Shown here: one piece after another, positions 1 through 64,000 of the stretch
Layout of the letters: each line of letters starts with the position of its first letter
How positions within the stretch are numbered: position 1 is the stretch's first letter
Source: Bacillus sp. es.036
GTDB lineage: Bacteria; Bacillota; Bacilli; Bacillales; Guptibacillaceae
Assembly: GCF_002563635.1 (NCBI RefSeq)
Contig: NZ_PDIZ01000001.1
Span: forward strand, 930,001 to 994,000
DNA: 64,000 bases
Direction of reading: 5' to 3'
Program-made: the position numbers and the translations under genes
Notes under the pieces: generated by a model
What the model saw: the letters and a program-made list of their open reading frames with translations, nothing else
Told to the model about the DNA's origin: nothing
Databases searched by the model: none

Positions 1-5
1 ATTAA

Positions 6-34
6 TTGACTTGAAACTTACTGTATTGTAAACT
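6..34 (+). promoter_or_regulatory. possible sigma-A promoter for pdhABCD
   Basis: TTGACT at 6-11, 17-nt spacer, TAAACT at 29-34. The -35 box is close to consensus and the -10 box moderate. It lies about 280 nt from the pdhA start, so a nearer promoter cannot be excluded. Confidence 0.3.
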
Positions 35-252
35 TAAAAACGAACTTACTCATGAAGAGAAGCACTCCCTTAATCTTACTGATACAGACTATTATTCACA
101 GTAATACATAGCACTAGGGATTATTTCTTCAGAATTAAGGGTATGACATTGAGTGTTGTCTTAAGTAATGCAAATTAATGAATGGTATTTGTCATTTAAT
201 AACGTTGAAATGGACATGCTAGTGATGTCTGTAAACTGAACGACCCACTCAC

Positions 253-271
253 AATTGCAACATTTGCAATT
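253..271. promoter_or_regulatory. perfect 8+3+8 palindrome upstream of pdhA
   Basis: AATTGCAA, spacer CAT, TTGCAATT: a perfect inverted repeat centred about 53 bp before the pdhA start. The shape and position suit a dimeric repressor operator, but I cannot name the protein. An RNA hairpin is unlikely because the stem is AT-rich with a 3-nt loop and no U-tract. Confidence 0.35.
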
Positions 272-296
272 CAATAATCTATCTCTTTATGAATGA

Positions 297-1397
<1,101 letters not shown>

Positions 1398-1400
1398 GCT

Positions 1401-2378
1401 ATGGCGCAAATGACAATGATTCAAGCAATCACTGATGCGATGCGTACGGAGTTGAAAAATGACGAGAACGTACTCGTGTTTGGTGAAGACGTAGGTCAAA
1501 ACGGCGGCGTTTTCCGTGCGACAGAAGGACTTCAAAAGGAATTTGGCGAAGATCGCGTGTTCGATACTCCGCTTGCTGAATCAGGTATCGGTGGTATGTC
1601 TATCGGACTTGCACTTACTGGATTCCGTCCAGTACCAGAGGTTCAGTTCTTTGGTTTCGTATACGAAGTAATGGATGCTATTTCCGGTCAAATGGCACGT
1701 CTTCGTTACCGTTCAGGCGGCTCTTTCCACGCGCCGATTACGGTACGCTCACCATTTGGTGGCGGCGTTAAAACTCCTGAGCTTCATGCGGATAGCCTTG
1801 AAGGATTAATGGCGCAACAGCCAGGACTTAAAGTCGTAATCCCTTCAAACCCTTATGATGCAAAAGGACTTCTAATTTCTGCGATCCGTGATAACGATCC
1901 AGTTATTTTCCTTGAGCACATGAAACTTTATCGTTCTTTCCGTCAGGAAGTTCCTGAAGAAGAATACACAATTGAAATTGGTAAAGCTGAAGTAAAACGT
2001 GAAGGTACTGACATTACAATCGTAACTTACGGTGCGATGGTTCAGGCTTCTCTTAAAGCTGCTGAAGAGCTTGAGAAGAACGACATTAGCGCAGAAGTAA
2101 TCGACCTTCGTACGGTTAGCCCGCTCGATATCGATACAATCATTGCATCTGTTGAAAAAACCAACCGTGCAATCGTTGTACAAGAAGCTCAAAAGCAAGC
2201 AGGAATTGCAGCTAACGTTGTAGCTGAAATTAACGACCGCGCAATTCTTAGCCTAGAAGCTCCAGTGCTTCGTGTAACTGCACCTGATACAGTGTTTGCA
2301 TTCTCTGCAGCTGAAGATGTATGGCTTCCTGATCATACTGATATTATCGAAAAAGCAACTCAAGTTGTTAATTTCTAA
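1401..2378 (+). CDS. pdhB: pyruvate dehydrogenase E1 component, beta subunit
   Basis: Beta subunit of E1; it pairs with PdhA to form the alpha2beta2 thiamine-diphosphate enzyme. At 325 aa it has the same length and N-terminus ([10 protein letters not shown]) as the B. subtilis protein. The [11 protein letters not shown] segment near residue 28 contributes to the cofactor site, and the C-terminal transketolase domain is complete. The ribosome site AAAGGAG lies inside the end of pdhA, 12 nt from the ATG, so translation is probably coupled. A hairpin separates it from pdhC. Confidence 0.96.
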
Positions 2379-2400
2379 TTAACTCTTTATAAAAAAACAT

Positions 2401-2430
2401 GAAGTGAAGCTGCGATCCGCGCTTCGCTTC
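2401..2430 (+). promoter_or_regulatory. intercistronic hairpin between pdhB and pdhC
   Basis: GAAGTGAAGC (2401-2410) pairs with GCTTCGCTTC (2421-2430): ten pairs including one G-U, with a 10-nt loop. No U-tract follows, so it is not a standard terminator. It may be an mRNA-processing or stability element that sets the ratio of E1 to E2/E3. Confidence 0.5.
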
Positions 2431-2477
2431 AGATCTTATATGAGCAAAATTTTTCTACAATTAGGAGGCGAAGTCCC

Positions 2478-3791
2478 GTGGCATTTCAATTTAAGATGCC
2501 GGATATCGGTGAAGGTATCCATGAAGGCGAAATCGTAAAATGGTTTGTTAAATCCGGAGATGAAGTTAAAGAAGACGATATTCTTGCAGAAGTACAAAAC
2601 GACAAAGCTGTTGTTGAAATTCCTTCCCCAGTAGACGGAACAGTTAAAGAAGTTCACGCTGAAGAAGGCGCAACTGTAATCGTTGGAGACGTAGTGATTA
2701 CTTTTGACGCAGAAGGTTATGAAGATGCTGAGGAAGAACCTGCAGCTGAACAGCCTCAAGCTGAAGAAGAAGCTCCTAAAGCAGAAGCAAAATCTGAAGC
2801 AAAAGAAGATAGTGCTGGATCAAAACCACTTCCTGAAGATGAAGAAGAAACGGATCCAACAAAACGCGTTATTGCTATGCCAGCAGTACGTAAATATGCT
2901 CGTGAAAACGGCGTAAGCATTTCCAAAGTATCTGGTTCAGGTAAAAATGGTCGCGTCGTAAAAGAAGACATCGACACTCACTTGAATGGTGGAGGCGAAA
3001 CAGCTTCTGAAGCTCCAGCAGCGTCAGAAGAAAAAGCTGAAGCGAAGCAAGAAACGGCTACTACATCAGCTCAACCACAAGCATCCGCACAGCCGGAAAC
3101 TCGTGAGAAGATGAAAGGTATGCGTAAAGCAATTGCGAAAGCAATGGTTAACTCGAAGCATACTGCTCCACACGTAACTCATATGGATGAAGTTGTTGTA
3201 ACAGATCTTGTTGCTCACCGTAAGAAGTTCAAACAATATGCTGCAGACAAAGATGTGAAGCTAACTTACCTTCCATACGTTGTGAAAGCTCTTGTTTCTG
3301 CACTTCGCGAATTCCCTATGTTGAATGCATCAATCGATGATTCCACAGAAGAAATCGTACACAAGCATTATTACAACATTGGTATCGCTGCTAACACTGA
3401 CGCTGGATTAGTTGTTCCTGTCGTAAAAGAAGCAGACCGCAAGCCACTTCTTAACGTTTCATCTGAAATTAATGAGTTGGCTAAAAAAGCTCGCGATGGT
3501 AAACTATCAGGGGACGATATGAAAGGTAGCACATGTACTATTTCTAACCTGGGTTCTGCTGGTGGTCAATGGTTCACTCCAATCATCAACAATCCAGATG
3601 CTGCTATTCTTGGTATTGGTCGTATTGAGGAGAAGCCAGTTGTTATCGACGGAGAAATCGTTGCTGCACCTGTTCTTGCTCTATCGATCAGCTACGACCA
3701 CAGACTTATTGATGGCGTAACAGCACAACTTGCTCTTAATCACATCAAGCGTCTGTTGAACGATCCACAACTCTTAATGATGGAGGCGTAA
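2478..3791 (+). CDS. pdhC: dihydrolipoamide acetyltransferase (PDH E2)
   Basis: E2 core of pyruvate dehydrogenase; it transfers the acetyl group from its swinging lipoyl arm to CoA. Domains in order: lipoyl domain (1-80, lipoylated K43 in NDKAV), an acidic Ala/Glu linker, peripheral-subunit-binding domain (about 131-168), a second Ala/Gln-rich linker, and the catalytic domain (about 207-437) with DHRLIDG at 407-413 (catalytic H408 and D412). Start is GTG 2478, with AGGAGG (2463-2468) at 9 nt. 437 aa, as in Bacillus. Confidence 0.96.
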
Positions 3792-3795
3792 TAAT

Positions 3796-5205
3796 ATGGT
3801 AGTAGGAGATTTTCCAATCGAATTAGACACACTTGTAGTAGGAGCTGGACCAGGTGGATATGTGGCTGCAATTCGCGCAGCACAGCTTGGTCAGAAAGTT
3901 GCCATTGCTGACAAAGGAACTCTAGGCGGAGTTTGCTTAAACGTTGGTTGTATTCCTTCAAAAGCAATGATCAACGCATCTCATAAATATGAGTCTGCAA
4001 AGCACTCCGATGATATCGGAATCACAGCTGAGAATGTGAGCGTCGACATGAAAAAAGTACAGGAGTGGAAGTCTTCTGTTGTTGATAAGCTTACTGGCGG
4101 CGTAGCAGGACTTATGAAATCAAATAAAGTTGATGTTATCAGTGGTGAAGTTTATTTCGTCGATAAGAACACAGTTCGTATCATGGACGAAAAGAATTCT
4201 CAAACGTATACATTCAACAACTGCATCATCGCAACAGGATCTCGCCCAATCGAACTTCCAAGCTTCAAATGGAGCAAGCGCGTGATTTCGTCAACTGGTG
4301 CACTTGCACTTAACGAAGTTCCTAAGAAAATGGTTGTTATCGGCGGCGGATACATTGGAATCGAACTTGGTACTGTGTATGCAAACTTCGGTACTGAAGT
4401 AACAATCCTTGAAGGTACGAAACAGATCCTACCTGGATTCGAAAAACAAATGAGCTCTCTTGTTTCTCGTCGTCTTAAGAAGAAAGGTAATGTAGAAATC
4501 ATTACTCAAGCTCTTGCCCAAGGCGTTGAAGAAACAGAAGACGGCGTAACAGTAACAGCAGAAATCAAAGGTGAAACGAAGACGTTTGACGCTGATTATG
4601 TTCTAGTTACAGTTGGCCGTAAGCCAAATACAAATGAAATCGGTCTTGAAGAACTTGGCGTTGAAATGACGGACAAAGGGCTTGTGAAGATCGACAAGCA
4701 GTGTCGTACAAACTTCGATAACATCTATGCAATTGGTGATATCGTAGAAGGTCCTGCGCTTGCTCATAAAGCTTCTTATGAAGGTAAAGTAGCTGCAGAA
4801 GTAATCGGCGGTGAAAACTCTGTGATTGACTATCTTGCAATCCCAGCGGTTGTTTTCTCTGACCCAGAACTCGCTTCAGTTGGTTACACTGAACAAGAAG
4901 CAAAAGATCAAGGATTTGAAGTGAAGGCATCTAAATTCCCATTCGGCGCTAACGGACGTGCATTGTCTCTTAACGACAGTGAAGGATTTATGAAGCTTAT
5001 CACTCGTAAAGAAGATGGCCTAGTGATCGGTGCTCAAATTGCTGGTCCTAACGCTTCTGATATGATTGCTGAGCTTGGTCTTGCAATCGAAGCTGGTATG
5101 ACAGCTGAAGACATTGCGCTTACAATCCATGCTCACCCAACACTTGGAGAAATTACTATGGAAGCTGCTGAAGTAGCTCTAGGTACTCCAATTCATATTG
5201 GTTAA
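3796..5205 (+). CDS. pdhD: dihydrolipoamide dehydrogenase (PDH E3)
   Basis: FAD- and NAD-dependent enzyme that reoxidises the lipoyl groups of PdhC and probably serves other 2-oxoacid complexes. Visible are the FAD-binding GAGPGG (16-21), the redox-active pair C47 and C52 (GGVCLNVGC), the NAD-binding GGGYIG, and the C-terminal HPTLGE with catalytic H447 and E452. 469 aa, near-identical in layout to B. subtilis PdhD. GGAGG lies 9 nt upstream of the ATG within the pdhC end. Last gene of the operon, followed by a strong terminator. Confidence 0.97.
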
Positions 5206-5214
5206 TTTCTTATT

Positions 5215-5251
5215 AAAAACTTCGGAGACTTAGTGTCTCCGAAGTTTTTTT
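5215..5251 (+). terminator. rho-independent terminator of pdhABCD
   Basis: Stem AAAAACTTCGGAGAC (5215-5229), loop TTAGT, stem GTCTCCGAAG (5235-5244), then seven T. Ends the pdh operon 10 nt after pdhD. Confidence 0.95.
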
Positions 5252-5370
5252 GATGAGCGAAACTTGTTTTAGAATTGAATGAGGGAGAGGAGCCATTTTT
5301 AGCGATAAGAGGACATACATATTAATAGGATGATTGCTTCTAGTGGAGGTGGAGTGGAATGTATTGAAAA

Positions 5371-5595
5371 GTGCTTTGCTTTCAGTTCATGATCTGGTTT
5401 GCTTTTTTTCAAATCATTCATCATTCTCCACGAGATCCAATTGGATTTAAAATTGTATTGTTTCTCGTTTTTCTCTATCTGGTTTGTACGATTTCAATAC
5501 AAATGGTGACGAGAAGGAAGGAGCTTCTTTTTCTCATTTCTTTCTCTACAACTATTGCATTAGTCATTAATTATTTCTACATCTTAATCATATGA
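5371..5595 (+). CDS. small membrane protein, unrecognised
   Basis: 74 codons, not recognised. The product is very hydrophobic: an N-terminal segment, a segment about residues 26-44 (KIVLFLVFLYLVCTISI) and one about 52-72, separated by a basic loop (TRRKE), so two or three membrane passes. The start is uncertain: GTG 5371 is 13 nt after GGAGTGG, and ATG 5389 has no ribosome site. A better-placed ATG at 5359 runs into a stop after two codons, which could mean a decayed or shifted N-terminus. It shares a bidirectional terminator with the downstream convergent transporter. Confidence 0.4.
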   Translation: MLCFQFMIWFAFFQIIHHSPRDPIGFKIVLFLVFLYLVCTISIQMVTRRKELLFLISFSTTIALVINYFYILII

Positions 5596-5609
5596 GTTGT
5601 AGTCTATAC

Positions 5610-5643
5610 AAAAGCGCACTACCCAATTGGGTAGTGCGCTTTT
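5610..5643. terminator. bidirectional terminator between convergent genes
   Basis: Perfect 34-bp palindrome: AAAAGCGCACTACCC, loop AATT, GGGTAGTGCGCTTTT. A and T tracts at the two ends let it work on both strands, for the small membrane ORF (+) and the betaine carrier (-). Confidence 0.9.
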
Positions 5644-5644
5644 A

Positions 5645-7156
5645 TTATTTTGACTCATCTTTTTTAGGTGGTCTTGGCGGTATTTTTTCTTGTTTAAAAG
5701 CTTTTAATAGAGAGATTATCATACCGATTATGATAATAGCAAACGGAAAAGCGGCTATGATAGACGCAGTTTGCAGGGCACCGAGGCCACCTGACCAAAG
5801 AAGAACTGCAGCAGCTGATGACTGAATCACACCCCAAGTTAATTTCACTTTGGTTGAAGGATTCATACTTCCATTCGTCGTTTGCATCCCAAGAACAAAT
5901 GTTGCTGAGTCAGCCGATGTAATAAAGAAGGTACTGATTAGTAATATCGCAATGATCGACATAAATGTACCAAGTGGATATTGCTCTAGTACAGCGAATA
6001 GTGCAACTTCCATACCCTGGTTGTTAATAATGTCGTAAATACCTGTTCCGGCCATATCAAGAGAAATAGCTGAACCTCCAAACACAGAGAACCATAATCC
6101 ACCAAAGATCGTTGGCACTAAAAGAACACCAAGAACAAATTCTCGAATCGTTCTACCTTTTGATACACGAGCGATAAATGTTCCTACAAATGGCGCCCAT
6201 GCAATCCACCATGCCCAGTAGAAGATTGTCCAGCTTTGGATCCATGATGACCCTTCAAATGGTCTCATACGAAGACTCATGCTAGGCAAATTTTGAATAT
6301 ATGAACCAAGAGTTGATGTAAACAGATCCATAATAAAGTTTGTTGGTCCTGCAAAGAGTAGGAAGAACATAAGTAAAATCGCAAGGACAATGTTTGTATT
6401 ACTTAAATATTTAATTCCTCTCGAAATTCCAGTTGATGCGGAAATCATATAGAGGACCGTTACAACTAAAATAATAATTAACTGTGTTGTAAATGAATTT
6501 TCGACCCCTGTTAAATAAGAGATTCCTCCACCGATTTGTGAAGCTCCGAATCCGAGTGAAGTAGCGACACCAAATACGGTCGCAATAACAGCGATAACGT
6601 CAATTATTTTACCAATAGGTCCATTTACTCGCTCTCCAAGAATCGGATAAAAAATAGCACTAATAAGACCTGGTGCTCCTTTTCTAAACTTAAAGAATGC
6701 TAGTGCTAACGCAACGGTGGTATAAATCGCCCAAGGGTGTAGCCCCCAATGGAAGAAACTATACTGAAACGCAAGTCGTGCAGCTTCATCTGACTGAGAA
6801 GCTGCGCCAGCAGGTGGATCGTAATAATGGAACATTGGTTCTGCAACGCCCCAGAATACAAGTCCAATTCCCATTCCAGCTGAGAATAACATCGCAAACC
6901 ATGTAATGAGATTATACTCCGGTACATCCGTTTCTTTTCCAAGTCGAAGTCTGCCGTACTTCGAAAAAATAAGATAGATCGCAAAAATTAGAAAGCCTGA
7001 CGCTGCTAATAAATAAAACCATCCAAACTTCACCTGAAGAAAGCTTTGAAGTGAAGAAGTCATTGCATCTAAAGACTCTGGAGAAATGGTTCCCCAAGAA
7101 ATAAAGAGAAGAGATAACACTACAGAGATTATAAAGACTGCTGTAAGCTTATTCAA
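5645..7156 (-). CDS. BCCT-family glycine betaine (compatible solute) transporter
   Basis: Sodium-coupled importer of betaine-type osmoprotectants in the cytoplasmic membrane, similar to Bacillus OpuD and Listeria BetL. 503 aa with about 12 membrane segments. The family signature is intact: MGIGLVFWGVAEPMFHYY around residue 95, and the tryptophan-rich stretch WTIFYWAWWIAWAPFVG near residue 312 that lines the substrate site. The start is TTG at 7156, since AAAGGTG lies 10 nt upstream and nearer ATG codons are out of frame. Single gene, convergent with the upstream ORF. Which solute it prefers cannot be read from sequence. Confidence 0.88.
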   Translation of the reverse strand: MNKLTAVFIISVVLSLLFISWGTISPESLDAMTSSLQSFLQVKFGWFYLLAASGFLIFAIYLIFSKYGRLRLGKETDVPEYNLITWFAMLFSAGMGIGLVFWGVAEPMFHYYDPPAGAASQSDEAARLAFQYSFFHWGLHPWAIYTTVALALAFFKFRKGAPGLISAIFYPILGERVNGPIGKIIDVIAVIATVFGVATSLGFGASQIGGGISYLTGVENSFTTQLIIILVVTVLYMISASTGISRGIKYLSNTNIVLAILLMFFLLFAGPTNFIMDLFTSTLGSYIQNLPSMSLRMRPFEGSSWIQSWTIFYWAWWIAWAPFVGTFIARVSKGRTIREFVLGVLLVPTIFGGLWFSVFGGSAISLDMAGTGIYDIINNQGMEVALFAVLEQYPLGTFMSIIAILLISTFFITSADSATFVLGMQTTNGSMNPSTKVKLTWGVIQSSAAAVLLWSGGLGALQTASIIAAFPFAIIIIGMIISLLKAFKQEKIPPRPPKKDESK

Positions 7157-7505
7157 ATTTCATCATCACCTTTCTGAATAATTAACTGTACTTTCATCCG
7201 AAAAGCTTTTTTAATAAATCAGAAATAAAATGCATGTGTACTCAATTTCACCTGTCGTTACCAAAACTATGCAGCAAGCACCCTATTTCCTATTATTAAC
7301 AGGCTTTGTAACGGATCGCGAAATTTGCCACGTTGTCTAGTATATTTGTTGAAATCAACGTTGTAAAGGGAAATACCATGTCAGAGAGGTAGTCAGAATT
7401 GTAGGATAATGAAAAGGGATTTGTTGGTTAAATGTGACATTCTTCTCTTTCACCAGCTCCATAATTGGTTTATGATGAAGGGAGACTACATAAGGAGAGA
7501 GAGAA
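7157..7505. other. divergent intergenic region
   Basis: About 350 bp between the betaine carrier (-) and the deacetylase lipoprotein (+). It must hold both promoters, but I find no pair of good -35/-10 boxes. A weak candidate -10 for the right-hand gene is TATGAT near 7470, without a recognisable -35. No ORF or RNA structure of note. Confidence 0.4.
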
Positions 7506-8381
7506 ATGACAAATACGTTAAAATGGATGATGTTAGCACTACTGGTTTTTGTAGCAGCTTGCTCAACAAATGCAGGATCCGAACCAAATACCGATGCATC
7601 AAAAAACGAAGCTAGTAACAGTGAACAGGCGTCAAATGAGCAAGAAGCGAGCCAAGACTCTTCTGAAGAAGAAGCAGATTCAAAAGAGGCAAGTGACCAA
7701 GAGGAGAAGAAAGAGGAAGAAGAGGCCACTGCTGAAGAGACAGAGCCTGAGTATCGCTTAAATGAAGCATTTTGGGGATTTGAACCAATAAATGATGCTC
7801 CAGCTGAAGCAGTGCTTCTTACGATCGATGATGCACCAGATAAAAATGCAGTTGAAATGGCAAAGACACTTAAAGAACTTGACGCTCCTGCGATTTTCTT
7901 TGTGAATGGTCATTTTATTGATACTGATGAAGAAAAGGCTAGATTAAAGGAAATACATGAGATGGGCTTTGCAATTGGTAATCATACGATGACGCATGCT
8001 GATTTGAAATCTTTATCTGAGGATGAGCAAAGGGAAGAGATTTTGAAATTAAATGAGATGATTGAAGAAGTGATTGGTGAGAAGCCGAAGTTTTTTAGAG
8101 CGCCATTCGGATCAAACACTGATTATTCTAAGTCACTAGCTAAAGAAGAAGGCATGCTTGTGATGAATTGGACGTATGGATATGATTGGGTAAAAGAATA
8201 TCAAAATAAAGCTGCACTAGCTGACATTATGGTCAATTCACCACTTCTACAAAATGGAGCAAACTTGCTTATGCATGACCGTGATTGGACAGCTGCGGCC
8301 ATGAGTGACATTGTGTCCGGATTAAGAGATAAAGATTATGATCTCATCAATCCAGAACAAATCGAATTAGTTAAAAAATAA
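7506..8381 (+). CDS. lipoprotein with polysaccharide deacetylase (NodB) domain
   Basis: Predicted lipid-anchored carbohydrate esterase (family CE4) acting outside the membrane, probably on cell-wall or surface glycans. Signal peptide 1-18 with lipobox VAAC (C19), then a Ser/Glu/Lys-rich spacer (20-80) and a NodB domain. Metal and catalytic motifs are present: TIDD (D108, D109), HTMTH (H160, H164), RAPFG (198-202) and LMH (H257). The usual first motif TFDD reads TIDD here. AAGGAG precedes the ATG. Monocistronic, between its own promoter region and a bidirectional terminator. Confidence 0.85.
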   Translation: MTNTLKWMMLALLVFVAACSTNAGSEPNTDASKNEASNSEQASNEQEASQDSSEEEADSKEASDQEEKKEEEEATAEETEPEYRLNEAFWGFEPINDAPAEAVLLTIDDAPDKNAVEMAKTLKELDAPAIFFVNGHFIDTDEEKARLKEIHEMGFAIGNHTMTHADLKSLSEDEQREEILKLNEMIEEVIGEKPKFFRAPFGSNTDYSKSLAKEEGMLVMNWTYGYDWVKEYQNKAALADIMVNSPLLQNGANLLMHDRDWTAAAMSDIVSGLRDKDYDLINPEQIELVKK

Positions 8382-8407
8382 ACAGCCAAATGGCTGTTTA
8401 TTTTTTT
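8373..8407. terminator. bidirectional terminator
   Basis: TAAACAGCCA (8379-8388), loop AA, TGGCTGTTTA (8391-8400), flanked by six A and seven T. It overlaps the stop codon of the deacetylase gene and serves the convergent gene too. Confidence 0.9.
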
Positions 8408-8778
8408 GCATATCGCATTTTCCGACCATTAAAAAGGATGAGATCTGCTTTTAGTTTTGTAGCAAGAAATTTACATAGTTCATTTGCTTTTGCTTTATCA
8501 CCATGAGTCGATTGATCGGGTAGAACAATCTGGATCTTTTTCTCAACAAGTCCAATGACAATTGTACGGTAAGCATCATTTTTACCCTTTAAATAAAACC
8601 ATTCATCAGAGTTAGCATTTTCAACAAGTGTATAAGGAAAAGCAAAGTCACCATACGACCAGGAAAGCTGTTCTCCAGTTTTCGAAGTAATGTTCATGTA
8701 ATAAGTGAGCAGTTCTTTAACATGAATGAGTGACAGATCCTCGTCTGTTACGGGAGTGAGGTAGGCGCTTTGTGGCAT
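8398..8778 (-). CDS. DUF1885-family conserved protein
   Basis: Small soluble protein (126 aa) of unknown function, resembling the DUF1885 family of bacilli; I recall a structure for a Geobacillus member but no activity. Recognisable segments are the N-terminal SAYLTPV, the central EWFYLKGKNDAYRTI, and the C-terminal THGDKAKANELCKFLA followed by LFNGRKM. Start placed at ATG 8778, with AAGGAGG 5 nt upstream; the TTG just before it is too close to the ribosome site. Convergent with the deacetylase gene. Confidence 0.7.
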   Translation of the reverse strand: MPQSAYLTPVTDEDLSLIHVKELLTYYMNITSKTGEQLSWSYGDFAFPYTLVENANSDEWFYLKGKNDAYRTIVIGLVEKKIQIVLPDQSTHGDKAKANELCKFLATKLKADLILFNGRKMRYAKK

Positions 8779-8873
8779 CAAATCCTCCTTTCTTCATCTC
8801 CATTAGTTTACAACCAAAAATGTTTTCTGACAATTAGTAGTTTAGAACACATAATAGCGTAAAAAGAATATAA

Positions 8874-8884
8874 TGTGATATACA
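8874..8884. promoter_or_regulatory. CcpN operator, site 1
   Basis: TGTGATATACA matches all positions of the CcpN consensus as I recall it (TRTGHYATAYW). It lies just upstream of the -35 box of the SR1 promoter. Confidence 0.6.
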
Positions 8885-8892
8885 ATATAGTG

Positions 8893-8921
8893 TTGACAAA
8901 ACAATTGTGACACACTATTAT
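8893..8921 (+). promoter_or_regulatory. strong sigma-A promoter of the SR1 homologue
   Basis: TTGACA (8893-8898), 17-nt spacer, TATTAT (8916-8921). Near-consensus; transcription would start about 8928, which gives an RNA of roughly 205 nt to the terminator, the size known for B. subtilis SR1. Confidence 0.85.
8906..8916. promoter_or_regulatory. CcpN operator, site 2 (overlaps promoter)
   Basis: TGTGACACACT matches 10 of 11 positions of the same consensus and runs through the spacer up to the -10 box, where bound repressor would block or trap polymerase. Confidence 0.5.
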
Positions 8922-8935
8922 GGAATTAAGCGAAA

Positions 8936-8949
8936 CGGAAGCGTTTTCA
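8936..8949. promoter_or_regulatory. cre-like CcpA site just downstream of the SR1 start
   Basis: Read on the minus strand, TGAAAACGCTTCCG fits the cre consensus TGWAANCGNTNNCA at all but the last base. At about +9 to +22 it would act as a roadblock site for CcpA. Confidence 0.5.
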
Positions 8950-8973
8950 AAACTAACTTAAGGGGTGTTGAGG

Positions 8974-9087
8974 ATGGGTATTATCATTTGCCAAACTTGC
9001 GAAAAAACGATTGATCACGTTCATGAAGAGAAGGTAAGCACACTTTATAGCAGATGCCCGGAATGCAATAAAAAAGATAAAAAATAA
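8974..9087 (+). CDS. sr1P: SR1P-like GapA-binding peptide
   Basis: 37-residue peptide starting MGIIICQTCEKTIDHVHEEK, with two Cys pairs (CQTC and CPEC), like B. subtilis SR1P, which binds glyceraldehyde-3-phosphate dehydrogenase GapA and, through it, RNase J1. AGGGGTG lies 6 nt before the ATG. The Cys spacing suggests a zinc knuckle; that is inference. It is the only ORF in the SR1 transcript. The tail is Lys-rich (KKDKK). Confidence 0.82.
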   Translation: MGIIICQTCEKTIDHVHEEKVSTLYSRCPECNKKDKK

Positions 9088-9100
9088 TTTTGATAAGACA

Positions 9101-9126
9101 AAGAGGCGGCCCTAGGGCCGCCTCTT
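9101..9126. terminator. shared terminator of SR1 (+) and speA (-)
   Basis: Perfect 26-bp palindrome AAGAGGCGGCCCT/AGGGCCGCCTCTT. Very GC-rich stem followed by moderately U-rich runs on either strand. It overlaps the speA stop codon. Confidence 0.85.
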
Positions 9127-10600
9127 ATTTAATTGCTTTGTATTCTTTAATCACACGGATATCGTTTAATTCATCATCTTCAGGTCCTTGAACAGGAAGA
9201 CCAGCTTCAATATTTTCCACAATATAATTCAAGTTTTCTTCCGTAATGATTTCACCAGGAATAAAGATTGGAATGCCTGGTGGATAAACCATAACGAATT
9301 CAGCGATGACGCGCCCCGCTGACTCAGTAAATGGAATGATTTCCGTTTCAGAATAAAATGCATCCCTTGGAGAAACGGCTAGTGTCGGTATATCTGGAGC
9401 ATGAACGTCAAACTTTTCAGTAACTGTACCATCCGACTCTTTAAAAGCTTCTACCATATCTTTTAAGGCGTATACGAGGGCATTAACGGATTCCTCATTA
9501 TCACCTGGTGTGACAATACAAAGCAAGTTATACAAATCGGAAAGCTCCACTTCCAGATTTGCCTCTTTTCGTAACCATACTTCTGCTTCATAGCCTGTAA
9601 TCCCTAGATCGTGGACAGAGATAATTAGTTTTGTTGGATCATAGTCGTAAGTGGCATTCGTTCCAAGAATTTCATTCCCAACACAATAGAGTGGTGAGAT
9701 ATCATTGATTTGATTCCGTGCTCGGTCTGCTAGTTGTATCGCGTTTTCGATTAATTCGTACCCATCCATCACGAGTCTCTTTCTTGCAACATCAAGAGAA
9801 GCAAGGAGAATATAAGAAGTAGAAGTTGTTGTGAGCATGCTGATAATGGTTTGTACGCGCTTAGCAGAGATTAGGCCTTCTTTTACATTTAGCACAGAGC
9901 TTTGTGTCATTGATCCACCGAGTTTATGAACGCTAGTTGCGGCCATATCTGCACCTGCCTGCATGGCTGAAACTGGCAAGCGATCATGAAAATGAATGTG
10001 AACACCATGTGCTTCATCAACTAAAACGGGAACGTCATATTCATGAGAAATTGAAACAATTTCTTCTAAATTCGCAGAAATCCCAAAATAAGTAGGGTTA
10101 ATGACGAGAACGCCTTTAGCATCAGGGTGCTGTTTGAGCGCTTTCTTTACTGCGACCGGAGTGATGCCATGAGAAATGCCGAGCTTAGGATCAATTTCAG
10201 GGTGAATGAATACTGGCGTGGCACCTGAAAAGATGATGGCAGACATGACCGATTTATGGACGTTTCTTGGCACGATAATTTTGTCACCAGGAGAACATAC
10301 GGTCATAACCATTGTCATGATTGCGCCACTTGTACCTTGAACAGAGAAGAATGTGGAATCGGCACCAAAAGCTTCTGCTGCAAGGTCCTGTGCTTTTTTA
10401 ATCATGCCATGCGGATGATGAAGATCATCAAGGGGCTGAATATTAATTAAGTCAATCGAAAGTGCATTATCTCCGATAAATGCACGAAATTCAGGATCCA
10501 TTCCATTTCCTTTTTTATGACCAGGAATATGAAATTGAATGGGGTTTTTATTTGCGTGGTTAACTAAACCAGTGAATAATGGTGTTTCGTTTTGTTGCAA
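9125..10600 (-). CDS. speA: arginine decarboxylase (Orn/Lys/Arg decarboxylase family)
   Basis: PLP enzyme that converts arginine to agmatine, the first step of polyamine synthesis in Bacillus. Close to B. subtilis SpeA throughout: FHIPGHKKG near residue 27, STFFSVQGTSGAIM in the PLP pocket, DEAHGVH near 195 and SVHKLGG with the PLP lysine at about K226. Start chosen as TTG 10600: GAGGTG lies 6 nt upstream and the N-terminus (M)QQNETPLF then aligns with the B. subtilis MSQHETPLY; the GTG at 10609 overlaps the ribosome site. 491 aa. Monocistronic. Confidence 0.92.
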   Translation of the reverse strand: MQQNETPLFTGLVNHANKNPIQFHIPGHKKGNGMDPEFRAFIGDNALSIDLINIQPLDDLHHPHGMIKKAQDLAAEAFGADSTFFSVQGTSGAIMTMVMTVCSPGDKIIVPRNVHKSVMSAIIFSGATPVFIHPEIDPKLGISHGITPVAVKKALKQHPDAKGVLVINPTYFGISANLEEIVSISHEYDVPVLVDEAHGVHIHFHDRLPVSAMQAGADMAATSVHKLGGSMTQSSVLNVKEGLISAKRVQTIISMLTTTSTSYILLASLDVARKRLVMDGYELIENAIQLADRARNQINDISPLYCVGNEILGTNATYDYDPTKLIISVHDLGITGYEAEVWLRKEANLEVELSDLYNLLCIVTPGDNEESVNALVYALKDMVEAFKESDGTVTEKFDVHAPDIPTLAVSPRDAFYSETEIIPFTESAGRVIAEFVMVYPPGIPIFIPGEIITEENLNYIVENIEAGLPVQGPEDDELNDIRVIKEYKAIK

Positions 10601-10864
10601 ATCAAGCACCTCTTTATTTATACTTTAGTACAGATAGCATTCCACCAACAATTGGGGAATGAGAATTTGATCTTGAATAAGCTGTCGCGAATGGAAAAAG
10701 CTTCATTGTTCCGTCACTTCGACCTTTTTTATCCTTAAACAAACTGAGTATAATCACATAAGTACTATTTTGCAAGTTTTATTTAGATGCTAGGTCTCTT
10801 TTATAGTTCCAAAAAAGGAGATCCTCTCTTATTCTCGAAATGAATGATGGGAAGGAGAGGATAA

Positions 10865-11827
10865 ATGATGAAATGGAAGACGCGACTTACGGAGTTATTA
10901 GGTATAAAGAAACCAATTGTTCAGGGAGGACTTGCCTACCTTGCCTATCACGAGTTAGCTTCTGCGGTTAGCAACGCAGGTGGGCTAGGTCAGCTCACAG
11001 CAATGTCTATGGACTCAGAAACACAGCTGAAAAAGGAAATATACCTTACAAGAAGTCTTACCGATCAACCATTCGGAGTCAATTTTGCAATTGGCCAGCA
11101 CGGGAGGCCATTTGAACACATGCTTGAAACTGCTATCCAAGAAGGAGTAGAAATCATTTCGGTTACAGGTGGTAATCCTAAGCCTGTTTTTGATATGGTG
11201 AGAGGGACAAACGTGAAAGTCCTTGTTTTAACAGCTGGGAAGCGACAGGCCATTAAGGCAGAAGAGCTAGGTGCAACAGCCGTCATGGTTGTAGGTCAAG
11301 AAGGTGGTGGACATCTCGGAAAGGAAGATACTGGGACAATGGTTCTCGTTCCTCAAGTAGTTGATGCAGTTTCAATTCCCGTTATTGCATCAGGCGGTAT
11401 AGGAGATGGGCGGGGATTAATGGCCTCTCTCGCACTTGGCGCTGAAGGAATTGAAATGGGAACAAGATTTATTGCTACGAAAGAGTGTACACACGCTCAT
11501 GATGCTTACAAACAACGTTTGTTACAGGGATCCGAGACGGATACATTGATTATTAAACGAAGCCTTGGTGCGCCTGCAAGAGTAATCCGAAATGTATTTG
11601 CTGAACGAATTACTGAAATTGAAGCAAGTAATGGTGGATATGACCTGCTGAAAGAATACATAAGCGGTGAAGCGAACAGGAAGTTTATATATGAAGGAAA
11701 AGATGAAGAAGGTTTTGCGTGGGCAGGACAGGTGATGGGTGCGATTCATGATGTTCCTTCCGTACACGAGTTATTTGTACGGATTGATCAAGAAGCAAAA
11801 GAGATTCGAATGAAATGGCAACTTTAG
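10865..11827 (+). CDS. nitronate monooxygenase / FabK-like FMN protein
   Basis: FMN-dependent TIM-barrel protein of the 2-nitropropane dioxygenase family, which detoxifies nitronates; relatives include enoyl-ACP reductase FabK, so substrate is uncertain. 320 aa. Visible are the N-terminal PIVQGGLAYLA, AGGLGQL near residue 40, VGQEGGGHLG near 145 and the phosphate-binding ASGGIGDGRG near 178. AAGGAGAGG precedes ATG 10865 (ATG 10868 equally possible). It is 14 nt ahead of yktA and probably co-transcribed with it. Confidence 0.82.
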   Translation: MMKWKTRLTELLGIKKPIVQGGLAYLAYHELASAVSNAGGLGQLTAMSMDSETQLKKEIYLTRSLTDQPFGVNFAIGQHGRPFEHMLETAIQEGVEIISVTGGNPKPVFDMVRGTNVKVLVLTAGKRQAIKAEELGATAVMVVGQEGGGHLGKEDTGTMVLVPQVVDAVSIPVIASGGIGDGRGLMASLALGAEGIEMGTRFIATKECTHAHDAYKQRLLQGSETDTLIIKRSLGAPARVIRNVFAERITEIEASNGGYDLLKEYISGEANRKFIYEGKDEEGFAWAGQVMGAIHDVPSVHELFVRIDQEAKEIRMKWQL

Positions 11828-11841
11828 AGAGGGGTTAGAAA

Positions 11842-12114
11842 ATGGAAGTCCAATATCCTATTTCCATTGATTGGAGCAAAGACGAAGTAATTAAAGTAGT
11901 TAATTTTTTTGAATTGATTGAGAAAGCCTATGGTCAGGGTGTTCATAAGGGTGAATTAATTAGTAGCTATCATGAATTTAAAGATGTTGTTCCTTCTAAA
12001 TCGGAGGAAAAACAAATCTTTAAACAGTTTGATAAAGAGACGGGCTTTTCAACTTATCACGTTGTCAAAGAAGCGAAGCAAACAGAACGTGATCGAGTAA
12101 AAATGACAACATAA
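11842..12114 (+). CDS. yktA: UPF0223 family protein YktA
   Basis: Small acidic protein of unknown function (90 aa), clearly like B. subtilis YktA: it starts MEVQYPISIDWS and contains VVNFFELIEKAYGQGV and VVPSKSEEKQIFKQFDKETG. Probably helical and cytoplasmic. GAGGGGT precedes the ATG. It keeps its B. subtilis place next to yktB, here convergent across a shared terminator. Confidence 0.85.
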   Translation: MEVQYPISIDWSKDEVIKVVNFFELIEKAYGQGVHKGELISSYHEFKDVVPSKSEEKQIFKQFDKETGFSTYHVVKEAKQTERDRVKMTT

Positions 12115-12147
12115 AAACCAGGGGGAAACCCCTGGTTTTTATGTTGT
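12106..12147. terminator. bidirectional terminator yktA/yktB
   Basis: Long near-perfect palindrome with GGGG (12121-12124), GAAA tetraloop and CCCC (12129-12132), extended by CCA/TGG and A5/T5. It overlaps the 3' ends of both convergent genes. Confidence 0.92.
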
Positions 12148-12768
12148 CGGTTGAAGTGAAAGGTGATAAAACGGCATGAGCGTTTCAAACGTTTTTTTAA
12201 CCTCTTGAATAAATTGTTCCCCGTCTTGCAAAAGTGGATCATCGCTCGTAAAATGACGTCCAATGAGAAATTCCCCTTTTTTTACATCGCGGAAGCGGGT
12301 TAGAACCTTATCAAGTTCAACATCTTTAAGAGGTTGACTTGCTTTTTTCTTTGTATGATCAGTCGAAATCCAATAAGATGCCGGAACGTCTTCTTTAAGC
12401 TTATCCATATGATCTAAAAGTAACGTAGCCATTTGTGGCTTTCCTGGCAGCTCATAAATGTAAGCGAGCCATACAAAAACATGATCATCAAATAGGCCAA
12501 TTTGAAAGTGAGGGTGCATTTTGTATCCGCGTTTATTGTGAGAAAATGCCATCCATGTATCAACTGGTGGGTTCTTTGTTCTTCGTGCATGACGTGCAAT
12601 GTGAAGGTGCATTTCATTACCAGCAAGCATTTCTAGATCACTTTTCACGTCGTCGCTGATCGCCTGAAACTTTGGCTGTATTCGTTCTTGAATGGCTTCC
12701 ATTCTTGCATCAAGTCCTTCGATTTGGAAGGCGTTAAAATCGTGTTGAGTAAATCCGTTAAATGACAT
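12139..12768 (-). CDS. yktB: UPF0637 family protein YktB
   Basis: Conserved protein of unknown function (209 aa), matching B. subtilis YktB: a central HARRTKNPPVDTW and NKRGYKMHPHFQIGLFDDHVF, and WISTDHTKK further on. Start placed at ATG 12768, with GGAGG 5-6 nt upstream; the earlier ATG at 12780 has no ribosome site. No signal peptide or membrane segment. Convergent with yktA. Confidence 0.85.
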   Translation of the reverse strand: MSFNGFTQHDFNAFQIEGLDARMEAIQERIQPKFQAISDDVKSDLEMLAGNEMHLHIARHARRTKNPPVDTWMAFSHNKRGYKMHPHFQIGLFDDHVFVWLAYIYELPGKPQMATLLLDHMDKLKEDVPASYWISTDHTKKKASQPLKDVELDKVLTRFRDVKKGEFLIGRHFTSDDPLLQDGEQFIQEVKKTFETLMPFYHLSLQPTT

Positions 12769-12904
12769 AATATCCTCCATTACGACAAAATTTTATACAT
12801 TTATAGTAACATAGAACTGCAATTTATATGAAAACTGACGATTGATGTGTAAGGATAGGTTTGAAAAAGAAGCAAAAGAGGAAAAATAGTAACAAATAAA
12901 GAGG

Positions 12905-12933
12905 TTGCATAGTGAGCAGGGAAGGCATAAGAT
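12905..12933 (+). promoter_or_regulatory. possible sigma-A promoter
   Basis: TTGCAT (12905-12910), 17-nt spacer, TAAGAT (12928-12933), 95 nt before the next ORF. Reasonable but not near-consensus. Confidence 0.3.
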
Positions 12934-13028
12934 ATAGTAATCAAAGCAGAAATATCAGAATATTCCGTCTTATAAGGTTTCTCTGATAACTATGACTGCT
13001 TAATCGAAGAAAAGGGGTGTAGGTTACC

Positions 13029-13217
13029 ATGAAACAAGTGATTCAGTCATTACAAAGAAACGAAGCAGAGAAGCGGATTCCGGTATTGAGAATGGAGATT
13101 GACTATGAGCTGGCAACGCTACACGATGCAATGACGGCTAGTGATCAAGATGAAATGGCGAGATGTAAAGTGAAGCTTGAAGAACTTCGTAAAGAAATGG
13201 TTAGATTAGAAGCGTAG
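13029..13217 (+). CDS. short conserved helical protein (ykzI position)
   Basis: 62 aa, highly charged, predicted to be two helices (coiled-coil-like: IDYELATLHDAMTASDQDEMARCKVKLEELRKEM). It stands between yktB and the inositol-phosphatase gene, where B. subtilis has ykzI, a protein of similar size; I infer orthology from position only. AAGGGG about 10 nt upstream of the ATG serves as ribosome site. Its own terminator follows. Confidence 0.65.
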   Translation: MKQVIQSLQRNEAEKRIPVLRMEIDYELATLHDAMTASDQDEMARCKVKLEELRKEMVRLEA

Positions 13218-13218
13218 C

Positions 13219-13249
13219 AAAACGAACCTTGCAAAAAGGTTCGTTTTTT
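13219..13249 (+). terminator. rho-independent terminator
   Basis: AAAACGAACCTT (13219-13230), loop GCAAA, AAGGTTCGTTTT (13236-13247), then more T. Confidence 0.9.
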
Positions 13250-13308
13250 CTTCTTTTCCTGTCATAATAAGAACTAGCATGAAATATAAGGTAAAAGGAG
13301 ATCGAACC

Positions 13309-14151
13309 ATGACACAGCAGACGAATTGGAATCGCGTATATGATGATACCATTAAATGGATTAAAGAAGCGGGAGAAGAAATCATGTCTTCCTTCACAAC
13401 ATCTTTTAACATTGAGTCAAAAAGCAATCCGAACGATCTCGTTACGGACATTGATAAGCAAACTGAGAAATTTTTTATTCAGAAAATAAAAGATACATAT
13501 CCAAATCATCGCATTATGGGAGAAGAAGGATTTGGAGATAAAATAGATGATTTAGATGGGGTTATTTGGTTTCTTGATCCGATTGATGGAACGATGAATT
13601 TTGTTCATCAACAAACCAATTTCGCTATATCGATCGGGATATACGAAGATGGAGTAGGGAAACTTGCTTTTATTTATGATGTAACAAAAGACGAGCTGTA
13701 TCATTGTAAAAAGGGCTCAGGTCTATACCTTAATGATAAACAAGTAAAACCATTGCAGTCGACGAATCTTTCAGAATCCCTATTAGCTATCAATGCAACG
13801 TGGGTCACGGAGAATCATCGTATCGATCCGCGCACATTCTCACCTCTTCTTAAAAAAATAAGAGGCACCCGGTCTTATGGTAGTGCTGCAATTGAGATGG
13901 CTTTCGTAGCAGCGGGGCGTCTTGATGGGTATGTCTCCTTACGGCTCGCCCCTTGGGATTTTGCGGCTGGTAAAATGTTAATTGAGGAAGCGGGAGGCAT
14001 TTGTACTACAGTGGATAATAAGGAAATTGATTTGTTAGATAAAAACACCATCTTTGTCGGTACTCCACTGTTTCATTCACAGGTTCAAAAAGAGTACATC
14101 CAACCAGCGCTTGATCAAAACTTCTATTTAAGAACTCCTTCAACAAAATGA
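13309..14151 (+). CDS. suhB: inositol monophosphatase family protein
   Basis: Mg-dependent phosphatase that cleaves inositol-1-phosphate or similar sugar phosphates; B. subtilis has YktC at this place. The metal-binding motifs are complete: GEEGFG (E72, E73), DPIDGT (D90, D93) and WDFAAG (W216, D217). 280 aa. Start chosen at ATG 13309 because AAAGGAG lies 8 nt upstream; the ATG at 13279 precedes that site. The stop overlaps the next start (ATGA), so the two genes are translationally coupled. Confidence 0.85.
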   Translation: MTQQTNWNRVYDDTIKWIKEAGEEIMSSFTTSFNIESKSNPNDLVTDIDKQTEKFFIQKIKDTYPNHRIMGEEGFGDKIDDLDGVIWFLDPIDGTMNFVHQQTNFAISIGIYEDGVGKLAFIYDVTKDELYHCKKGSGLYLNDKQVKPLQSTNLSESLLAINATWVTENHRIDPRTFSPLLKKIRGTRSYGSAAIEMAFVAAGRLDGYVSLRLAPWDFAAGKMLIEEAGGICTTVDNKEIDLLDKNTIFVGTPLFHSQVQKEYIQPALDQNFYLRTPSTK

Positions 14152-14606
14152 AATCTGTAACTTCGACAAGCAAGGAAAGGTTTGCAAACCTCCTAATAGA
14201 ATGGACAATGGAAGATAAAGATTGGCTTGAAGAAGAATTTGGGCGGATGCCAATCGCAGAAGATATATTTACCTATATACAAGCTTATGAAGGAATGGGA
14301 TGTGAATTTAGGCTTTGGTTTAAAGATGAAGCCCCTGTAGCCATTACAGCCGTTCTTGATCAGGCTCCATCAAATCAAAAGTTTTGGTTAGGTACGATCG
14401 TTGTCGATCCTGTTCAGCGAAAAAAGGGAGTCGGTCATGAAGTTATTCAGTGTATAGTAGGTGAAAGAAGAGAGGTTGTTTTTGCTGGCATTCCCTTAGA
14501 GCAGAATGAGTGGAGTTTGTTTTTAGGGAAATGTGGGTTTGAACAATACGCTATTGAAGGTGAAGGAAAAAAGCATTTAATTTTTGTACATCCTAACGAG
14601 CATTAA
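14148..14606 (+). CDS. GNAT-family N-acetyltransferase
   Basis: Acyl-CoA-dependent acetyltransferase of unknown substrate (152 aa). Acetyl-CoA-binding motif A is visible as IVVDPVQRKKGVGHEVIQCI (about residues 84-103), followed by a typical C-terminal beta bulge region (FLGKCGFEQY). It overlaps the phosphatase gene by 4 nt, implying one operon. The stop codon lies inside the first unit of an 11-bp tandem repeat. Confidence 0.8.
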   Translation: MKSVTSTSKERFANLLIEWTMEDKDWLEEEFGRMPIAEDIFTYIQAYEGMGCEFRLWFKDEAPVAITAVLDQAPSNQKFWLGTIVVDPVQRKKGVGHEVIQCIVGERREVVFAGIPLEQNEWSLFLGKCGFEQYAIEGEGKKHLIFVHPNEH

Positions 14607-14641
14607 AAGAGCATTAAAAGAGCATTAAAAGAACATTAAAA
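14598..14641. repeat. 11-bp tandem repeat, four copies
   Basis: GAGCATTAAAA three times exactly plus GAACATTAAAA. The first copy contains the stop codon of the GNAT gene, so slippage here would move the terminator but leave the protein nearly unchanged. Confidence 0.95.
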
Positions 14642-14671
14642 AGAGCTGTTCAGTGATGAACAGCTCTTTTT
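14638..14671. terminator. bidirectional terminator
   Basis: AAAAAGAGCTGTTCA (14638-14652), loop GTGA, TGAACAGCTCTTTTT (14657-14671). Serves the GNAT gene (+) and ylaF (-). Confidence 0.93.
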
Positions 14672-14675
14672 GATG

Positions 14676-14849
14676 TTATTGTTCAGCTTTACGTTTAATT
14701 CGAAAACCCATTCCCATAAAGAAACCTACTCCAATAAATGAAAGAAGTCCGCCGATCCAGCTTTGTTCAGCTATAGAAATACCGATTGCACACATGCTTG
14801 CAACCGCCAGAATGGCCATTAAGAGTAAAAGGAATTGATGCTTGTTCAT
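14676..14849 (-). CDS. ylaF: small membrane protein YlaF (DUF5325)
   Basis: 57-aa protein with two membrane segments and a basic C-terminus (MGMGFRIKRKAEQ), matching B. subtilis YlaF in size, in the motif ISIAEQS and in its place beside typA. Function unknown. Start at ATG 14849, preceded by AAAGGGGGC about 7 nt away; an upstream in-frame ATG at 14882 lacks a ribosome site. Divergent from typA. Confidence 0.8.
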   Translation of the reverse strand: MNKHQFLLLLMAILAVASMCAIGISIAEQSWIGGLLSFIGVGFFMGMGFRIKRKAEQ

Positions 14850-14932
14850 GCGGAAAGCCCCCTTTATAGTACTAGTGTACAATAACCGGGTTAAGCTGGA
14901 AAGAAGAGAAATTTCGCCTTAAGCGATATCTG

Positions 14933-14941
14933 TGTTATAAT
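14933..14941 (+). promoter_or_regulatory. extended -10 promoter of typA
   Basis: TGT followed by a perfect TATAAT (14936-14941). The -35 region is weak (TTCGCC at 17 nt), which fits an extended -10 promoter about 60 nt before typA. Confidence 0.55.
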
Positions 14942-15000
14942 GATCTAGTTATTGAGTTTATCGTCAGAAATAAGACGAGAATACGAGGAGAGAATAATTA

Positions 15001-16833
15001 ATGGCAATAAGAGAAGATATTCGTAACATCGCAATCATTGCCCACGTTGACCACGGTAAAACGACGCTGGTAGACCAAATGCTTCATCAATCAGGTACGT
15101 TTCGTGACAACGAGCAAGTAAGCGAACGTGCGATGGATTCGAATGACCTTGAAAGAGAACGCGGGATCACAATCCTTGCTAAAAATACGGCAATTAACTA
15201 TGAAGACAAACGAATCAACATTATGGATACACCTGGTCACGCTGACTTTGGTGGTGAAGTTGAACGTATCATGAAAATGGTTGACGGTGTTCTTCTAGTT
15301 GTTGACGCTTATGAAGGCTGTATGCCACAGACACGTTTCGTGCTGAAGAAAGCTCTTGAGCAGAAGCTTACACCAATTGTAGTTCTTAACAAAATTGACC
15401 GTCCTGCAGCACGTCCTGAAGAAGTTGTGGATGAAGTTGTTGATTTATTTATTGATCTTGGCGCGGACGAAGATCAGCTTGACTTCCCTGTTGTCTATGC
15501 CTCTGCAATTAACGGAACAGCTAGCCTTGATCCTGAAGTTCAAGATGACAATATGAAAGTTCTTATGAACACAATTATTGATAACATCCCAGCACCAATT
15601 GACAATAGTGATGAGCCACTTCAATTCCAGATCACGCTTCTTGACTACAACGATTACCTAGGAAGAATTGGTATCGGACGTGTGTTCAGAGGAACAATGA
15701 AAGTCGGCCAGCAAGTTGCATTGATGAAGGTTGATGGAACAGTTAAACAGTTTAGAGTAACAAAGCTCTTTGGTTTCATTGGCTTGAAACGTACAGAGAT
15801 TGAAGAAGCAAAAGCTGGAGACCTCGTTGCAGTATCTGGTATGGAAGAAATCAACGTTGGAGAAACAGTTTGCCCATACGATCATCAGGAAGCACTGCCT
15901 ATCCTACGTATTGATGAGCCAACGCTTCAAATGACGTTCCTTGTAAACAACAGTCCTTTTGCTGGTAAAGAAGGTAAGTACATTACAAGTCGTAAAATTG
16001 AAGAACGTCTTAGAGCACAGCTTGAAACAGACGTAAGTCTTCGCGTTGAGAACACAGATTCTCCAGATGCATGGGTTGTATCAGGACGTGGTGAGCTTCA
16101 CCTTTCAATCCTGATTGAGAATATGCGTCGTGAAGGATTTGAGCTTCAAGTTTCAAAACCTGAAGTTATCGTACGTGAAGTAGACGGTGTTGCAAGTGAG
16201 CCTGTTGAACGTGTTCAAATTGACGTGCCTGAAGACTACACTGGTTCTGTAATGGAATCACTTGGTGAGCGTAAAGGTGAAATGGTCAACATGGTGAACA
16301 ACGGTTCAGGTCAAGTTCGTCTTGAATTTATGGTGCCTGCACGTGGTTTGATTGGTTACTCAACTGAGTTCCTTACACAAACACGCGGTTATGGTATTAT
16401 CAACCACACATTTGAAACGTATATGCCTCTTATTAGCGGTCGTGTAGGTGGACGCCGTGCTGGTGTACTTGTTTCCATGGAAAAAGGAAAAGCATCAGAA
16501 TATGGTATTATGGGTGTTGAAGACCGCGGTACAATTTTCGTAGCTCCAGGTACTGAAGTTTACGAGGGAATGATCGTTGGGGAACACACTCGTGAGAATG
16601 ACATCACGGTTAACATCGTTAAAGTGAAGCAGATGACAAACATGCGTTCCGCCAACAAAGACCAAACAGTTTCTATGAAGAAGCCTCGCGTTCTAACGCT
16701 TGAAGAAGCACTTGAGTATTTGAACGATGATGAGTATTGCGAAGTAACACCTGATTCGATTCGTCTTCGTAAGAAAATCCTTGATAAGAACGAACGTGAA
16801 AAGAACGCTAAAAAGAAAAAAACAGCCCAATAA
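15001..16833 (+). CDS. typA: ribosome-associated GTPase TypA/BipA
   Basis: Translational GTPase of the EF-G superfamily that binds the ribosome and helps 50S assembly and growth under stress such as cold. G1 AHVDHGKTT (14-22), G3 DTPGH (76-80) and G4 NKID (130-133) are present, followed by domain II, EF-G-like domains III and V and the TypA-specific C-terminal domain, ending in a Lys-rich tail. 610 aa (B. subtilis about 612). GAGGAGAG lies 8 nt before the ATG. Single gene between its own promoter and terminator. Confidence 0.96.
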   Translation: MAIREDIRNIAIIAHVDHGKTTLVDQMLHQSGTFRDNEQVSERAMDSNDLERERGITILAKNTAINYEDKRINIMDTPGHADFGGEVERIMKMVDGVLLVVDAYEGCMPQTRFVLKKALEQKLTPIVVLNKIDRPAARPEEVVDEVVDLFIDLGADEDQLDFPVVYASAINGTASLDPEVQDDNMKVLMNTIIDNIPAPIDNSDEPLQFQITLLDYNDYLGRIGIGRVFRGTMKVGQQVALMKVDGTVKQFRVTKLFGFIGLKRTEIEEAKAGDLVAVSGMEEINVGETVCPYDHQEALPILRIDEPTLQMTFLVNNSPFAGKEGKYITSRKIEERLRAQLETDVSLRVENTDSPDAWVVSGRGELHLSILIENMRREGFELQVSKPEVIVREVDGVASEPVERVQIDVPEDYTGSVMESLGERKGEMVNMVNNGSGQVRLEFMVPARGLIGYSTEFLTQTRGYGIINHTFETYMPLISGRVGGRRAGVLVSMEKGKASEYGIMGVEDRGTIFVAPGTEVYEGMIVGEHTRENDITVNIVKVKQMTNMRSANKDQTVSMKKPRVLTLEEALEYLNDDEYCEVTPDSIRLRKKILDKNEREKNAKKKKTAQ

Positions 16834-16845
16834 GGGTGTCTAATG

Positions 16846-16883
16846 CGATTCAAAAGGGGCATCCCTTTTGGATCGTTTTTTTT
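16846..16883 (+). terminator. rho-independent terminator of typA
   Basis: CGATTCAAAAGGG, loop GCAT, CCCTTTTGGATCG, then eight T. One T-G pair in a 13-bp stem. Confidence 0.9.
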
Positions 16884-17001
16884 ATTGTTTTATCATTCTT
16901 ATTTTTTCTGTCCTATGTAGGACTTTTTTTCTAAATGGAAAGAAATCGTTTACTTTTATTTATGATTTCATTTATTATGCTTTTATACCGGGGGTGGAAA
17001 A

Positions 17002-17322
17002 ATGAATACAGAACCTACTATACAATCTGAAGATTTATCTTTTTTCGCTAAGTTAGTTGGCATTGAAGACAATATGACAATGGGATTTTATTTGCTATAT
17101 GCGATTATTGTTATCCTATGTATTGTTGTTTATCGTCTTGGCTTTGCCAAAAAACTACCGATCCTTAAAAACATCATCGTATACGCTGTTCTTGTAATAG
17201 GGTGTTTTCCGCTAACCTTTTTTGGAATAGGATTGCCTGTTGCTGAAGGATTAGTGGCTTCTGCTGTCGTATTAATTATTTATAAGATGCGACTCAACCA
17301 GTCGAAGAAAAAAGAAGCCTAG
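17002..17322 (+). CDS. ylaH: membrane protein YlaH
   Basis: 106-aa membrane protein with three predicted segments (about 28-48, 58-75, 80-95). The stretch GFYLLYAIIVILCIVVYRLGFAKKLP and the following KNIIVYAVLVIG match B. subtilis YlaH, and it follows typA as there. Function unknown. GGGGGTGG precedes the ATG. It probably forms an operon with the next gene 18 nt on. Confidence 0.82.
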   Translation: MNTEPTIQSEDLSFFAKLVGIEDNMTMGFYLLYAIIVILCIVVYRLGFAKKLPILKNIIVYAVLVIGCFPLTFFGIGLPVAEGLVASAVVLIIYKMRLNQSKKKEA

Positions 17323-17340
17323 CGTCAAAGGAGGGAAGCT

Positions 17341-17616
17341 TTGAATCTTCAGGATACAATGTACAATTGGCTCAGTATTAAAGTTGTGGCAAATCAAAGA
17401 CAGAGCGATCAGGCGGCGCAAGATACGTATGAATTCTTTCATGAACTATTAACGGAAGATCATCTGGTCTCTGATTTGAAAGTGGAGGTGTCACATGACT
17501 ATTACGTTGTCCATTATCGACAAAACGGAGAAGAAGATTCAAAGAAGTTTCCAGTTGAATTAATCGAAGCGCTGTTAACTTCGATTGAAAATGAACCAAA
17601 ATATAACCATCAATAA
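17341..17616 (+). CDS. conserved hypothetical protein, acidic, 91 aa
   Basis: Not recognised by name. A small soluble acidic protein (MNLQDTMYNWLSIKVV at the N-terminus, SHDYYVVHYRQNGEEDSKKFP in the centre) with alternating helix and strand character. TTG start at 17341, with GGAGG 6 nt upstream. It lies just after ylaH, where B. subtilis has no equivalent gene that I know of. It ends at a bidirectional terminator. Confidence 0.7.
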   Translation: MNLQDTMYNWLSIKVVANQRQSDQAAQDTYEFFHELLTEDHLVSDLKVEVSHDYYVVHYRQNGEEDSKKFPVELIEALLTSIENEPKYNHQ

Positions 17617-17650
17617 GAAAGAGAGACGTGCTCCGAGCACGTCTTTCTTA
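17615..17650. terminator. bidirectional terminator
   Basis: AAGAAAGAGAGACGTGC, loop TCCGA, GCACGTCTTTCTT. Separates the ylaH pair (+) from the ylaI pair (-). Confidence 0.85.
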
Positions 17651-17657
17651 AACGAAG

Positions 17658-18098
17658 TTATTTTTCACTCCATGTATAGATATAGAACAAGAGTGCAGCA
17701 TAAATCAAATGCCCAAATGTCCAGTAGCTAATGGCTGTAACGTCCCATAAATCAGGAGTTGGCTTTATTGCCAGGTAGGTGAGCGGAAAGTATAGAAACA
17801 CGGTGGGTAGTGTCAGCACATAGGCGAAAATAGCCTGCGCTTTTTTTTGATTAGGAAAATAGCGAGAATTTCCAATACTGTAGACAACACCGATAATAAG
17901 AGAGATTAAAAGGTGAAATAGGAATTCGATCCATTCAGACCACTTGATATCTCCGATAATCGGTATAAAATCAACGTTTAGGAGTAGTGTATAAACAAGC
18001 TTACCTGTTACGGCTTCGATTCCTTTTAAGATGAATCCTAGAGCAATTCCCGCAATCGTACCAGCAATAAGTCCTGGCTTGATTTTACCACTCATCAT
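17658..18098 (-). CDS. membrane protein, unrecognised, four segments
   Basis: 146 aa, predicted cytoplasmic-membrane protein with four hydrophobic segments (about 8-26, 59-75, 88-108, 121-139). The first helix is glycine-rich (GLIAGTIAGIALGF), loosely recalling YagU-like proteins, but I do not assign a family. Start placed at ATG 18098 because AGGATG lies 6 nt upstream, inside the end of ylaI; the two genes overlap by 14 nt and should be translationally coupled. Confidence 0.65.
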   Translation of the reverse strand: MMSGKIKPGLIAGTIAGIALGFILKGIEAVTGKLVYTLLLNVDFIPIIGDIKWSEWIEFLFHLLISLIIGVVYSIGNSRYFPNQKKAQAIFAYVLTLPTVFLYFPLTYLAIKPTPDLWDVTAISYWTFGHLIYAALLFYIYTWSEK

Positions 18099-18285
18099 TT
18101 GTTTCATCCTGATGAAACAGTTTGAAATTTCCTGTATCTTTACGTTCTTTTGTGCGACTTTCAATTCGATCATTGCAGGTGTCACACATATAAGTGTGGA
18201 TCGGTCGGTTGCGAAGTTTTTTAGCTAGCGGACTACCGCTTTCAATTTTTTCAATTTTATCACATAGTACACATTTTACACGCAT
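18085..18285 (-). CDS. ylaI: small zinc-ribbon protein YlaI
   Basis: 66-aa protein starting MRVKCVLCDKIEKI with a second pair CDTC, giving a four-Cys zinc-ribbon, then a charged tail. NRPIHTYMCDTCNDRI matches B. subtilis YlaI. Function unknown. Start at ATG 18285, with GAGAGGTG 6 nt upstream. First gene of a two-gene minus-strand unit with the membrane protein. Confidence 0.82.
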   Translation of the reverse strand: MRVKCVLCDKIEKIESGSPLAKKLRNRPIHTYMCDTCNDRIESRTKERKDTGNFKLFHQDETNDEW

Positions 18286-18384
18286 TGTTAACACCTCTCA
18301 TTCCATGTTGCTAGTATAGCATGAATAATCGTATCCTTTGCAGTATAATGCGTTAAATCGAAGGAATTAACTGGAGGGAATAGT

Positions 18385-18849
18385 ATGCCTAATAAAGTAG
18401 ACGTTACTCTTTCAAATGACCTTTTAACACTGCTTAAAAGAGAGCAGTATGTTCTTCTTTCGACAATTGATCATGAAACAGCCGGGCCAAATGTAAGTGC
18501 CATTTCATGGCTTTATGCAGTTGATCAGCAGTCAATTGTATTTGCTGTTGATCAAAAGTCGCGAATCGTCTCTAATATCAAGGCGAATGATCAGATCTCA
18601 ATCACGCTAATTGGAAATGAAAGTACTTATGCCATTACGGGAAGAGCTCTTTTAATGGAAGAGAGGATGGAAAACGTTCCGCTGAAGCTTACGAAGTTTA
18701 AGCTTGATATTAAGGAAGTACGTGATATTATGTTTTATGGAGCAAAAATGTCGGTAGAGCCTGCATATGAAAAAATTTACGATCCAGAAGCAGCGGCTAA
18801 GTTAGACCGCTCCGTGATGGCACAGCTCAAAAAAGAAACGAACCGCTAA
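18385..18849 (+). CDS. ylaL: pyridoxamine-phosphate-oxidase-like split-barrel protein YlaL
   Basis: 154-aa FMN-binding split-barrel domain protein. The N-terminal half (YVLLSTIDHETAGPNVSAISWLYAVD) and RIVSNIKANDQISITLIG follow the family, as does KFKLDIKEVRDIMFYGAKM later on. Resembles B. subtilis YlaL; substrate unknown. GGAGGG precedes the ATG. The stop codon lies in the loop of the terminator hairpin. Confidence 0.75.
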   Translation: MPNKVDVTLSNDLLTLLKREQYVLLSTIDHETAGPNVSAISWLYAVDQQSIVFAVDQKSRIVSNIKANDQISITLIGNESTYAITGRALLMEERMENVPLKLTKFKLDIKEVRDIMFYGAKMSVEPAYEKIYDPEAAAKLDRSVMAQLKKETNR

Positions 18850-18867
18850 TGGTTCGTTTCTTTTTTT
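18831..18867 (+). terminator. terminator overlapping the ylaL stop
   Basis: AAAAGAAACGAACC (18831-18844), loop GCTAAT containing the stop, GGTTCGTTTC then seven T. Coding and terminator sequence are shared. Confidence 0.92.
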
Positions 18868-18881
18868 GAAATAGAATCTAA

Positions 18882-19469
18882 TTACCTGTCTAGATCCTGT
18901 TCTTTTTGCTGTTGTTTTAATTCGTTTTCTTTTGACTTAGGTAGCTGTTTATCGTTCGAGCGAACCGGCTCTGGTTCGGATTTATTGGATTTGCTAGGAA
19001 CTTCAGGCATTAACCTACCAACAATATCTGCTAGTTCCTCCATTATGCCACCTACAGGATGCCCTCGTTTGATTTCAGTTGCCATTTGTTTTAATCGATA
19101 AGTTGTATCTGCATCTGCAGTAACGACAGCATTTGCTCCATAAGGATCTTTTAGGAGTGCTTCTGCAACAGTATACTTAATGGAACTTACACGTGTACGA
19201 TCGAGTTTTTGATTCACATCAATTCCTACTACTGCATATTTTCCAGTAACAACTGCGGTTGCGTCATTGACATCAGGAACTTGTTTGGCAACAGTGACGA
19301 GATGTTCTGCGATCTCTGTCGCTGACATATCTTGATTCTCAGGTGTGCGCACCGACTGCTTTACGTATTGGACGCGCTCGGTCTGCTCCTTTTCTTCTGC
19401 AACAGGTTCATCATTTGCCTGACAGGCTGCAAGAAGAAAGAGAGCAATAATCCATTGAATTTTATACAT
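18882..19469 (-). CDS. ylaJ: YhcN/YlaJ-family sporulation lipoprotein
   Basis: 195-aa lipoprotein: signal peptide with lipobox LAAC (Cys16), then the YhcN/YlaJ domain (about 45-150: TEIAEHLVTVAKQVPDVNDATAVVTG, VGIDVNQKLDRTRVSSIK) and a charged Glu/Gln/Lys tail. Family members are found in spores and forespore membranes and influence germination. Single minus-strand gene. Confidence 0.82.
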   Translation of the reverse strand: MYKIQWIIALFLLAACQANDEPVAEEKEQTERVQYVKQSVRTPENQDMSATEIAEHLVTVAKQVPDVNDATAVVTGKYAVVGIDVNQKLDRTRVSSIKYTVAEALLKDPYGANAVVTADADTTYRLKQMATEIKRGHPVGGIMEELADIVGRLMPEVPSKSNKSEPEPVRSNDKQLPKSKENELKQQQKEQDLDR

Positions 19470-19641
19470 TCGATTACCTCCGTAATGAGCAATTTAGTAA
19501 CAAATCACTGCAGTTTGTTAATTATTTTCTGAATAACCGTCTAACTTTATACGCTAGTTCATAGATTATAGAAAACGTAGATAGTCCCAACTGTTTTTCG
19601 TACCTGTTATAGCAATTTAAATTTGGTCAGGAGGCGAAGTG

Positions 19642-20970
19642 TTGGATAAGGTTTACGTCCTAGATACGAACGTGTTACTCCAGGATCCAAATGCGATTTA
19701 TTCGTTTAATACGAATGAAATTGTCATTCCCGCTGTTGTGTTAGAAGAAGTGGATTCAAAGAAAAGATATATGGATGAAATTGGGAGGAACGCAAGGCAA
19801 GTATCACGCATGATTGATGGCTTTCGAGAAAGAGGAAAGCTCCATGAGTCGATTCCTTTAGAAAATGGAGGAACGCTTCGAATCGAACTCAACCATCGAT
19901 CATTTCAATACTTACAAGATAAATTTGTGGAGAAAACAAACGATAATCGAATTCTAGCCGTTGCGTTAAATTTATTTCTAGAAGAAGGAAAGTTAAAATC
20001 AGGACGTACCGTTATTCTTGTGAGTAAGGACGCGTTGGTTCGTGTCAAAGCTGATGCAATGGGAATACAGGCAGAGGATTTTTTAACTGATAGAGTCGTG
20101 GAATTTAACCAAATTTACACAGGGTATGAGGAGAGATATGTCGATTCAGAACTGCTGAATCAATTTTTTGAGAAGCAATTTATTGAGGCTAAGAAACTAA
20201 AGGGAAGGCCGCTCTATCCTAATCAATATGTGATTTTAAAAGACCCTGTACAGGCCTCTTCATCGGGTATTGGTAAAGTCGACAAAAATGGGAACAAAAT
20301 TGAAAAAACGGCGATGGAAACGGAGTATATGTGGGGGATTGGTCCACGAAACGTTCAGCAAAGAATGGCATTGGACCTGCTTGTTCGGAGTGACATTCCT
20401 CTCGTTACGCTAGTAGGGAAGGCAGGAACAGGGAAAACGTTGCTTGCGATGGCAGCTGGTTTAATGCAAACAGAAGATTTAAATCGATACAAAAAGCTGT
20501 TTATTGCAAGACCGATTGTACCAGTTGGAAAAGATATTGGGTTTTTACCTGGTGAGAAAGAAGAAAAGCTGCGCCCCTGGATGCAGCCAATCTATGATAA
20601 TTTGGAGTACTTATTCAATGTGAAGAAAACGGGTGAGCTTGAAAAGATTCTCTCGGGAATCGGTTCCATTCAAGTAGAAGCACTGACGTATATTCGTGGT
20701 AGGAGCTTACCTGATCAGTATATTATCATCGATGAAGCACAGAATTTAACGAAGCACGAAGTAAAAACCATTTTAACGAGGGTGGGCGAAGGGAGTAAAA
20801 TTGTGCTTCTCGGTGATCCGCAACAAATTGATCATCCCTATCTAGATGAATATACAAATGGACTGACGTATGTTGTAGAAAAATTTAAAGATCAGCCGCT
20901 TAGCGGACATGTTAAGCTCGAGAAAGGTGAACGTTCTCTGCTTGCCCGAATTGCAGCTGATCTTCTTTAA
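19642..20970 (+). CDS. ylaK: PIN-domain PhoH-like ATPase (YlaK)
   Basis: Fusion of an N-terminal PIN nuclease domain (about 1-150; acidic residues in YVLDTNVLLQ and VVLEEVDSK) with a C-terminal PhoH ATPase (about 225-442; Walker A GKAGTGKT at 259-266, Walker B IIIDEAQN). PhoH2-type proteins of this design are sequence-specific RNA helicase-nucleases in mycobacteria; the role in bacilli is less clear. TTG 19642 is chosen: AGGAGG lies 7 nt upstream and the N-terminus aligns with B. subtilis YlaK; GTG 19639 is the alternative. 442 aa. Confidence 0.87.
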   Translation: MDKVYVLDTNVLLQDPNAIYSFNTNEIVIPAVVLEEVDSKKRYMDEIGRNARQVSRMIDGFRERGKLHESIPLENGGTLRIELNHRSFQYLQDKFVEKTNDNRILAVALNLFLEEGKLKSGRTVILVSKDALVRVKADAMGIQAEDFLTDRVVEFNQIYTGYEERYVDSELLNQFFEKQFIEAKKLKGRPLYPNQYVILKDPVQASSSGIGKVDKNGNKIEKTAMETEYMWGIGPRNVQQRMALDLLVRSDIPLVTLVGKAGTGKTLLAMAAGLMQTEDLNRYKKLFIARPIVPVGKDIGFLPGEKEEKLRPWMQPIYDNLEYLFNVKKTGELEKILSGIGSIQVEALTYIRGRSLPDQYIIIDEAQNLTKHEVKTILTRVGEGSKIVLLGDPQQIDHPYLDEYTNGLTYVVEKFKDQPLSGHVKLEKGERSLLARIAADLL

Positions 20971-21548
20971 ATGACGGTAATACCTAAAATATTCTTAAGG
21001 GGGTCAGAAGCATTAGATCCGTCTCCAAAATAGAAGTGGGTAGGTCCATCTTCCCTGAGCGGCTTTCCGTCTTTTGAAAAGCGAAGAAAGCCGCTCATCG
21101 CTTCTTCCAGTGTTAAAACATGCTGTTTACCATCACTCGATTCAAGCTGAACCTTGTCACTAGCGGGCTCTGCATTTGAGAGGAATGGTTTTAAAGGAAT
21201 AACAAAGCTTCCGGTTAAAACTCGTTCTTTCTCAAAACGTTTAATGCTTTTGTTAACGGGAGGTTTGATCCCCGTACGTTCTCTTTCCCGCCGCTCGGCT
21301 TGAGCTCGGATGTAATCGTTCTCATTCTTTTTAATTGAATCGTCAAATTTCAAAAAATCCTCTAGTTCAATCTTGCGATCATCAAAAATCCATACGCTTG
21401 CATCTAAGGTAATGGCATAATTGACTTTCCCCTTGATGGGTAGAATCGTTTCCATCTCATACACCCCACTATCAAAATCTTTTGCAAACCAAGTATACCG
21501 GTTATGCTTGCATTTGTCACATTTGGGGAACAGTAGGGCGAGAGTCAA
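20967..21548 (-). CDS. conserved hypothetical protein with N-terminal Cys motif
   Basis: 193 aa, family not recognised. It begins with a possible metal site (CDKCKH, with one more Cys-free half), followed by a strand-rich region ([28 protein letters not shown]), a charged helical linker ([13 protein letters not shown]) and a C-terminal domain with THFYFGDGS. Start is doubtful: TTG 21548 has no ribosome site and the region upstream is the glsA ribosome site on the other strand. It overlaps the phoH-like gene end by 4 nt, tail to tail. Confidence 0.6.
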
Positions 21549-21572
21549 TTTTTTCGAGCGGGAGGATTTAAT

Positions 21573-22502
21573 ATGAGATGTCGTACAGAAGAAGAACTAG
21601 TAGAACTAGTTAGACGAAGTAAACCTTATACAAAGGATGGGAAAGTAGCGGACTATATCCCAGCTCTTGCAAAAGCAGAGCCCGATAAACTTGCCATTGC
21701 CATTTATTCTAAGGAAGATGGTTGCTTATCTGCCGGTGATGTTGGGGAGACGTTTACGTTACAAAGTATCTCTAAAGTTCTTACGTTAGCTCTTGCCATC
21801 ATGGATGCAGGAGAAGAGCACGTTTTCTCAAGAGTAGGGATGGAACCGACAGGAGATCCGTTTAATTCAATTGCGAAGCTTGAGACAATGGTGCCCTCAA
21901 AACCTCTTAACCCAATGATAAATGCCGGAGCTTTGGTTGTAACAAATATGATTCATGGTAATTCAGTGGAAGAAAAAGTTGGACGGATTTTACAGCTCAT
22001 ACATGACATGACGAATAACTCGAGTATCGGAATAAATATGGAAGTAGCTGATTCAGAATATAAGTCGGCCAATCTTAATCGAGCATTAAGTTACTTTATG
22101 AAACAACATGGCATCATAGACAATGACGTTGAAATGCTTCTTGAAGCCTACACAAAACAGTGTGCCATTGAAGTGAATTGTAAGGACCTTGCTAGGATCG
22201 GGATGGTTCTTGCAAATGAAGGTAGGGATCCTGAAACAGAACGAAGAATTATCCCTAGATACATTGCGAGAATTGTAAAAACATTTATGGTAACGTGTGG
22301 GATGTACAACGCTTCAGGCGAATTTGCTATTAATGTAGCGATACCTGCGAAGAGTGGTGTCTCGGGTGGGATTTTAAGCCTTGTACCAAATGAAATGGGA
22401 ATTGGAGTCTACAGTCCGCCACTTGATGCGAAAGGAAATAGTATTGCAGGTAATAAGCTCCTTGAAAATTTATCTTCACAGTATGGGCTCAGTATTTTTT
22501 AA
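21573..22502 (+). CDS. glsA: glutaminase
   Basis: Serine-dependent beta-lactamase-fold glutaminase that hydrolyses glutamine to glutamate and ammonia. The catalytic SxxK motif is S65-I-S-K68 ([10 protein letters not shown]), and family blocks [15 protein letters not shown] and [25 protein letters not shown] are intact. 309 aa, the size of B. subtilis GlsA2 (YlaM), which has the same neighbours. GGGAGG lies 6-7 nt before the ATG. Divergent from the hypothetical gene upstream. Confidence 0.93.
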
Positions 22503-22595
22503 AGATGGTTGCGTTTACCCTGCTTTTTCTTGCAATTTTTTTGTATTCCTTTTATGATAAGAGAAGGAATGGGAAAGGGAACGGAGGGATCAGAT

Positions 22596-22877
22596 TTGTC
22601 AACTGGTATGGCAACAGGACATCGTGAAAAAGCATACGAGCTGTTAAAAGCCGATGCTCATAAGATCCTAAAACTTATCGAAGTTCAAATGGAGAATTTA
22701 ACGATGCCTCAGTGTCCTCTGTATGAAGAGGTTCTTGATACGCAAATGTTTGGTTTATCTCGCGAAATTGACTTCGCGGTTCGTCTTGGATTAGTTAATG
22801 AAGAGGATGGCAAGGAATTGCTTGAATCACTCGAGCGCCAGCTTTCAGCTCTTCACGAAGCTAGTATGAGGAAATAA
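22596..22877 (+). CDS. ylaN: YlaN family protein (iron homeostasis, Fur partner)
   Basis: 93-aa protein almost identical to B. subtilis YlaN in its core ([23 protein letters not shown] then [14 protein letters not shown]). YlaN is needed under iron limitation and has been linked to control of Fur. Start chosen as TTG 22596, which has GGAGGG 7 nt upstream and gives exactly the B. subtilis length; a longer frame from 22509 has no ribosome site and a non-conserved hydrophobic N-terminus. Confidence 0.9.
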
Positions 22878-22879
22878 TG

Positions 22880-22920
22880 AAAGCTCAAACTATCTACGAT
22901 AGTTTGAGCTTTTTGTTTTT
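22880..22920 (+). terminator. rho-independent terminator of ylaN
   Basis: AAAGCTCAAACTATC (22880-22894), loop TAC, GATAGTTTGAGCTTT, then T-rich tail. Confidence 0.94.
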
Positions 22921-23066
22921 CTGTAGAGAACCAGTTTAAATGAGTTCAAAGTGAAAATCGCTTGTTCTCTTTAAGCAGACACATTAATTTCCGAGTATGA
23001 GCAGAAAATATGATAGAATACGAGTAGGTTATGAAAGAATTCAGAAGATTTTAGGAGTAGATACGA

Positions 23067-23501
23067 ATGAATGATTTGCTCATGGTGCTCCTGATCATTG
23101 CTCCAATCAGTTTGTTATTTCATGAAGCAGGTCATACGCTGGCAGCAAACATTTTTACATCCTCCAGTGTAAACCTTCATCTTGGGATCGGACCAAGAGT
23201 ATTGACATGGAAGCATTCTAGAGGAGAAGTAGCCGTTAACGCCTTCTATTTTGCAGGAGGAATGACCATCAGCTCACAACCTGAAAAAGCCTATGCAAAA
23301 GTAGCAATCGCCATAGCTGGTCCACTCGTTAACCTCATGATCGCTGCACTAACACTTCTTTATCCGTTCCATCCATCTATCACCACCTGGTTTTTATTCT
23401 TTAACCTCTGGTTAGGCATAACCAACCTGATCCCTTTCAAACTGCTAGGAAAAGAATCAGACGGATGGACCATAGTAAAAGCGATTATCAAAAAAACTTA
23501 A
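23067..23501 (+). CDS. short M50-type membrane metalloprotease
   Basis: 144-aa membrane protein with the zinc motif HEAGH at 19-23 inside the first membrane segment and a candidate third ligand in ESDGW (D132) near the C-terminus, the arrangement of site-2-type proteases. Three to four hydrophobic segments; no PDZ domain. Proteolysis within the membrane is inferred, substrate unknown. It is not in the B. subtilis order, where ylaN adjoins ftsW; here the gene and the repeat array form an insertion. Confidence 0.7.
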   Translation: MNDLLMVLLIIAPISLLFHEAGHTLAANIFTSSSVNLHLGIGPRVLTWKHSRGEVAVNAFYFAGGMTISSQPEKAYAKVAIAIAGPLVNLMIAALTLLYPFHPSITTWFLFFNLWLGITNLIPFKLLGKESDGWTIVKAIIKKT

Positions 23502-23557
23502 TTTCTATAGGACAGGCAGGTTTCAAACAAAAACCATCGAAAACTTATACATACTTC

Positions 23558-24306
23558 GAAAAGCGGAGACGAGCGTTTAGAAACGGAGATATTGGAGCAC
23601 TTGAACTAGAACACGCTTTTTGTGTTCTGGTGAAAGAGCGAAATATCGCAGTTTCTGCGAGTCGCAGCTGGACAAGAAAAGCGGAGACGAGCGTTTAGAA
23701 ACGGAGATATTGGAGCACTTGAACTAGAACACGCTTTTTGTGTTCTGGTGAAAGAGTGAAATATCGCAGTTTCTGCGAGTCGCAGCTAGACAAGAAAAGC
23801 GGAAGCGCCCGTTTAGACACGGCAGGCACTGGAACCTTTTCATTTGAACACGCTTTTTGTGTTCTGGTGAAAGAGCGAAATATCGCAGTTTCTGCGAGTC
23901 GCAGCTGGACAAGAAAAGCGGAGACGAGCGTTTAGAAACGGAGATATTGGAGCACTTGAACTAGAACACGCTTTTTGTGTTCTGGTGAAAGAGTGAAATA
24001 TCGCAGTTTCTGCGAGTCGCAGCTAGACAAGAAAAGCGGAAGCGCCCGTTTAGACACGGCAGGCACTGGAACCTTTTCATTTGAACACGCTTTTTGTGTT
24101 CTGGTGAAAGAGTGAAATATCGCAGTTTCTGCGAGTCGCAGCTAGACAAGAAAAGCGGAAGCGCCCGTTTAGACACGGCAGGCACTGGAACCTTTTCATT
24201 TGAACACGCTTTTTGTGTTCTGGTGAAAGAGCGAAATATCGTAGTTTCTGCGAGTCGTAGCTGGATCTTAGAAAAGCGGAAGTGGGCGTTTTGACACGGC
24301 AGGCAA
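23558..24306. repeat. tandem array of 118-121 bp mosaic repeats, six full units and a partial seventh
   Basis: Each unit starts GAAAAGCGG, at 23558, 23676, 23794, 23913, 24031, 24150 and 24271 (partial). A 43-45 bp variable cassette comes in two types: A (GAGACGAGCGTTTAG...) in units 1, 2, 4 and B (GAAGCGCCCGTTTAG...) in units 3, 5, 6 and the partial 7. The remaining core is nearly constant and contains GAACAC-loop-GTGTTC and a CGCAG/CTGCG/CGCAG triplet able to form alternative hairpins. Short frames open through it on both strands are not kept in phase by the 118/119/121 periods, so it is probably non-coding. Confidence 0.95.
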
Positions 24307-24403
24307 CACTTAAAAGGTATCTAAATGAAAACCCCCAACATCAAATCGAACTGTGAACTGATGAGGACTTCTTAAGAGAAAATAAACAGGTAGGATGACG
24401 TCT

Positions 24404-25564
24404 ATGATTAAAAAATTATTTAAGCATTATGATTACTCGCTAATCATTAGTGTGCTACTATTGTGCGGATTTGGACTTGTGATGGTTTATAGTGCAAGTA
24501 TGGTTTGGGCTGTTATGCGTCATGAAACAAATAGTGCTTATTTTTTTAATAGGCAAATTATTTGGCTAGCGGCTTCCCTTATTATGTTTTTCCTTGCGAT
24601 GATGTTTCCTTATAAAGCGTATCGGAAGTTTATTGTACCGATCCTTGGATTATCCGTCATCTCGCTATTGCTTGTGAAAGTAATCGGCTCAACAACGAAT
24701 AATGCTCAAAGTTGGATTGAAATCGGCGCCTTTAGCTTTCAGCCGTCTGAGTTTGTCAAACTTGGGTTAATTATTTACCTTGCTGCCATTTACTCCAAAA
24801 AGCAAGCTTATATTTCTAATTTTGTAAGAGGGGCTATGCCGCCACTTCTTGTAATTGGATTGATTTTTGCATTAGTTGCTTCACAGCCGGACTTAGGTAC
24901 AGCTATGATTATCGCATTAACTTCTGGAATCGTGATTTTCTGCTCTGGAATGAAGTGGAGTCATATTTTGGGCCTTATCATAATCGGTGGCATTGTGTTC
25001 GGCTTAGCCTGGATGTCACTATCGCCTGAACAAGCTTCAAGATTTACAGGTGCTTATGATCCTTTTTCAGATCCAGAAGATAGTGGCTTTCACCTTATTA
25101 ATTCTTATATTGCAATAGCATCAGGAGGCATTACTGGCCAGGGATTTGGACAAAGCATACAAAAATATGGCTTTCTCCCTGAACCCCATACCGATTTCAT
25201 TATGGCGATTGTCGCTGAGGAGTTGGGGCTGTTAGGGGTTGTATTTGTAATTGGATTGCTAGGCTATATCGTCTTCAAAGGGTTTGTTATTGGAATTCGA
25301 TGTAAGGATACTTTCGGCAGCCTGTTAGCGATTGGGATTTCTGGAATGATTGGTGTTCAGACCTCCGTTAACTTGGGTGCTATTACTGGCTGGTTACCCG
25401 TTACAGGTGTTCCGCTTCCGTTCATTAGCTATGGAGGTTCATCATTAATTCTACTTATGATATCAGTAGGGATATTAATAAACGTTTCTGCGTTTGTGAA
25501 TATAAGAAAAGAACAAAAATCAGGTTATATCAACAAGGATAGTAACGTTCAAATGGAGCTTTAG
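24404..25564 (+). CDS. ftsW: septal peptidoglycan glycosyltransferase FtsW
   Basis: SEDS-family membrane glycosyltransferase that polymerises lipid II at the division septum, working with the transpeptidase PBP2B (start of its gene at the right end of this window). About ten membrane segments; family blocks CGFGLVMVYSASM near the N-terminus, QPDLGTAMI near 165, and PLPFISYGGSS near the C-terminus are intact. Start set at ATG 24404, where AGGATG lies 6 nt upstream and MIKKLFKHYDYSLI aligns with B. subtilis FtsW; ATG 24395 is less likely. 386 aa. Followed by pyc 17 nt on. Confidence 0.93.
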   Translation: MIKKLFKHYDYSLIISVLLLCGFGLVMVYSASMVWAVMRHETNSAYFFNRQIIWLAASLIMFFLAMMFPYKAYRKFIVPILGLSVISLLLVKVIGSTTNNAQSWIEIGAFSFQPSEFVKLGLIIYLAAIYSKKQAYISNFVRGAMPPLLVIGLIFALVASQPDLGTAMIIALTSGIVIFCSGMKWSHILGLIIIGGIVFGLAWMSLSPEQASRFTGAYDPFSDPEDSGFHLINSYIAIASGGITGQGFGQSIQKYGFLPEPHTDFIMAIVAEELGLLGVVFVIGLLGYIVFKGFVIGIRCKDTFGSLLAIGISGMIGVQTSVNLGAITGWLPVTGVPLPFISYGGSSLILLMISVGILINVSAFVNIRKEQKSGYINKDSNVQMEL

Positions 25565-25581
25565 TTTAAGGAGGAATTATC

Positions 25582-28500
25582 ATGACAGCTATTTCAAAAA
25601 TTCTTGTCGCCAATCGAGGAGAAATCGCAATTCGTATTTTTCGTGCCTGTACGGAGTTAAATATCCGGACAGTCGCGATTTATTCAAAAGAAGACAGTGG
25701 TTCTTATCATAGATATAAAGCAGATGAAGCTTATCTTGTTGGAGAAGATAAGAAGCCGATCGATGCTTATCTTGATATTGAGGGAATTATTGAAATTGCC
25801 AAAACAAATAACATCGATGCGATCCATCCTGGCTATGGTTTTCTTTCTGAAAACCTTCAGTTCGCTAAACGTTGTGAAGAAGAAGGCATAATATTTATTG
25901 GTCCAGAGCTTGAACACCTCAGAATGTTTGGAGATAAAGTGGAGGCGAGAAAGCAAGCGATTCTTGCGGGTCTTCCCGTTATCCCTGGAACAGATGGCCC
26001 AGTGGAAGGACTTGATGAAGTAAAGGCTTTTGCTGATGAAAATGGCTATCCTCTGATGATAAAGGCTGCTCTTGGTGGCGGTGGAAGAGGAATGCGGATC
26101 GTTCGAAGTCAGGAAGCGCTGGCGGATGCATACGATCGCGCGAAATCAGAAGCGAAAGCGGCGTTCGGTGCCGATGATATTTATGTAGAGAAGTTTGTCG
26201 AGAACCCTAAGCACATTGAAGTTCAAATTCTTGGAGATAAACATGGAAATACGATTCATCTCTATGAAAGAGACTGCTCTGTCCAGCGTCGCCATCAAAA
26301 AGTTGTTGAAGTAGCACCAAGCGTATCTCTTAGTGAGGATGCTAGGAGAGAGATATGTGAAGCTGCAGTTAAGCTGATGGAAAATGTGCAGTACGTTAAC
26401 GCAGGTACAGTAGAGTTTCTAGTTAATCAAAACGGTGAGTTTTATTTTATAGAAGTAAATCCCCGCGTGCAGGTTGAACATACAATTACAGAAATGATTA
26501 CGGGCATCGATATTGTGCAATCACAAATAATGATTGCAGAAGGTGAAAATATTCATGGTAATCGCCTCGGTATTCCAGAGCAAGAGGCCATCGACTGTCA
26601 CGGATATGCCATTCAATGTCGTGTTACGACAGAAGATCCGGAGAACAACTTTATGCCAGACACTGGAAAGCTTATGGCTTATCGATCAGGTGGTGGCTTT
26701 GGCGTACGTCTGGATGCAGGGAATGCTTACCAGGGCGCGGTTATTACGCCGTATTATGATTCATTGCTTGTTAAGCTCTCGACCTGGGCACTAAGCTTTG
26801 ACCATGCTTCATCTAAAATGGTCAGAAATTTAAAAGAATTCCGTATTAGAGGAATTAAAACAAATATTGCTTTCCTTGAAAATGTAATGAAACATGAGAA
26901 TTTCCGATCAGGTGTTTATGATACGTCATTCATAGATTCATCACCAGAGCTGTTTGTTTTTCCAAAGCGAAAGGACCGCGGAACGAAGATGCTCTCGTAC
27001 ATTGGGAATATTACGGTTAATGGATTTCCTGGTCTTGATAAAAAGAAAAAACCAACATTTTCGAAAAGAAGGGTACCGCATTTAAAATACAGTGAAGAAA
27101 TCCCTCGAGGTACTAAGCAAATTCTTGATGAAGAAGGGGCAGAGGGACTTGTGCAATGGGTGAAAGAGCAGAAGAAGACCTTGCTCACGGACACGACATT
27201 CCGAGATGGGCATCAATCGCTCCTCGCCACAAGAATGCGTACTACAGATTTACTTCACATTGCAGGTCCAACAGCGAGAATGACGCCGAATTTGTTTTCA
27301 ATGGAAATGTGGGGCGGTGCAACGTTTGATGTTTCTCTCCGCTACTTAAAAGAAGATCCGTGGGATCGTCTAATAAAATTAAGAAAGCAAGTGCCGAACG
27401 TCATGTTCCAAATGTTACTACGCGCTTCGAATGCCGTTGGTTATAAGAACTATCCAGATAACTTAATTCGTGAATTTGTACAAAAGTCTGCTGATGCTGG
27501 TATTGACGTATTCCGTATATTTGACAGTTTGAACTGGGTGGAAGGTATGACAAAGGCCATTGAGGCAGTGCGTGAAACAGGGAAGATTGCTGAAGCATCG
27601 ATTTGTTATACCGGGGATATCTCTGATCCCTCTAAATCAAAATACAACTTAACTTATTATCAGGAGCTTGCTAAAGAGTTAGAACAAGCGGGAGCACATA
27701 TTCTCGGCATAAAGGACATGGCTGGCCTTTTGAAACCACATGCTGCATATGAACTCGTTTCAACTTTAAAGGAAACAGTCTCAATCCCAATCCACCTTCA
27801 TACGCATGATACGAGCGGTAACGGAATCTATACATACGCAAAAGCCATTGAGGCAGGCGTAGATATTGTAGATGTAGCAGTAAGCTCTATGGCGGGGTTA
27901 ACATCTCAACCAAGTGCCAATTCCTTGTATTATGCACTTGATGGTTCAGACAGAAAGCCGGACATCAATATAAACGCGCTAGAGCAATTGTCTCATTATT
28001 GGGAGGATACTCGAAAATATTATAGCGGGTTTGAAAGTGGCATGACAGCTCCGCACACAGAAGTGTACGAGCATGAAATGCCAGGCGGGCAATATAGTAA
28101 CCTTCAACAGCAAGCAAAAGGTGTTGGTTTAGGAGAACGCTGGGATGAAGTTAAGCGGATGTACCGAAGAGTTAATGAAATGTTTGGTGATATTGTAAAA
28201 GTAACACCTTCTTCAAAAGTTGTCGGAGATATGGCGCTATACATGGTCCAAAATAACTTAACTGAAGACGACGTTTATGAACGTGGTGAAACGCTTGATT
28301 TTCCTGATTCTGTAGTTGAACTATTCCAGGGTTACCTTGGTCAGCCTTATCAAGGATTCCCAAAAGAACTTCAGCAAATTATTCTTAAAGGGAGAGAGCC
28401 CATTACGACACGGCCGGGAGAACTGCTCGAACCTGTGAATTTTACAGATTTGAAAGAGACTCTTTACCACAAACTAAATCGTCAAGTCACGAGCCATGAT

Positions 28501-29022
28501 CTTATCTCTTACGCGCTCTATCCAAAAGTCTATCTAGAGTATGAAGAGGTTCAAGAAATGTTTGGTGACGTATCTGTTCTTGATACGCCAACCTTCCTCT
28601 ATGGCATGCGTTTAGGTGAAGAAGTTGAAGTAGAGATTGAACAAGGTAAGACATTGATTGTAAAACTAGTATCCATTGGAGAGCCAAACATAGAAGGAAA
28701 GCGTACGCTTTACTTTGAGTTGAATGGTCAGCCTCGTGAAGTAGTTATTAAAGATGAAAATATTAAAACCGCTATAGCCGCTAAACCAAAAGCAGATCGC
28801 GCTAATCCTAACCACATTGGTGCAACAATGCCTGGAACTGTGATAAAGGTACTTGTTGAAAAAGGTGAGAGAGTAAACAAAGGCGACCACCTGATGATTA
28901 CAGAAGCAATGAAAATGGAAACAACTGTTCAAGCTCCTCGAAGTGGGGTTGTGGAACATATCCATGTAGCAAATGGTGAGGGTATTGAATCAGGAGATCT
29001 ATTGTTAGAAATGAACGAATGA
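25582..29022 (+). CDS. pyc: pyruvate carboxylase
   Basis: Biotin enzyme that carboxylates pyruvate to oxaloacetate, feeding the TCA cycle. Domains in order: biotin carboxylase with ATP-grasp (1-450; GGGGRGMRIV near 160), carboxyltransferase (about 530-800; TTFRDGHQSLLATRMRT), tetramerisation region, and biotinyl domain with K1111 in EAMKME. 1146 aa, as in B. subtilis PycA. AAGGAGG lies 8 nt before the ATG. With only 17 nt after ftsW it is probably read through from there, the arrangement also seen in B. subtilis. Confidence 0.97.
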   Translation: MTAISKILVANRGEIAIRIFRACTELNIRTVAIYSKEDSGSYHRYKADEAYLVGEDKKPIDAYLDIEGIIEIAKTNNIDAIHPGYGFLSENLQFAKRCEEEGIIFIGPELEHLRMFGDKVEARKQAILAGLPVIPGTDGPVEGLDEVKAFADENGYPLMIKAALGGGGRGMRIVRSQEALADAYDRAKSEAKAAFGADDIYVEKFVENPKHIEVQILGDKHGNTIHLYERDCSVQRRHQKVVEVAPSVSLSEDARREICEAAVKLMENVQYVNAGTVEFLVNQNGEFYFIEVNPRVQVEHTITEMITGIDIVQSQIMIAEGENIHGNRLGIPEQEAIDCHGYAIQCRVTTEDPENNFMPDTGKLMAYRSGGGFGVRLDAGNAYQGAVITPYYDSLLVKLSTWALSFDHASSKMVRNLKEFRIRGIKTNIAFLENVMKHENFRSGVYDTSFIDSSPELFVFPKRKDRGTKMLSYIGNITVNGFPGLDKKKKPTFSKRRVPHLKYSEEIPRGTKQILDEEGAEGLVQWVKEQKKTLLTDTTFRDGHQSLLATRMRTTDLLHIAGPTARMTPNLFSMEMWGGATFDVSLRYLKEDPWDRLIKLRKQVPNVMFQMLLRASNAVGYKNYPDNLIREFVQKSADAGIDVFRIFDSLNWVEGMTKAIEAVRETGKIAEASICYTGDISDPSKSKYNLTYYQELAKELEQAGAHILGIKDMAGLLKPHAAYELVSTLKETVSIPIHLHTHDTSGNGIYTYAKAIEAGVDIVDVAVSSMAGLTSQPSANSLYYALDGSDRKPDININALEQLSHYWEDTRKYYSGFESGMTAPHTEVYEHEMPGGQYSNLQQQAKGVGLGERWDEVKRMYRRVNEMFGDIVKVTPSSKVVGDMALYMVQNNLTEDDVYERGETLDFPDSVVELFQGYLGQPYQGFPKELQQIILKGREPITTRPGELLEPVNFTDLKETLYHKLNRQVTSHDLISYALYPKVYLEYEEVQEMFGDVSVLDTPTFLYGMRLGEEVEVEIEQGKTLIVKLVSIGEPNIEGKRTLYFELNGQPREVVIKDENIKTAIAAKPKADRANPNHIGATMPGTVIKVLVEKGERVNKGDHLMITEAMKMETTVQAPRSGVVEHIHVANGEGIESGDLLLEMNE

Positions 29023-29054
29023 AAAAAAGCTGCGCATTTTGCGCAGCTTTTTTC
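29021..29054. terminator. bidirectional terminator pyc/ctaA
   Basis: GAAAAAAAGCTGCGCA, short T loop, TGCGCAGCTTTTTTC. It starts at the pyc stop and reaches the ctaA stop, so both convergent genes end in it. Confidence 0.94.
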
Positions 29055-29946
29055 ATTGCCTGCCACTTCGTAGGGAAAGCATGACAAGGTAGAGTAGAAC
29101 GGTAAATAGTCCAGATATAAAAAGTCCATGGAAGAGGGCAAGAAATAAATTTAGATTTGAAACGACAACAAGCATACCACTCAATGCCTGTAAACTTACA
29201 AACACAAATGAAACAATAAGACCTGTTCGCATCGTTCCTTTAGATTTAAACTCTTTCAAACCAATAATTAAAATATAAAGCAGCCAAATAAAAATGAATA
29301 TTGCTGCCGTTCGGTGTAACATTTGAATTCCCTGCGGTCCAGTTACCGCAAAGAGTTGACCATCGCTACAAAACGGGACATTCTCGCATGCCATGCTCGC
29401 CCCTGTATGGCGTACTAGTGCACCTGTATAAACCACAATGTAGGAATATATGGTGATCGCGTACAAATGAATGCGAATACGCTTAGGGACATGAGGCGTT
29501 TTTTGATTACCCGAAGCTTCAAATACGAGAATGGTTAAAAGAACGACACTTGCAAAACTAGCTAGCGAAAAACCAAAGTGTGAAGCAAGGATAATATCTG
29601 ACTGCCCCCAAACAACAGCAGCAGCGCCAAGCAATCCTTGGAAGACTATTAAGAATACGGAAGCAATCGCTAGAAATTTCGTTTCGCGAAGATGTCCTAT
29701 TTTTCTCCATGTCCATATCGCAAGAATAATAACGAGGAGTCCTAAAGCTGCTGAAACGATTCTGTGACTGACTTCAATAATCGTTTCAATTTCAGGTGCC
29801 TCAGGTAGAACCTTTCCATAGCAGAGCGGCCAGGAGTTACCACAGCCGTCACCTGATCCCGTTTTTGTTACGACAGCCCCCATTAATAGAACTAGTAACA
29901 TTCCAAACGAAGTTAAAATCCCGAATAATTTCAACAATTTATTCAC
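29053..29946 (-). CDS. ctaA: haem A synthase
   Basis: Membrane oxidase that converts haem O to haem A for cytochrome oxidase. 297 aa, eight membrane segments in two homologous halves, with VTKTGSGDGCGNSWPLC (Cys pair in the first extracytoplasmic loop) and conserved His in VSHR, SHFGFS, MLHRTAA and FHGLF as haem ligands. Start chosen as GTG 29946: GAAGGTG is 6 nt upstream and MNKLLKLFG aligns with the B. subtilis protein; a longer frame up to 30060 lacks a ribosome site. Divergent from ctaB. Confidence 0.92.
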   Translation of the reverse strand: MNKLLKLFGILTSFGMLLVLLMGAVVTKTGSGDGCGNSWPLCYGKVLPEAPEIETIIEVSHRIVSAALGLLVIILAIWTWRKIGHLRETKFLAIASVFLIVFQGLLGAAAVVWGQSDIILASHFGFSLASFASVVLLTILVFEASGNQKTPHVPKRIRIHLYAITIYSYIVVYTGALVRHTGASMACENVPFCSDGQLFAVTGPQGIQMLHRTAAIFIFIWLLYILIIGLKEFKSKGTMRTGLIVSFVFVSLQALSGMLVVVSNLNLFLALFHGLFISGLFTVLLYLVMLSLRSGRQ

Positions 29947-30053
29947 AAATAACACCTTCTTATCTAATTGAGTGTAAATCATAGTACAATGAATGTGTGA
30001 AGAGGCAAAACCAACATTGTGCGTATGAAAGGATAGACCATTATGAAACGACG

Positions 30054-30082
30054 TATACAAAACAATTAGATTCGTTTATAAT
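30054..30082 (+). promoter_or_regulatory. possible sigma-A promoter for the ctaB unit
   Basis: TATACA (30054-30059), 17-nt spacer, perfect TATAAT (30077-30082). A second perfect TATAAT at 30151-30156 has only a poor -35 but lies inside a 7-bp inverted repeat (ATCTTAC 30127-30133, GTAAGAT 30158-30164). Either could drive ctaB. Confidence 0.4.
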
Positions 30083-30220
30083 GGATAAGGATTGCGGATA
30101 CTGCTTCCTTTCACAAAACCAACATTATCTTACCATAGCTGTTAGCAAGATATAATAGTAAGATGTGAAGATTGATTTACATTTTGCTTAGCAGAATGGA
30201 AGAAACCTGGAGGGGTAATC

Positions 30221-30328
30221 GTGATAGCAAATAATAAACAGGGCTTACACAGTCTTCTTATAAGATTGTCTAACATGAATGATCGAAAGGCTGATTTACT
30301 TCAGTCGATTGAAAAAGGAGGTGTGTAG
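30221..30328 (+). CDS. upstream ORF, 35 aa, abutting ctaB
   Basis: GTG start with GGAGGGG 5 nt upstream; the 35 codons end in a TAG that lies one base before the TTG start of ctaB, and the last codons contain the ctaB ribosome site (AAGGAGGTG, 30315-30323). The peptide is short, polar and helical ([20 protein letters not shown]). Either a genuine small protein or a leader that couples ctaB translation to its own. No family recognised. Confidence 0.5.
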
Positions 30329-30329
30329 A

Positions 30330-31271
30330 TTGAGTAAAGCTAGAACTGCATATGAAGCTTCGAACCGCGTTATGGAACCAGGTCCTTTATCAGAGGCCAA
30401 TCCGTCTGGTACTTGGAAGGATTTCTTAACACTTACGAAATTAGGAATTGTGTTTGATAATTTAATTACCGCATTCACTGGACTATGGGTTGCCTCAGTT
30501 GCTGCAGGATTTGATCTATTCGCTAATCCAATGGTGCTTATTCTTACAATGTTGGGAACAGCTTTTGTTGTTGCCGGGGGAACATCGTTGAATAATTACA
30601 TTGACCGTGATATTGATCAGGTGATGGCGAGAACAAACACACGTCCATCTGTAACCGGTAAAATTCCAGCAAACCAGGTATTATTTGTAGGTCTCGGGCT
30701 ATCAATAGCTGGAACGATCATGTTGCTAATCGTTGAACCGATGGCGGCGTTGCTAGGTCTATTAGGGCTTGTGATCTACGTTGTGCTCTACACAATGTGG
30801 ACAAAACGGACAACTTCATTAAATACGGTGGTAGGCTCGTTTTCTGGTGCGCTTCCGCCACTTATTGGCTGGGCGGCAATCGACCCAAACTTAAGTCCAG
30901 TCGCTTGGGGAATGTTCTTGATTATGTTTATCTGGCAGCCGCCTCACTTCCTCGCACTAGCGATGAAACGGGTTGATGATTATCGAGATGCTGGAATTCC
31001 AATGTTGCCAGTTGTGGCAGGATTTCCAATGACCAAGCGCCAAATTGTATTATATACAGCTGCACTTGTGCCAGTTTCCCTATTGCTTTACAGCTTTGGG
31101 CCAGTATATATTACAGTGGCAGCCATTCTTGGTTTCGGCTGGCTCGCAATTGGCATAGCAGGATTTTTTATGAAGGATGATATAAAATGGGCGCGAATAA
31201 TGTTTGTATACTCGCTTAACTATATTACAATCCTATTCATTGTTATGATTGCTGTAAATATTAATCCTTAA
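30330..31271 (+). CDS. ctaB: protohaem IX farnesyltransferase (haem O synthase)
   Basis: UbiA-type prenyltransferase of the membrane that adds the farnesyl chain to haem B, giving haem O, the substrate of CtaA. The prenyl-diphosphate motif NNYIDRDID and the second acidic region [15 protein letters not shown] are present with about eight or nine membrane segments. Start is TTG 30330 with AAGGAGGTG 6 nt upstream; the frame is open further left but lacks another site. 313 aa. First of the oxidase genes ctaBCDEF. Confidence 0.93.
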
Positions 31272-31374
31272 GAGTATGAATGAAAGTATGGTCAGACATG
31301 GTGGGTAGGGATGCCCACCTTGTCTTCCTATAACTCAATTTTGAGTAAAAGCTATTATGAAAGTGAGGTTTAAG

Positions 31375-32406
31375 GTGCAAATGAAACGTTGGAGAAATGT
31401 TTGGCGTTTTTTACCACTGCTATCGGTAATTGCGTTAGCGCTTACGGGTTGCGGGAACGAACAGCTAACAGCTATGCTTCCTAAGGGAGAAGGGGCTGAA
31501 ATGCAATTTAATCTCATGATGTTAAGCCTTTACATCATGATCGGGGTTTTTGTTGTAGTAGCACTCATTTATACAGTTGTGCTTGTTCGTTTCAGACGAC
31601 GTGGTGAAAGCGACAATGAAATTCCAGAGCAAACGGAAGGTAACGTAGTTCTTGAGATTCTATGGACAGTCGTTCCGATTATTCTTCTTTTGATCCTTGC
31701 CGTACCGACAGTTATGACGACGTTTGCATTGGACGAAGGAACTGAAAAAGTGCCTGAAGGTGCAACCGTTATCAAGGTAACAGCACACCAATACTGGTGG
31801 GAATTTGAATATCCGGATCTTGAAGTGAAAACGTCTCAAGATTTGTACATCCCAACTGGTGAAAGAGTTTATTTTGAACTCGTTTCCAAGGATGTGATCC
31901 ATTCATTTTGGGTACCTACTCTAGGTGGGAAAATGGATACGAACACAGCTACAACGAATAAAATGTGGCTGAATGCTCAGGAACCTGGTACATATTATGG
32001 TAAGTGTGCTGAGCTATGTGGACCATCACATGCATTGATGGACTTTAAAGTAATTGCTCAAGAAAAAGAAGACTTTGAAGCCTGGGCAGAAAAAATGAAA
32101 GAAGCCGGTTCACAGGCTGCTTCTGATCAAGCAGCTCAAGGGGAAGAAATTTTCGCAAACAGCTGTATTGGCTGTCACGCTGTAGGTAGTGATGGCGGTA
32201 ACACAGGTCCAAACTTAACAAACTTTGGAGATCGTGAGAAAGTCGCTGGAATTCTTGATCATACAGATCAGAACATCAAAGACTGGATCAGTAATCCTTC
32301 AGAATTCAAGCCAGGTAATAATATGCCTGCTTTTGGCGATCAGCTAAATGATGAAGAGCTTGATGCCTTAGTTGTTTACTTGCAAGGACTAAAAGTTGAA
32401 GAATAG
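31375..32406 (+). CDS. ctaC: cytochrome caa3 oxidase subunit II with cytochrome c domain
   Basis: Electron-entry subunit of caa3 oxidase. Signal peptide with lipobox ALTGC (about C26), two membrane helices, a cupredoxin domain with the CuA ligands in CAELCGPSHALM, and a fused C-terminal cytochrome c domain with haem motif CIGCH and axial Met in NNMPAF. GTG 31375 is chosen because AGTGAGG lies 6 nt upstream; ATG 31381 and ATG 31357 are alternatives. 343 aa. Membrane-anchored, facing outwards. Confidence 0.93.
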   Translation: MQMKRWRNVWRFLPLLSVIALALTGCGNEQLTAMLPKGEGAEMQFNLMMLSLYIMIGVFVVVALIYTVVLVRFRRRGESDNEIPEQTEGNVVLEILWTVVPIILLLILAVPTVMTTFALDEGTEKVPEGATVIKVTAHQYWWEFEYPDLEVKTSQDLYIPTGERVYFELVSKDVIHSFWVPTLGGKMDTNTATTNKMWLNAQEPGTYYGKCAELCGPSHALMDFKVIAQEKEDFEAWAEKMKEAGSQAASDQAAQGEEIFANSCIGCHAVGSDGGNTGPNLTNFGDREKVAGILDHTDQNIKDWISNPSEFKPGNNMPAFGDQLNDEELDALVVYLQGLKVEE

Positions 32407-32432
32407 TCATCGGAAATAAGGAGGTTTCATTC

Positions 32433-34271
32433 GTGTCAGCACATGCTTATAAAAAGAAAAATCCTGTATGGGATTGGCTTACTACCGTTGACCATAAGAA
32501 GATCGGGATACTCTATCTCGCTTCCGGTGCTTTCTTCTTTCTACTCGGTGGTTTAGAAGCAATCTTACTGCGGGTGCAGTTGCTTTATCCAGAATTTGAT
32601 TTTGTCGGAGCTGAAACTTTTAATCAGCTACTTACAATGCACGGTACTACAATGATTTTCCTGGCAGCCATGCCACTAGTATTTGGGTTTATGAACGCCA
32701 TTGTTCCACTCCAAATTGGGGCGAGAGACGTTGCGTTTCCATTCGTAAACTCACTTGGCTTCTGGTTGTTCTCACTTGGTGGAGTGTTATTAAACCTTGG
32801 TTGGTTCATGGGCGGTGCTCCCGATGCAGGTTGGACCGGATATGCGCCTCTATCGACCACAAGTCCAGGGAACGGGGTTGACTTTTACGTTCTTGGACTT
32901 CAGATTTCAGGTATCGGAACGTTAATCGGGGGAATTAACTTCCTGGTCACCATTATTAACATGCGAGCTCCAGGTATGACATTTATGCGTATGCCTTTGT
33001 TCACTTGGTCTAGTTTTATTACATCGGGTCTTATTCTTTTTGCTTTCCCTGCACTTACAATTGGTCTTGCACTACTTATGTTTGATCGTTTGTTTGGTTC
33101 TCAGTTCTTTGCAGCTGAAGCAGGCGGAAATCCGATTATTTACGAACATCTTTTCTGGATCTTTGGGCACCCGGAAGTTTACATCCTTGTTCTACCAGCT
33201 TTCGGTATATTCTCTGAGATCATTGCAACATTTGCGAGAAAGCGTCTGTTTGGTTACTCAGCGATGGTCTTCGCAACAGCTCTTATTGGTTTCTTAGGCT
33301 TTATGGTTTGGGTTCACCATATGTTTACAGTTGGACTTGGTCCAATTGCAAACTCTATTTTTGCGGTTGCTACAATGTTAATTGCGGTTCCAACAGGTGT
33401 TAAAATCTTTAACTGGCTTTTCACAATGTGGGGAGGAAAAGTAAGTTTCCCAACCGCCAATTTATTCGCAGTTGGTTTTATTCCTTCTTTCGTACTTGGT
33501 GGTATGACAGGGGTAATGTTAAGTGTGCCACCTGCTGACTATCAATACCATGATAGTTACTTCGTAGTTGCTCACTTCCACTACGTTATCGTTGGTGGGG
33601 TAGTATTTGGTCTCTTTGCTGGTATGTACTACTGGTGGCCGAAAATTTTCGGTACATTATTAAATGAATTTCTAGGAAAGCTTCACTTCTGGCTATTCTT
33701 TATTGGCTTCCATCTAACATTCTTCCCGATGCATTTCCTAGGTCTTATGGGAATGCCACGTCGAGTGTATACGTACCTTTCTGGTCAGAGCCTAGATGAG
33801 GCCAACTTTGCAGCAACGATCGGTGCTTTTTTGATGGGCCTTGCAACGATCATCATGCTTTGGAACATTATTCAAACATCAATTAAAGGCAAGAAAGCTG
33901 GGAATGATCCATGGGATGCTCGTACGCTTGAGTGGGCGATTGCATCACCAGCTCCAGAATACAACTTTGCTCAAACTCCACTCGTTCGTGGTCTTGATGC
34001 ATGGTGGTTAGAAAAACGTGCTGGTAATAAGGCAATGATTGCAGCGGAGCCGCTCGATGATATTCATATGCCGGACTCCTCAATTCTTCCACTGGTTCTT
34101 TCTACTGGGTTGTTTATTGCAGCTCTTGCAGCAATGTACTCGAATTGGGTGATTGCGATTGGTGGTCTTGTGATCACGGCAGTAGCGATGATTCTTCGCT
34201 CTGTCATTGATTATCACGGCTATCATATCCATAAGGAAGATCTGCCTGATGAAGGGAGGGAAGGCAAATGA
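32433..34271 (+). CDS. ctaD: cytochrome caa3 oxidase subunit I
   Basis: Catalytic haem-copper oxidase subunit that reduces oxygen at the haem a3-CuB centre and pumps protons. 612 aa with about 14 membrane helices. Visible are HGTTMIF (low-spin haem ligand region), GHPEVYILVLPAFG (His-Tyr CuB pair), WVHHMFTVG (CuB His pair) and SYFVVAHFHYV (haem ligands). GTG start 32433 with AAGGAGG upstream. The stop overlaps the ctaE start by ATGA. Confidence 0.97.
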   Translation: MSAHAYKKKNPVWDWLTTVDHKKIGILYLASGAFFFLLGGLEAILLRVQLLYPEFDFVGAETFNQLLTMHGTTMIFLAAMPLVFGFMNAIVPLQIGARDVAFPFVNSLGFWLFSLGGVLLNLGWFMGGAPDAGWTGYAPLSTTSPGNGVDFYVLGLQISGIGTLIGGINFLVTIINMRAPGMTFMRMPLFTWSSFITSGLILFAFPALTIGLALLMFDRLFGSQFFAAEAGGNPIIYEHLFWIFGHPEVYILVLPAFGIFSEIIATFARKRLFGYSAMVFATALIGFLGFMVWVHHMFTVGLGPIANSIFAVATMLIAVPTGVKIFNWLFTMWGGKVSFPTANLFAVGFIPSFVLGGMTGVMLSVPPADYQYHDSYFVVAHFHYVIVGGVVFGLFAGMYYWWPKIFGTLLNEFLGKLHFWLFFIGFHLTFFPMHFLGLMGMPRRVYTYLSGQSLDEANFAATIGAFLMGLATIIMLWNIIQTSIKGKKAGNDPWDARTLEWAIASPAPEYNFAQTPLVRGLDAWWLEKRAGNKAMIAAEPLDDIHMPDSSILPLVLSTGLFIAALAAMYSNWVIAIGGLVITAVAMILRSVIDYHGYHIHKEDLPDEGREGK

Positions 34272-34885
34272 AATCGAACGAAGCAATGACTAAGTTGCCT
34301 GCCAATCCAGAACGGGCTACGCTAGATGGTAAAAATAAATTTCTTGGTTTCTGGTTCTTCCTCGGAGGCGAAACCGTGCTTTTCGCCTCGCTTTTTGGGG
34401 TATACTTAGGATTAAGGAATGCAACAAACGGTGGCGTCACATCGAATGAGCTGTTTGAACTTCCACTCGTTTTTATTGCGACAATGCTTTTGTTATCAAG
34501 TAGTTTAACCTCGGTGTTTGCTACGATGGCACTCAAAACAAATCATTTTAAGCGTATGATTGGCTGGTTTGTGGTGACTGGACTTCTAGGCCTTGCTTTC
34601 CTAGGTCTTGAGATTTATGAGTTTAATCACTATGTCCATGAATACGGTCATACGATTCAAAGTAGTGCATGGGGGTCTGCTTTCTACACGTTAGTAGGTA
34701 CTCACGGAGCTCACGTATTTGTGGGGATTTCCTGGATTACGATTCTTATTATTCGTAATCTAAGAAGAGGGATGGACCTGTATACGGCGCCGAAATTTTA
34801 TCTCTTTGCTCTTTACTGGCACTTTATTGACGTTGTATGGATTTTTATCTTTACAGTCGTTTACCTAATGGGAAAGGTGGGTTAA
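34268..34885 (+). CDS. ctaE: cytochrome caa3 oxidase subunit III
   Basis: Membrane subunit III, which stabilises subunit I and its proton uptake. 205 aa, five membrane helices; family blocks FWFFLGGETVLFASLF at the start and YWHFIDVVWIFIFTVVYL at the end. ATG overlaps the ctaD stop (ATGA), and ctaF follows 4 nt after its own stop, so the genes are tightly coupled. Confidence 0.95.
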   Translation: MKSNEAMTKLPANPERATLDGKNKFLGFWFFLGGETVLFASLFGVYLGLRNATNGGVTSNELFELPLVFIATMLLLSSSLTSVFATMALKTNHFKRMIGWFVVTGLLGLAFLGLEIYEFNHYVHEYGHTIQSSAWGSAFYTLVGTHGAHVFVGISWITILIIRNLRRGMDLYTAPKFYLFALYWHFIDVVWIFIFTVVYLMGKVG

Positions 34886-34889
34886 TTTA

Positions 34890-35234
34890 ATGGCACATCA
34901 TGAAGGTCATGATACACTGTCAGAGCACGATCAAAGTCATCTCGACATTCATCACAAGATTGCTCATGAAAAGGAATTTAAGCAACAGATTGTTTCTTTT
35001 GCCATGATGATTTTCCTAACGATGATTGCTTTCGTAGCTGTAGCTAGCGATGCGATCTCTGATGCTTTTACCGTTATTTTCATCATGATTCTTGCAGGTA
35101 TTCAGCTGGTATTTCAACTTTATATGTTTATGCATTTAAGCCATAAAGGTCATCAGTATCCAGCATGGGGAATATTCTTCGGAGTATTCGTAGCTGGTAC
35201 GTGTGTAGTTGGACTAATGGGCATGATCTGGTAA
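34890..35234 (+). CDS. ctaF: cytochrome caa3 oxidase subunit IV
   Basis: Small accessory subunit of the oxidase (114 aa): a His-rich hydrophilic N-terminus (MAHHEGHDTLSEHDQSH) and three membrane helices, with VFQLYMFMHLSHKGHQYPAWG in the last part. AAAGGTGG lies upstream. Last gene of the cta unit; in B. subtilis ctaG comes next, but here a terminator follows. Confidence 0.93.
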   Translation: MAHHEGHDTLSEHDQSHLDIHHKIAHEKEFKQQIVSFAMMIFLTMIAFVAVASDAISDAFTVIFIMILAGIQLVFQLYMFMHLSHKGHQYPAWGIFFGVFVAGTCVVGLMGMIW

Positions 35235-35250
35235 TCAGAATGAAAGAGAG

Positions 35251-35284
35251 AAGAAGCTGTTCACATTGAACAGCTTCTTTTTTG
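35251..35284 (+). terminator. terminator of ctaBCDEF
   Basis: AAGAAGCTGTTCA (35251-35263), loop CAT, TGAACAGCTTCTT, then T tail. Confidence 0.92.
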
Positions 35285-35289
35285 TGCAT

Positions 35290-35322
35290 AATAAAAAGCG
35301 CAGCAGAGTGCGCTTTATTATT
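35290..35322 (-). terminator. terminator of the AI-2E-family gene
   Basis: AAAGCGCA (35295-35302), loop of six, TGCGCTTT (35309-35316); read on the minus strand it runs into a T-rich tail. It begins right at the stop codon. Confidence 0.8.
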
Positions 35323-36379
35323 AAAGTTTAAAATTAAATTTAATTAGTCCAGCTTCTCTTGCTGAATTGAATGCGATTAGAAGAATTGGTCCGATAATGA
35401 AGCCCATAATGCCAAGTAGCTTTAAGCCGATGTACATCGAAATGAGCGTAGACAGTGGAGAGAGTCCAATATGACGGCCCATTACTTTAGGTTCTACTGT
35501 TCGTCGAATAACAAGCAAAACGACGGCGAGGATCGCCATTTGACTTCCCGTTGCAATGTCCCCTGTAATCAAGTAATAAATGGCCCACGGCCCAAGAATA
35601 ACAATCGAACCAATAATTGGAATGAAATCGATCACCCATATAATGAATGCCATCAAAAGCGCCACTTTTGGTGTAATCAGTAAAAGTCCAATTAAACTAA
35701 CGACAAAAATGATGATGCTGACAAGAAATTGCGCTTTAAAAAACCCAAAAATAACGTAAGATAAACGACTCGTCATAAATTGAACTTTCTCAGCCGTTTG
35801 GACAGATAAATAAGAATAAGATTTTTTCTTAAGTCTTGGTAAGTCCATTAAAAACAAGAAAAGTGCAATTAAATAGACAACAATACTGACTAAATAATTT
35901 GGAATGCCTGTAACAATGATGGTAATGATTTTTAAGTAATCAATGCTGCTGATTGTATCCTTCGTGTTTTCAAGGAATCGATCAACTTGATTGGTAAATT
36001 CCTGAACAAATTCAGGGGGGAAACTTTTTGAAACAGCTTCCATGTTTGATTCCATGTTATCCCACAGCTGAGTAATGTTTTGTATGTACAGTGGGGAATT
36101 TTCGACTAACGCTATTCCTTCGGTAATCACTTTGGTTATAAGGAAGTAACCTAATAACGCAATGAGGATTACAAATAAAGTGAACACAATAATAACTGGA
36201 AAATACCGCTTCAGTTTCGTATTCTTTTGAATCAGTTTAACAGCTGGATCAAGGGCAAGGGCGCTGAGAAACGCGAGAATAAGAGGAATGGAGACGGGTA
36301 AGATCCAGAAAGCAAGCACTGCTAAAAGCGCAATGACCAATAATATTAGTAAGAATCGTTTTGTGAGGAACTTTGGCAA
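35321..36379 (-). CDS. AI-2E-family (TerC/YtvI-like) membrane transporter
   Basis: 352-aa membrane protein of the AI-2E family of exporters/permeases; Bacillus YtvI and YdbI are relatives, and some family members act as Na+/H+ antiporters. About seven or eight membrane segments with the signature IWVIDFIPIIGSIVILGPWAIYYLITG and, near the C-terminus, EPKVMGRHIGLSPLSTLISMYIG. TTG start at 36379, preceded by AAAGGAG 7 nt away. Not part of the B. subtilis order at this place; substrate cannot be told. Confidence 0.82.
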   Translation of the reverse strand: MPKFLTKRFLLILLVIALLAVLAFWILPVSIPLILAFLSALALDPAVKLIQKNTKLKRYFPVIIVFTLFVILIALLGYFLITKVITEGIALVENSPLYIQNITQLWDNMESNMEAVSKSFPPEFVQEFTNQVDRFLENTKDTISSIDYLKIITIIVTGIPNYLVSIVVYLIALFLFLMDLPRLKKKSYSYLSVQTAEKVQFMTSRLSYVIFGFFKAQFLVSIIIFVVSLIGLLLITPKVALLMAFIIWVIDFIPIIGSIVILGPWAIYYLITGDIATGSQMAILAVVLLVIRRTVEPKVMGRHIGLSPLSTLISMYIGLKLLGIMGFIIGPILLIAFNSAREAGLIKFNFKL

Positions 36380-36532
36380 TCTTGTTCTCCTTTCTAAGTC
36401 AAACCATCTTACTCTATTATAGTACGGACTTACACGGTTTACCAGTAGAGAGAAATGAATTATTTGACGAATAATTCATTTTCAGCCGTTCATATAATAG
36501 TAGGAGAGAAGGGCTAGAGGGGGGAAAACATC

Positions 36533-36898
36533 ATGAGAAAACCACTTCAACAAGGAAGCCTGACCATCTCAGAAAACGTGATCGATTTTATTTTAGAAGT
36601 TGCAATAAAAGAGACAGAGGGGATCCACTCGATTGAAGCGCCAGTTAAAAAAACGCTGAGAAAGATGGTTGGGAAAGGAAAGCGATCATCTTTCCAGTAT
36701 GAAAACATGCAGGAAGATGGGGGATTAGCGTTAAAGGTAGAGGTAGCTATTGATTTTGGAGAAGTTATTCCATATACATGCTTCGTTCTCCAGGAACGAA
36801 TTAAAAATGATGTTGAAAAAATGACTGGGTTACAGGTAGATGAAGTGAACGTTGTTGTTGCAAGTTTACACCTAGAAGTGGATGATGAGCAGGTTTAA
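36533..36898 (+). CDS. Asp23/Gls24-family alkaline-shock-like protein
   Basis: 121-aa soluble protein of the Asp23 family (B. subtilis YqhY and YloU are members). The family pattern is clear: GSLTISENVIDFILEVAIKETEGI at the start and a VEVAIDFGEVIPYTCFVLQERIKNDVEKMTGL segment, then VNVVVASLHLE. Members scaffold at the membrane or adjust fatty-acid synthesis; the role of this copy is open. Followed by its own terminator, so monocistronic. Confidence 0.82.
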   Translation: MRKPLQQGSLTISENVIDFILEVAIKETEGIHSIEAPVKKTLRKMVGKGKRSSFQYENMQEDGGLALKVEVAIDFGEVIPYTCFVLQERIKNDVEKMTGLQVDEVNVVVASLHLEVDDEQV

Positions 36899-36900
36899 AG

Positions 36901-36934
36901 AAAACTCCCTCCTTAGCAATGGAGGGAGTTTCTT
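36901..36934. terminator. bidirectional terminator
   Basis: AAAACTCCCTCC (36901-36912), 8-nt loop, GGAGGGAGTTT then CTT. Ends the Asp23-type gene and the convergent LysM-CAP gene. Confidence 0.88.
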
Positions 36935-36941
36935 AGTATGC

Positions 36942-37565
36942 TTATTTTGAAATGAACATTTGCGTCCAGTAGTGGCCATATGAACCGCCAGAGATGTAAC
37001 CTACACCAATTTCAGTATAACCGGGGTTCAAGATGTTTTTTCGGTGACCTTCACTATTCATCCATGCCTTCACAACTTCTTCAGGAGTAGCTTGCCCGGC
37101 AGCGATGTTTTCACCAGCGCTTCTATAGGACACTCCAAAATTTTTAAGCATGGTAAATGGAGAGCCGTAAGTTGGAGATTGATGAGAGAAATAATTTTTA
37201 TTTCTCATATCAGCAGACTTATATCTCGCAACTCTGGCAACTTGCCAATTCCATGTTAACGGAGATAGGCCATTTTTTGCCCGTTCTTCATTTGTTAAGT
37301 CCATAACTTGTTGACCGACATCTTTTGATTTTTCGATGGATGGATTAGCGGTTGGTACGTTGACTTGATTACCAGGGTAAATAAGATCTGGATTTTCAAA
37401 ATGCGGATTGGCGCTAATAATTTCTGTAAGACCGATTCGGTAGCGCTTCGAGATTTTCCATAACGTATCTCCAGGTTTCACCGTATATGTAGATTGACCA
37501 AGTGCCACATCTGGAAGGGCTACCATCGTTACGAGAAGACATGATAGCAGTAATAGCTTTTTCAT
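36942..37565 (-). CDS. secreted LysM plus CAP-domain protein
   Basis: 207-aa exported protein: signal peptide 1-23 (ends VALG-Q), one LysM wall-binding domain (about 25-71, YTVKPGDTLWKISKRY) and a CAP/SCP domain (about 85-205, with HQSPTYG, SAGENIAAG, and GHRKNILNPGYTEIGVG). Similar to Bacillus YkwD/SafA-type coat or wall proteins; enzyme activity is not established. Expected to sit on peptidoglycan or the spore. A second CAP protein, ylbC, lies 1.1 kb away. Confidence 0.85.
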   Translation of the reverse strand: MKKLLLLSCLLVTMVALPDVALGQSTYTVKPGDTLWKISKRYRIGLTEIISANPHFENPDLIYPGNQVNVPTANPSIEKSKDVGQQVMDLTNEERAKNGLSPLTWNWQVARVARYKSADMRNKNYFSHQSPTYGSPFTMLKNFGVSYRSAGENIAAGQATPEEVVKAWMNSEGHRKNILNPGYTEIGVGYISGGSYGHYWTQMFISK

Positions 37566-37771
37566 ATGATCATCCCCTTTCCATCGTAGTTTGACCAGAA
37601 GCGAAAATAATCATTCCGAATAATTTAATCATTTATTTCATTTTAGTTTGGACAGGATAATAGTAGGCGTATTAAAGGTTATTCAACCAAGTAAACATTG
37701 CAACTACACTGCTCGTTATACTATTATTAAAGAGTGACCGTGTTGTGAATTACAAAGGAGGCAAATGAATT

Positions 37772-38503
37772 ATGAAATTTGATAAGACTGGTCTTGAATC
37801 TACGATCGTTCAATTTCCGATTCTCGATCACATCATGCATGAAAACGGTTTAGTTCTTGCTGGGCAATGGGATTATGAACGCGTTACATATGATTATAAG
37901 TTTGAGGATATGACAAACGGTGATGTTTACTATCTTCGAGTACCTGGCGTTGCAGTCGAAGGTATGGTTGAATCCTCTTATGCTGTCATTAAATTAGGCA
38001 AGCCTTATGTTGGAAAGCATTACTACCCACATGGCGTGGAGTATGATGAAGAGTTCCCAGAAACAATTCTTAACACATGCTATAAGAAACTCGAAATTCT
38101 TCGTGATCAATTAGGTTCAGCTCTTCAAAAAAGTATGGTTTCAGTAGGGGATTTAGCCCAATATGTTACGCCAACTAAACCATCTGATAGCGTTGCTGAA
38201 GCAGCTGCTATTATGAAGAAGGAAAACGTGACGATCGTGCCAGTGTGTGATGGAGAAAACTTGGTAGGTATTGTAACGGATCGTGCAATTGCGGTTGGTG
38301 GATTTGCCGATAATCAAGCGGGAATGACGAAAGTGGAAGAGCTTTTAGAAAAGCCATCAATGACACTTTCTCCGGATATGAAACCTGAGCAAGCAGCAGA
38401 CTTAATGAATGAATCGCGCTTAACAGAAGTCATTGTCGTAGACGGAGAGCGTTTTGTAGGAATCGTTTCTTATTTCCATTTAAAAGAAAAAATGAACGCA
38501 TAA
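37772..38503 (+). CDS. ylbB: fusion of YugN-like domain (YlbA) and CBS-pair protein (YlbB)
   Basis: 243 aa in one frame. Residues 1-115 are a YugN-like domain (GLVLAGQWDYERVTYDYKF, then LRVPGVAVEG and VGKHYYPHGVEYDEEFP); residues about 120-243 are two CBS motifs (MVSVGDLAQYVTPTKPSDSV, VGIVTDRAIAVGG, and VVDGERFVGIVSYF), which usually bind adenosyl nucleotides. In B. subtilis these are, to my knowledge, separate genes ylbA and ylbB at the same place. GGAGG precedes the ATG. The linkage suggests the YugN-like part reports or uses an energy signal; that is inference. Confidence 0.8.
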   Translation: MKFDKTGLESTIVQFPILDHIMHENGLVLAGQWDYERVTYDYKFEDMTNGDVYYLRVPGVAVEGMVESSYAVIKLGKPYVGKHYYPHGVEYDEEFPETILNTCYKKLEILRDQLGSALQKSMVSVGDLAQYVTPTKPSDSVAEAAAIMKKENVTIVPVCDGENLVGIVTDRAIAVGGFADNQAGMTKVEELLEKPSMTLSPDMKPEQAADLMNESRLTEVIVVDGERFVGIVSYFHLKEKMNA

Positions 38504-38534
38504 AAAAAGAAGAGCCTGGTGCTCTTCTTTTTTT
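38503..38534 (+). terminator. rho-independent terminator
   Basis: AAAAAAAGAAGAGC, loop CTGGT (38516-38520), GCTCTTC then seven T. Confidence 0.92.
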
Positions 38535-38662
38535 GTCATGATTAAGAGAAACGAACGATCGCCTTTAAGTATGAGTGTAGTCAGGGGAGTACCAGTCTAA
38601 TCGTTGCAGTTTCTATAATGGATAAGGCATAATAGATACAACGAAATGGAGGCGACTGTACT

Positions 38663-39742
38663 ATGAAAAATGTCCTTCGGTTCGCTTTGCTAATTGTTGT
38701 GATCGTTATTGGAATGGACGTTTACGACAAAATCGAGTGGCGTAACATCGGCACAGAAGTTGAACGAATCATTAACGAAGAGAAATTCGTGTTGGAAAAC
38801 ACGACAGAAGGTGTGAAGCAGGAAGAGTCTATAGCGAAAGATGAACCACTACCTGAGCTAACAGGCGTAGAAAAATGGGTAGGCCAAGAAGTTGATACAA
38901 TGAAATCGAATCTAGGTGAACCTGATCGGATTGACCCTAGTTCTTACGGATATGACTGGTGGATCTATGAACAGTCTAACTCAGCTTATTTACAAATTGG
39001 TGTAGAGGAAAATCGAGTTGTCACGGTCTTTTTTATGGGAGATGTGGATGCTGGAGATAGATACCCAATGGGAGAACAAGCTTCTACTATTTTCGAGGAC
39101 GAAGCACCTCAAAAGGAGCTTTCTGTGAAATTTGATGCTTATGACTATCGTTTTCAATTAACAAAAGAAGAACAGCAGCTAAAACCGTTAGTGGCCATTC
39201 ACGAAGGATTATTTGCCCAATATTATTTTGATAAATTTAATGGGAGCTTGCGGGCGGTTAGAATTGCAGAGCCTAGTGTTCTCGTTAAACAAAGACCATA
39301 TGCCGTTTCTTATCGCGGTGGATTGCTAGAGCCCGAAGAGTTATCAGAAGAAGAATGGCAGGGCGTCCAGGCGGCGATGGAAAAGCAAATACATGCAATG
39401 ACAAATGTCCTTCGTAACCTTTCAGATAAAAAACCACTAGGTTATAACGATGAAGTTGCCGATGTGGCGTTTGGTCACAGCAAAGATATGGAAGAGAATA
39501 ATTATTTTTCACATACTTCTCCATCTGAAGGAGAGCTTTCCGATCGTTTAAAGGAAGGAGACGTTCTTTATAGTTATGCAGGAGAAAACATCGCAGCCAG
39601 ATATCCTGATGCAGGAGCTGCGATGATTGGTTGGTTGAACAGTAAAGGACATCGTGAAGCGCTTCTTAATGAAGAATTTACTGAAATTGGTGTTGGGGTT
39701 TTCCGCTACTATTATACTCAGAATTTTATTAAACCTTTCTAG
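38663..39742 (+). CDS. ylbC: CAP-domain protein YlbC
   Basis: 359-aa membrane-anchored protein: an N-terminal hydrophobic helix (about 4-19), a CAP-associated domain (about 65-215, WVGQEVDTMKSNLGEPDRID) and a C-terminal CAP domain (about 240-357, with HTSPSEG, AGENIAA and GHREALLNEEFTEIGVG). Matches B. subtilis YlbC in layout and neighbourhood. Role unknown. Its 3' end overlaps the convergent thioesterase gene by 14 bp, and no terminator separates them. Confidence 0.87.
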   Translation: MKNVLRFALLIVVIVIGMDVYDKIEWRNIGTEVERIINEEKFVLENTTEGVKQEESIAKDEPLPELTGVEKWVGQEVDTMKSNLGEPDRIDPSSYGYDWWIYEQSNSAYLQIGVEENRVVTVFFMGDVDAGDRYPMGEQASTIFEDEAPQKELSVKFDAYDYRFQLTKEEQQLKPLVAIHEGLFAQYYFDKFNGSLRAVRIAEPSVLVKQRPYAVSYRGGLLEPEELSEEEWQGVQAAMEKQIHAMTNVLRNLSDKKPLGYNDEVADVAFGHSKDMEENNYFSHTSPSEGELSDRLKEGDVLYSYAGENIAARYPDAGAAMIGWLNSKGHREALLNEEFTEIGVGVFRYYYTQNFIKPF

Positions 39743-40223
39743 GAATAACGATAAAATTACCGGTGGCAGTGGCAACGATCGTACCATCATCGCGATAGAC
39801 GTTCGCTTTTATGACCCATCTCGTACGGCTTTTAAAAACGATATGTGAGCGGCATCTTAATTCATTGCCATCGCCTTTAGATAGGAAGTGGATGTTCATC
39901 TCAGATGTTACTGCTGCCTGATCAGAAGGAAGAGATTGGTGAACAAGGGAGCCCATCGCAATATCAATTAAGGATGCCGTGATGCCTCCATGAACCATTT
40001 GAAGAGGATTATGCACAAGGTCTCGAACGGGTATGATGCTTTCGTATGTATTTTCATCGAGAAGCTTGCTCTTAATTCCCATTAACCCAGCTAAATACGT
40101 CTTATACTCATTTCTTTGTTTCTTTAGCACGCCTTCTAATAATGAATAGAGAGAGCTTTTTTCATTTTCATCTGCCTCAGCTAGGATTTCTGAAAAAAAT
40201 TGAAGTAGTTGCTGGTCTTCCAT
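39729..40223 (-). CDS. hotdog-fold thioesterase (PaaI-like)
   Basis: 164-aa acyl-CoA thioesterase-like protein with the hotdog signature VHGGITASLIDIAMGSLV near residue 77 and the later block TSEMNIHFLSKGDG. The first 45 residues are an extra helical N-terminus. Substrate unknown. Tail-to-tail with ylbC, overlapping by 14 bp. Confidence 0.78.
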   Translation of the reverse strand: MEDQQLLQFFSEILAEADENEKSSLYSLLEGVLKKQRNEYKTYLAGLMGIKSKLLDENTYESIIPVRDLVHNPLQMVHGGITASLIDIAMGSLVHQSLPSDQAAVTSEMNIHFLSKGDGNELRCRSHIVFKSRTRWVIKANVYRDDGTIVATATGNFIVIPRKV

Positions 40224-40370
40224 ATAAGTACCATTCCTTTTGACAAGTTATTGTTTCTATTAGTTTATCAATAATGGTCGTATTCACCAATAAATAGGCG
40301 CACAATTGTTAAAAGTCTAATTATGATGTAGTAAGACCATTTAGGTTTCATGGAAGTGGAGGTGGCGAAT

Positions 40371-40757
40371 TTGCCTGAAGCAAAGGAAAAGGGAAGTCAA
40401 AAAGTTCAGGAATTTAAAACGTTCGTCAAAGCTCATCCTCATGTACTAAAAAAAGTGAAGCAGAAGGAAAAAACGCTTCAAGAGTTGTTTGAGGAGTGGA
40501 TGCTTTTTGGTGAAGAGGATCCAAGTTGGTATGAAGAAAATCAAGAAGAAGATCGAGAAGCAACTAATGAAAAAGGGATAGGTAGCATGCTTGGTGCGAT
40601 TAAACAAATGAATTTTGAAGAGGTTCAAAAAGGGATTGAGCAATTCAGCGGTGCCGTATATTCAATTCAAGAGGTTTTGTCCCAATTTCGCTCTAAACCA
40701 AAGGCACAGCCTCCTTACTCCCAATCCCATTCTCCTTTCCCGTTTCGACATGACTAG
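40371..40757 (+). CDS. ylbD: YlbD family putative coat protein
   Basis: 128-aa acidic protein matching YlbD of B. subtilis (FKTFVKAHPHVLKKVKQKEKTLQELFEEW, then MLFGEEDPSWYE), which is annotated as a putative coat protein. The C-terminus is Pro/Ser-rich (AQPPYSQSHSPFPFRH). Start chosen as TTG 40371, with GGAGGTG 6 nt upstream; the in-frame ATG 40350 lies before that site. ylbE follows within 11 nt. Confidence 0.78.
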   Translation: MPEAKEKGSQKVQEFKTFVKAHPHVLKKVKQKEKTLQELFEEWMLFGEEDPSWYEENQEEDREATNEKGIGSMLGAIKQMNFEEVQKGIEQFSGAVYSIQEVLSQFRSKPKAQPPYSQSHSPFPFRHD

Positions 40758-40768
40758 GAGGAGATGCA

Positions 40769-41002
40769 ATGCGTGAGGAAGTACAGGAGTTTTTAGCCAA
40801 TCGTCAGGATCTTGTTTTTTTTCTAAGGAATCAGCCTGTTTGGTATCGCCGATTAAGTAGAGAACCATATGCGTTGAAAGAGTTTGAAGAAGCATCAAAA
40901 ACGTTCTACGGTCAGACGTTTCCGCAAAAAGTTGACCGTTTCCAGAACCAATTAAATATGGTGAATATGATGCTTGCTTTAATGACCCAATTAAAAAATT
41001 AG
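40769..41002 (+). CDS. ylbE: YlbE family protein
   Basis: 77-aa protein matching YlbE (MREEVQEFLANRQDLVFFLRNQPVWYRRLSR, with YGQTFPQKVDRF). Function unknown, helical. AGGAGG lies 8 nt upstream within the ylbD end, so the two genes are coupled. The last codons form the left arm of the terminator. Confidence 0.85.
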   Translation: MREEVQEFLANRQDLVFFLRNQPVWYRRLSREPYALKEFEEASKTFYGQTFPQKVDRFQNQLNMVNMMLALMTQLKN

Positions 41003-41017
41003 GGTCTTTTTTTTATT
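40983..41017 (+). terminator. terminator overlapping the ylbE end
   Basis: GACCC-AATT, A-rich loop, AATT-A-GGGTC, then eight T. One bulged A. Confidence 0.75.
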
Positions 41018-41060
41018 ATTCTTTTCAGTCGTGGGCACACTTAGGAAAGAAGGGGTGTGG

Positions 41061-41459
41061 ATGCATATGTTTGTTAAGCGTTTAGGAAGGCATCTGATGG
41101 TCATTGCTTTAATGATTAGCTGTTGTGTACCAGTTGTTGGGTTCAGTCAAGCACTGCAAGAAAATGTCTCAGCTAAAGAGAACACAGAGCCAGTTATATT
41201 AAATCATCGGGTGAAAGGCTCTGACGTTTTTATTGAGTGTTTGATTCCAAATTTTTCATTTGACGATGGAAATACGACAAAAGAGTATCATGGATACTTA
41301 GATGTCTATCTGGATGGTGAAAAGCATCAAACAGTTGACCGAGCTGCGTTTGTCGTACGAAACTTACCTGAAGGAAAGCATTCGATTCGTCTTGATATTA
41401 TGCGTAAAGACGGTGGGCGGTATTTATCGTTAAAAGAAATGAAAGTGGAAATAAAATAA
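41061..41459 (+). CDS. secreted protein, unrecognised
   Basis: 132 aa with a signal peptide (about 1-30, ending VGFSQA) and a beta-rich domain (VILNHRVKGSDVFIECLIPNF, YLDVYLDGEKHQTVD, GKHSIRLDIM) that looks like an Ig-like or FixG-like fold. No family assigned. ATG 41061 is chosen because AAGGGG lies just upstream; a GTG at 41031 is possible. It sits between ylbE and the ATP-grasp gene, a place with no B. subtilis counterpart that I know. Confidence 0.65.
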   Translation: MHMFVKRLGRHLMVIALMISCCVPVVGFSQALQENVSAKENTEPVILNHRVKGSDVFIECLIPNFSFDDGNTTKEYHGYLDVYLDGEKHQTVDRAAFVVRNLPEGKHSIRLDIMRKDGGRYLSLKEMKVEIK

Positions 41460-41477
41460 GCCTCTAATAGGAGGCTT
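41458..41477 (-). terminator. terminator of the ATP-grasp gene
   Basis: AAGCCTC (41458-41464), 6-nt loop, GAGGCTT (41471-41477). On the minus strand it is followed by ATTTTATTT. Also at the end of the plus-strand gene, where the T tail is missing. Confidence 0.7.
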
Positions 41478-41481
41478 ACGG

Positions 41482-42285
41482 TTAAGATATTTGCTTAAAT
41501 GGCGTTGTTGGCGGGACGATAGGTGGAAACTGCTCTTGTAAATAGTTGAAAATCAATTTCTCAACTTCAATTCCCTGATGGACAAGTGCTTGATTACCAA
41601 ATAAACAGTTGAATTCCAAAAAGTAATACTTTCCATTAGAACAAACAACATCAAAACCGGCATGATTAATCCCAAGCGCTTTTGCGGTCTGATCAACTAA
41701 CTGGAGCGCTTCTTCAGGAATATCATGGAAAGAAAGTTTGCCGCCTTGTGCGACGTTATTTAGAAATGATTCTCCTCCAACACGCCAATAGGCTGAGACA
41801 ACAGAATTGCCAACATAAACCACGCGAAGATCTTTCTCAATTGGCAAATATTCTTGCACATAGAGAACCTCATTGCGCTCTGCATAAGCATGGAACTCTT
41901 CCTCTGTGCGAATCAAAAAGACACCATTTCCCATTGAGCTTCTAACTTCTTTTGCTACAAAAGGGAAAGGGAACGTATTTAGAATGCGATCAATTGACTC
42001 ATTAGAACGTCCTGCAATTTCGGTATAAGGCATAAGATCTGGCGAAAGGGACCAAAAAGCTCTTGTCATTTCGACTTTATCGAAGCCAAGTTGAATCGAT
42101 TGGATCGAAGGGAAAATCTTTTTATTTAATCCATAAACAAGAGAATTCACCTGCCACTTTTCTGGAAATAGCAGCACATCTGCTTCTCTAATTGCATGAA
42201 TATCTTTAAACATATGATCGGGTTTAAGATAAGATACGCCTGATATACCAAGAGTTCGAAACGGATTGAACGTAATAAGTTTCAC
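41482..42285 (-). CDS. RimK-like ATP-grasp ligase
   Basis: 267-aa member of the ATP-grasp superfamily with RimK-like features: the ATP-binding block FPFVAKEVRSSMGNGVFLI near residue 108, YVQEYLPIEKDLRVVYVG near 143, and the metal-binding EFNCLFGNQAL near 225. It probably couples an amino acid or peptide to a carboxylate; substrate unknown. Single minus-strand gene. Confidence 0.78.
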   Translation of the reverse strand: MKLITFNPFRTLGISGVSYLKPDHMFKDIHAIREADVLLFPEKWQVNSLVYGLNKKIFPSIQSIQLGFDKVEMTRAFWSLSPDLMPYTEIAGRSNESIDRILNTFPFPFVAKEVRSSMGNGVFLIRTEEEFHAYAERNEVLYVQEYLPIEKDLRVVYVGNSVVSAYWRVGGESFLNNVAQGGKLSFHDIPEEALQLVDQTAKALGINHAGFDVVCSNGKYYFLEFNCLFGNQALVHQGIEVEKLIFNYLQEQFPPIVPPTTPFKQIS

Positions 42286-42453
42286 AGTTTTCTTTGTCTT
42301 CCTTTCTTAGATGAAAACACATAAATCTAGAAAATTATAGATCCGATTACATAAAAAGTCAATAACCAAATCGTGGATATTCACTTAACTACTATAGTAG
42401 AGGACTGGTCAGGGGGTTCCTAAAAGTGGTAAGATAAGGGTGGAGGTGTAGGT

Positions 42454-42894
42454 ATGATTGCTACTCTAGATAGTGTTATGATTTTAGATCAGGCTGAAGA
42501 GCTTGGATTTTTGATAAAAGATTCAGAAGTAGCTCATGAATATCATGAGGCTAGGAAGCAGTTATCCAAAGATCGGGAGGCGCAGCGTTTAATTAAACGC
42601 TTCACGGAAATGAAAGAACTTTATGATGAGGTTCAGCGTTTCGGGCGTTATCATCCTGACTTTATGACGATTACTGTAAAAGTACGTGAAGCGAAGCGAG
42701 ATATGGACCTTCACGAAGCAGTAGCGGCATTTAAGAAAGCGGAGACAGAACTTGAAGGTCTTCTTGTAGAGGTTTGTTCTCTATTAGCTGGTGAAGTTTC
42801 TCCTTCTATTAAAGTTCCTTCCGGAAATCCTTTCTTTGATAACCAATCGTGTGGTGGAGGCTGCGGCTCAGGCGGCAGCTGCGGTTGTGGATAA
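42454..42894 (+). CDS. ylbF: YlbF/RicF, subunit of the RicAFT complex
   Basis: 146-aa protein with the YlbF/YmcA helical domain (DSEVAHEYHEARKQLSKDREAQRLI) and a Cys-rich tail (CGGGCGSGGSCGCG) that ligates iron-sulphur in B. subtilis RicF. With RicA (YmcA) and RicT (YaaT) it supports RNase Y mRNA processing, competence, biofilm and sporulation. GGAGGTG lies 5 nt before the ATG. The terminator follows within 3 nt. Confidence 0.9.
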   Translation: MIATLDSVMILDQAEELGFLIKDSEVAHEYHEARKQLSKDREAQRLIKRFTEMKELYDEVQRFGRYHPDFMTITVKVREAKRDMDLHEAVAAFKKAETELEGLLVEVCSLLAGEVSPSIKVPSGNPFFDNQSCGGGCGSGGSCGCG

Positions 42895-42918
42895 CCAGAG
42901 CATTTGCTCTGGTTTTTC
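42893..42918 (+). terminator. terminator of ylbF
   Basis: AACCAGAGCA, loop TT, TGCTCTGGTT (42905-42914) then TTTC. It runs into the stop codon of the convergent ORF. Confidence 0.88.
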
Positions 42919-43237
42919 AATTTCGAAACCGAATGCAGTCGGGACAAAGGTTCCCGCAACAAAACATCTTTTCTTGGGGTACTAAAAATCGCACGCGATA
43001 AACAAGCAGCTGCTCTTCTTCACGAACGAAGGAATATTCCATCCTTAATTGCTTTCCTCGCATGCTTTTAGCAGCTTCCAATTTAATTAACATCTCAATC
43101 TCAGCTTTTCGAATATTCGAATTTACTGTAAGATAGAGAAAGGGAATGCCGGTTATTGTTTGTTTTGAAACGGTGTTCACATAAGTTGATTCGGCCAGTC
43201 GATTTAGAAATGGATTCCATATCTCATTAAGATTCAT
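42917..43237 (-). CDS. conserved hypothetical protein with C-terminal Cys cluster
   Basis: 106 aa, family not recognised. A mixed alpha/beta domain (FLYLTVNSNIRKAEIEMLIKLE, MRGKQLRMEYSFVREEEQLLVYRVRF) ends in FCCGNLCPDCIRFR, a likely metal or iron-sulphur site. ATG start at 43237 with AAAGGATG upstream. It is convergent with ylbF and ends inside the ylbF terminator. The Cys tail next to another Cys-tailed protein is suggestive but not proof of a link. Confidence 0.68.
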   Translation of the reverse strand: MNLNEIWNPFLNRLAESTYVNTVSKQTITGIPFLYLTVNSNIRKAEIEMLIKLEAAKSMRGKQLRMEYSFVREEEQLLVYRVRFLVPQEKMFCCGNLCPDCIRFRN

Positions 43238-43350
43238 TTTAGAGCATCCTTTCTTAAAGACGGTCTCCTAATATCGTAACTGAATCATCATCAAATGACC
43301 ACTCCGTTTTAAGAGGGGAGTGGAGTTCATAAGTAAAGGGGAAACGCGTC

Positions 43351-43626
43351 ATGTTTGTAGAACGGGTTGGCCTAGCAGTCTATATTCAGTCACTAAAGCA
43401 TGCCAAACAGCTAAGAAGGTTTGGAAATGTTCACTACGTTTCCTCAAAACAAAAATATGTCGTGATTTATATTAATCTCGATCAATTGGAAACAACGAAA
43501 GAGCGCCTGAACTCTCTTCACTTTGTTAAGAGAGTGGAGCCATCAAAGCGTCCAGAGGTGCAAACTGAATATCAAAACGCTAAGCCTGATAAAGCAAAAC
43601 AATATGATTACAAAATGGGTCTCTAA
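43351..43626 (+). CDS. ylbG: UPF0298 family protein YlbG
   Basis: 91-aa protein of unknown function, well conserved with B. subtilis YlbG (GLAVYIQSLKHAKQLRRFGNVHYVS, YVVIYINLDQ, FVKRVEPSKRPEV). Likely a small alpha/beta ferredoxin-like fold. AAAGGGG lies about 8 nt before the ATG. In B. subtilis it directly follows ylbF; here a minus-strand ORF lies between. Confidence 0.85.
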   Translation: MFVERVGLAVYIQSLKHAKQLRRFGNVHYVSSKQKYVVIYINLDQLETTKERLNSLHFVKRVEPSKRPEVQTEYQNAKPDKAKQYDYKMGL

Positions 43627-43657
43627 AAAGCTAATCCTTTTAGGAGGCTTTTTTTAT
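43625..43657 (+). terminator. terminator of ylbG
   Basis: AAAAAGC ... GCTTTTTTT with an inner TCCT/AGGA helix; an imperfect but plausible hairpin followed by seven T. Confidence 0.7.
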
Positions 43658-43738
43658 GTCCTTTTTTAAAAAACCAGTCCTAAACGGTTGATTATTTCGG
43701 CAACCGAAGTATATAATGGTCGAATTAAAGGAAGTGAC

Positions 43739-44971
43739 ATGGTGGAGAATTGGAAACGAAATGTATGGATTTTGTTTGGTAGTCAATTTTTAGTCCTAGG
43801 TGCCATGACGATGATCATGCCATTTCTCCCTTTATACGTGCAAGAACTCGGTGTAGAAGGGGAAAGTCAAATTAGCCTCTGGTCAGGCGTCATTTTCGGA
43901 GCGAATTTTTTAACAGCATTTTTATTTTCACCATTCTGGGGACGTATGGCAGATCGACATGGACGAAAGCTAATGCTTCTTCGTTCTGGCTTCGGTATGG
44001 CAATCGTTATTATTTTAACCGGATTTGCCACAGGTCCCTGGTCTTTACTTGGTTTACGTTTGCTTAATGGGGTTGTTTCAGGATTTATCCCTGCTGCAAT
44101 TGCACTTGTTGCAACGAATACACCAAAAGAGCACGTTGGGTACGCCCTCGGTACGCTAAATTCAGGAGCGGTTGCAGGTGCCATTTGTGGTCCTTTATTT
44201 GGAGGATTAATGGCAGAAACGTTTGGCTTTCGAATGATATTTAATATTACTGGTATTGTTATTTTACTTGCAGCATTTGTTGTATTATTTCTAGTGAAAG
44301 AAGAGAAAAAACCAGAACCCTCAGCCAAAAATGAGAAAAGCAACGCGATAAAAGATTTCAAAAAAGTAACGGTGCATTCTCCGATGCTATCTTTAATGCT
44401 TGTAGGTTTTCTTGTACAGTTTGCGCTTCTTGGTATGAATCCACTCATTCCTCTTTTTGTACAGCAGCTTACAGCAGGCGGAAATGTGGCTTTATTTGCA
44501 GGTATAGCCGCTTCTGTCATGGGAGTAGCCAATATGATAGCTTCACCTAAACTTGGAAAAGTTGGAGATCGTAAAGGCTCTCACCACGTTCTCTATTACT
44601 CGTTAATAGGGGCTGCGGTCTTTTCTATCCCTCAGGCGTTTGTTCAAGAACTTTGGCAATTAATTGCTCTCCGCTTTTTATTAGGGTTATGTATTGGAGG
44701 ATTGCTTCCTTCAGTCAATTCGTTAGTTAAAACGTTATCGCCTGCTGGCATGGAAAGTAGAACGTATAGCTTCTCGAATAGCGCGGTATATTTAGGAAAC
44801 TTACTTGGACCTATAACGGGGGGAGCCATTGTCGCGTTGGTTGGGACAAGAGGTCTGTTTTTATTTGCAGGGATCATATTGTTGATCAGCGTAGCGTATG
44901 TAAAAAGAAAAGTTCTCCCAATCCTTGATCGGAAACGCACAGTTTATGAAGCAAAAGAAATTCCATCATAA
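43739..44971 (+). CDS. MFS multidrug efflux transporter
   Basis: 410-aa, 12-segment major-facilitator antiporter of the drug-efflux type. Motif A is GRMADRHGRKLML (about 64-76), repeated in the second half as GKVGDRKGSHHVL, and motif C of drug/proton antiporters appears as LGTLNSGAVAGAICGP near residue 140. Start set at ATG 43739 with AAAGGAAG upstream; a frame from 43688 lacks a ribosome site. Own terminator. The substrate range is not readable from sequence. Confidence 0.83.
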   Translation: MVENWKRNVWILFGSQFLVLGAMTMIMPFLPLYVQELGVEGESQISLWSGVIFGANFLTAFLFSPFWGRMADRHGRKLMLLRSGFGMAIVIILTGFATGPWSLLGLRLLNGVVSGFIPAAIALVATNTPKEHVGYALGTLNSGAVAGAICGPLFGGLMAETFGFRMIFNITGIVILLAAFVVLFLVKEEKKPEPSAKNEKSNAIKDFKKVTVHSPMLSLMLVGFLVQFALLGMNPLIPLFVQQLTAGGNVALFAGIAASVMGVANMIASPKLGKVGDRKGSHHVLYYSLIGAAVFSIPQAFVQELWQLIALRFLLGLCIGGLLPSVNSLVKTLSPAGMESRTYSFSNSAVYLGNLLGPITGGAIVALVGTRGLFLFAGIILLISVAYVKRKVLPILDRKRTVYEAKEIPS

Positions 44972-45001
44972 AAGCAGGAGCCATTGGCTCCTGCTTTTGT
45001 T
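44970..45001. terminator. bidirectional terminator
   Basis: AAAAGCAGGAGCC, loop ATT, GGCTCCTGCTTTT. Between the MFS gene and the convergent gene. Confidence 0.92.
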
Positions 45002-45013
45002 TATTCTATGAAA

Positions 45014-45400
45014 TTACTGAAGCGGAGGAATTAAGTTATTTAAGCGAAGTATCCCAACAATGTAGTTGAAATAAAGATCTACTTCGTTAAATTCACTTGA
45101 AGGCTTCACTTCAATAGGGATGATTGGCGTCTCGATCTCATTGCTTAATGCTTCAAATAGTTCTTGGCGCTGTACAGAAGGCTCTTTTGCAGGAATCCCT
45201 TCTCTAGATATGTAAAGAGGCTGTAGGTTTCCTTCTCCAGCGGGTTTTAAGACGACTACTGGTGATAAAACCTCCCTGTTATTCTTAATGGTTTTAAGTA
45301 CGAGTAAACGGTGAACGCGATGTGAATTCGTTCTTGCAAGTTCAACTAATTCATATATATCAGAATAGCCTTCACCAAGCTCGATAAAGCGTTGAATCAT
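45014..45400 (-). CDS. conserved Bacillus protein of unknown function
   Basis: 128 aa, a family conserved among bacilli (MIQRFIELGEGYSDIYELVELARTN, then HRLLVLKT, VVVLKPAGEGNLQPLYISREGIP). Members are sometimes labelled methylthioribose kinase, which the sequence does not support: no kinase motifs are seen. Cytoplasmic; GGAGAG precedes the ATG. Monocistronic. Confidence 0.72.
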   Translation of the reverse strand: MIQRFIELGEGYSDIYELVELARTNSHRVHRLLVLKTIKNNREVLSPVVVLKPAGEGNLQPLYISREGIPAKEPSVQRQELFEALSNEIETPIIPIEVKPSSEFNEVDLYFNYIVGILRLNNLIPPLQ

Positions 45401-45512
45401 GTTGTCACTCTCCTTTCCTTTAAATCAGAAATCCAATCATAATGTAGCATGAATTCTTTATGATGGAAAGGATGAAGCGTTTGCATTAGAATGAAAGAAA
45501 GGAGGTTCTTCT

Positions 45513-45827
45513 ATGGGCTCGATTCTGCTCCTGGTTGGTTTAGTAGGTGGGTTGCTTTATCTATACTGGAAAGGAAGACATGCTAAAGAGGAAACCGTCG
45601 ATAAAAAGTTGATTCAGGGATTGATTATCACAGACATTCTTGCTGCACTTGTGTTGCATGGTGTCATAACAGCAGCGGAGGCTGAAATGCTTTCAGAGCA
45701 ATCTCTATCAGAGGTAGAAGATTATTTGTTTAATCATACGAGTATTACAGAAGGATCATTTAGCGACTGGGTTCATCACGGTTGGCATGGTGTGCAGTTT
45801 GATGCACTCGACATTGATTCTGGCTAA
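45513..45827 (+). CDS. small membrane-anchored protein, unrecognised
   Basis: 104 aa: one N-terminal membrane helix (about 3-20), a basic boundary (KGRHAKEE), then a helical cytoplasmic part (LIITDILAALVLHGVITAAEAEML) and a C-terminus rich in His and Asp (WVHHGWHGVQFDALDIDSG). GGAGG lies 7 nt before the ATG. No family assigned. Confidence 0.65.
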   Translation: MGSILLLVGLVGGLLYLYWKGRHAKEETVDKKLIQGLIITDILAALVLHGVITAAEAEMLSEQSLSEVEDYLFNHTSITEGSFSDWVHHGWHGVQFDALDIDSG

Positions 45828-45856
45828 AGTAAGAAACCTCTTTTGTTCCGTATCGA

Positions 45857-45885
45857 TAAAAAAACCCGCAGGATTTCCTGCGGGT
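45857..45885 (-). terminator. minus-strand terminator of the ylbH-region RNA
   Basis: ACCCGCAGG, 4-nt loop, CCTGCGGGT; on the minus strand a run of seven T follows. On the plus strand the tail is GCCTTAAG, so it would not terminate there. Confidence 0.8.
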
Positions 45886-46020
45886 GCCTTAAGCTGTGAA
45901 GCTAAGGCAAATGGGAGAGGAGAAACCGGAGGAAGAACTTATGGGGAAACGTAAGTCTTCTTCCGCGGTTGGCAACATCGTTATGAACGATGCTACTACG
46001 TTTAGTATCACCATCCCAAA
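45857..46020 (-). ncRNA. structured RNA at the ylbH-leader position
   Basis: Four helices in about 160 bp, plus-strand coordinates: CATCGTT (45976-45982) with AACGATG (45986-45992); CCG-GGAAGAA-CTTA (45926-45941) with TAAG-TTCTTCC-CGG (45952-45968); GCCTT-AGC (45886-45894, one bulge) with GCT-AAGGC (45901-45908); and ACCCGCAGG (45864-45872) with CCTGCGGGT (45877-45885). The last is followed by seven T only when read on the minus strand, so the transcript probably runs leftward. I recall a conserved RNA motif upstream of ylbH in Bacillus (Barrick and colleagues, 2004); the position fits. Promoter not found. Confidence 0.6.
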
Positions 46021-46102
46021 AACGTTTATACATGGATTTTAGCTTTCCCTTTTTTTGTGGTAGGATAAGTAGGAATATGGAAACGATAAGGTTGTGAGAG
46101 AG

Positions 46103-47192
<1,090 letters not shown>

Positions 47193-48416
47193 CTACTTAA
47201 ATATCCGTTGATTCCCAGCACGGTAAGTAACAAGGATGATAAATGTAAGTAATGAAAAAAGGGTGATCCAGGGTCCTGTTTGCGTAAGAAAAGAATAGAC
47301 GCTTTCAATAAAAGACGGTGCATCTTCTCGATTTAAAACAGGAAGAGAGCCATTACCTGAAGATAAATAATCCAAATAAATAGGTTTCCAAATGACAAGT
47401 GTAAGAAAAGCTGCGAAAAAGCCATGAAGTAATCTCGCGAAAAAAAATGGCTTGAACCGAATGTCGGTATCTGCCAAAATACTTGCTACCTGTGCCTGAA
47501 CGGAAAATCCATTAAAAGCCAGAATGAAGCTTGTGACGATCGCTTGAGCAAGAAGTGTTGTAGAGCTTTCACTTGCTAGTCTGCTTCCTAACGTAATTTC
47601 AAACATTCCAGAAAGTAATGGGATATCGAGCTCAGGTGATAGCTGTAACAGTAGCAGGATGGACCGAATTACTCCTGCAAGTATTGCGGCGATTCCAATC
47701 ACACCGAGTAGCTCATTTAAAACAGAAAACAGAATGATGAAGCCACCAACCATTAATAGTGTTTTAATCGAAGAATGAACAGCATCGCCCATCATTTTTC
47801 CGAATGGCCGTGTATCTATAAGCCGTGTTTGATGGAGAGCGGTAAAAGCAAGTCCGAGTCGCGACTCAGAAGAGCGAATCATTTCAGTAGGATGAGCGTC
47901 TTCAGGATGATGAAAACGCATCACGAACCCAACTAGAATATTACCTGTGTAGTGGGCGATCGCTAAAATAACGCCAAGTGCGGGATTATGGAAAAAACCA
48001 ACGGCAACAGCGGCGAAAATAAAAAGCGGGTTTGAGCAGTTCGTAAACGAAACAAGGCGTTCTCCTTCAATGGCAGTGATGTCATTATTTTGACGAAGAT
48101 GAGCGGTATACTTCGCCCCTGCAGGGAAGCCTGACGCGATGCCCATTGCAAATACAAAAGCACCTGAACCCGGTACACGAAAAAGGGGTCTCATCAAAGG
48201 TTCTAGTAAAATGCCAATAAATCGAACAACGCCGATGCCGATTAGGAGTTCAGAGATAATAAAAAAGGGTAATAAAGATGGGAAGACTATATTCCACCAC
48301 ATGGATAAACCGCTTTTGGATGCCTCTAGTGTATGATCAGGAAATAAAATAACGGCGAGAGCAACGAACGTCACGGACGTTGCAAGCATTATAGTTTTCA
48401 TTACTTGAACGTTCAC
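47193..48416 (-). CDS. ylbJ: sporulation integral membrane protein YlbJ
   Basis: 407-aa membrane protein with about ten segments, of the nucleoside-recognition (gate) family that includes SpoVV and SpmA; YlbJ (SpoVV) transports dipicolinate across the outer forespore membrane in B. subtilis. Blocks WWNIVFPSLLPFFIISELLIGIG and GIASGFPAGAKYTAHLRQ are typical. GTG 48416 is chosen: GGGAGG is 9 nt upstream and the length then equals the B. subtilis protein; an ATG at 48440 precedes the site. Single minus-strand gene. Confidence 0.87.
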   Translation of the reverse strand: MNVQVMKTIMLATSVTFVALAVILFPDHTLEASKSGLSMWWNIVFPSLLPFFIISELLIGIGVVRFIGILLEPLMRPLFRVPGSGAFVFAMGIASGFPAGAKYTAHLRQNNDITAIEGERLVSFTNCSNPLFIFAAVAVGFFHNPALGVILAIAHYTGNILVGFVMRFHHPEDAHPTEMIRSSESRLGLAFTALHQTRLIDTRPFGKMMGDAVHSSIKTLLMVGGFIILFSVLNELLGVIGIAAILAGVIRSILLLLQLSPELDIPLLSGMFEITLGSRLASESSTTLLAQAIVTSFILAFNGFSVQAQVASILADTDIRFKPFFFARLLHGFFAAFLTLVIWKPIYLDYLSSGNGSLPVLNREDAPSFIESVYSFLTQTGPWITLFSLLTFIILVTYRAGNQRIFK

Positions 48417-48556
48417 AGTTTCATTCCTCCCACTTCTCAAATCATGAGCAGTTAACGAAAAAAGATTCTCTAACCTGTCCGATTATTAAAATATACGTAT
48501 GTGAGGCACAATTAGACCATATGATTAAGCAGGTATAGACAGGGAGGCGTTCTCAG

Positions 48557-49345
48557 GTGAACCGTCCAAAAATCGGATTAGCTCTCGGTTCTGGTGGAGC
48601 AAGAGGATTCGCTCATTTAGGTGTGCTTAAAGTATTACTTCAAGAAAAAATCCCGATTGATTGCATTGCCGGAAGTAGCATGGGATCACTCGTCGGTGCG
48701 ATTTATGGATCTGGACATGATGTCGAAACGATGGAGAAAATGGCATCGCTTTTTCGTAGAAAGTATTATTTAGACTTTACCGTCCCTAAGATGGGGTTTA
48801 TTGCAGGGAATAAAGTGAGAAGTTTAATTGAAACGTTGACTCATGGAAAACAGTTAGAAGACATGGATCCTCCGCTTGCGATTGTGGCAACAGACATTAT
48901 TAAAGGAGAAAAGGTTGTTTTTCGAACCGGGTCTGTAGCGCAAGCGGTAAGAGCTAGTATTGCGATACCTGGGATATTAGTTCCAGAAAAGATTGGAGAA
49001 CGCCTTTTAGTAGATGGAGGTGTAATTGATCGGGTCCCAGTTTCTGTTGCAAGAGAAATGGGCGCAGATCTTGTCATTGCTGTTGACGTATCCAACGTAA
49101 AGAAAGAACCTGATGTGACATCTATTATAGACGTCATTATGCAAAGTATTGATATTATGCAGAATGAAATGGTGAGGCTGCATGAAATTAATGCAGATGT
49201 CATGATAAAACCAGGGTTGGAATCTTTTCAATCAAGAGCTTTTACAAACGTAGTGGATATCATTAAAATCGGAGAGGAAGAAGCCTATCGCCACCTTGAA
49301 CAAATTCATCGGGCGGTGAAGGTGTGGAAGGAGAAAAACAAATGA
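48557..49345 (+). CDS. ylbK: patatin-like phospholipase/esterase YlbK
   Basis: 262-aa NTE/RssA-type patatin hydrolase. Oxyanion glycine block GSGGARG (11-17), nucleophile S41 in GSSMG, and catalytic D153 in DGG. The natural lipid substrate is unknown. GTG start with GGAGG 9-10 nt upstream. The stop overlaps the ylbL start by 4 nt. Confidence 0.9.
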   Translation: MNRPKIGLALGSGGARGFAHLGVLKVLLQEKIPIDCIAGSSMGSLVGAIYGSGHDVETMEKMASLFRRKYYLDFTVPKMGFIAGNKVRSLIETLTHGKQLEDMDPPLAIVATDIIKGEKVVFRTGSVAQAVRASIAIPGILVPEKIGERLLVDGGVIDRVPVSVAREMGADLVIAVDVSNVKKEPDVTSIIDVIMQSIDIMQNEMVRLHEINADVMIKPGLESFQSRAFTNVVDIIKIGEEEAYRHLEQIHRAVKVWKEKNK

Positions 49346-50370
49346 ATCGAAGCACCAAGAAATTCACCTATGTATGGGCAATTATTATTGTATTGGTGGC
49401 GGCCTTTACATTTATTGACCTCCCCTATTATGTGACAACACCGGGAGAAGCGAGAGTATTAGATGAAGTAATCAACGTTGAGGGTGGTTCACAAGATGGT
49501 GGAGAATTTATGCTGACGACTGTGCGAGTGGGAGAAGCAAACGTTATCCAATATATCTGGGCCCAATTTAACGAATATCATGAGTTAATTGAAGAAGATT
49601 TGATTAAACGTGAAGGCGAGTCGGATGAAGAATACCATCAAAGACAGCTAGATGTTATGGCAAACTCACAAACGAGTGCGACAATTGTAGCATACCAGGC
49701 AGCGAATAAGGACATTACCATTACAAAAAATGGTGTTCTCGTAACCGGAATCATTGAAGGAATGCCGGCAGATGGGAAGTTAGAACTAGGAGATTTAATT
49801 GTCGAGGTTGATGGAGAGAAAGTGGAAGAAACCGAACAGCTTCTTGAGCAACTTGGCTCTTATGAAAAGTCAGACACGGTTAACCTAACCATTAAAAGAG
49901 AAGATAAGGAAATGAAGGTGGAGCTTGGTTTTGCAGAATTCCCTGAAGCTTATAATGCCGAAGACGGTAAAGTAGGCGTTGGGATTACAGGTCCTGTAAC
50001 AGCAACGACAATCGAAACAGATCCTTCTATCAAAATCAATACGGACGAAATTGGTGGACCATCAGCAGGGTTAATGTTTTCACTTGAAATTTATAACCAA
50101 TTAACAGAAGAGGATTGGACAAAAGGGTATGAAATTGCTGGAACAGGTACAATCAACGATGAAGGTGAAGTTGGACCGATCGGTGGAATAAAACAGAAGA
50201 TCGTGGCTGCTGATGGATCAGGGGCAGAAATTTTCTTTGCACCGGTTGCTCACTCCAATTATGATGATGCCTTAGAAGCAGGAAAAGATATTGATACCGA
50301 TATGAAGATTGTTCCTGTGGAAACATTTCAAGATGCTCGTGAGTACTTAAAACAATTGAAAGAAAAGTAA
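49342..50370 (+). CDS. ylbL: Lon-like PDZ serine protease YlbL
   Basis: 342-aa membrane-anchored protease: N-terminal membrane helix (about 8-26), PDZ domain (about 125-195) and a Lon-type catalytic domain with S241 (GGPSAG) and K284 (GGIKQK), the Ser-Lys dyad. In B. subtilis YlbL degrades the division inhibitor YneA after DNA damage. Start at ATG 49342, with AAGGAG 9 nt upstream; the frame is open to 49324. Coupled to ylbK by ATGA. Confidence 0.9.
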   Translation: MNRSTKKFTYVWAIIIVLVAAFTFIDLPYYVTTPGEARVLDEVINVEGGSQDGGEFMLTTVRVGEANVIQYIWAQFNEYHELIEEDLIKREGESDEEYHQRQLDVMANSQTSATIVAYQAANKDITITKNGVLVTGIIEGMPADGKLELGDLIVEVDGEKVEETEQLLEQLGSYEKSDTVNLTIKREDKEMKVELGFAEFPEAYNAEDGKVGVGITGPVTATTIETDPSIKINTDEIGGPSAGLMFSLEIYNQLTEEDWTKGYEIAGTGTINDEGEVGPIGGIKQKIVAADGSGAEIFFAPVAHSNYDDALEAGKDIDTDMKIVPVETFQDAREYLKQLKEK

Positions 50371-50397
50371 AAGCCCGGCTTACTGCCAGGCTTTGTT
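50369..50397. terminator. bidirectional terminator ylbL/tmcAL
   Basis: AAAGCC-C-GGC, loop TTACT, GCC-A-GGCTTT. One mismatch; lies between the convergent genes. Confidence 0.75.
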
Positions 50398-51608
50398 TAG
50401 ATCATTAAAGGGACAGATTTATATTCTTTTTTAAGAAAGTCTTCTTGATGCTGACCATTGTAGCCGAGTGCATAAACAAGGCTTGCTCGTCTTTCAATTG
50501 TGAGAAATGGGTGGTCTGATTGATTGATATTGGAAACGAGGGGAATAGAAAGTGCCCCTTTTTTCTCACTAAGAAACGTTCGACCTGATTTTGTCATCCC
50601 AAGAATACGGATATATGGTGCTTCCCCATCAAGTGCTGGCTTCATGTCCTCCTTAGTCGTTTGCGTGAGGACGTGAATAGCGAACCGTTGAATTCTTGTC
50701 CACGTGTATCGTTTGGTTTTGACAAACTCCATAAATGATTGAAAACTTGGGGCTTTCTTCGCCATTGTAATAAGACGGTTCTCAAGCCCTTCCTCTGCTT
50801 CATAGATGAAAGAAAGATCCTTATTGTTCGTCGTAAGTAGTTTATAACGCAACAGGTGATAAAGCTTGTGCCACCCGTGGAAGTCGCTATATGTATGCTC
50901 ATAGTCGAGGAGCTTCTGGTAAGTTGGATGTGGCACGTAATTGATGATGTGATCAAGGGTACTACCTTTTAATAGCTTGCTTCGAATACTTGTTGCGCTT
51001 GCAATTTCCACATCGTCAAAGTCTTGATCATGGTAACCTGCTTTTGTTCGTAAAATTGTAAAGGGCTCTAGATGAGAATTAAGATCTTGAATCGCTTTAA
51101 CATAGTGGTAACCCAGTATGTTATTTGGTTGAGAGAGATCAAGCACGTTTCTGTGTCCATCAAGACTCTCAAAAGCAAGCGATGACGCTTTTGGATAGCT
51201 ATTTCCCTGGCCCATGTAATATTTAATTCGTTCGTTATATTCTGGTTCATTGTGATGGATAAATGTTGTTGTCTTTTGGAACTCTTCTATTGAACCTGAT
51301 TCACTCCCAAAACAGACGGAATCCACTCCGAGCGAAGATAGGAGTGAAATTGCTCCTTTTGCAAAGATTTCCGCTTTTTGGGTAGCATAAACGTAGGGGA
51401 GTTCAATCACAAGATCAACGCCATTTCTTAGAGCCATCTCTGTCCGTGTCCATTTATCAACGAGGGCTGGCTCTCCCCTTTGTAGAAATGAACCGCTCAT
51501 AACGGCAATCACCACATCAGCATTAGTCGTTTTTTTCGTTTCTTCTAGATGATAAAGATGCCCGTTATGAAAAGGATTGTACTCCACAACAACTCCAGCA
51601 GCTTTCAT
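50397..51608 (-). CDS. tmcAL: tRNA(Met) cytidine acetate ligase TmcAL (YlbM)
   Basis: Makes N4-acetylcytidine at the wobble base of elongator tRNA-Met, using acetate and ATP. 403 aa. The nucleotidylyltransferase-type motif NPFHNGH (H14, H17) is at the N-terminus, with VIAVMSGSFLQRGEPA and the later ATSIRS block (SATSIRSKLLKG), all as in B. subtilis YlbM/TmcAL. Single gene convergent with ylbL and divergent from ylbN. Confidence 0.93.
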   Translation of the reverse strand: MKAAGVVVEYNPFHNGHLYHLEETKKTTNADVVIAVMSGSFLQRGEPALVDKWTRTEMALRNGVDLVIELPYVYATQKAEIFAKGAISLLSSLGVDSVCFGSESGSIEEFQKTTTFIHHNEPEYNERIKYYMGQGNSYPKASSLAFESLDGHRNVLDLSQPNNILGYHYVKAIQDLNSHLEPFTILRTKAGYHDQDFDDVEIASATSIRSKLLKGSTLDHIINYVPHPTYQKLLDYEHTYSDFHGWHKLYHLLRYKLLTTNNKDLSFIYEAEEGLENRLITMAKKAPSFQSFMEFVKTKRYTWTRIQRFAIHVLTQTTKEDMKPALDGEAPYIRILGMTKSGRTFLSEKKGALSIPLVSNINQSDHPFLTIERRASLVYALGYNGQHQEDFLKKEYKSVPLMI

Positions 51609-51737
51609 ACAGTCGCTCCTCTCGATCCAAATCTAATTGGACGTCCATTTTTATTAGTTGAATTAAAGGTTTTTTCTCTGGTATGATAAACATTATACCA
51701 AGATTACCAATGAAACAACTGGTGTAAAGAAAAAATA

Positions 51738-51766
51738 TTGACATTTGCTTAATTTGTAGCTATAAT
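51738..51766 (+). promoter_or_regulatory. consensus sigma-A promoter of ylbN-rpmF
   Basis: TTGACA (51738-51743), 17-nt spacer, TATAAT (51761-51766): a perfect match, 29 nt before the ylbN start. Fits the high ribosomal-protein demand of rpmF. Confidence 0.95.
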
Positions 51767-51794
51767 ACTTTTGTTGCCTTGAGGTGATACACAG

Positions 51795-52331
51795 ATGAAA
51801 TGGTCAATTGAACAATTGAAGTCCTATAAATTAAAAGGCCTTACAATTGACGAAGAAGTGAATGTAGAGGAACTGAAGGAACGTAATCCAGATATACGTG
51901 AGATTACGCCAGTTCATGTTACTGGTGAAACATCGTTTCATGGTAATAAGGTTACCTTTCATCTTACAGTGAAAGGCAAAATGGTTCTACCATGTGCCAA
52001 TACACTTGAAGATGTTAATTTTCCGTTCGTACTTCGCCCAATGGAGACATTTGTGCTTGAAGCAAACACAAATGGCGTTGATTTTGAGGTGGAAGATGAA
52101 GAAATTCATCAAGTTTCGGGAAATACGGTTGACTTAGTTCCGTATATTAAGGAAAATATACTTTTGGAGATTCCGATTCGCGTTGTGAAATATAGCTCTG
52201 AATCGGAAGAAATGCCAAAAAAATCGGGTAATGGTTGGGAAGTAATTACGAAGGAACAACCGAAAGAAAAGGTTGATCCTCGTATGGCCGGTTTAGCTGA
52301 TTTTTTCAATAAGGAAAATGAAGATAACTAG
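51795..52331 (+). CDS. ylbN: YceD/DUF177 family protein YlbN
   Basis: 178-aa protein of the YceD family, nearly always encoded next to rpmF and thought to help 23S rRNA or ribosome assembly. GAGGTG lies about 8 nt before the ATG. Blocks MKWSIEQLKSYKLKG at the start and VDPRMAGLADFF at the end fit the family. Forms an operon with rpmF. Confidence 0.9.
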   Translation: MKWSIEQLKSYKLKGLTIDEEVNVEELKERNPDIREITPVHVTGETSFHGNKVTFHLTVKGKMVLPCANTLEDVNFPFVLRPMETFVLEANTNGVDFEVEDEEIHQVSGNTVDLVPYIKENILLEIPIRVVKYSSESEEMPKKSGNGWEVITKEQPKEKVDPRMAGLADFFNKENEDN

Positions 52332-52377
52332 ATCAAAATTTCCGTAAGACTGTTAACTTTTTAAGGAGGTGGAAACA

Positions 52378-52551
52378 ATGGCAGTACCAGCTAGAAGAAC
52401 TTCTAAAACGCGTAAAAACAAGCGTCGTACTCATTATAAATTAGAAGTACCAGGAATGGTAAAGTGCCCTAATTGCGGCGAATACAAACTTTCTCACCGT
52501 GTATGTAAAGAGTGTGGAAATTACAAAGGTGAAAACGTAGTAAGCAAGTAA
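52378..52551 (+). CDS. rpmF: 50S ribosomal protein L32
   Basis: 57-aa ribosomal protein of the zinc-binding (C+) type: CPNC and CKEC pairs in [20 protein letters not shown]. Start at ATG 52378, giving [19 protein letters not shown], with AAGGAGGTGG upstream; the frame is open three codons earlier, inside the ribosome site. Confidence 0.97.
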
Positions 52552-52558
52552 TCTTGCG

Positions 52559-52590
52559 AAACAGAGAGAGAAATCTCTCTGTTTTTTTTT
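52559..52590 (+). terminator. terminator of ylbN-rpmF
   Basis: AAACAGAGAGA, GAAA tetraloop, TCTCTCTGTTT then T run. Confidence 0.95.
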
Positions 52591-52632
52591 ACGTGTTTAA
52601 TTATTTGACTTTTCTAAAAAGGAGAGGCCGAG

Positions 52633-53397
52633 ATGACAAGTGTGATCGTTGAACATCGTAATCATGCGGCAATCGTAACGATTCATCGACCTGAGCAAAG
52701 AAATGCGATTAATGACGGGGTGATGGAACAATTAATGCACGCGGTTGAACAAGCTGAAGCAAACGAAAGCGTAAGCTATATTGTGATCACAGGTAGCGGT
52801 GAGAACGTTTTTTGTAGCGGCGGGGATTTGAAGGCATTTCAAGGACTTAAGACAGCTGAACAGGCTTATCCTATGCTACGTAAAATGGGTGATGTTCTTG
52901 ATCGCTTATTTTTCTGTAAGAAACCGACCGTTGCGCTTTTGAATGGTCATGCAGTTGGGGGCGGGTTGGAGCTTGCGATGGCATGCGATTATCGGATTGC
53001 TAGAAAGAACACGAAGGTAGGGTTTATACAGGGATCGATCGGGTTAACAACTGGCTGGGGCGGATCTACATATGCCTTAACGAGAATGAATCATACTGAA
53101 GCTTTGAAGATGCTTATGAGCGCTGATCGCTATTCGAGTGAAGAAGCTTTTTTAAGCGGTTGCCTTACATATATTACGAATGATCTTCCATGGGAAGAGG
53201 ATGCTTATCGCTACATAGAAAATCTTCTGAAACGGTCTCCACTAATTCTTTCTACTTATAAAACCTACTGGCTCAATAGCCTTGATCCACATCTCATCCG
53301 TCATCGAGTTGAAGAAGAAATTAGAAGCTGTGCTCGCTTATGGGATACAGAGGAGCATCATCAAGCTGTTAAGGCATTTTTAAACAAGAATTCGTAA
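52633..53397 (+). CDS. enoyl-CoA hydratase/isomerase family protein
   Basis: 254-aa crotonase-fold enzyme acting on acyl-CoA thioesters. The oxyanion-hole segments are VFCSGGDLKAFQG (about 59-71) and NGHAVGGGLELAMACD (about 100-115). The second catalytic Glu position (family GGxxR/GWGG region) reads TTGWGGSTYAL, as in ethylmalonyl/methylmalonyl-CoA decarboxylase-like members as well as hydratases, so the exact reaction is open. Its nearness to the acyl-CoA carboxylase operon suggests a shared acyl-CoA pathway. Confidence 0.78.
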   Translation: MTSVIVEHRNHAAIVTIHRPEQRNAINDGVMEQLMHAVEQAEANESVSYIVITGSGENVFCSGGDLKAFQGLKTAEQAYPMLRKMGDVLDRLFFCKKPTVALLNGHAVGGGLELAMACDYRIARKNTKVGFIQGSIGLTTGWGGSTYALTRMNHTEALKMLMSADRYSSEEAFLSGCLTYITNDLPWEEDAYRYIENLLKRSPLILSTYKTYWLNSLDPHLIRHRVEEEIRSCARLWDTEEHHQAVKAFLNKNS

Positions 53398-53572
53398 ATT
53401 TGTATCGTATAAATCGGTTTCATTCGATCAATTTTAGGTTGTTTTGGAATAAGAAAAGGTCTATCCCTCTCTCTCTAGGAATTAAAAAATAGATTCTTTC
53501 ATAAATACAAGAGTCTACTATATCTAGTAAACGCATATGATGACTGTAAAACAGTTATTGGGGGGATTGTGA

Positions 53573-54136
53573 TTGGTACCGATTCGCCAGGATGCTTGGT
53601 CGAAAGATGAAGATGTGTTATTAGCTGAGGTTGTCCTACGTCACATTAGAGAATCAAGTACACAACTCGCTGCATTTGAAGAAGTAGGTATGACGCTGTC
53701 TCGAACTCCAGCAGCTTGTGGGTTTCGATGGAATTCGCTTATTCGTAAACAGTATGAGGCGGCGATCACGTTAGCTAAGAAGCAGCGCAAGGAACAGAAA
53801 AAAAACCAAGTGGAAGTGAAAGTAGATTCAGCAGAAGAAGATCGAAGCATCGATTTAATCGATGAAGCCATTAGGCTGTTGATAACATCGAAAACTTATC
53901 TCACTGAAACAAGTAAAAGTGAAGCATCACTACAGGAGGCGCTGGCTGAAAACCTTCAGCTTAAGCAAAATCTTCATCAGTTAGAAAAAGAGTACCTGAC
54001 AGTTCAGGAAGATTATCAATCATTACTAGAAATTATGGAGAAAGCAAGGAAAATGGTGATCTTTCAAGAGGACGATTCAGGAAGTTTACGGTTTCAAATG
54101 GATGCGAACGGCAACTTAGAAAAAATAAAGAAATAG
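53573..54136 (+). CDS. ylbO: RsfA-family Myb-like regulator YlbO
   Basis: 187-aa DNA-binding protein: N-terminal Myb/SANT-like helix-turn-helix (about 1-50, AWSKDEDVLLAEVVLRHIRE, CGFRWNSLIRKQY) and a C-terminal coiled coil (about 115-165). RsfA of B. subtilis tunes sigma-F-dependent forespore genes; YlbO is its sporulation-related paralogue. TTG start with GGGGG upstream. Ends in a terminator shared with ylbP. Confidence 0.83.
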   Translation: MVPIRQDAWSKDEDVLLAEVVLRHIRESSTQLAAFEEVGMTLSRTPAACGFRWNSLIRKQYEAAITLAKKQRKEQKKNQVEVKVDSAEEDRSIDLIDEAIRLLITSKTYLTETSKSEASLQEALAENLQLKQNLHQLEKEYLTVQEDYQSLLEIMEKARKMVIFQEDDSGSLRFQMDANGNLEKIKK

Positions 54137-54160
54137 GAGCGTGTCAGCTCCTATTTCTTC
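54129..54160. terminator. bidirectional terminator ylbO/ylbP
   Basis: AAATAGGAGC (54131-54140), loop GTGTCA, GCTCCTATTT (54147-54156). A and T tracts on both sides. Confidence 0.88.
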
Positions 54161-54161
54161 G

Positions 54162-54635
54162 TTACTCCTGTTCGCTTACGCCTTCAGGATACCATACATA
54201 AGGATTTTCTCCACGATCGCGTTCGGGCTGATAGGTGACTGCTTCAAAGCCCATTTTCTCCCAGAATTCACCTGAACCTTGTCTTGCGTTCGTTTTCACT
54301 GGCAAATTAAAGGTTTTTGCGAAATTCACAAGCGTGGAACCATAATCACGATTATGATATTGCGGAAGTACTTCAAGTTTCCAGAGCTCAAGGTAATCCT
54401 GCGGTGGATCAAAATAGCGATCGTATTTGCCATCGATACGATACAAGCTCATTCTAGCAACAAGCTTATCTCCATAGTAAATACCATAGAATGGAGATTC
54501 GCTATCATTCTCAATGATGTTATCTTGCAGGTCTTCCATCATTGAAAGTTCCTGAATACCAAATTCTTTAAACTTCTTAAACTCCTCGAGAGTTTTGTAA
54601 TTGATTACAAGTGGACGAACTGTCAGATCTACCAT
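54162..54635 (-). CDS. ylbP: GNAT-family acetyltransferase YlbP
   Basis: 157-aa N-acetyltransferase matching B. subtilis YlbP (RPLVINYKTLEEFKKFKEFGIQEL, DPPQDYLELWKLEVLPQYHNRDYG with motif A weakly kept, and FWEKMGFEAVTYQPERDRGENPY). Substrate unknown. Start at ATG 54635 with GGAGGGG 5 nt upstream; TTG 54650 overlaps the ribosome site. Confidence 0.83.
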   Translation of the reverse strand: MVDLTVRPLVINYKTLEEFKKFKEFGIQELSMMEDLQDNIIENDSESPFYGIYYGDKLVARMSLYRIDGKYDRYFDPPQDYLELWKLEVLPQYHNRDYGSTLVNFAKTFNLPVKTNARQGSGEFWEKMGFEAVTYQPERDRGENPYVWYPEGVSEQE

Positions 54636-54862
54636 AGTGGCCCCCTCCAAACATGCTTCTTATTCTCTTAGGTGATTAGAAGTAAAACAACTTCTACCTT
54701 TCTATTATAACCGAAAACACAAAACTTTTCCTTATTTCAAAAAACAAAGTATAAAAGGAATAATTTGAATATTTATTGAAACGTGAAGGTCATTTAATGA
54801 TATGATAAATGTAAGGGTTTTCAAACCTGTTAATTCATTATTGTGGTGAGAGGGGCGATACT

Positions 54863-56200
54863 TTGAAAAAAATCCTAATTGCAAATCGTGGCGAAATTGC
54901 GGAACGAATTATAAGAACATGCAGCAAACTAGGTCTTCAGACGGTTGCTGTTTATTCGAGTGCAGATAAGGATCTTCCATATGTTAAGCAAGCAACAGTC
55001 GCATATGAGATTGGTGACCCGCCTGCAGCAAAGTCATACTTGAATCAGGAGCAAATTCTGAAGGTAGCAAGTGAAGAGAACGTGGACGCGATTCATCCTG
55101 GCTACGGATTTTTATCTGAAAATGCTGCATTTGTAAGGAAAATCAATGAACAGGGAATAACGTTTATTGGCCCTAGCGCAGATGTTGTGGAAGCGATGGG
55201 CGATAAGATTACAGCGAGAAAGACGATGCAGGAAGCTGGTGTACCGGTCGTACCAGGCAGCGGAGAAATTGTGGATGTAGCGGAGGCCGTTGCATTTGCG
55301 AATGAAATCAACTACCCCATTATGTTAAAAGCCGCTGCGGGTGGTGGTGGCATTGGTATGCAGCGTTGTGAAAATGATCAAGAGCTAGAAAAAGCATTCG
55401 TATCGAGTCAAAACCGTGCAAAGGCTTATTTTGGGAACGGAGCGATGTTTGTAGAGAAATTCATTGACGATGCGCGACATATTGAGGTGCAAATTGTAGG
55501 AGACAATCATGGAAACATTGTTCACCTGTATGAGCGAGATTGCTCCATTCAAAGACGAAATCAGAAGGTGTTAGAGGAAGCGCCATCACCATTTTTGTCT
55601 AAAAGCACCCGTATCCAAATAGGAGAAGCTGCTCTACTAGCTGCTAAGCATGTCCAATATACGAATGCTGGAACAGTTGAATTTGTCATGGACAAGGATG
55701 AGAATTTTTATTTTCTAGAGATGAACACTAGATTGCAAGTGGAGCACCCCATTACAGAAGAAACCATTGGTGTCGATTTAGTTGAGTGGCAAATCAACGT
55801 TGCAGAAGGAAAAGCGCTCCCTCTGAAACAGGAAGACATTCAACCTACAGGTCACAGTATTGAGCTTAGACTATATGCAGAAGACCCAACTTCCTTTATG
55901 CCTTCACCTGGAAAGATTGAAACGCTCCATTTTCCTAAAATGGAAGGAGTCCGGATTGATTCAGGTTATGAAAGCGGCTCAACCGTTTCCCCATTCTATG
56001 ATCCGATGATTGCGAAAATCATTGTATCAGGCTCAAGTCGCGAAGAAGCGATTAAACGATGTACAGATTTCTTTACTTCATTTTCGCTGACGGGGATCAA
56101 GCATAATGGACCACTTTTTGCCCAATTACTTAAAGAAGAGAATTTTCAACAGGGGAAATATTCAACGTCTTATCTATCAAAAATTCTTGTCAAAAAATAA
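54863..56200 (+). CDS. biotin carboxylase subunit of an acyl-CoA carboxylase
   Basis: 445-aa AccC-type biotin carboxylase that uses ATP and bicarbonate to carboxylate biotin on the neighbouring carrier protein. ATP-grasp features: KAAAGGGGIGMQRC near 153, HIEVQIVGDNHGN near 203, and EFVMDKDENFYFLEMNTRLQVEHPITE near 265-292. TTG start with GAGAGGGG upstream. First gene of a three-gene operon; the cell also needs the housekeeping AccBC elsewhere, so this is a second, specialised carboxylase. Confidence 0.88.
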   Translation: MKKILIANRGEIAERIIRTCSKLGLQTVAVYSSADKDLPYVKQATVAYEIGDPPAAKSYLNQEQILKVASEENVDAIHPGYGFLSENAAFVRKINEQGITFIGPSADVVEAMGDKITARKTMQEAGVPVVPGSGEIVDVAEAVAFANEINYPIMLKAAAGGGGIGMQRCENDQELEKAFVSSQNRAKAYFGNGAMFVEKFIDDARHIEVQIVGDNHGNIVHLYERDCSIQRRNQKVLEEAPSPFLSKSTRIQIGEAALLAAKHVQYTNAGTVEFVMDKDENFYFLEMNTRLQVEHPITEETIGVDLVEWQINVAEGKALPLKQEDIQPTGHSIELRLYAEDPTSFMPSPGKIETLHFPKMEGVRIDSGYESGSTVSPFYDPMIAKIIVSGSSREEAIKRCTDFFTSFSLTGIKHNGPLFAQLLKEENFQQGKYSTSYLSKILVKK

Positions 56201-56224
56201 TACGACTGAAAAGGAATGATGAAC

Positions 56225-56437
56225 ATGCAAGAAATTAAAGCATCAATGGCGGGAACAGTTTTAAATGTAATGGTCGGCGAAGGAGATGCGGTTACAGCAG
56301 GACAAGAACTCGTTATGCTTGAATCGATGAAAATGGAAATTCCGATTGAAGGTGTGGAAGAAGGAACGGTTGCAGAGGTTAAAGTGAATGTTGGCGATTT
56401 TGTAAACGAAGGCGATGTACTCGTTACGGTAAAGTAA
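56225..56437 (+). CDS. biotin carboxyl carrier protein (single domain)
   Basis: 70-aa biotinyl domain and nothing else: biotin lysine K36 in ESMKME, with the usual GEGDAV and VGDFVNEGDVLV turns. Start chosen at ATG 56225 (AAGGA 9 nt upstream); ATGs at 56216 and 56219 are possible. It carries carboxybiotin between the upstream carboxylase and the downstream transferase, as YngHB does in B. subtilis. Confidence 0.87.
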   Translation: MQEIKASMAGTVLNVMVGEGDAVTAGQELVMLESMKMEIPIEGVEEGTVAEVKVNVGDFVNEGDVLVTVK

Positions 56438-56491
56438 GCGTGTGTTCTGAACGAGCGCTCGATCTAACCCTAACAGAAGGAGGAGTTTTCA

Positions 56492-58024
56492 ATGAATCAT
56501 CTAGAAGAGCTTTTATCGTCTAGAGCATCAGAGGTTGAGTCTGGCGGTGCTGAGAAATATCATGAGAAGTTAAAAGAATCAAACAAACTTTTTGTGCGTG
56601 ATCGTCTGAAGCTTCTGTTTGATAATGGCGATTATATGGAAGACGGAAAATTTGCAAACCACCTTGCTAAAGATCTACCAGCAGACGGTGTTGTAACAGC
56701 GATTGGTAGCGTGAATGGTGAAAAGGTATGCGTGATGGCAAATGATTCCACTGTTAAAGCTGGCTCATGGGGAGCGCGTACAGTGGAAAAGATTATTCGC
56801 ATTCAAGAGACAGCGATGAACCTTAAAGTGCCTCTTTTGTATCTAGTGGATTCAGCTGGAGCGCGTATTACGGATCAGTTAGAAATGTTCCCGAATCGTC
56901 GCGGAGCCGGAAGGATTTTTCATAATCAAGTAAAAATGTCTGGGATGGTGCCGCAAGTTTGTTTGTTATTTGGTCCATCAGCGGCAGGTGGTGCTTACAT
57001 ACCGGCATTCTGTGACATCGTAATCATGGTGGATAAAAATGCTTCCATGTATCTCGGCTCTCCGAGAATGGCTGAAAAAGTGATCGGTGAAAAAGTGACG
57101 TTAGAACAAATGGGTGGTGCGCGGATGCACTGCAGTACAAGTGGGTGCGGCGATGTTCTTGCTGATAATGAAGAGCATGCAATCGAACTTGGAAGAAGCT
57201 ATCTAAGTTATTTTCCGGGGAATTTCCATAAGCAACCGCCTCATCTAGAAGGGAAACTTCCTTCACTTGAAAAATCAATTAGCGAGATTGTTCCTGAAAA
57301 TCAAAATGCGCCATTCAATATGTATGATTTAATCGATGCACTCGTTGATAAGGAAAGTTTTTTTGAAATGAAAAAGCTGTTTGCCGCGGAATTAATTACA
57401 GGCTTTGCAAGAATTGATGGACGAGTTGTTGGGTTGATTGCAAACCAGCCTAAAGTAAAGGGTGGCGTGCTTTTTGTTGATTCAGCCGATAAAGGAGCTA
57501 AATTTATTCAGCTCTGCGATGCATATCATATTCCGCTTATTTTTCTTGCGGACGTCCCGGGCTTTATGATTGGAACGAAAGTAGAAAGTGCTGGCATTAT
57601 TAGACATGGGGCGAAACTAATTGCGGCAATGAGTTCGGCGACCGTTCCGAAAATTTCGGTTGTTGTTAGAAAGGCTTATGGGGCAGGCTTGTATGCCATG
57701 GCTGGTCCTGCATTTGAGCCGGATTGTTGCATTGCGCTTCCAACTGCCCAAATTGCTGTAATGGGCCCTGAGGCGGCTGTGAACGCTGTATATGCGAATA
57801 AGATCAATGCAATTGAGGATCCAAAGGAACGGATCGAATATGTGAAAGAAAAACATCAGGAGTACAAAGAGCACATTGACATTTATAAACTAGCATCGGA
57901 GTTAATTGTTGATGATATTGTGCCTGGAAGTGAACTACGTCATGTGTTAGTCGAGCGATTAAGTTACTATGAATCGAAAGAAGTGGAAGCACCATCTAAA
58001 AAACATCCGGTCTATCCGGTATAA
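56492..58024 (+). CDS. acyl-CoA carboxylase carboxyltransferase subunit (propionyl/methylcrotonyl-type)
   Basis: 510-aa carboxyltransferase with both crotonase-fold halves in one chain, as in propionyl-CoA or methylcrotonyl-CoA carboxylase beta subunits. Visible are the first acyl-CoA-binding region (FGPSAAGGAYIPAFCDI), SGCGDVLADNEEHAI, and the second half with PGFMIGTKVESAGIIRHGAK and the GPEAAVNAV block. AGGAGG precedes the ATG. Substrate among propionyl-, methylcrotonyl- or other acyl-CoAs cannot be fixed from sequence alone. Closes the operon. Confidence 0.87.
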   Translation: MNHLEELLSSRASEVESGGAEKYHEKLKESNKLFVRDRLKLLFDNGDYMEDGKFANHLAKDLPADGVVTAIGSVNGEKVCVMANDSTVKAGSWGARTVEKIIRIQETAMNLKVPLLYLVDSAGARITDQLEMFPNRRGAGRIFHNQVKMSGMVPQVCLLFGPSAAGGAYIPAFCDIVIMVDKNASMYLGSPRMAEKVIGEKVTLEQMGGARMHCSTSGCGDVLADNEEHAIELGRSYLSYFPGNFHKQPPHLEGKLPSLEKSISEIVPENQNAPFNMYDLIDALVDKESFFEMKKLFAAELITGFARIDGRVVGLIANQPKVKGGVLFVDSADKGAKFIQLCDAYHIPLIFLADVPGFMIGTKVESAGIIRHGAKLIAAMSSATVPKISVVVRKAYGAGLYAMAGPAFEPDCCIALPTAQIAVMGPEAAVNAVYANKINAIEDPKERIEYVKEKHQEYKEHIDIYKLASELIVDDIVPGSELRHVLVERLSYYESKEVEAPSKKHPVYPV

Positions 58025-58031
58025 AATGCTG

Positions 58032-58067
58032 AAAATCCCTTAACTTAACTGTTAAGGGATTTTTTTC
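58032..58067 (+). terminator. terminator of the acyl-CoA carboxylase operon
   Basis: AAATCCCTTAAC, loop TTAACT, GTTAAGGGATTT then T run. Confidence 0.94.
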
Positions 58068-58131
58068 TCATCAACATGATGAACCTGTGCTAAACTTTAA
58101 AATAAAGACTCACGATAAGGTGGGGGAGAAG

Positions 58132-59013
58132 TTGAACGTAACGATAATTGGAGCGGGGTCAATTGGATTACTAGTGGCTGCGAAGCTTGCTATGAATGGC
58201 CAAGTAGTGACAGTTATATGTCGTCGCAAATATCAGGCTGATCAGCTCAGCAAAGGCATTAACTACATAAATAGACGCAAGACTCAGTGCGTCAAAGTAC
58301 AGGCAACACATCTTCTGTCGTCAAAAAAAACGGATTTACTCATTGTGGCAGTCAAGTCAAATCAGGTTCCGTCTGTGCTGTCGTTGATTCAAGAAGTGTA
58401 TCAAGATTCGAATTTGCCGGATATCCTTTTTATTCAAAATGGGATGAGGCATCTTTCCTATATTAAGTTGTTGCATCATAATGTTCTTGTCGGGGTAGTC
58501 GAACATGGTGCGTTAAAGATCGATGAAAGAACAGTTGAACATACTGGTGATGGAATTATTAGAATGAGCGCTTATTCAGGTGTTCCCAAGGTGCTAACTG
58601 CGCTTTCTAGCGAAGATTTTCCGGTTCATTACGAACATGACTGGTACGAGATGCTTGCGAGAAAATTAGTCATAAACTGCGCGATTAATCCACTTAGTAG
58701 TATATATGGTGTTTTAAATGGAGAGCTTTTGCAAAATGCAAGGTTTTATAGTCTGATGAGAGAATTAGTAAAAGAAGCTTGCGAAGTTCTCGAGTTAGAA
58801 TTTGAACGGTCATGGAATGATGTGCAACTCGTATGCAGAAAGACGAGCGCGAATACGTCTTCGATGCTCGCAGATATACAAGCTGGAAGATTAACCGAAA
58901 TCGATGCAATCACAGGATACGTACTAAAAGAAGCGGAGACACGGGGGAAATATGTTCCTTTTTCAAGGTTTGTCTTTGATAGCGTGAAGGGTCTTGAGAT
59001 GGTAACGAGATAG
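58132..59013 (+). CDS. panE: 2-dehydropantoate 2-reductase (ketopantoate reductase)
   Basis: NADPH-dependent reductase of pantothenate synthesis, or a related 2-hydroxyacid dehydrogenase; B. subtilis has panE (YlbQ) at this place. 293 aa: Rossmann motif GAGSIG (about 7-12), the conserved Lys and Asn in AVKSNQ and IQNG, and the C-terminal helical domain with KLVINCAINPLSSIYG. TTG start at 58132, with AAGGTGG 7 nt upstream. The next gene follows after 18 nt. Confidence 0.83.
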   Translation: MNVTIIGAGSIGLLVAAKLAMNGQVVTVICRRKYQADQLSKGINYINRRKTQCVKVQATHLLSSKKTDLLIVAVKSNQVPSVLSLIQEVYQDSNLPDILFIQNGMRHLSYIKLLHHNVLVGVVEHGALKIDERTVEHTGDGIIRMSAYSGVPKVLTALSSEDFPVHYEHDWYEMLARKLVINCAINPLSSIYGVLNGELLQNARFYSLMRELVKEACEVLELEFERSWNDVQLVCRKTSANTSSMLADIQAGRLTEIDAITGYVLKEAETRGKYVPFSRFVFDSVKGLEMVTR

Positions 59014-59031
59014 AGAAGGGAGTCTCATGAA

Positions 59032-59415
59032 ATGGAAAACCTCTTATCATGGATTGTAGCAACGGCTGTAACAGCCCCACTGCTCGCATGGTACCTGGTC
59101 TATATTATTACGGTAAAAATGACACGAAAGAAAAAATTCTCTTTTCGTCTTGCAGTAGATCTTTCTACAATCTTTTTTATTTTAAGCGTCCATTTTATTC
59201 TAATAGAATTAGTTGGAAAGTCTTTTCTATGGGTTATTTTATTAATGATTATTGGAGCTGCAGGAGCCTTTACGATTCTGCATTGGAAAACGAAAGATGA
59301 CATTCACATTCATAAAGTGATAAAAGGCGCGTGGCGATTTAACTTTCTATTGTTCTCTACAGGGTATGTTGTTCTATTGCTTATTGGGTTAGTTCACCGA
59401 ATTATTTCGGTCTAA
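59032..59415 (+). CDS. DUF3397 family membrane protein
   Basis: 127-aa membrane protein with four hydrophobic segments (about 8-27, 42-62, 65-84, 104-124) and a basic loop (KMTRKKKFSFR). Resembles the DUF3397 family found next to bshC in other bacilli. Function unknown. Probably co-transcribed with panE. Confidence 0.7.
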   Translation: MENLLSWIVATAVTAPLLAWYLVYIITVKMTRKKKFSFRLAVDLSTIFFILSVHFILIELVGKSFLWVILLMIIGAAGAFTILHWKTKDDIHIHKVIKGAWRFNFLLFSTGYVVLLLIGLVHRIISV

Positions 59416-59517
59416 CTCATAAGCTTTTTTTTTGGTAGCGATGAGGAAGTTTGATATACTAACAAAGGATTAAATAGGCGGATTTCAGTAACGGTGTCAA
59501 GAAAGGAAGAAATATTA

Positions 59518-61140
59518 ATGAGACTCAAAGAAACATTCCTTCCAGGATCAAATGTCATTGCGGCAGATTATATCGCTGAGAAAACAACGCTCTCAGCTTT
59601 TTTTGACTATACATATCAGCATGATTCCTCGTATGAAGAGCGTTACAAAGAGTTAATGGAACGTCATCAAGATCGTACGAATTTAACGGAACACTTGATG
59701 GGGTTTAATGAGAAATTTGAAGCTGAAGGACCTGCGCTTAGAAATATCGAGCGTTTACAACAATCAGAATCGGTCACAGTTGTTGCCGGACAACAGGCTG
59801 GCGTGTTAACTGGTCCTCTTTATACGATCAATAAAGCGATATCGGTCATTAAATTAGCAGAAGAGAAAGAACGAAAGCTCGGGGTACCTGTTATACCTAT
59901 TTTTTGGGTAGCGGGGGAAGATCATGATTATCATGAAGTGAATCATATTTATTCGTATGATGAAGGACGCGAGCGTAAAGAAGCAGTGCCTCAAAAACAA
60001 ATGACCAAGCAGGCATTATCCGATATATCGCTTGATCATGACGCGATGAACACTTGGACGCGTGACATGCTCAAACGATTTGGGGAAACATCATATACGA
60101 AAGAGATACAAGCGTTTCTTGAAGGAGTAACAGAGAAGTCAACTACTTACGTGGAGCATTTTTGTTACATCATGACAAAGCTTTTTTCAAAGCATGGACT
60201 TGTGCTCGTAGATTCAGGTAACCGAGATTTTCGCCAGCTTCAGACGGACGCGTTTAAAAAAATGATTCATCAAAACGAAACAATCAATGAAGCGGTTTTA
60301 ACCCAGGCGGCTCGTCTTCGTGAAGAAAATTATCCAATTGGTGTTGACCTTGATGACCAACAAGCAAATTTATTTGTAAAGGTAAATGGCGAGCGAATCT
60401 TACTAGAACGACTAAACGGAAGATTTGAGGGAAAAACGGCTTCCGTTTCATTCTCGAAAGAAGAACTGCTTGATTTAGCGGAACGTCAACCGGAAGATTT
60501 AAGTAACAATGTTGTGACGCGACCGATCATGCAGGATTTAATGTTTCCTGTGCTAGGATTTGTGGCTGGACCGGGTGAACTTGCCTACTGGGCTTTACTG
60601 AAGCCTGCTTTTCATACTTTTGGAATAAAAATGCCTGTCATCGTGCCGCGACTTACATTTACGTTTGTGGAGCGACATATTCAAAAGTATGTCGCTGACC
60701 TCTCCTTATCAGATGATGAAATCCTAAAGTCAGGGATCGATCACTCAAAAGAGGCCTATATGCGCCAGTTAGATGATGTAGGGATTGGGACCACATTTAA
60801 CGATGCTAAGTTAAAAGTGGAGGAAATTCATCAAAACCTTCGTGATTTAACAGAATCTGTTGATCGCGGACTTGATCGCTTTGCGGAAAAGAATGGCCGG
60901 TTTCTTCAAAGACAGCTTGATCTTCTTCAACAAAAACTCTATCATTCACTCGAATACCAGCATGAAAATACGTTGGCTAAATTCGATGAGGTGGGATTTG
61001 CATTAAAACCTAACGGCGCTCCCCAAGAGCGAAAGTGGAATGCTGTCTATTATTTAAATTGGCATGGTTTGGATTTTGTGGATCAAATGATGGATCTGGA
61101 GCTTCCCTTTAATGATCAGCATAAGGTGATTTATCTTTAG
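59518..61140 (+). CDS. bshC: bacillithiol synthesis cysteine-adding enzyme BshC
   Basis: Last enzyme of bacillithiol synthesis, joining cysteine to glucosaminyl-malate (YllA in B. subtilis). 540 aa: Rossmann-like core with VVAGQQAGVLTGPLYTINKAI near 82-102 and PVIPIFWVAGEDHDYHEVNHI near 130, then a coiled-coil arm (about 410-475) and LNWHGLDFVDQM near the C-terminus. Start set at ATG 59518, with AAAGGAAG 9 nt upstream; GTG 59494 precedes the site. Confidence 0.92.
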   Translation: MRLKETFLPGSNVIAADYIAEKTTLSAFFDYTYQHDSSYEERYKELMERHQDRTNLTEHLMGFNEKFEAEGPALRNIERLQQSESVTVVAGQQAGVLTGPLYTINKAISVIKLAEEKERKLGVPVIPIFWVAGEDHDYHEVNHIYSYDEGRERKEAVPQKQMTKQALSDISLDHDAMNTWTRDMLKRFGETSYTKEIQAFLEGVTEKSTTYVEHFCYIMTKLFSKHGLVLVDSGNRDFRQLQTDAFKKMIHQNETINEAVLTQAARLREENYPIGVDLDDQQANLFVKVNGERILLERLNGRFEGKTASVSFSKEELLDLAERQPEDLSNNVVTRPIMQDLMFPVLGFVAGPGELAYWALLKPAFHTFGIKMPVIVPRLTFTFVERHIQKYVADLSLSDDEILKSGIDHSKEAYMRQLDDVGIGTTFNDAKLKVEEIHQNLRDLTESVDRGLDRFAEKNGRFLQRQLDLLQQKLYHSLEYQHENTLAKFDEVGFALKPNGAPQERKWNAVYYLNWHGLDFVDQMMDLELPFNDQHKVIYL

Positions 61141-61188
61141 AGGATAGAAGGGACAGGAGCGGTTATTTCGATTCCTAACCATATAGTT

Positions 61189-61222
61189 GAAAAGCTGCCG
61201 GAGGATTCTGGCAGCTTTTTTT
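61189..61222 (+). terminator. terminator of bshC
   Basis: AAAAGCTGCCGG, short loop, CTGGCAGC then seven T. Confidence 0.92.
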
Positions 61223-61224
61223 AG

Positions 61225-61316
61225 TTTGGCCAATATAGTTGAGATTTGGCCAATAAAAAAGGGTTTTAGCTAATATAATTCGTATTTGGCCAATATCCTC
61301 TGAAATTGGCCAATAT
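61225..61316. repeat. array of five palindromic TTGGCCAA sites at 20-bp period
   Basis: TTTGGCCAATAT-like units start at 61225, 61245, 61265, 61285 and 61305, exactly 20 bp apart. The 8-bp core is TTGGCCAA in four units and TTAGCTAA in the third, a double change that keeps the palindrome. The 8-nt spacers are unrelated. It lies between the bshC terminator and another hairpin terminator, in the 370 bp before mraZ that hold no ORF. Confidence 0.9.
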
Positions 61317-61354
61317 AACACGATGGGGCATCGTTTCATTCGACAAATAGCGGG

Positions 61355-61369
61355 GGGTGACAGGCACCC
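61355..61369. repeat. GGGTG-ACAGG-CACCC element
   Basis: A 15-bp hairpin-forming sequence. Its core GGTGACAGGCACC is one I recall as frequent in intergenic regions of Bacillaceae, so it may mark an old dispersed repeat. Confidence 0.4.
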
Positions 61370-61395
61370 GCGGAGAAAACCAAATATTTTTAAAG

Positions 61396-61424
61396 AAAAA
61401 TCCTGCTGAACAGCAGGATTTTTG
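61396..61424 (+). terminator. isolated hairpin terminator upstream of mraZ
   Basis: AAAAATCCTGCTG, loop AA, CAGCAGGATTTTT. A textbook terminator with no gene before it, since bshC already ended at 61222; it implies a transcript from the repeat region or a safeguard against read-through into the division cluster. Confidence 0.85.
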
Positions 61425-61428
61425 TGTT

Positions 61429-61495
61429 GTGGTACGAATTAATTTTTTAGTGGTGAAAAGTGGGGAGTTGTGGTAACTTAGAGGTAGAAAGTGGG
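61429..61495 (+). promoter_or_regulatory. MraZ-type operator repeats
   Basis: GTGGT/GTGGG pentamers at 61450, 61460 and 61470 form three direct repeats with 10-bp period, the pattern bound by MraZ upstream of its own gene. Further copies lie 21 bp to either side (61429 and 61491). Expected to mediate autoregulation of the mraZ-rsmH-ftsL-pbpB cluster. Confidence 0.75.
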
Positions 61496-61511
61496 AGAGG
61501 TGGATGGAGCC

Positions 61512-61943
61512 ATGTTTATGGGGGAATATCAACATACTGTTGATGAAAAAGGCAGAATGATTATTCCCGCTAAGTTCCGTGAAGAACTTGGAGATAGCTT
61601 CGTCCTCACCCGCGGGTTAGATAAATGTATCTTCGGCTACCCAATGACCGAATGGGAAGTTCTTGAAGAGAAAATGAAATCACTCCCTTTTACAAAGAAA
61701 GATGCTCGTGCTTTTACCCGATTCTTTTTCTCAGGTGCAACTGAATGCCAACTGGATAAACAGGGCAGGGTAAATATTGCCGGAACATTACGCCAGTATG
61801 CAGGGCTTGAGAAAGAGTGCGTTGTAATTGGTGTTTCAAATCGATTAGAAATTTGGGACAAAGCGGTCTGGGAAGAGTATTTCAATGCATCAGAAGATTC
61901 TTTCTCTGAAATCGCGGAAAGTATGATGGATTTCGATTTGTAG
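61512..61943 (+). CDS. mraZ: transcriptional regulator MraZ
   Basis: 143-aa protein made of two AbrB-like swapped-hairpin domains that assembles into rings and represses the division and cell-wall cluster by binding repeats in front of itself. Each half carries the [12 protein letters not shown] / [12 protein letters not shown] motif. Start at ATG 61512 (MFMGEYQH, as in B. subtilis), with AGAGGTGG 8 nt upstream; the frame is open back to 61491. First gene of the cluster. Confidence 0.96.
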
Positions 61944-61977
61944 AAGGTCAATATGGAATGAAGGTTAAGGTGTCGCT

Positions 61978-62907
61978 ATGTTTGAACATATTACAGTATT
62001 AAAAGAAGAAGCAGTAAATGCACTAAATATTAAAGAAGATGGCATTTATGTAGACTGTACGCTTGGTGGCGGCGGTCATTCAAAAGCAATCCTGGATAAG
62101 CTTACCACAGGACACCTCTATGCTTTTGATCAGGATCAGTGGGCAATCGATAATGCCAAAACAACACTCGCAGGGTATGAGGAAAAGCTCACGGTTATCG
62201 AACGAAACTTTAGTTTTATTAAAGAAGCGTTAGCTGACCTCGGTGTTGAAGGCGTTGATGGGATTTTATTTGACCTTGGTGTTTCCTCTCCGCAGCTTGA
62301 TAAAGGTGAGCGGGGGTTTAGTTATCAGCATGATGCACAGCTGGATATGAGGATGGATCAATCTTCCAGTTTATCAGCGTATGAAGTGGTGAATGAGTGG
62401 GAGTATGAACGTCTCGTCTCGATTTTTTTCAAATTTGGTGAAGAAAAGTTTTCAAAACAAATCGCTCGCAAAATTGAAAAAGCAAGGGACTTAAAACCGA
62501 TTGAAACCACATTTGAACTCGTTGATCTCATTAAAGATGCTATTCCTGCACCTGCGAGAAGGAAAGGGGGACATCCCGCTAAAAGAATTTTTCAAGCGAT
62601 TCGTATAGCGGTAAATGATGAGCTGAAAGTATTTGAGCAGGCTCTAATTGACGGAATGTCCATTTTAAACCCAGGCGGACGGATGAGTGTCATCACATTC
62701 CATTCTCTTGAAGATCGGATTTGCAAAACAACGATGAAAGAAGCGGCTTCAGGGCCAGAACTTCCACCGGGAATGCCGATTATCCCAGATGCATACCAGC
62801 CTGATATGAAGCTTGTAACAAGAAAGCCAATTCTACCATCTGAAGAAGAGCAGGAAGCAAACAGACGTGCACGATCAGCGAAGCTTCGTGTGGCAGAGAA
62901 AATGTAA
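61978..62907 (+). CDS. rsmH: 16S rRNA (cytosine1402-N4)-methyltransferase RsmH
   Basis: SAM-dependent methyltransferase (MraW) acting on C1402 in the ribosomal P site. 309 aa; SAM motif [14 protein letters not shown] (about 26-39), [19 protein letters not shown] near 101-119, and [12 protein letters not shown] near the C-terminus. The start follows mraZ by 34 nt with TAAGG nearby. Confidence 0.96.
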
Positions 62908-62942
62908 AGATAAAAATAAAAGAAGGTGCAAGGGGGAAAATG

Positions 62943-63311
62943 ATGAGTAACCTGGCGTATAAGTATCAGCAGCAGCATCAAACGCAAAAACAAGTTGAAA
63001 CAAAAAAGCAAGCGGTTTATGTAGAACGTGGACGTATTACAAAAGGAGAGAAACTGCTCTGGACGATGCTTGTACTTACGTTTGTGGCCGCGTCAATCTT
63101 TATGGTTTCAAATTATGCTACGATTTATAATTTGAATACGGGTCTGCAGCAAGCAGAAGCAGATCAACGTGCTCAAGTGAAACAGAACGAAGAGCTTCAA
63201 GTGAAAGTAACTGAGCTAAGTGCACCCGGTCGAATTGTGAACATTGCCGAAGAAAAATTAGGCATGGAGCTAAATGATCAAAACGTAGAAGTGATCAACA
63301 AGGGATCATAA
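62943..63311 (+). CDS. ftsL: cell division protein FtsL
   Basis: Bitopic division protein that forms a complex with DivIC and DivIB at the septum and activates FtsW-PBP2B. 122 aa: cytoplasmic N-terminus beginning MSNLAYKYQ (B. subtilis MSNLAYQ), a membrane helix about 38-58, and a coiled coil (NTGLQQAEADQRAQVKQNEELQ). Start at ATG 62943, 6 nt after GGGGG; ATG 62940 is too close. 20 nt before pbpB. Confidence 0.92.
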   Translation: MSNLAYKYQQQHQTQKQVETKKQAVYVERGRITKGEKLLWTMLVLTFVAASIFMVSNYATIYNLNTGLQQAEADQRAQVKQNEELQVKVTELSAPGRIVNIAEEKLGMELNDQNVEVINKGS

Positions 63312-63331
63312 TTTCGGAGGTTTGCACTGTC

Positions 63332-64000
63332 ATGAAAGAATCAAACAAGAACTCACATATTAATGTTGGAGCAGCGATTTTAATGTTACTATTTGTCCTG
63401 CTCTTTTTTGCTTTTATTGGAAGGTTTTTCTATATTGAATGGACGCAGGCGGTTTCGGGTTCCGATGGTGAAAAAGTGGACTTAATGGAACTAGGAAAAG
63501 ATAAGTGGACGCGAAGCAAGATTCTTGAAGCGGATCGCGGTACGATTTATGATCGCACAGGAGAAAACGCGCTTGCCACTGACATTCCTTCATTTACACT
63601 GCGAGCCATTTTAGATGAAAATTATGAAGATCATGTAAAAGATGTTTCGAAAACTGCGGCTGCTCTTGCGCCGATTCTAGAGATGGAGCAATCCGATGTT
63701 ACTGAAATTCTTTCTAGAGAAGAACTATTTCAGGTGGAGTTCGGAGCATCTGGAAAAAATTTAAGCCTTACTCAAAAAGAAGAAATTGAAAAACTCGACT
63801 TACCTGGAGTTGGCTTTATTCCAACGAAAACGCGCCTCTATCCTAATGAAGAGTTTGCTTCTCATCTTCTTGGGTTTACAAACGAAAATGAAAAAGGTGT
63901 CCAGGAAGGCTTGTTAGGTTTAGAAAAGGAATTAAATAAGTATCTTGTTCCGCAAGAAGGGAAAGAAACGTATCAAAGTGATCGGGAAGGGTTTAAACTT
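63332..64000 (+). CDS. pbpB: penicillin-binding protein 2B, N-terminal part (cut by window end)
   Basis: Septal class B penicillin-binding protein, partner of FtsW. 223 codons are seen before the window ends, with no stop. N-terminal membrane helix (about 15-35, VGAAILMLLFVLLFFAFIG), then the pedestal domain with ILEADRGTIYDRTGENALAT, the usual class B start, and the Ala/Glu-rich dimerisation region. The transpeptidase domain lies outside. TCGGAGG is 11 nt before the ATG. Confidence 0.93.
   Translation, partial: MKESNKNSHINVGAAILMLLFVLLFFAFIGRFFYIEWTQAVSGSDGEKVDLMELGKDKWTRSKILEADRGTIYDRTGENALATDIPSFTLRAILDENYEDHVKDVSKTAAALAPILEMEQSDVTEILSREELFQVEFGASGKNLSLTQKEEIEKLDLPGVGFIPTKTRLYPNEEFASHLLGFTNENEKGVQEGLLGLEKELNKYLVPQEGKETYQSDREGFKL

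Follow-up and report, generated by a model that had tools for sequence, protein, structure and literature searches.

Results

A phased array between bshC and mraZ

The window, which means here the whole stretch of 64 kb that was analyzed (G000:C1:930001-994000, from a genome of 4.34 Mb in three contigs), contains five short cores between the end of bshC (61140) and the start of mraZ (61512; Pfam). Direct reading of the letters confirmed the starts proposed in an earlier sequence-only reading, 61226, 61246, 61266, 61286 and 61306, with a step of exactly 20 bp. The array lies outside any gene, as had been claimed; an 89-amino-acid frame overlapping it on the minus strand has no Pfam match. The intergenic region comprises the following features:

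61189..61220, plus strand: intrinsic terminator of bshC with a 14-pair stem and a T tail, directly before the array
61226..61317, plus strand: five-unit phased array of about 93 bp, [TTrGmyAATAwAwyynrrwT]x4 + TTrGCCAATAwA
61226..61237, plus strand: motif of unit 1, TTGGCCAATATA
61246..61257, plus strand: motif of unit 2, TTGGCCAATAAA
61266..61277, plus strand: motif of unit 3, TTAGCTAATATA
61286..61297, plus strand: motif of unit 4, TTGGCCAATATC
61306..61317, plus strand: motif of unit 5, TTGGCCAATATA
61339..61372, plus strand: REP-like segment TTCGACAAATAGCGGGGGGTGACAGGCACCCGCG, which in three locus groups follows the array on its 3' side at a near-fixed distance
61396..61423, no strand assigned: terminator-like hairpin with A/T tails before mraZ, conserved in the genus
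61448..61511, plus strand: mraZ leader, conserved in 14 of 14 genomes with or without the array and not part of it

The sequence TTGGCCAA stands at 61226, 61246, 61286 and 61306, and the variant TTAGCTAA at 61266. Within the 64-kb window exact TTGGCCAA occurs at these four places only, and its bare count is unremarkable (4 versus 1.37 expected; at least four in 6 of 100 shuffles). A scan for 8-mers with four occurrences at a constant spacing of 17-26 bp identified the array as the sole place in the 64 kb and found no place in three mononucleotide-shuffled windows. The array had been described as lying between two terminators. The upstream one (61189-61220) was found by the terminator scan; the downstream hairpin (61396-61423) is evident in the sequence and conserved in relatives, and the scan did not list it. 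The spacers, which had been called unrelated, turned out to share a weak WYYNRRWT and a position-specific similarity to other arrays.

Distribution in the genome, the genus and beyond

The exact double-core pattern gave 9 forward matches in the genome that contains the window (G000) and 0 in its control. With a search model that uses the sequence only and was built from 18 arrays, 22 matches at E<=0.001 were obtained, which were merged by hand to 20 loci. Arrays are present in 13 of 14 genomes of the genus, G000 included, with 7 to 25 model matches each at E<=0.001. The genus member G006 has no array at this threshold and G009 carries mostly short ones (five units in 1 of 10), which indicates that the array system is dispensable. 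According to NCBI, P. hwajinpoensis is now placed in Guptibacillus, Guptibacillaceae.

The family is represented outside the genus by the single genome of a sister genus, which showed no match at E<=1e-5 among the matches listed. A free-spacing pattern (period 16-27) was applied to a sample of 398 genomes of the class; the 397 genomes outside the genus gave no match, the sole match being G000, the only genus member of the sample, and the control pattern had a single match in each of 3 genomes. Three exact cores at 20 bp, searched in one genome per species, were found in 10 stretches, 8 of them in three genus members. The other two, in an Arthrobacter and in a delta-proteobacterial bin, have the exact cores and the 20-bp step but lack the TAWA extension; they are taken as unrelated and were left out of the model. 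A phage or plasmid origin was rejected on the basis of 0 stretches in viral contigs and the absence of a match in phages and plasmids. A looser core pattern, which tolerated up to 2 mismatches, had 69 matches on the forward strand versus 41 in its control, so that of its listed matches only the exact ones and those inside arrays were used. No description of the repeat was met in the literature searched, with most subscription journals beyond reach and longer words judged by titles. The element is apparently restricted to the genus, with no match outside it in the samples searched.

A second family of phased arrays, ATATCNGCGAWA (ATATCNGCGA arrays), has a step of 21 bp with one step of 20. In the relatives G001 and G012 these arrays lie within about 0.2 kb 3' of TTRGMYAATAWA arrays (loci L144 1110, L184 1141, L203 on the minus strand and L204 855), and viral contigs contained 0 stretches of this family.

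Anatomy of the element

The array set comprised 156 loci and included 116 of 171 model matches from ten relatives; the locus at 2470228 in G000 (E 6.8e-4) and the G008 locus at 4371920 stayed outside it. As the arrays were found by their cores, from the matches listed, weak arrays are under-sampled. A motif scan of the 156 loci yielded 165 arrays with 747 cores. Five cores are present in 115 arrays, four in 21, three in 18, two in 8 and six in 3, and none has more. The step is 20 bp in 563 of 582 cases, 21 bp in 9, 40 bp in 8, and 19 bp and 22 bp in one case each. The consensus of 110 five-unit arrays consists of four copies of TTrGmyAATAwAwyynrrwT followed by a final TTrGCCAATAAA. Information in these arrays is 1-2 bits inside and mostly 0.0-0.3 bits outside; in the dozen bases before the first core it reaches up to 0.5 bits, with 0.8 at the last base.

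The unit is an oriented motif of 12 bp, TTRGMYAATAWA. Among the 747 cores TTGGACAA occurs 124 times versus twice for its reverse complement TTGTCCAA, and only 235 of the 550 cores in five-unit arrays are palindromic. The proposal of a strictly palindromic site was therefore dropped, and the claim that changes in the core keep the symmetry does not hold in general. The same asymmetry is seen in divergence, which is 0.007 at G4 versus 0.174 at its dyad partner, position 5. A weak tendency to symmetry exists in five-unit arrays at positions 3/6 (match 0.656 versus 0.624 shuffled, sd 0.015); the other dyad pairs within these cores show none.

Two types of 5' border were found: a terminator-like end in 48 of the 165 arrays, detected with a loose pattern, and a dyad head, AGAATSATTCT, in 36 or 39 arrays depending on the pattern used. 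In one subfamily the first unit is directly preceded by the dyad head TTAGAATSATTCTNG, and the flanks differ (e.g. L034 11366-11381). This head is reminiscent of a Fur/PerR-type 7-1-7 box.

The bshC-mraZ site within the genus

Comparison of the bshC-mraZ spacer in the 14 genomes revealed five cores in four of them (G000, G004, G007 and G013), a shortened or decayed array in another four (four cores in G005, two in G008, two in G009 and a decayed remnant in G011) and no array in six (G001, G002, G003, G006, G010 and G012). Whole units are missing in G005, G008 and G009. The bshC terminator is present in the 8 genomes that have the array or its remnant, and the mraZ leader and the hairpin before mraZ are conserved in all 14. 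Since the array clade has, in addition, the bshC terminator and the REP-like segment, the array is not the sole difference between empty and filled sites.

The array had been connected to the division (dcw) cluster, and its occurrence at many unrelated sites or its absence from all close relatives had been named as results that would speak against the reading. The second did not occur. The first did: the same array stands at 20 loci of its own genome beside unrelated genes, and it is missing at bshC-mraZ in 6 of 14 genomes. Regulation of the dcw cluster, or a MraZ operator conserved together with mraZ, was rejected because, of the 14 genomes, 6 lack the array and 4 have it in a shortened or decayed form. 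The copy before mraZ is one of a set and exerts no specific control on the division cluster.

Neighboring genes and orientation

The flanking genes at 19 of the 20 loci of G000 (40 proteins besides bshC and mraZ, 39 with a Pfam match) belong to no common pathway. They include QueC, citrate synthase, a PBP, an MFS transporter, acyl-CoA dehydrogenases, GerQ, an ABC sugar transporter and a glycine betaine transporter. With the array taken as plus, simple ORF calls in 32 of 34 locus groups gave the arrangement +A+ in 12, +A- in 9, -A- in 7 and -A+ in 4. Neighbors without a shared pathway, together with the occurrence of all four arrangements, fit an element acting at the level of DNA rather than of the transcript.

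Phased sites are typical of operators and the array stands 198 bp before mraZ, so that it might be read as the operator of a transcription regulator acting on the adjacent genes, mraZ included. Such a function is highly improbable in view of the missing common pathway, the position between convergent genes in 9 of 32 groups and the conservation of the mraZ leader in the 6 of 14 genomes that lack the array.

An RNA-level element, i.e. a transcribed array that forms serial hairpins or offers repeated RNA-binding sites in 3' ends or leaders, was also considered. The array of the window folds well (-28.3 kcal/mol, z -3.66) and some arrays with a dyad head are located upstream of genes. However, pairing between adjacent cores does not exceed that with shuffled partners (0.868 versus 0.873), and for this reason the hairpin chain was rejected. 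Moreover, G4 is combined with A5 in 109 of 550 cores, which breaks the central G-C pair, 48 of 165 arrays show the terminator-like end of the loose pattern just upstream, and both neighbors are antisense to the array in 7 of 32 groups. We regard an RNA-level function as very unlikely. Assignment to an Rfam family was discarded as well, because none of the 21 matches listed for 60900-61700 reaches the gathering score.

In the complete genome G008, 16 of 21 arrays are located on the right arm (Rayleigh p about 0.0005, KS 0.0085); after merging of clusters the values are 0.025 and 0.13. In G009 it is 7 of 10 arrays (0.051 and 0.039; 0.22 and 0.23 after merging). The position on the chromosome is thus skewed to one arm and not even, which is partly due to local clusters. 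Examples of such clusters are L034 in G000 (C1:402500-421500), with 4 arrays in 12 kb, and L145/L149/L151/L153 on C13 of G011, with 7 in 25 kb. Two further candidates were rejected. A polar, replication-directed signal does not agree with only 12 of 21 G008 arrays pointing with the fork. An extra ParB-family protein (Spo0J/Noc-type sites) in array-bearing genomes is not indicated, as HTH_ParB gives 2 matches in each of the 14 genomes, with or without arrays.

Selection on the motif and its phase

Grouping of the arrays by flanking DNA resulted in 34 groups, 24 of them with at least 2 members; some large groups merge more than one locus. For the comparison of orthologous arrays we used 137 of 321 pairs, in which both flanks are alike and five units are present on both sides (81 arrays). 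In these pairs the divergence is 0.007 at G4, 0.015 at A8, 0.015 at T9 and 0.013 at A10, and reaches 0.25-0.38 at the spacer positions 13-19. The 8-bp core is less divergent than the spacer in 18 of 18 groups (pooled 0.096 versus 0.285). At seven fixed positions (1, 2, 4 and 7-10), which were picked after inspection of the data and summed from pairwise counts, 146 of 4795 comparisons differ (3%) versus 1205 of 3836 at spacer positions 13-19 (31%), a ratio of 0.10.

Because the arrays had been found by their cores, neutral decay was simulated with the same detection rule and the same positions. The simulation, which corrects this ascertainment only in part, gave ratios of 0.58-0.73 and a loss of 11-47% of internal units; observed were 0.10 and 8 skipped units in 582 steps. 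In the 40 genome pairs listed, spacer divergence spans 0.10-0.45 and the ratio 0.02-0.32, with the lowest ratios mostly in distant pairs. Constraint seems weaker in the closest pairs, with 0.24 for G003-G010 and 0.17-0.32 for G000, G007, G008 and G009. Within the latter set, G009 versus the other three gives 0.25-0.32, and those three among themselves 0.17-0.19; constraint on the arrays of G009 is possibly relaxed, at small counts. Judged by these divergences, purifying selection on the motif and its 20-bp phase is strong in orthologous arrays. As signals and spacing are kept while the letters between them change freely, something probably binds the motifs.

Mobility of the element

The array also behaves as a mobile repeat. 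Within genomes, 595 pairs of arrays have a median spacer identity of 0.47. One pair in G002 reaches 0.84 with unrelated flanks, and two pairs in G011 reach 0.97 and 0.91 with unrelated downstream flanks and an upstream identity of about one half. From such near-identical pairs we conclude that the element is copied or recombines as a block. At L151 and L147 in G011, neighboring near-identical array pairs have differing downstream flanks. The upstream and the downstream flank of one array at L151 resemble two different loci in relatives, a pattern that suggests recombination between arrays.

A REP-like repeat, GGTGACAGGCACC, is found in the window at 61356-61368. With up to 1 mismatch it occurs 46 times forward and 13 times reverse in G000 and 0 times in the control, often after TTCGAC and CGGG, with regions on C1 at 277-318 kb, 381-600 kb and 3.05-3.17 Mb. 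In three locus groups (23 arrays, 3 with the inverted form) its distance on the 3' side of the array is 26-40 bp; in two more groups it stands farther off, which makes 28 of 165 arrays in all. One copy is located about 0.2 kb from a Y1 transposase domain; the others of the six Y1 loci in G000 have no copy within about 0.8 kb.

The array could be a selfish MITE- or REP-like repeat without a host role, moved in trans by a transposase, with the motif being read by the mobilizing enzyme. In line with this idea are the abrupt borders to flanks that are mostly unrelated, the presence of near-identical arrays at more than one place in a genome, the near-fixed distance of the REP-like GGTGACAGGCACC in three groups and the Y1 transposase genes in 14 of 14 genomes. 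On the other hand, copies at the same site stay constrained at a spacer divergence of 0.36-0.45 (ratios 0.02-0.21), which would be needless after a selfish insertion, and the consensus has no terminal inverted repeats. Y1_Tnp, counted at the family level, has 2-6 matches per genome and is equally present in the array-less G006 (3 matches); its presence does not track the arrays and was rejected as an explanation. A purely selfish origin without host role seems unlikely to us.

Comparison with known repeat systems

Iterons of plasmid origins consist of a few oriented repeats of about 20 bp in helical phase. The arrays share these features, but they are dispersed on the chromosome and have no rep gene beside the annotated loci. 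In the type II centromere of pSK41, ParR assembles along parC, a set of 20-bp tandem direct repeats (PMC9426499, PMC5016525). The arrays resemble parC in being oriented tandem direct repeats in helical phase. They differ from it in number, with about 20 dispersed chromosomal arrays here versus one parC locus per replicon. No operon of an actin-like ATPase and a DNA-binding adaptor was found among the 40 flanking proteins (39 with a Pfam match) at 19 of 20 loci in G000. Because of the many dispersed arrays and the lack of such an adjoining operon we liken the arrays to iterons and ParR-parC and do not class them as members.

REP/BIME elements associated with RAYT are described as short, dispersed, extragenic and species-specific composite mosaics (PMC2817692). 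The arrays are likewise short, dispersed and extragenic. In contrast to REP/BIME, their units are direct repeats in one orientation at a fixed 20 bp, with no conserved hairpin and, at the family level, no link to the presence of a Y1 transposase. The definition of a REP-type extragenic palindrome with a conserved stem does not fit the array unit, which is oriented and pairs not above shuffles. The repeat bcr1 of the Bacillus cereus group is a dispersed non-coding element limited to one group of Bacilli (PMC3733652), which applies to the arrays too. Unlike bcr1 and MITEs, the arrays have an internal phased array under selection and no terminal inverted repeats in the consensus. Empty bshC-mraZ sites differ from filled ones in more than the array.

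Discussion

The array had been interpreted as a row of sites for a cooperative DNA-binding protein. The phased, platform-like character has been retained, with the motif and the 20-bp phase under selection, and the strict palindrome and the link to the division cluster have been given up. We favor, with a probability of about 0.6, a dispersed iteron-like DNA platform for a putative cooperative protein, which was copied as a block and then kept by selection.

The element typically consists of five oriented copies of TTRGMYAATAWA at a distance of 20 bp, about two helical turns, and stands between genes at sites around the chromosome. According to the model, the putative protein would bind each 12-bp motif in the same orientation, and bound neighbors would touch via the fixed 20-bp step, resulting in a five-site nucleoprotein stack. 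The spacers would mainly set the distance. The element may spread block-wise, in many cases next to a terminator or together with a dyad head, and once placed it would be retained by selection on motif and phase. A role at the scale of the chromosome or at boundaries may be envisaged for such a stack.

A more far-reaching idea is that Bacilli harbor a class of phased-array elements, each with a lineage-own motif repeated at a constant distance of two turns (TTRGMYAATAWA with a step of 20 bp; ATATCNGCGAWA, nearby in two relatives, with one of about 21 bp) and a dedicated filament-forming DNA-binding protein that marks the boundaries of transcription units or one chromosome arm. This would be a chromosomal counterpart of plasmid centromere arrays and was not met in the literature searched; we put it forward as a speculation that is rather unlikely to hold in full.

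Repeats scattered between bacterial genes are commonly regarded as inert or selfish. In the present case, base-by-base selection acts on the motif and the helical phase of a discrete element at orthologous sites across a genus, so that a factor acting in trans and a function for the host can be tested directly. The array is short, G4 is known to be its key base, its step is known too, and G006, in which arrays were not detected, provides a natural control.
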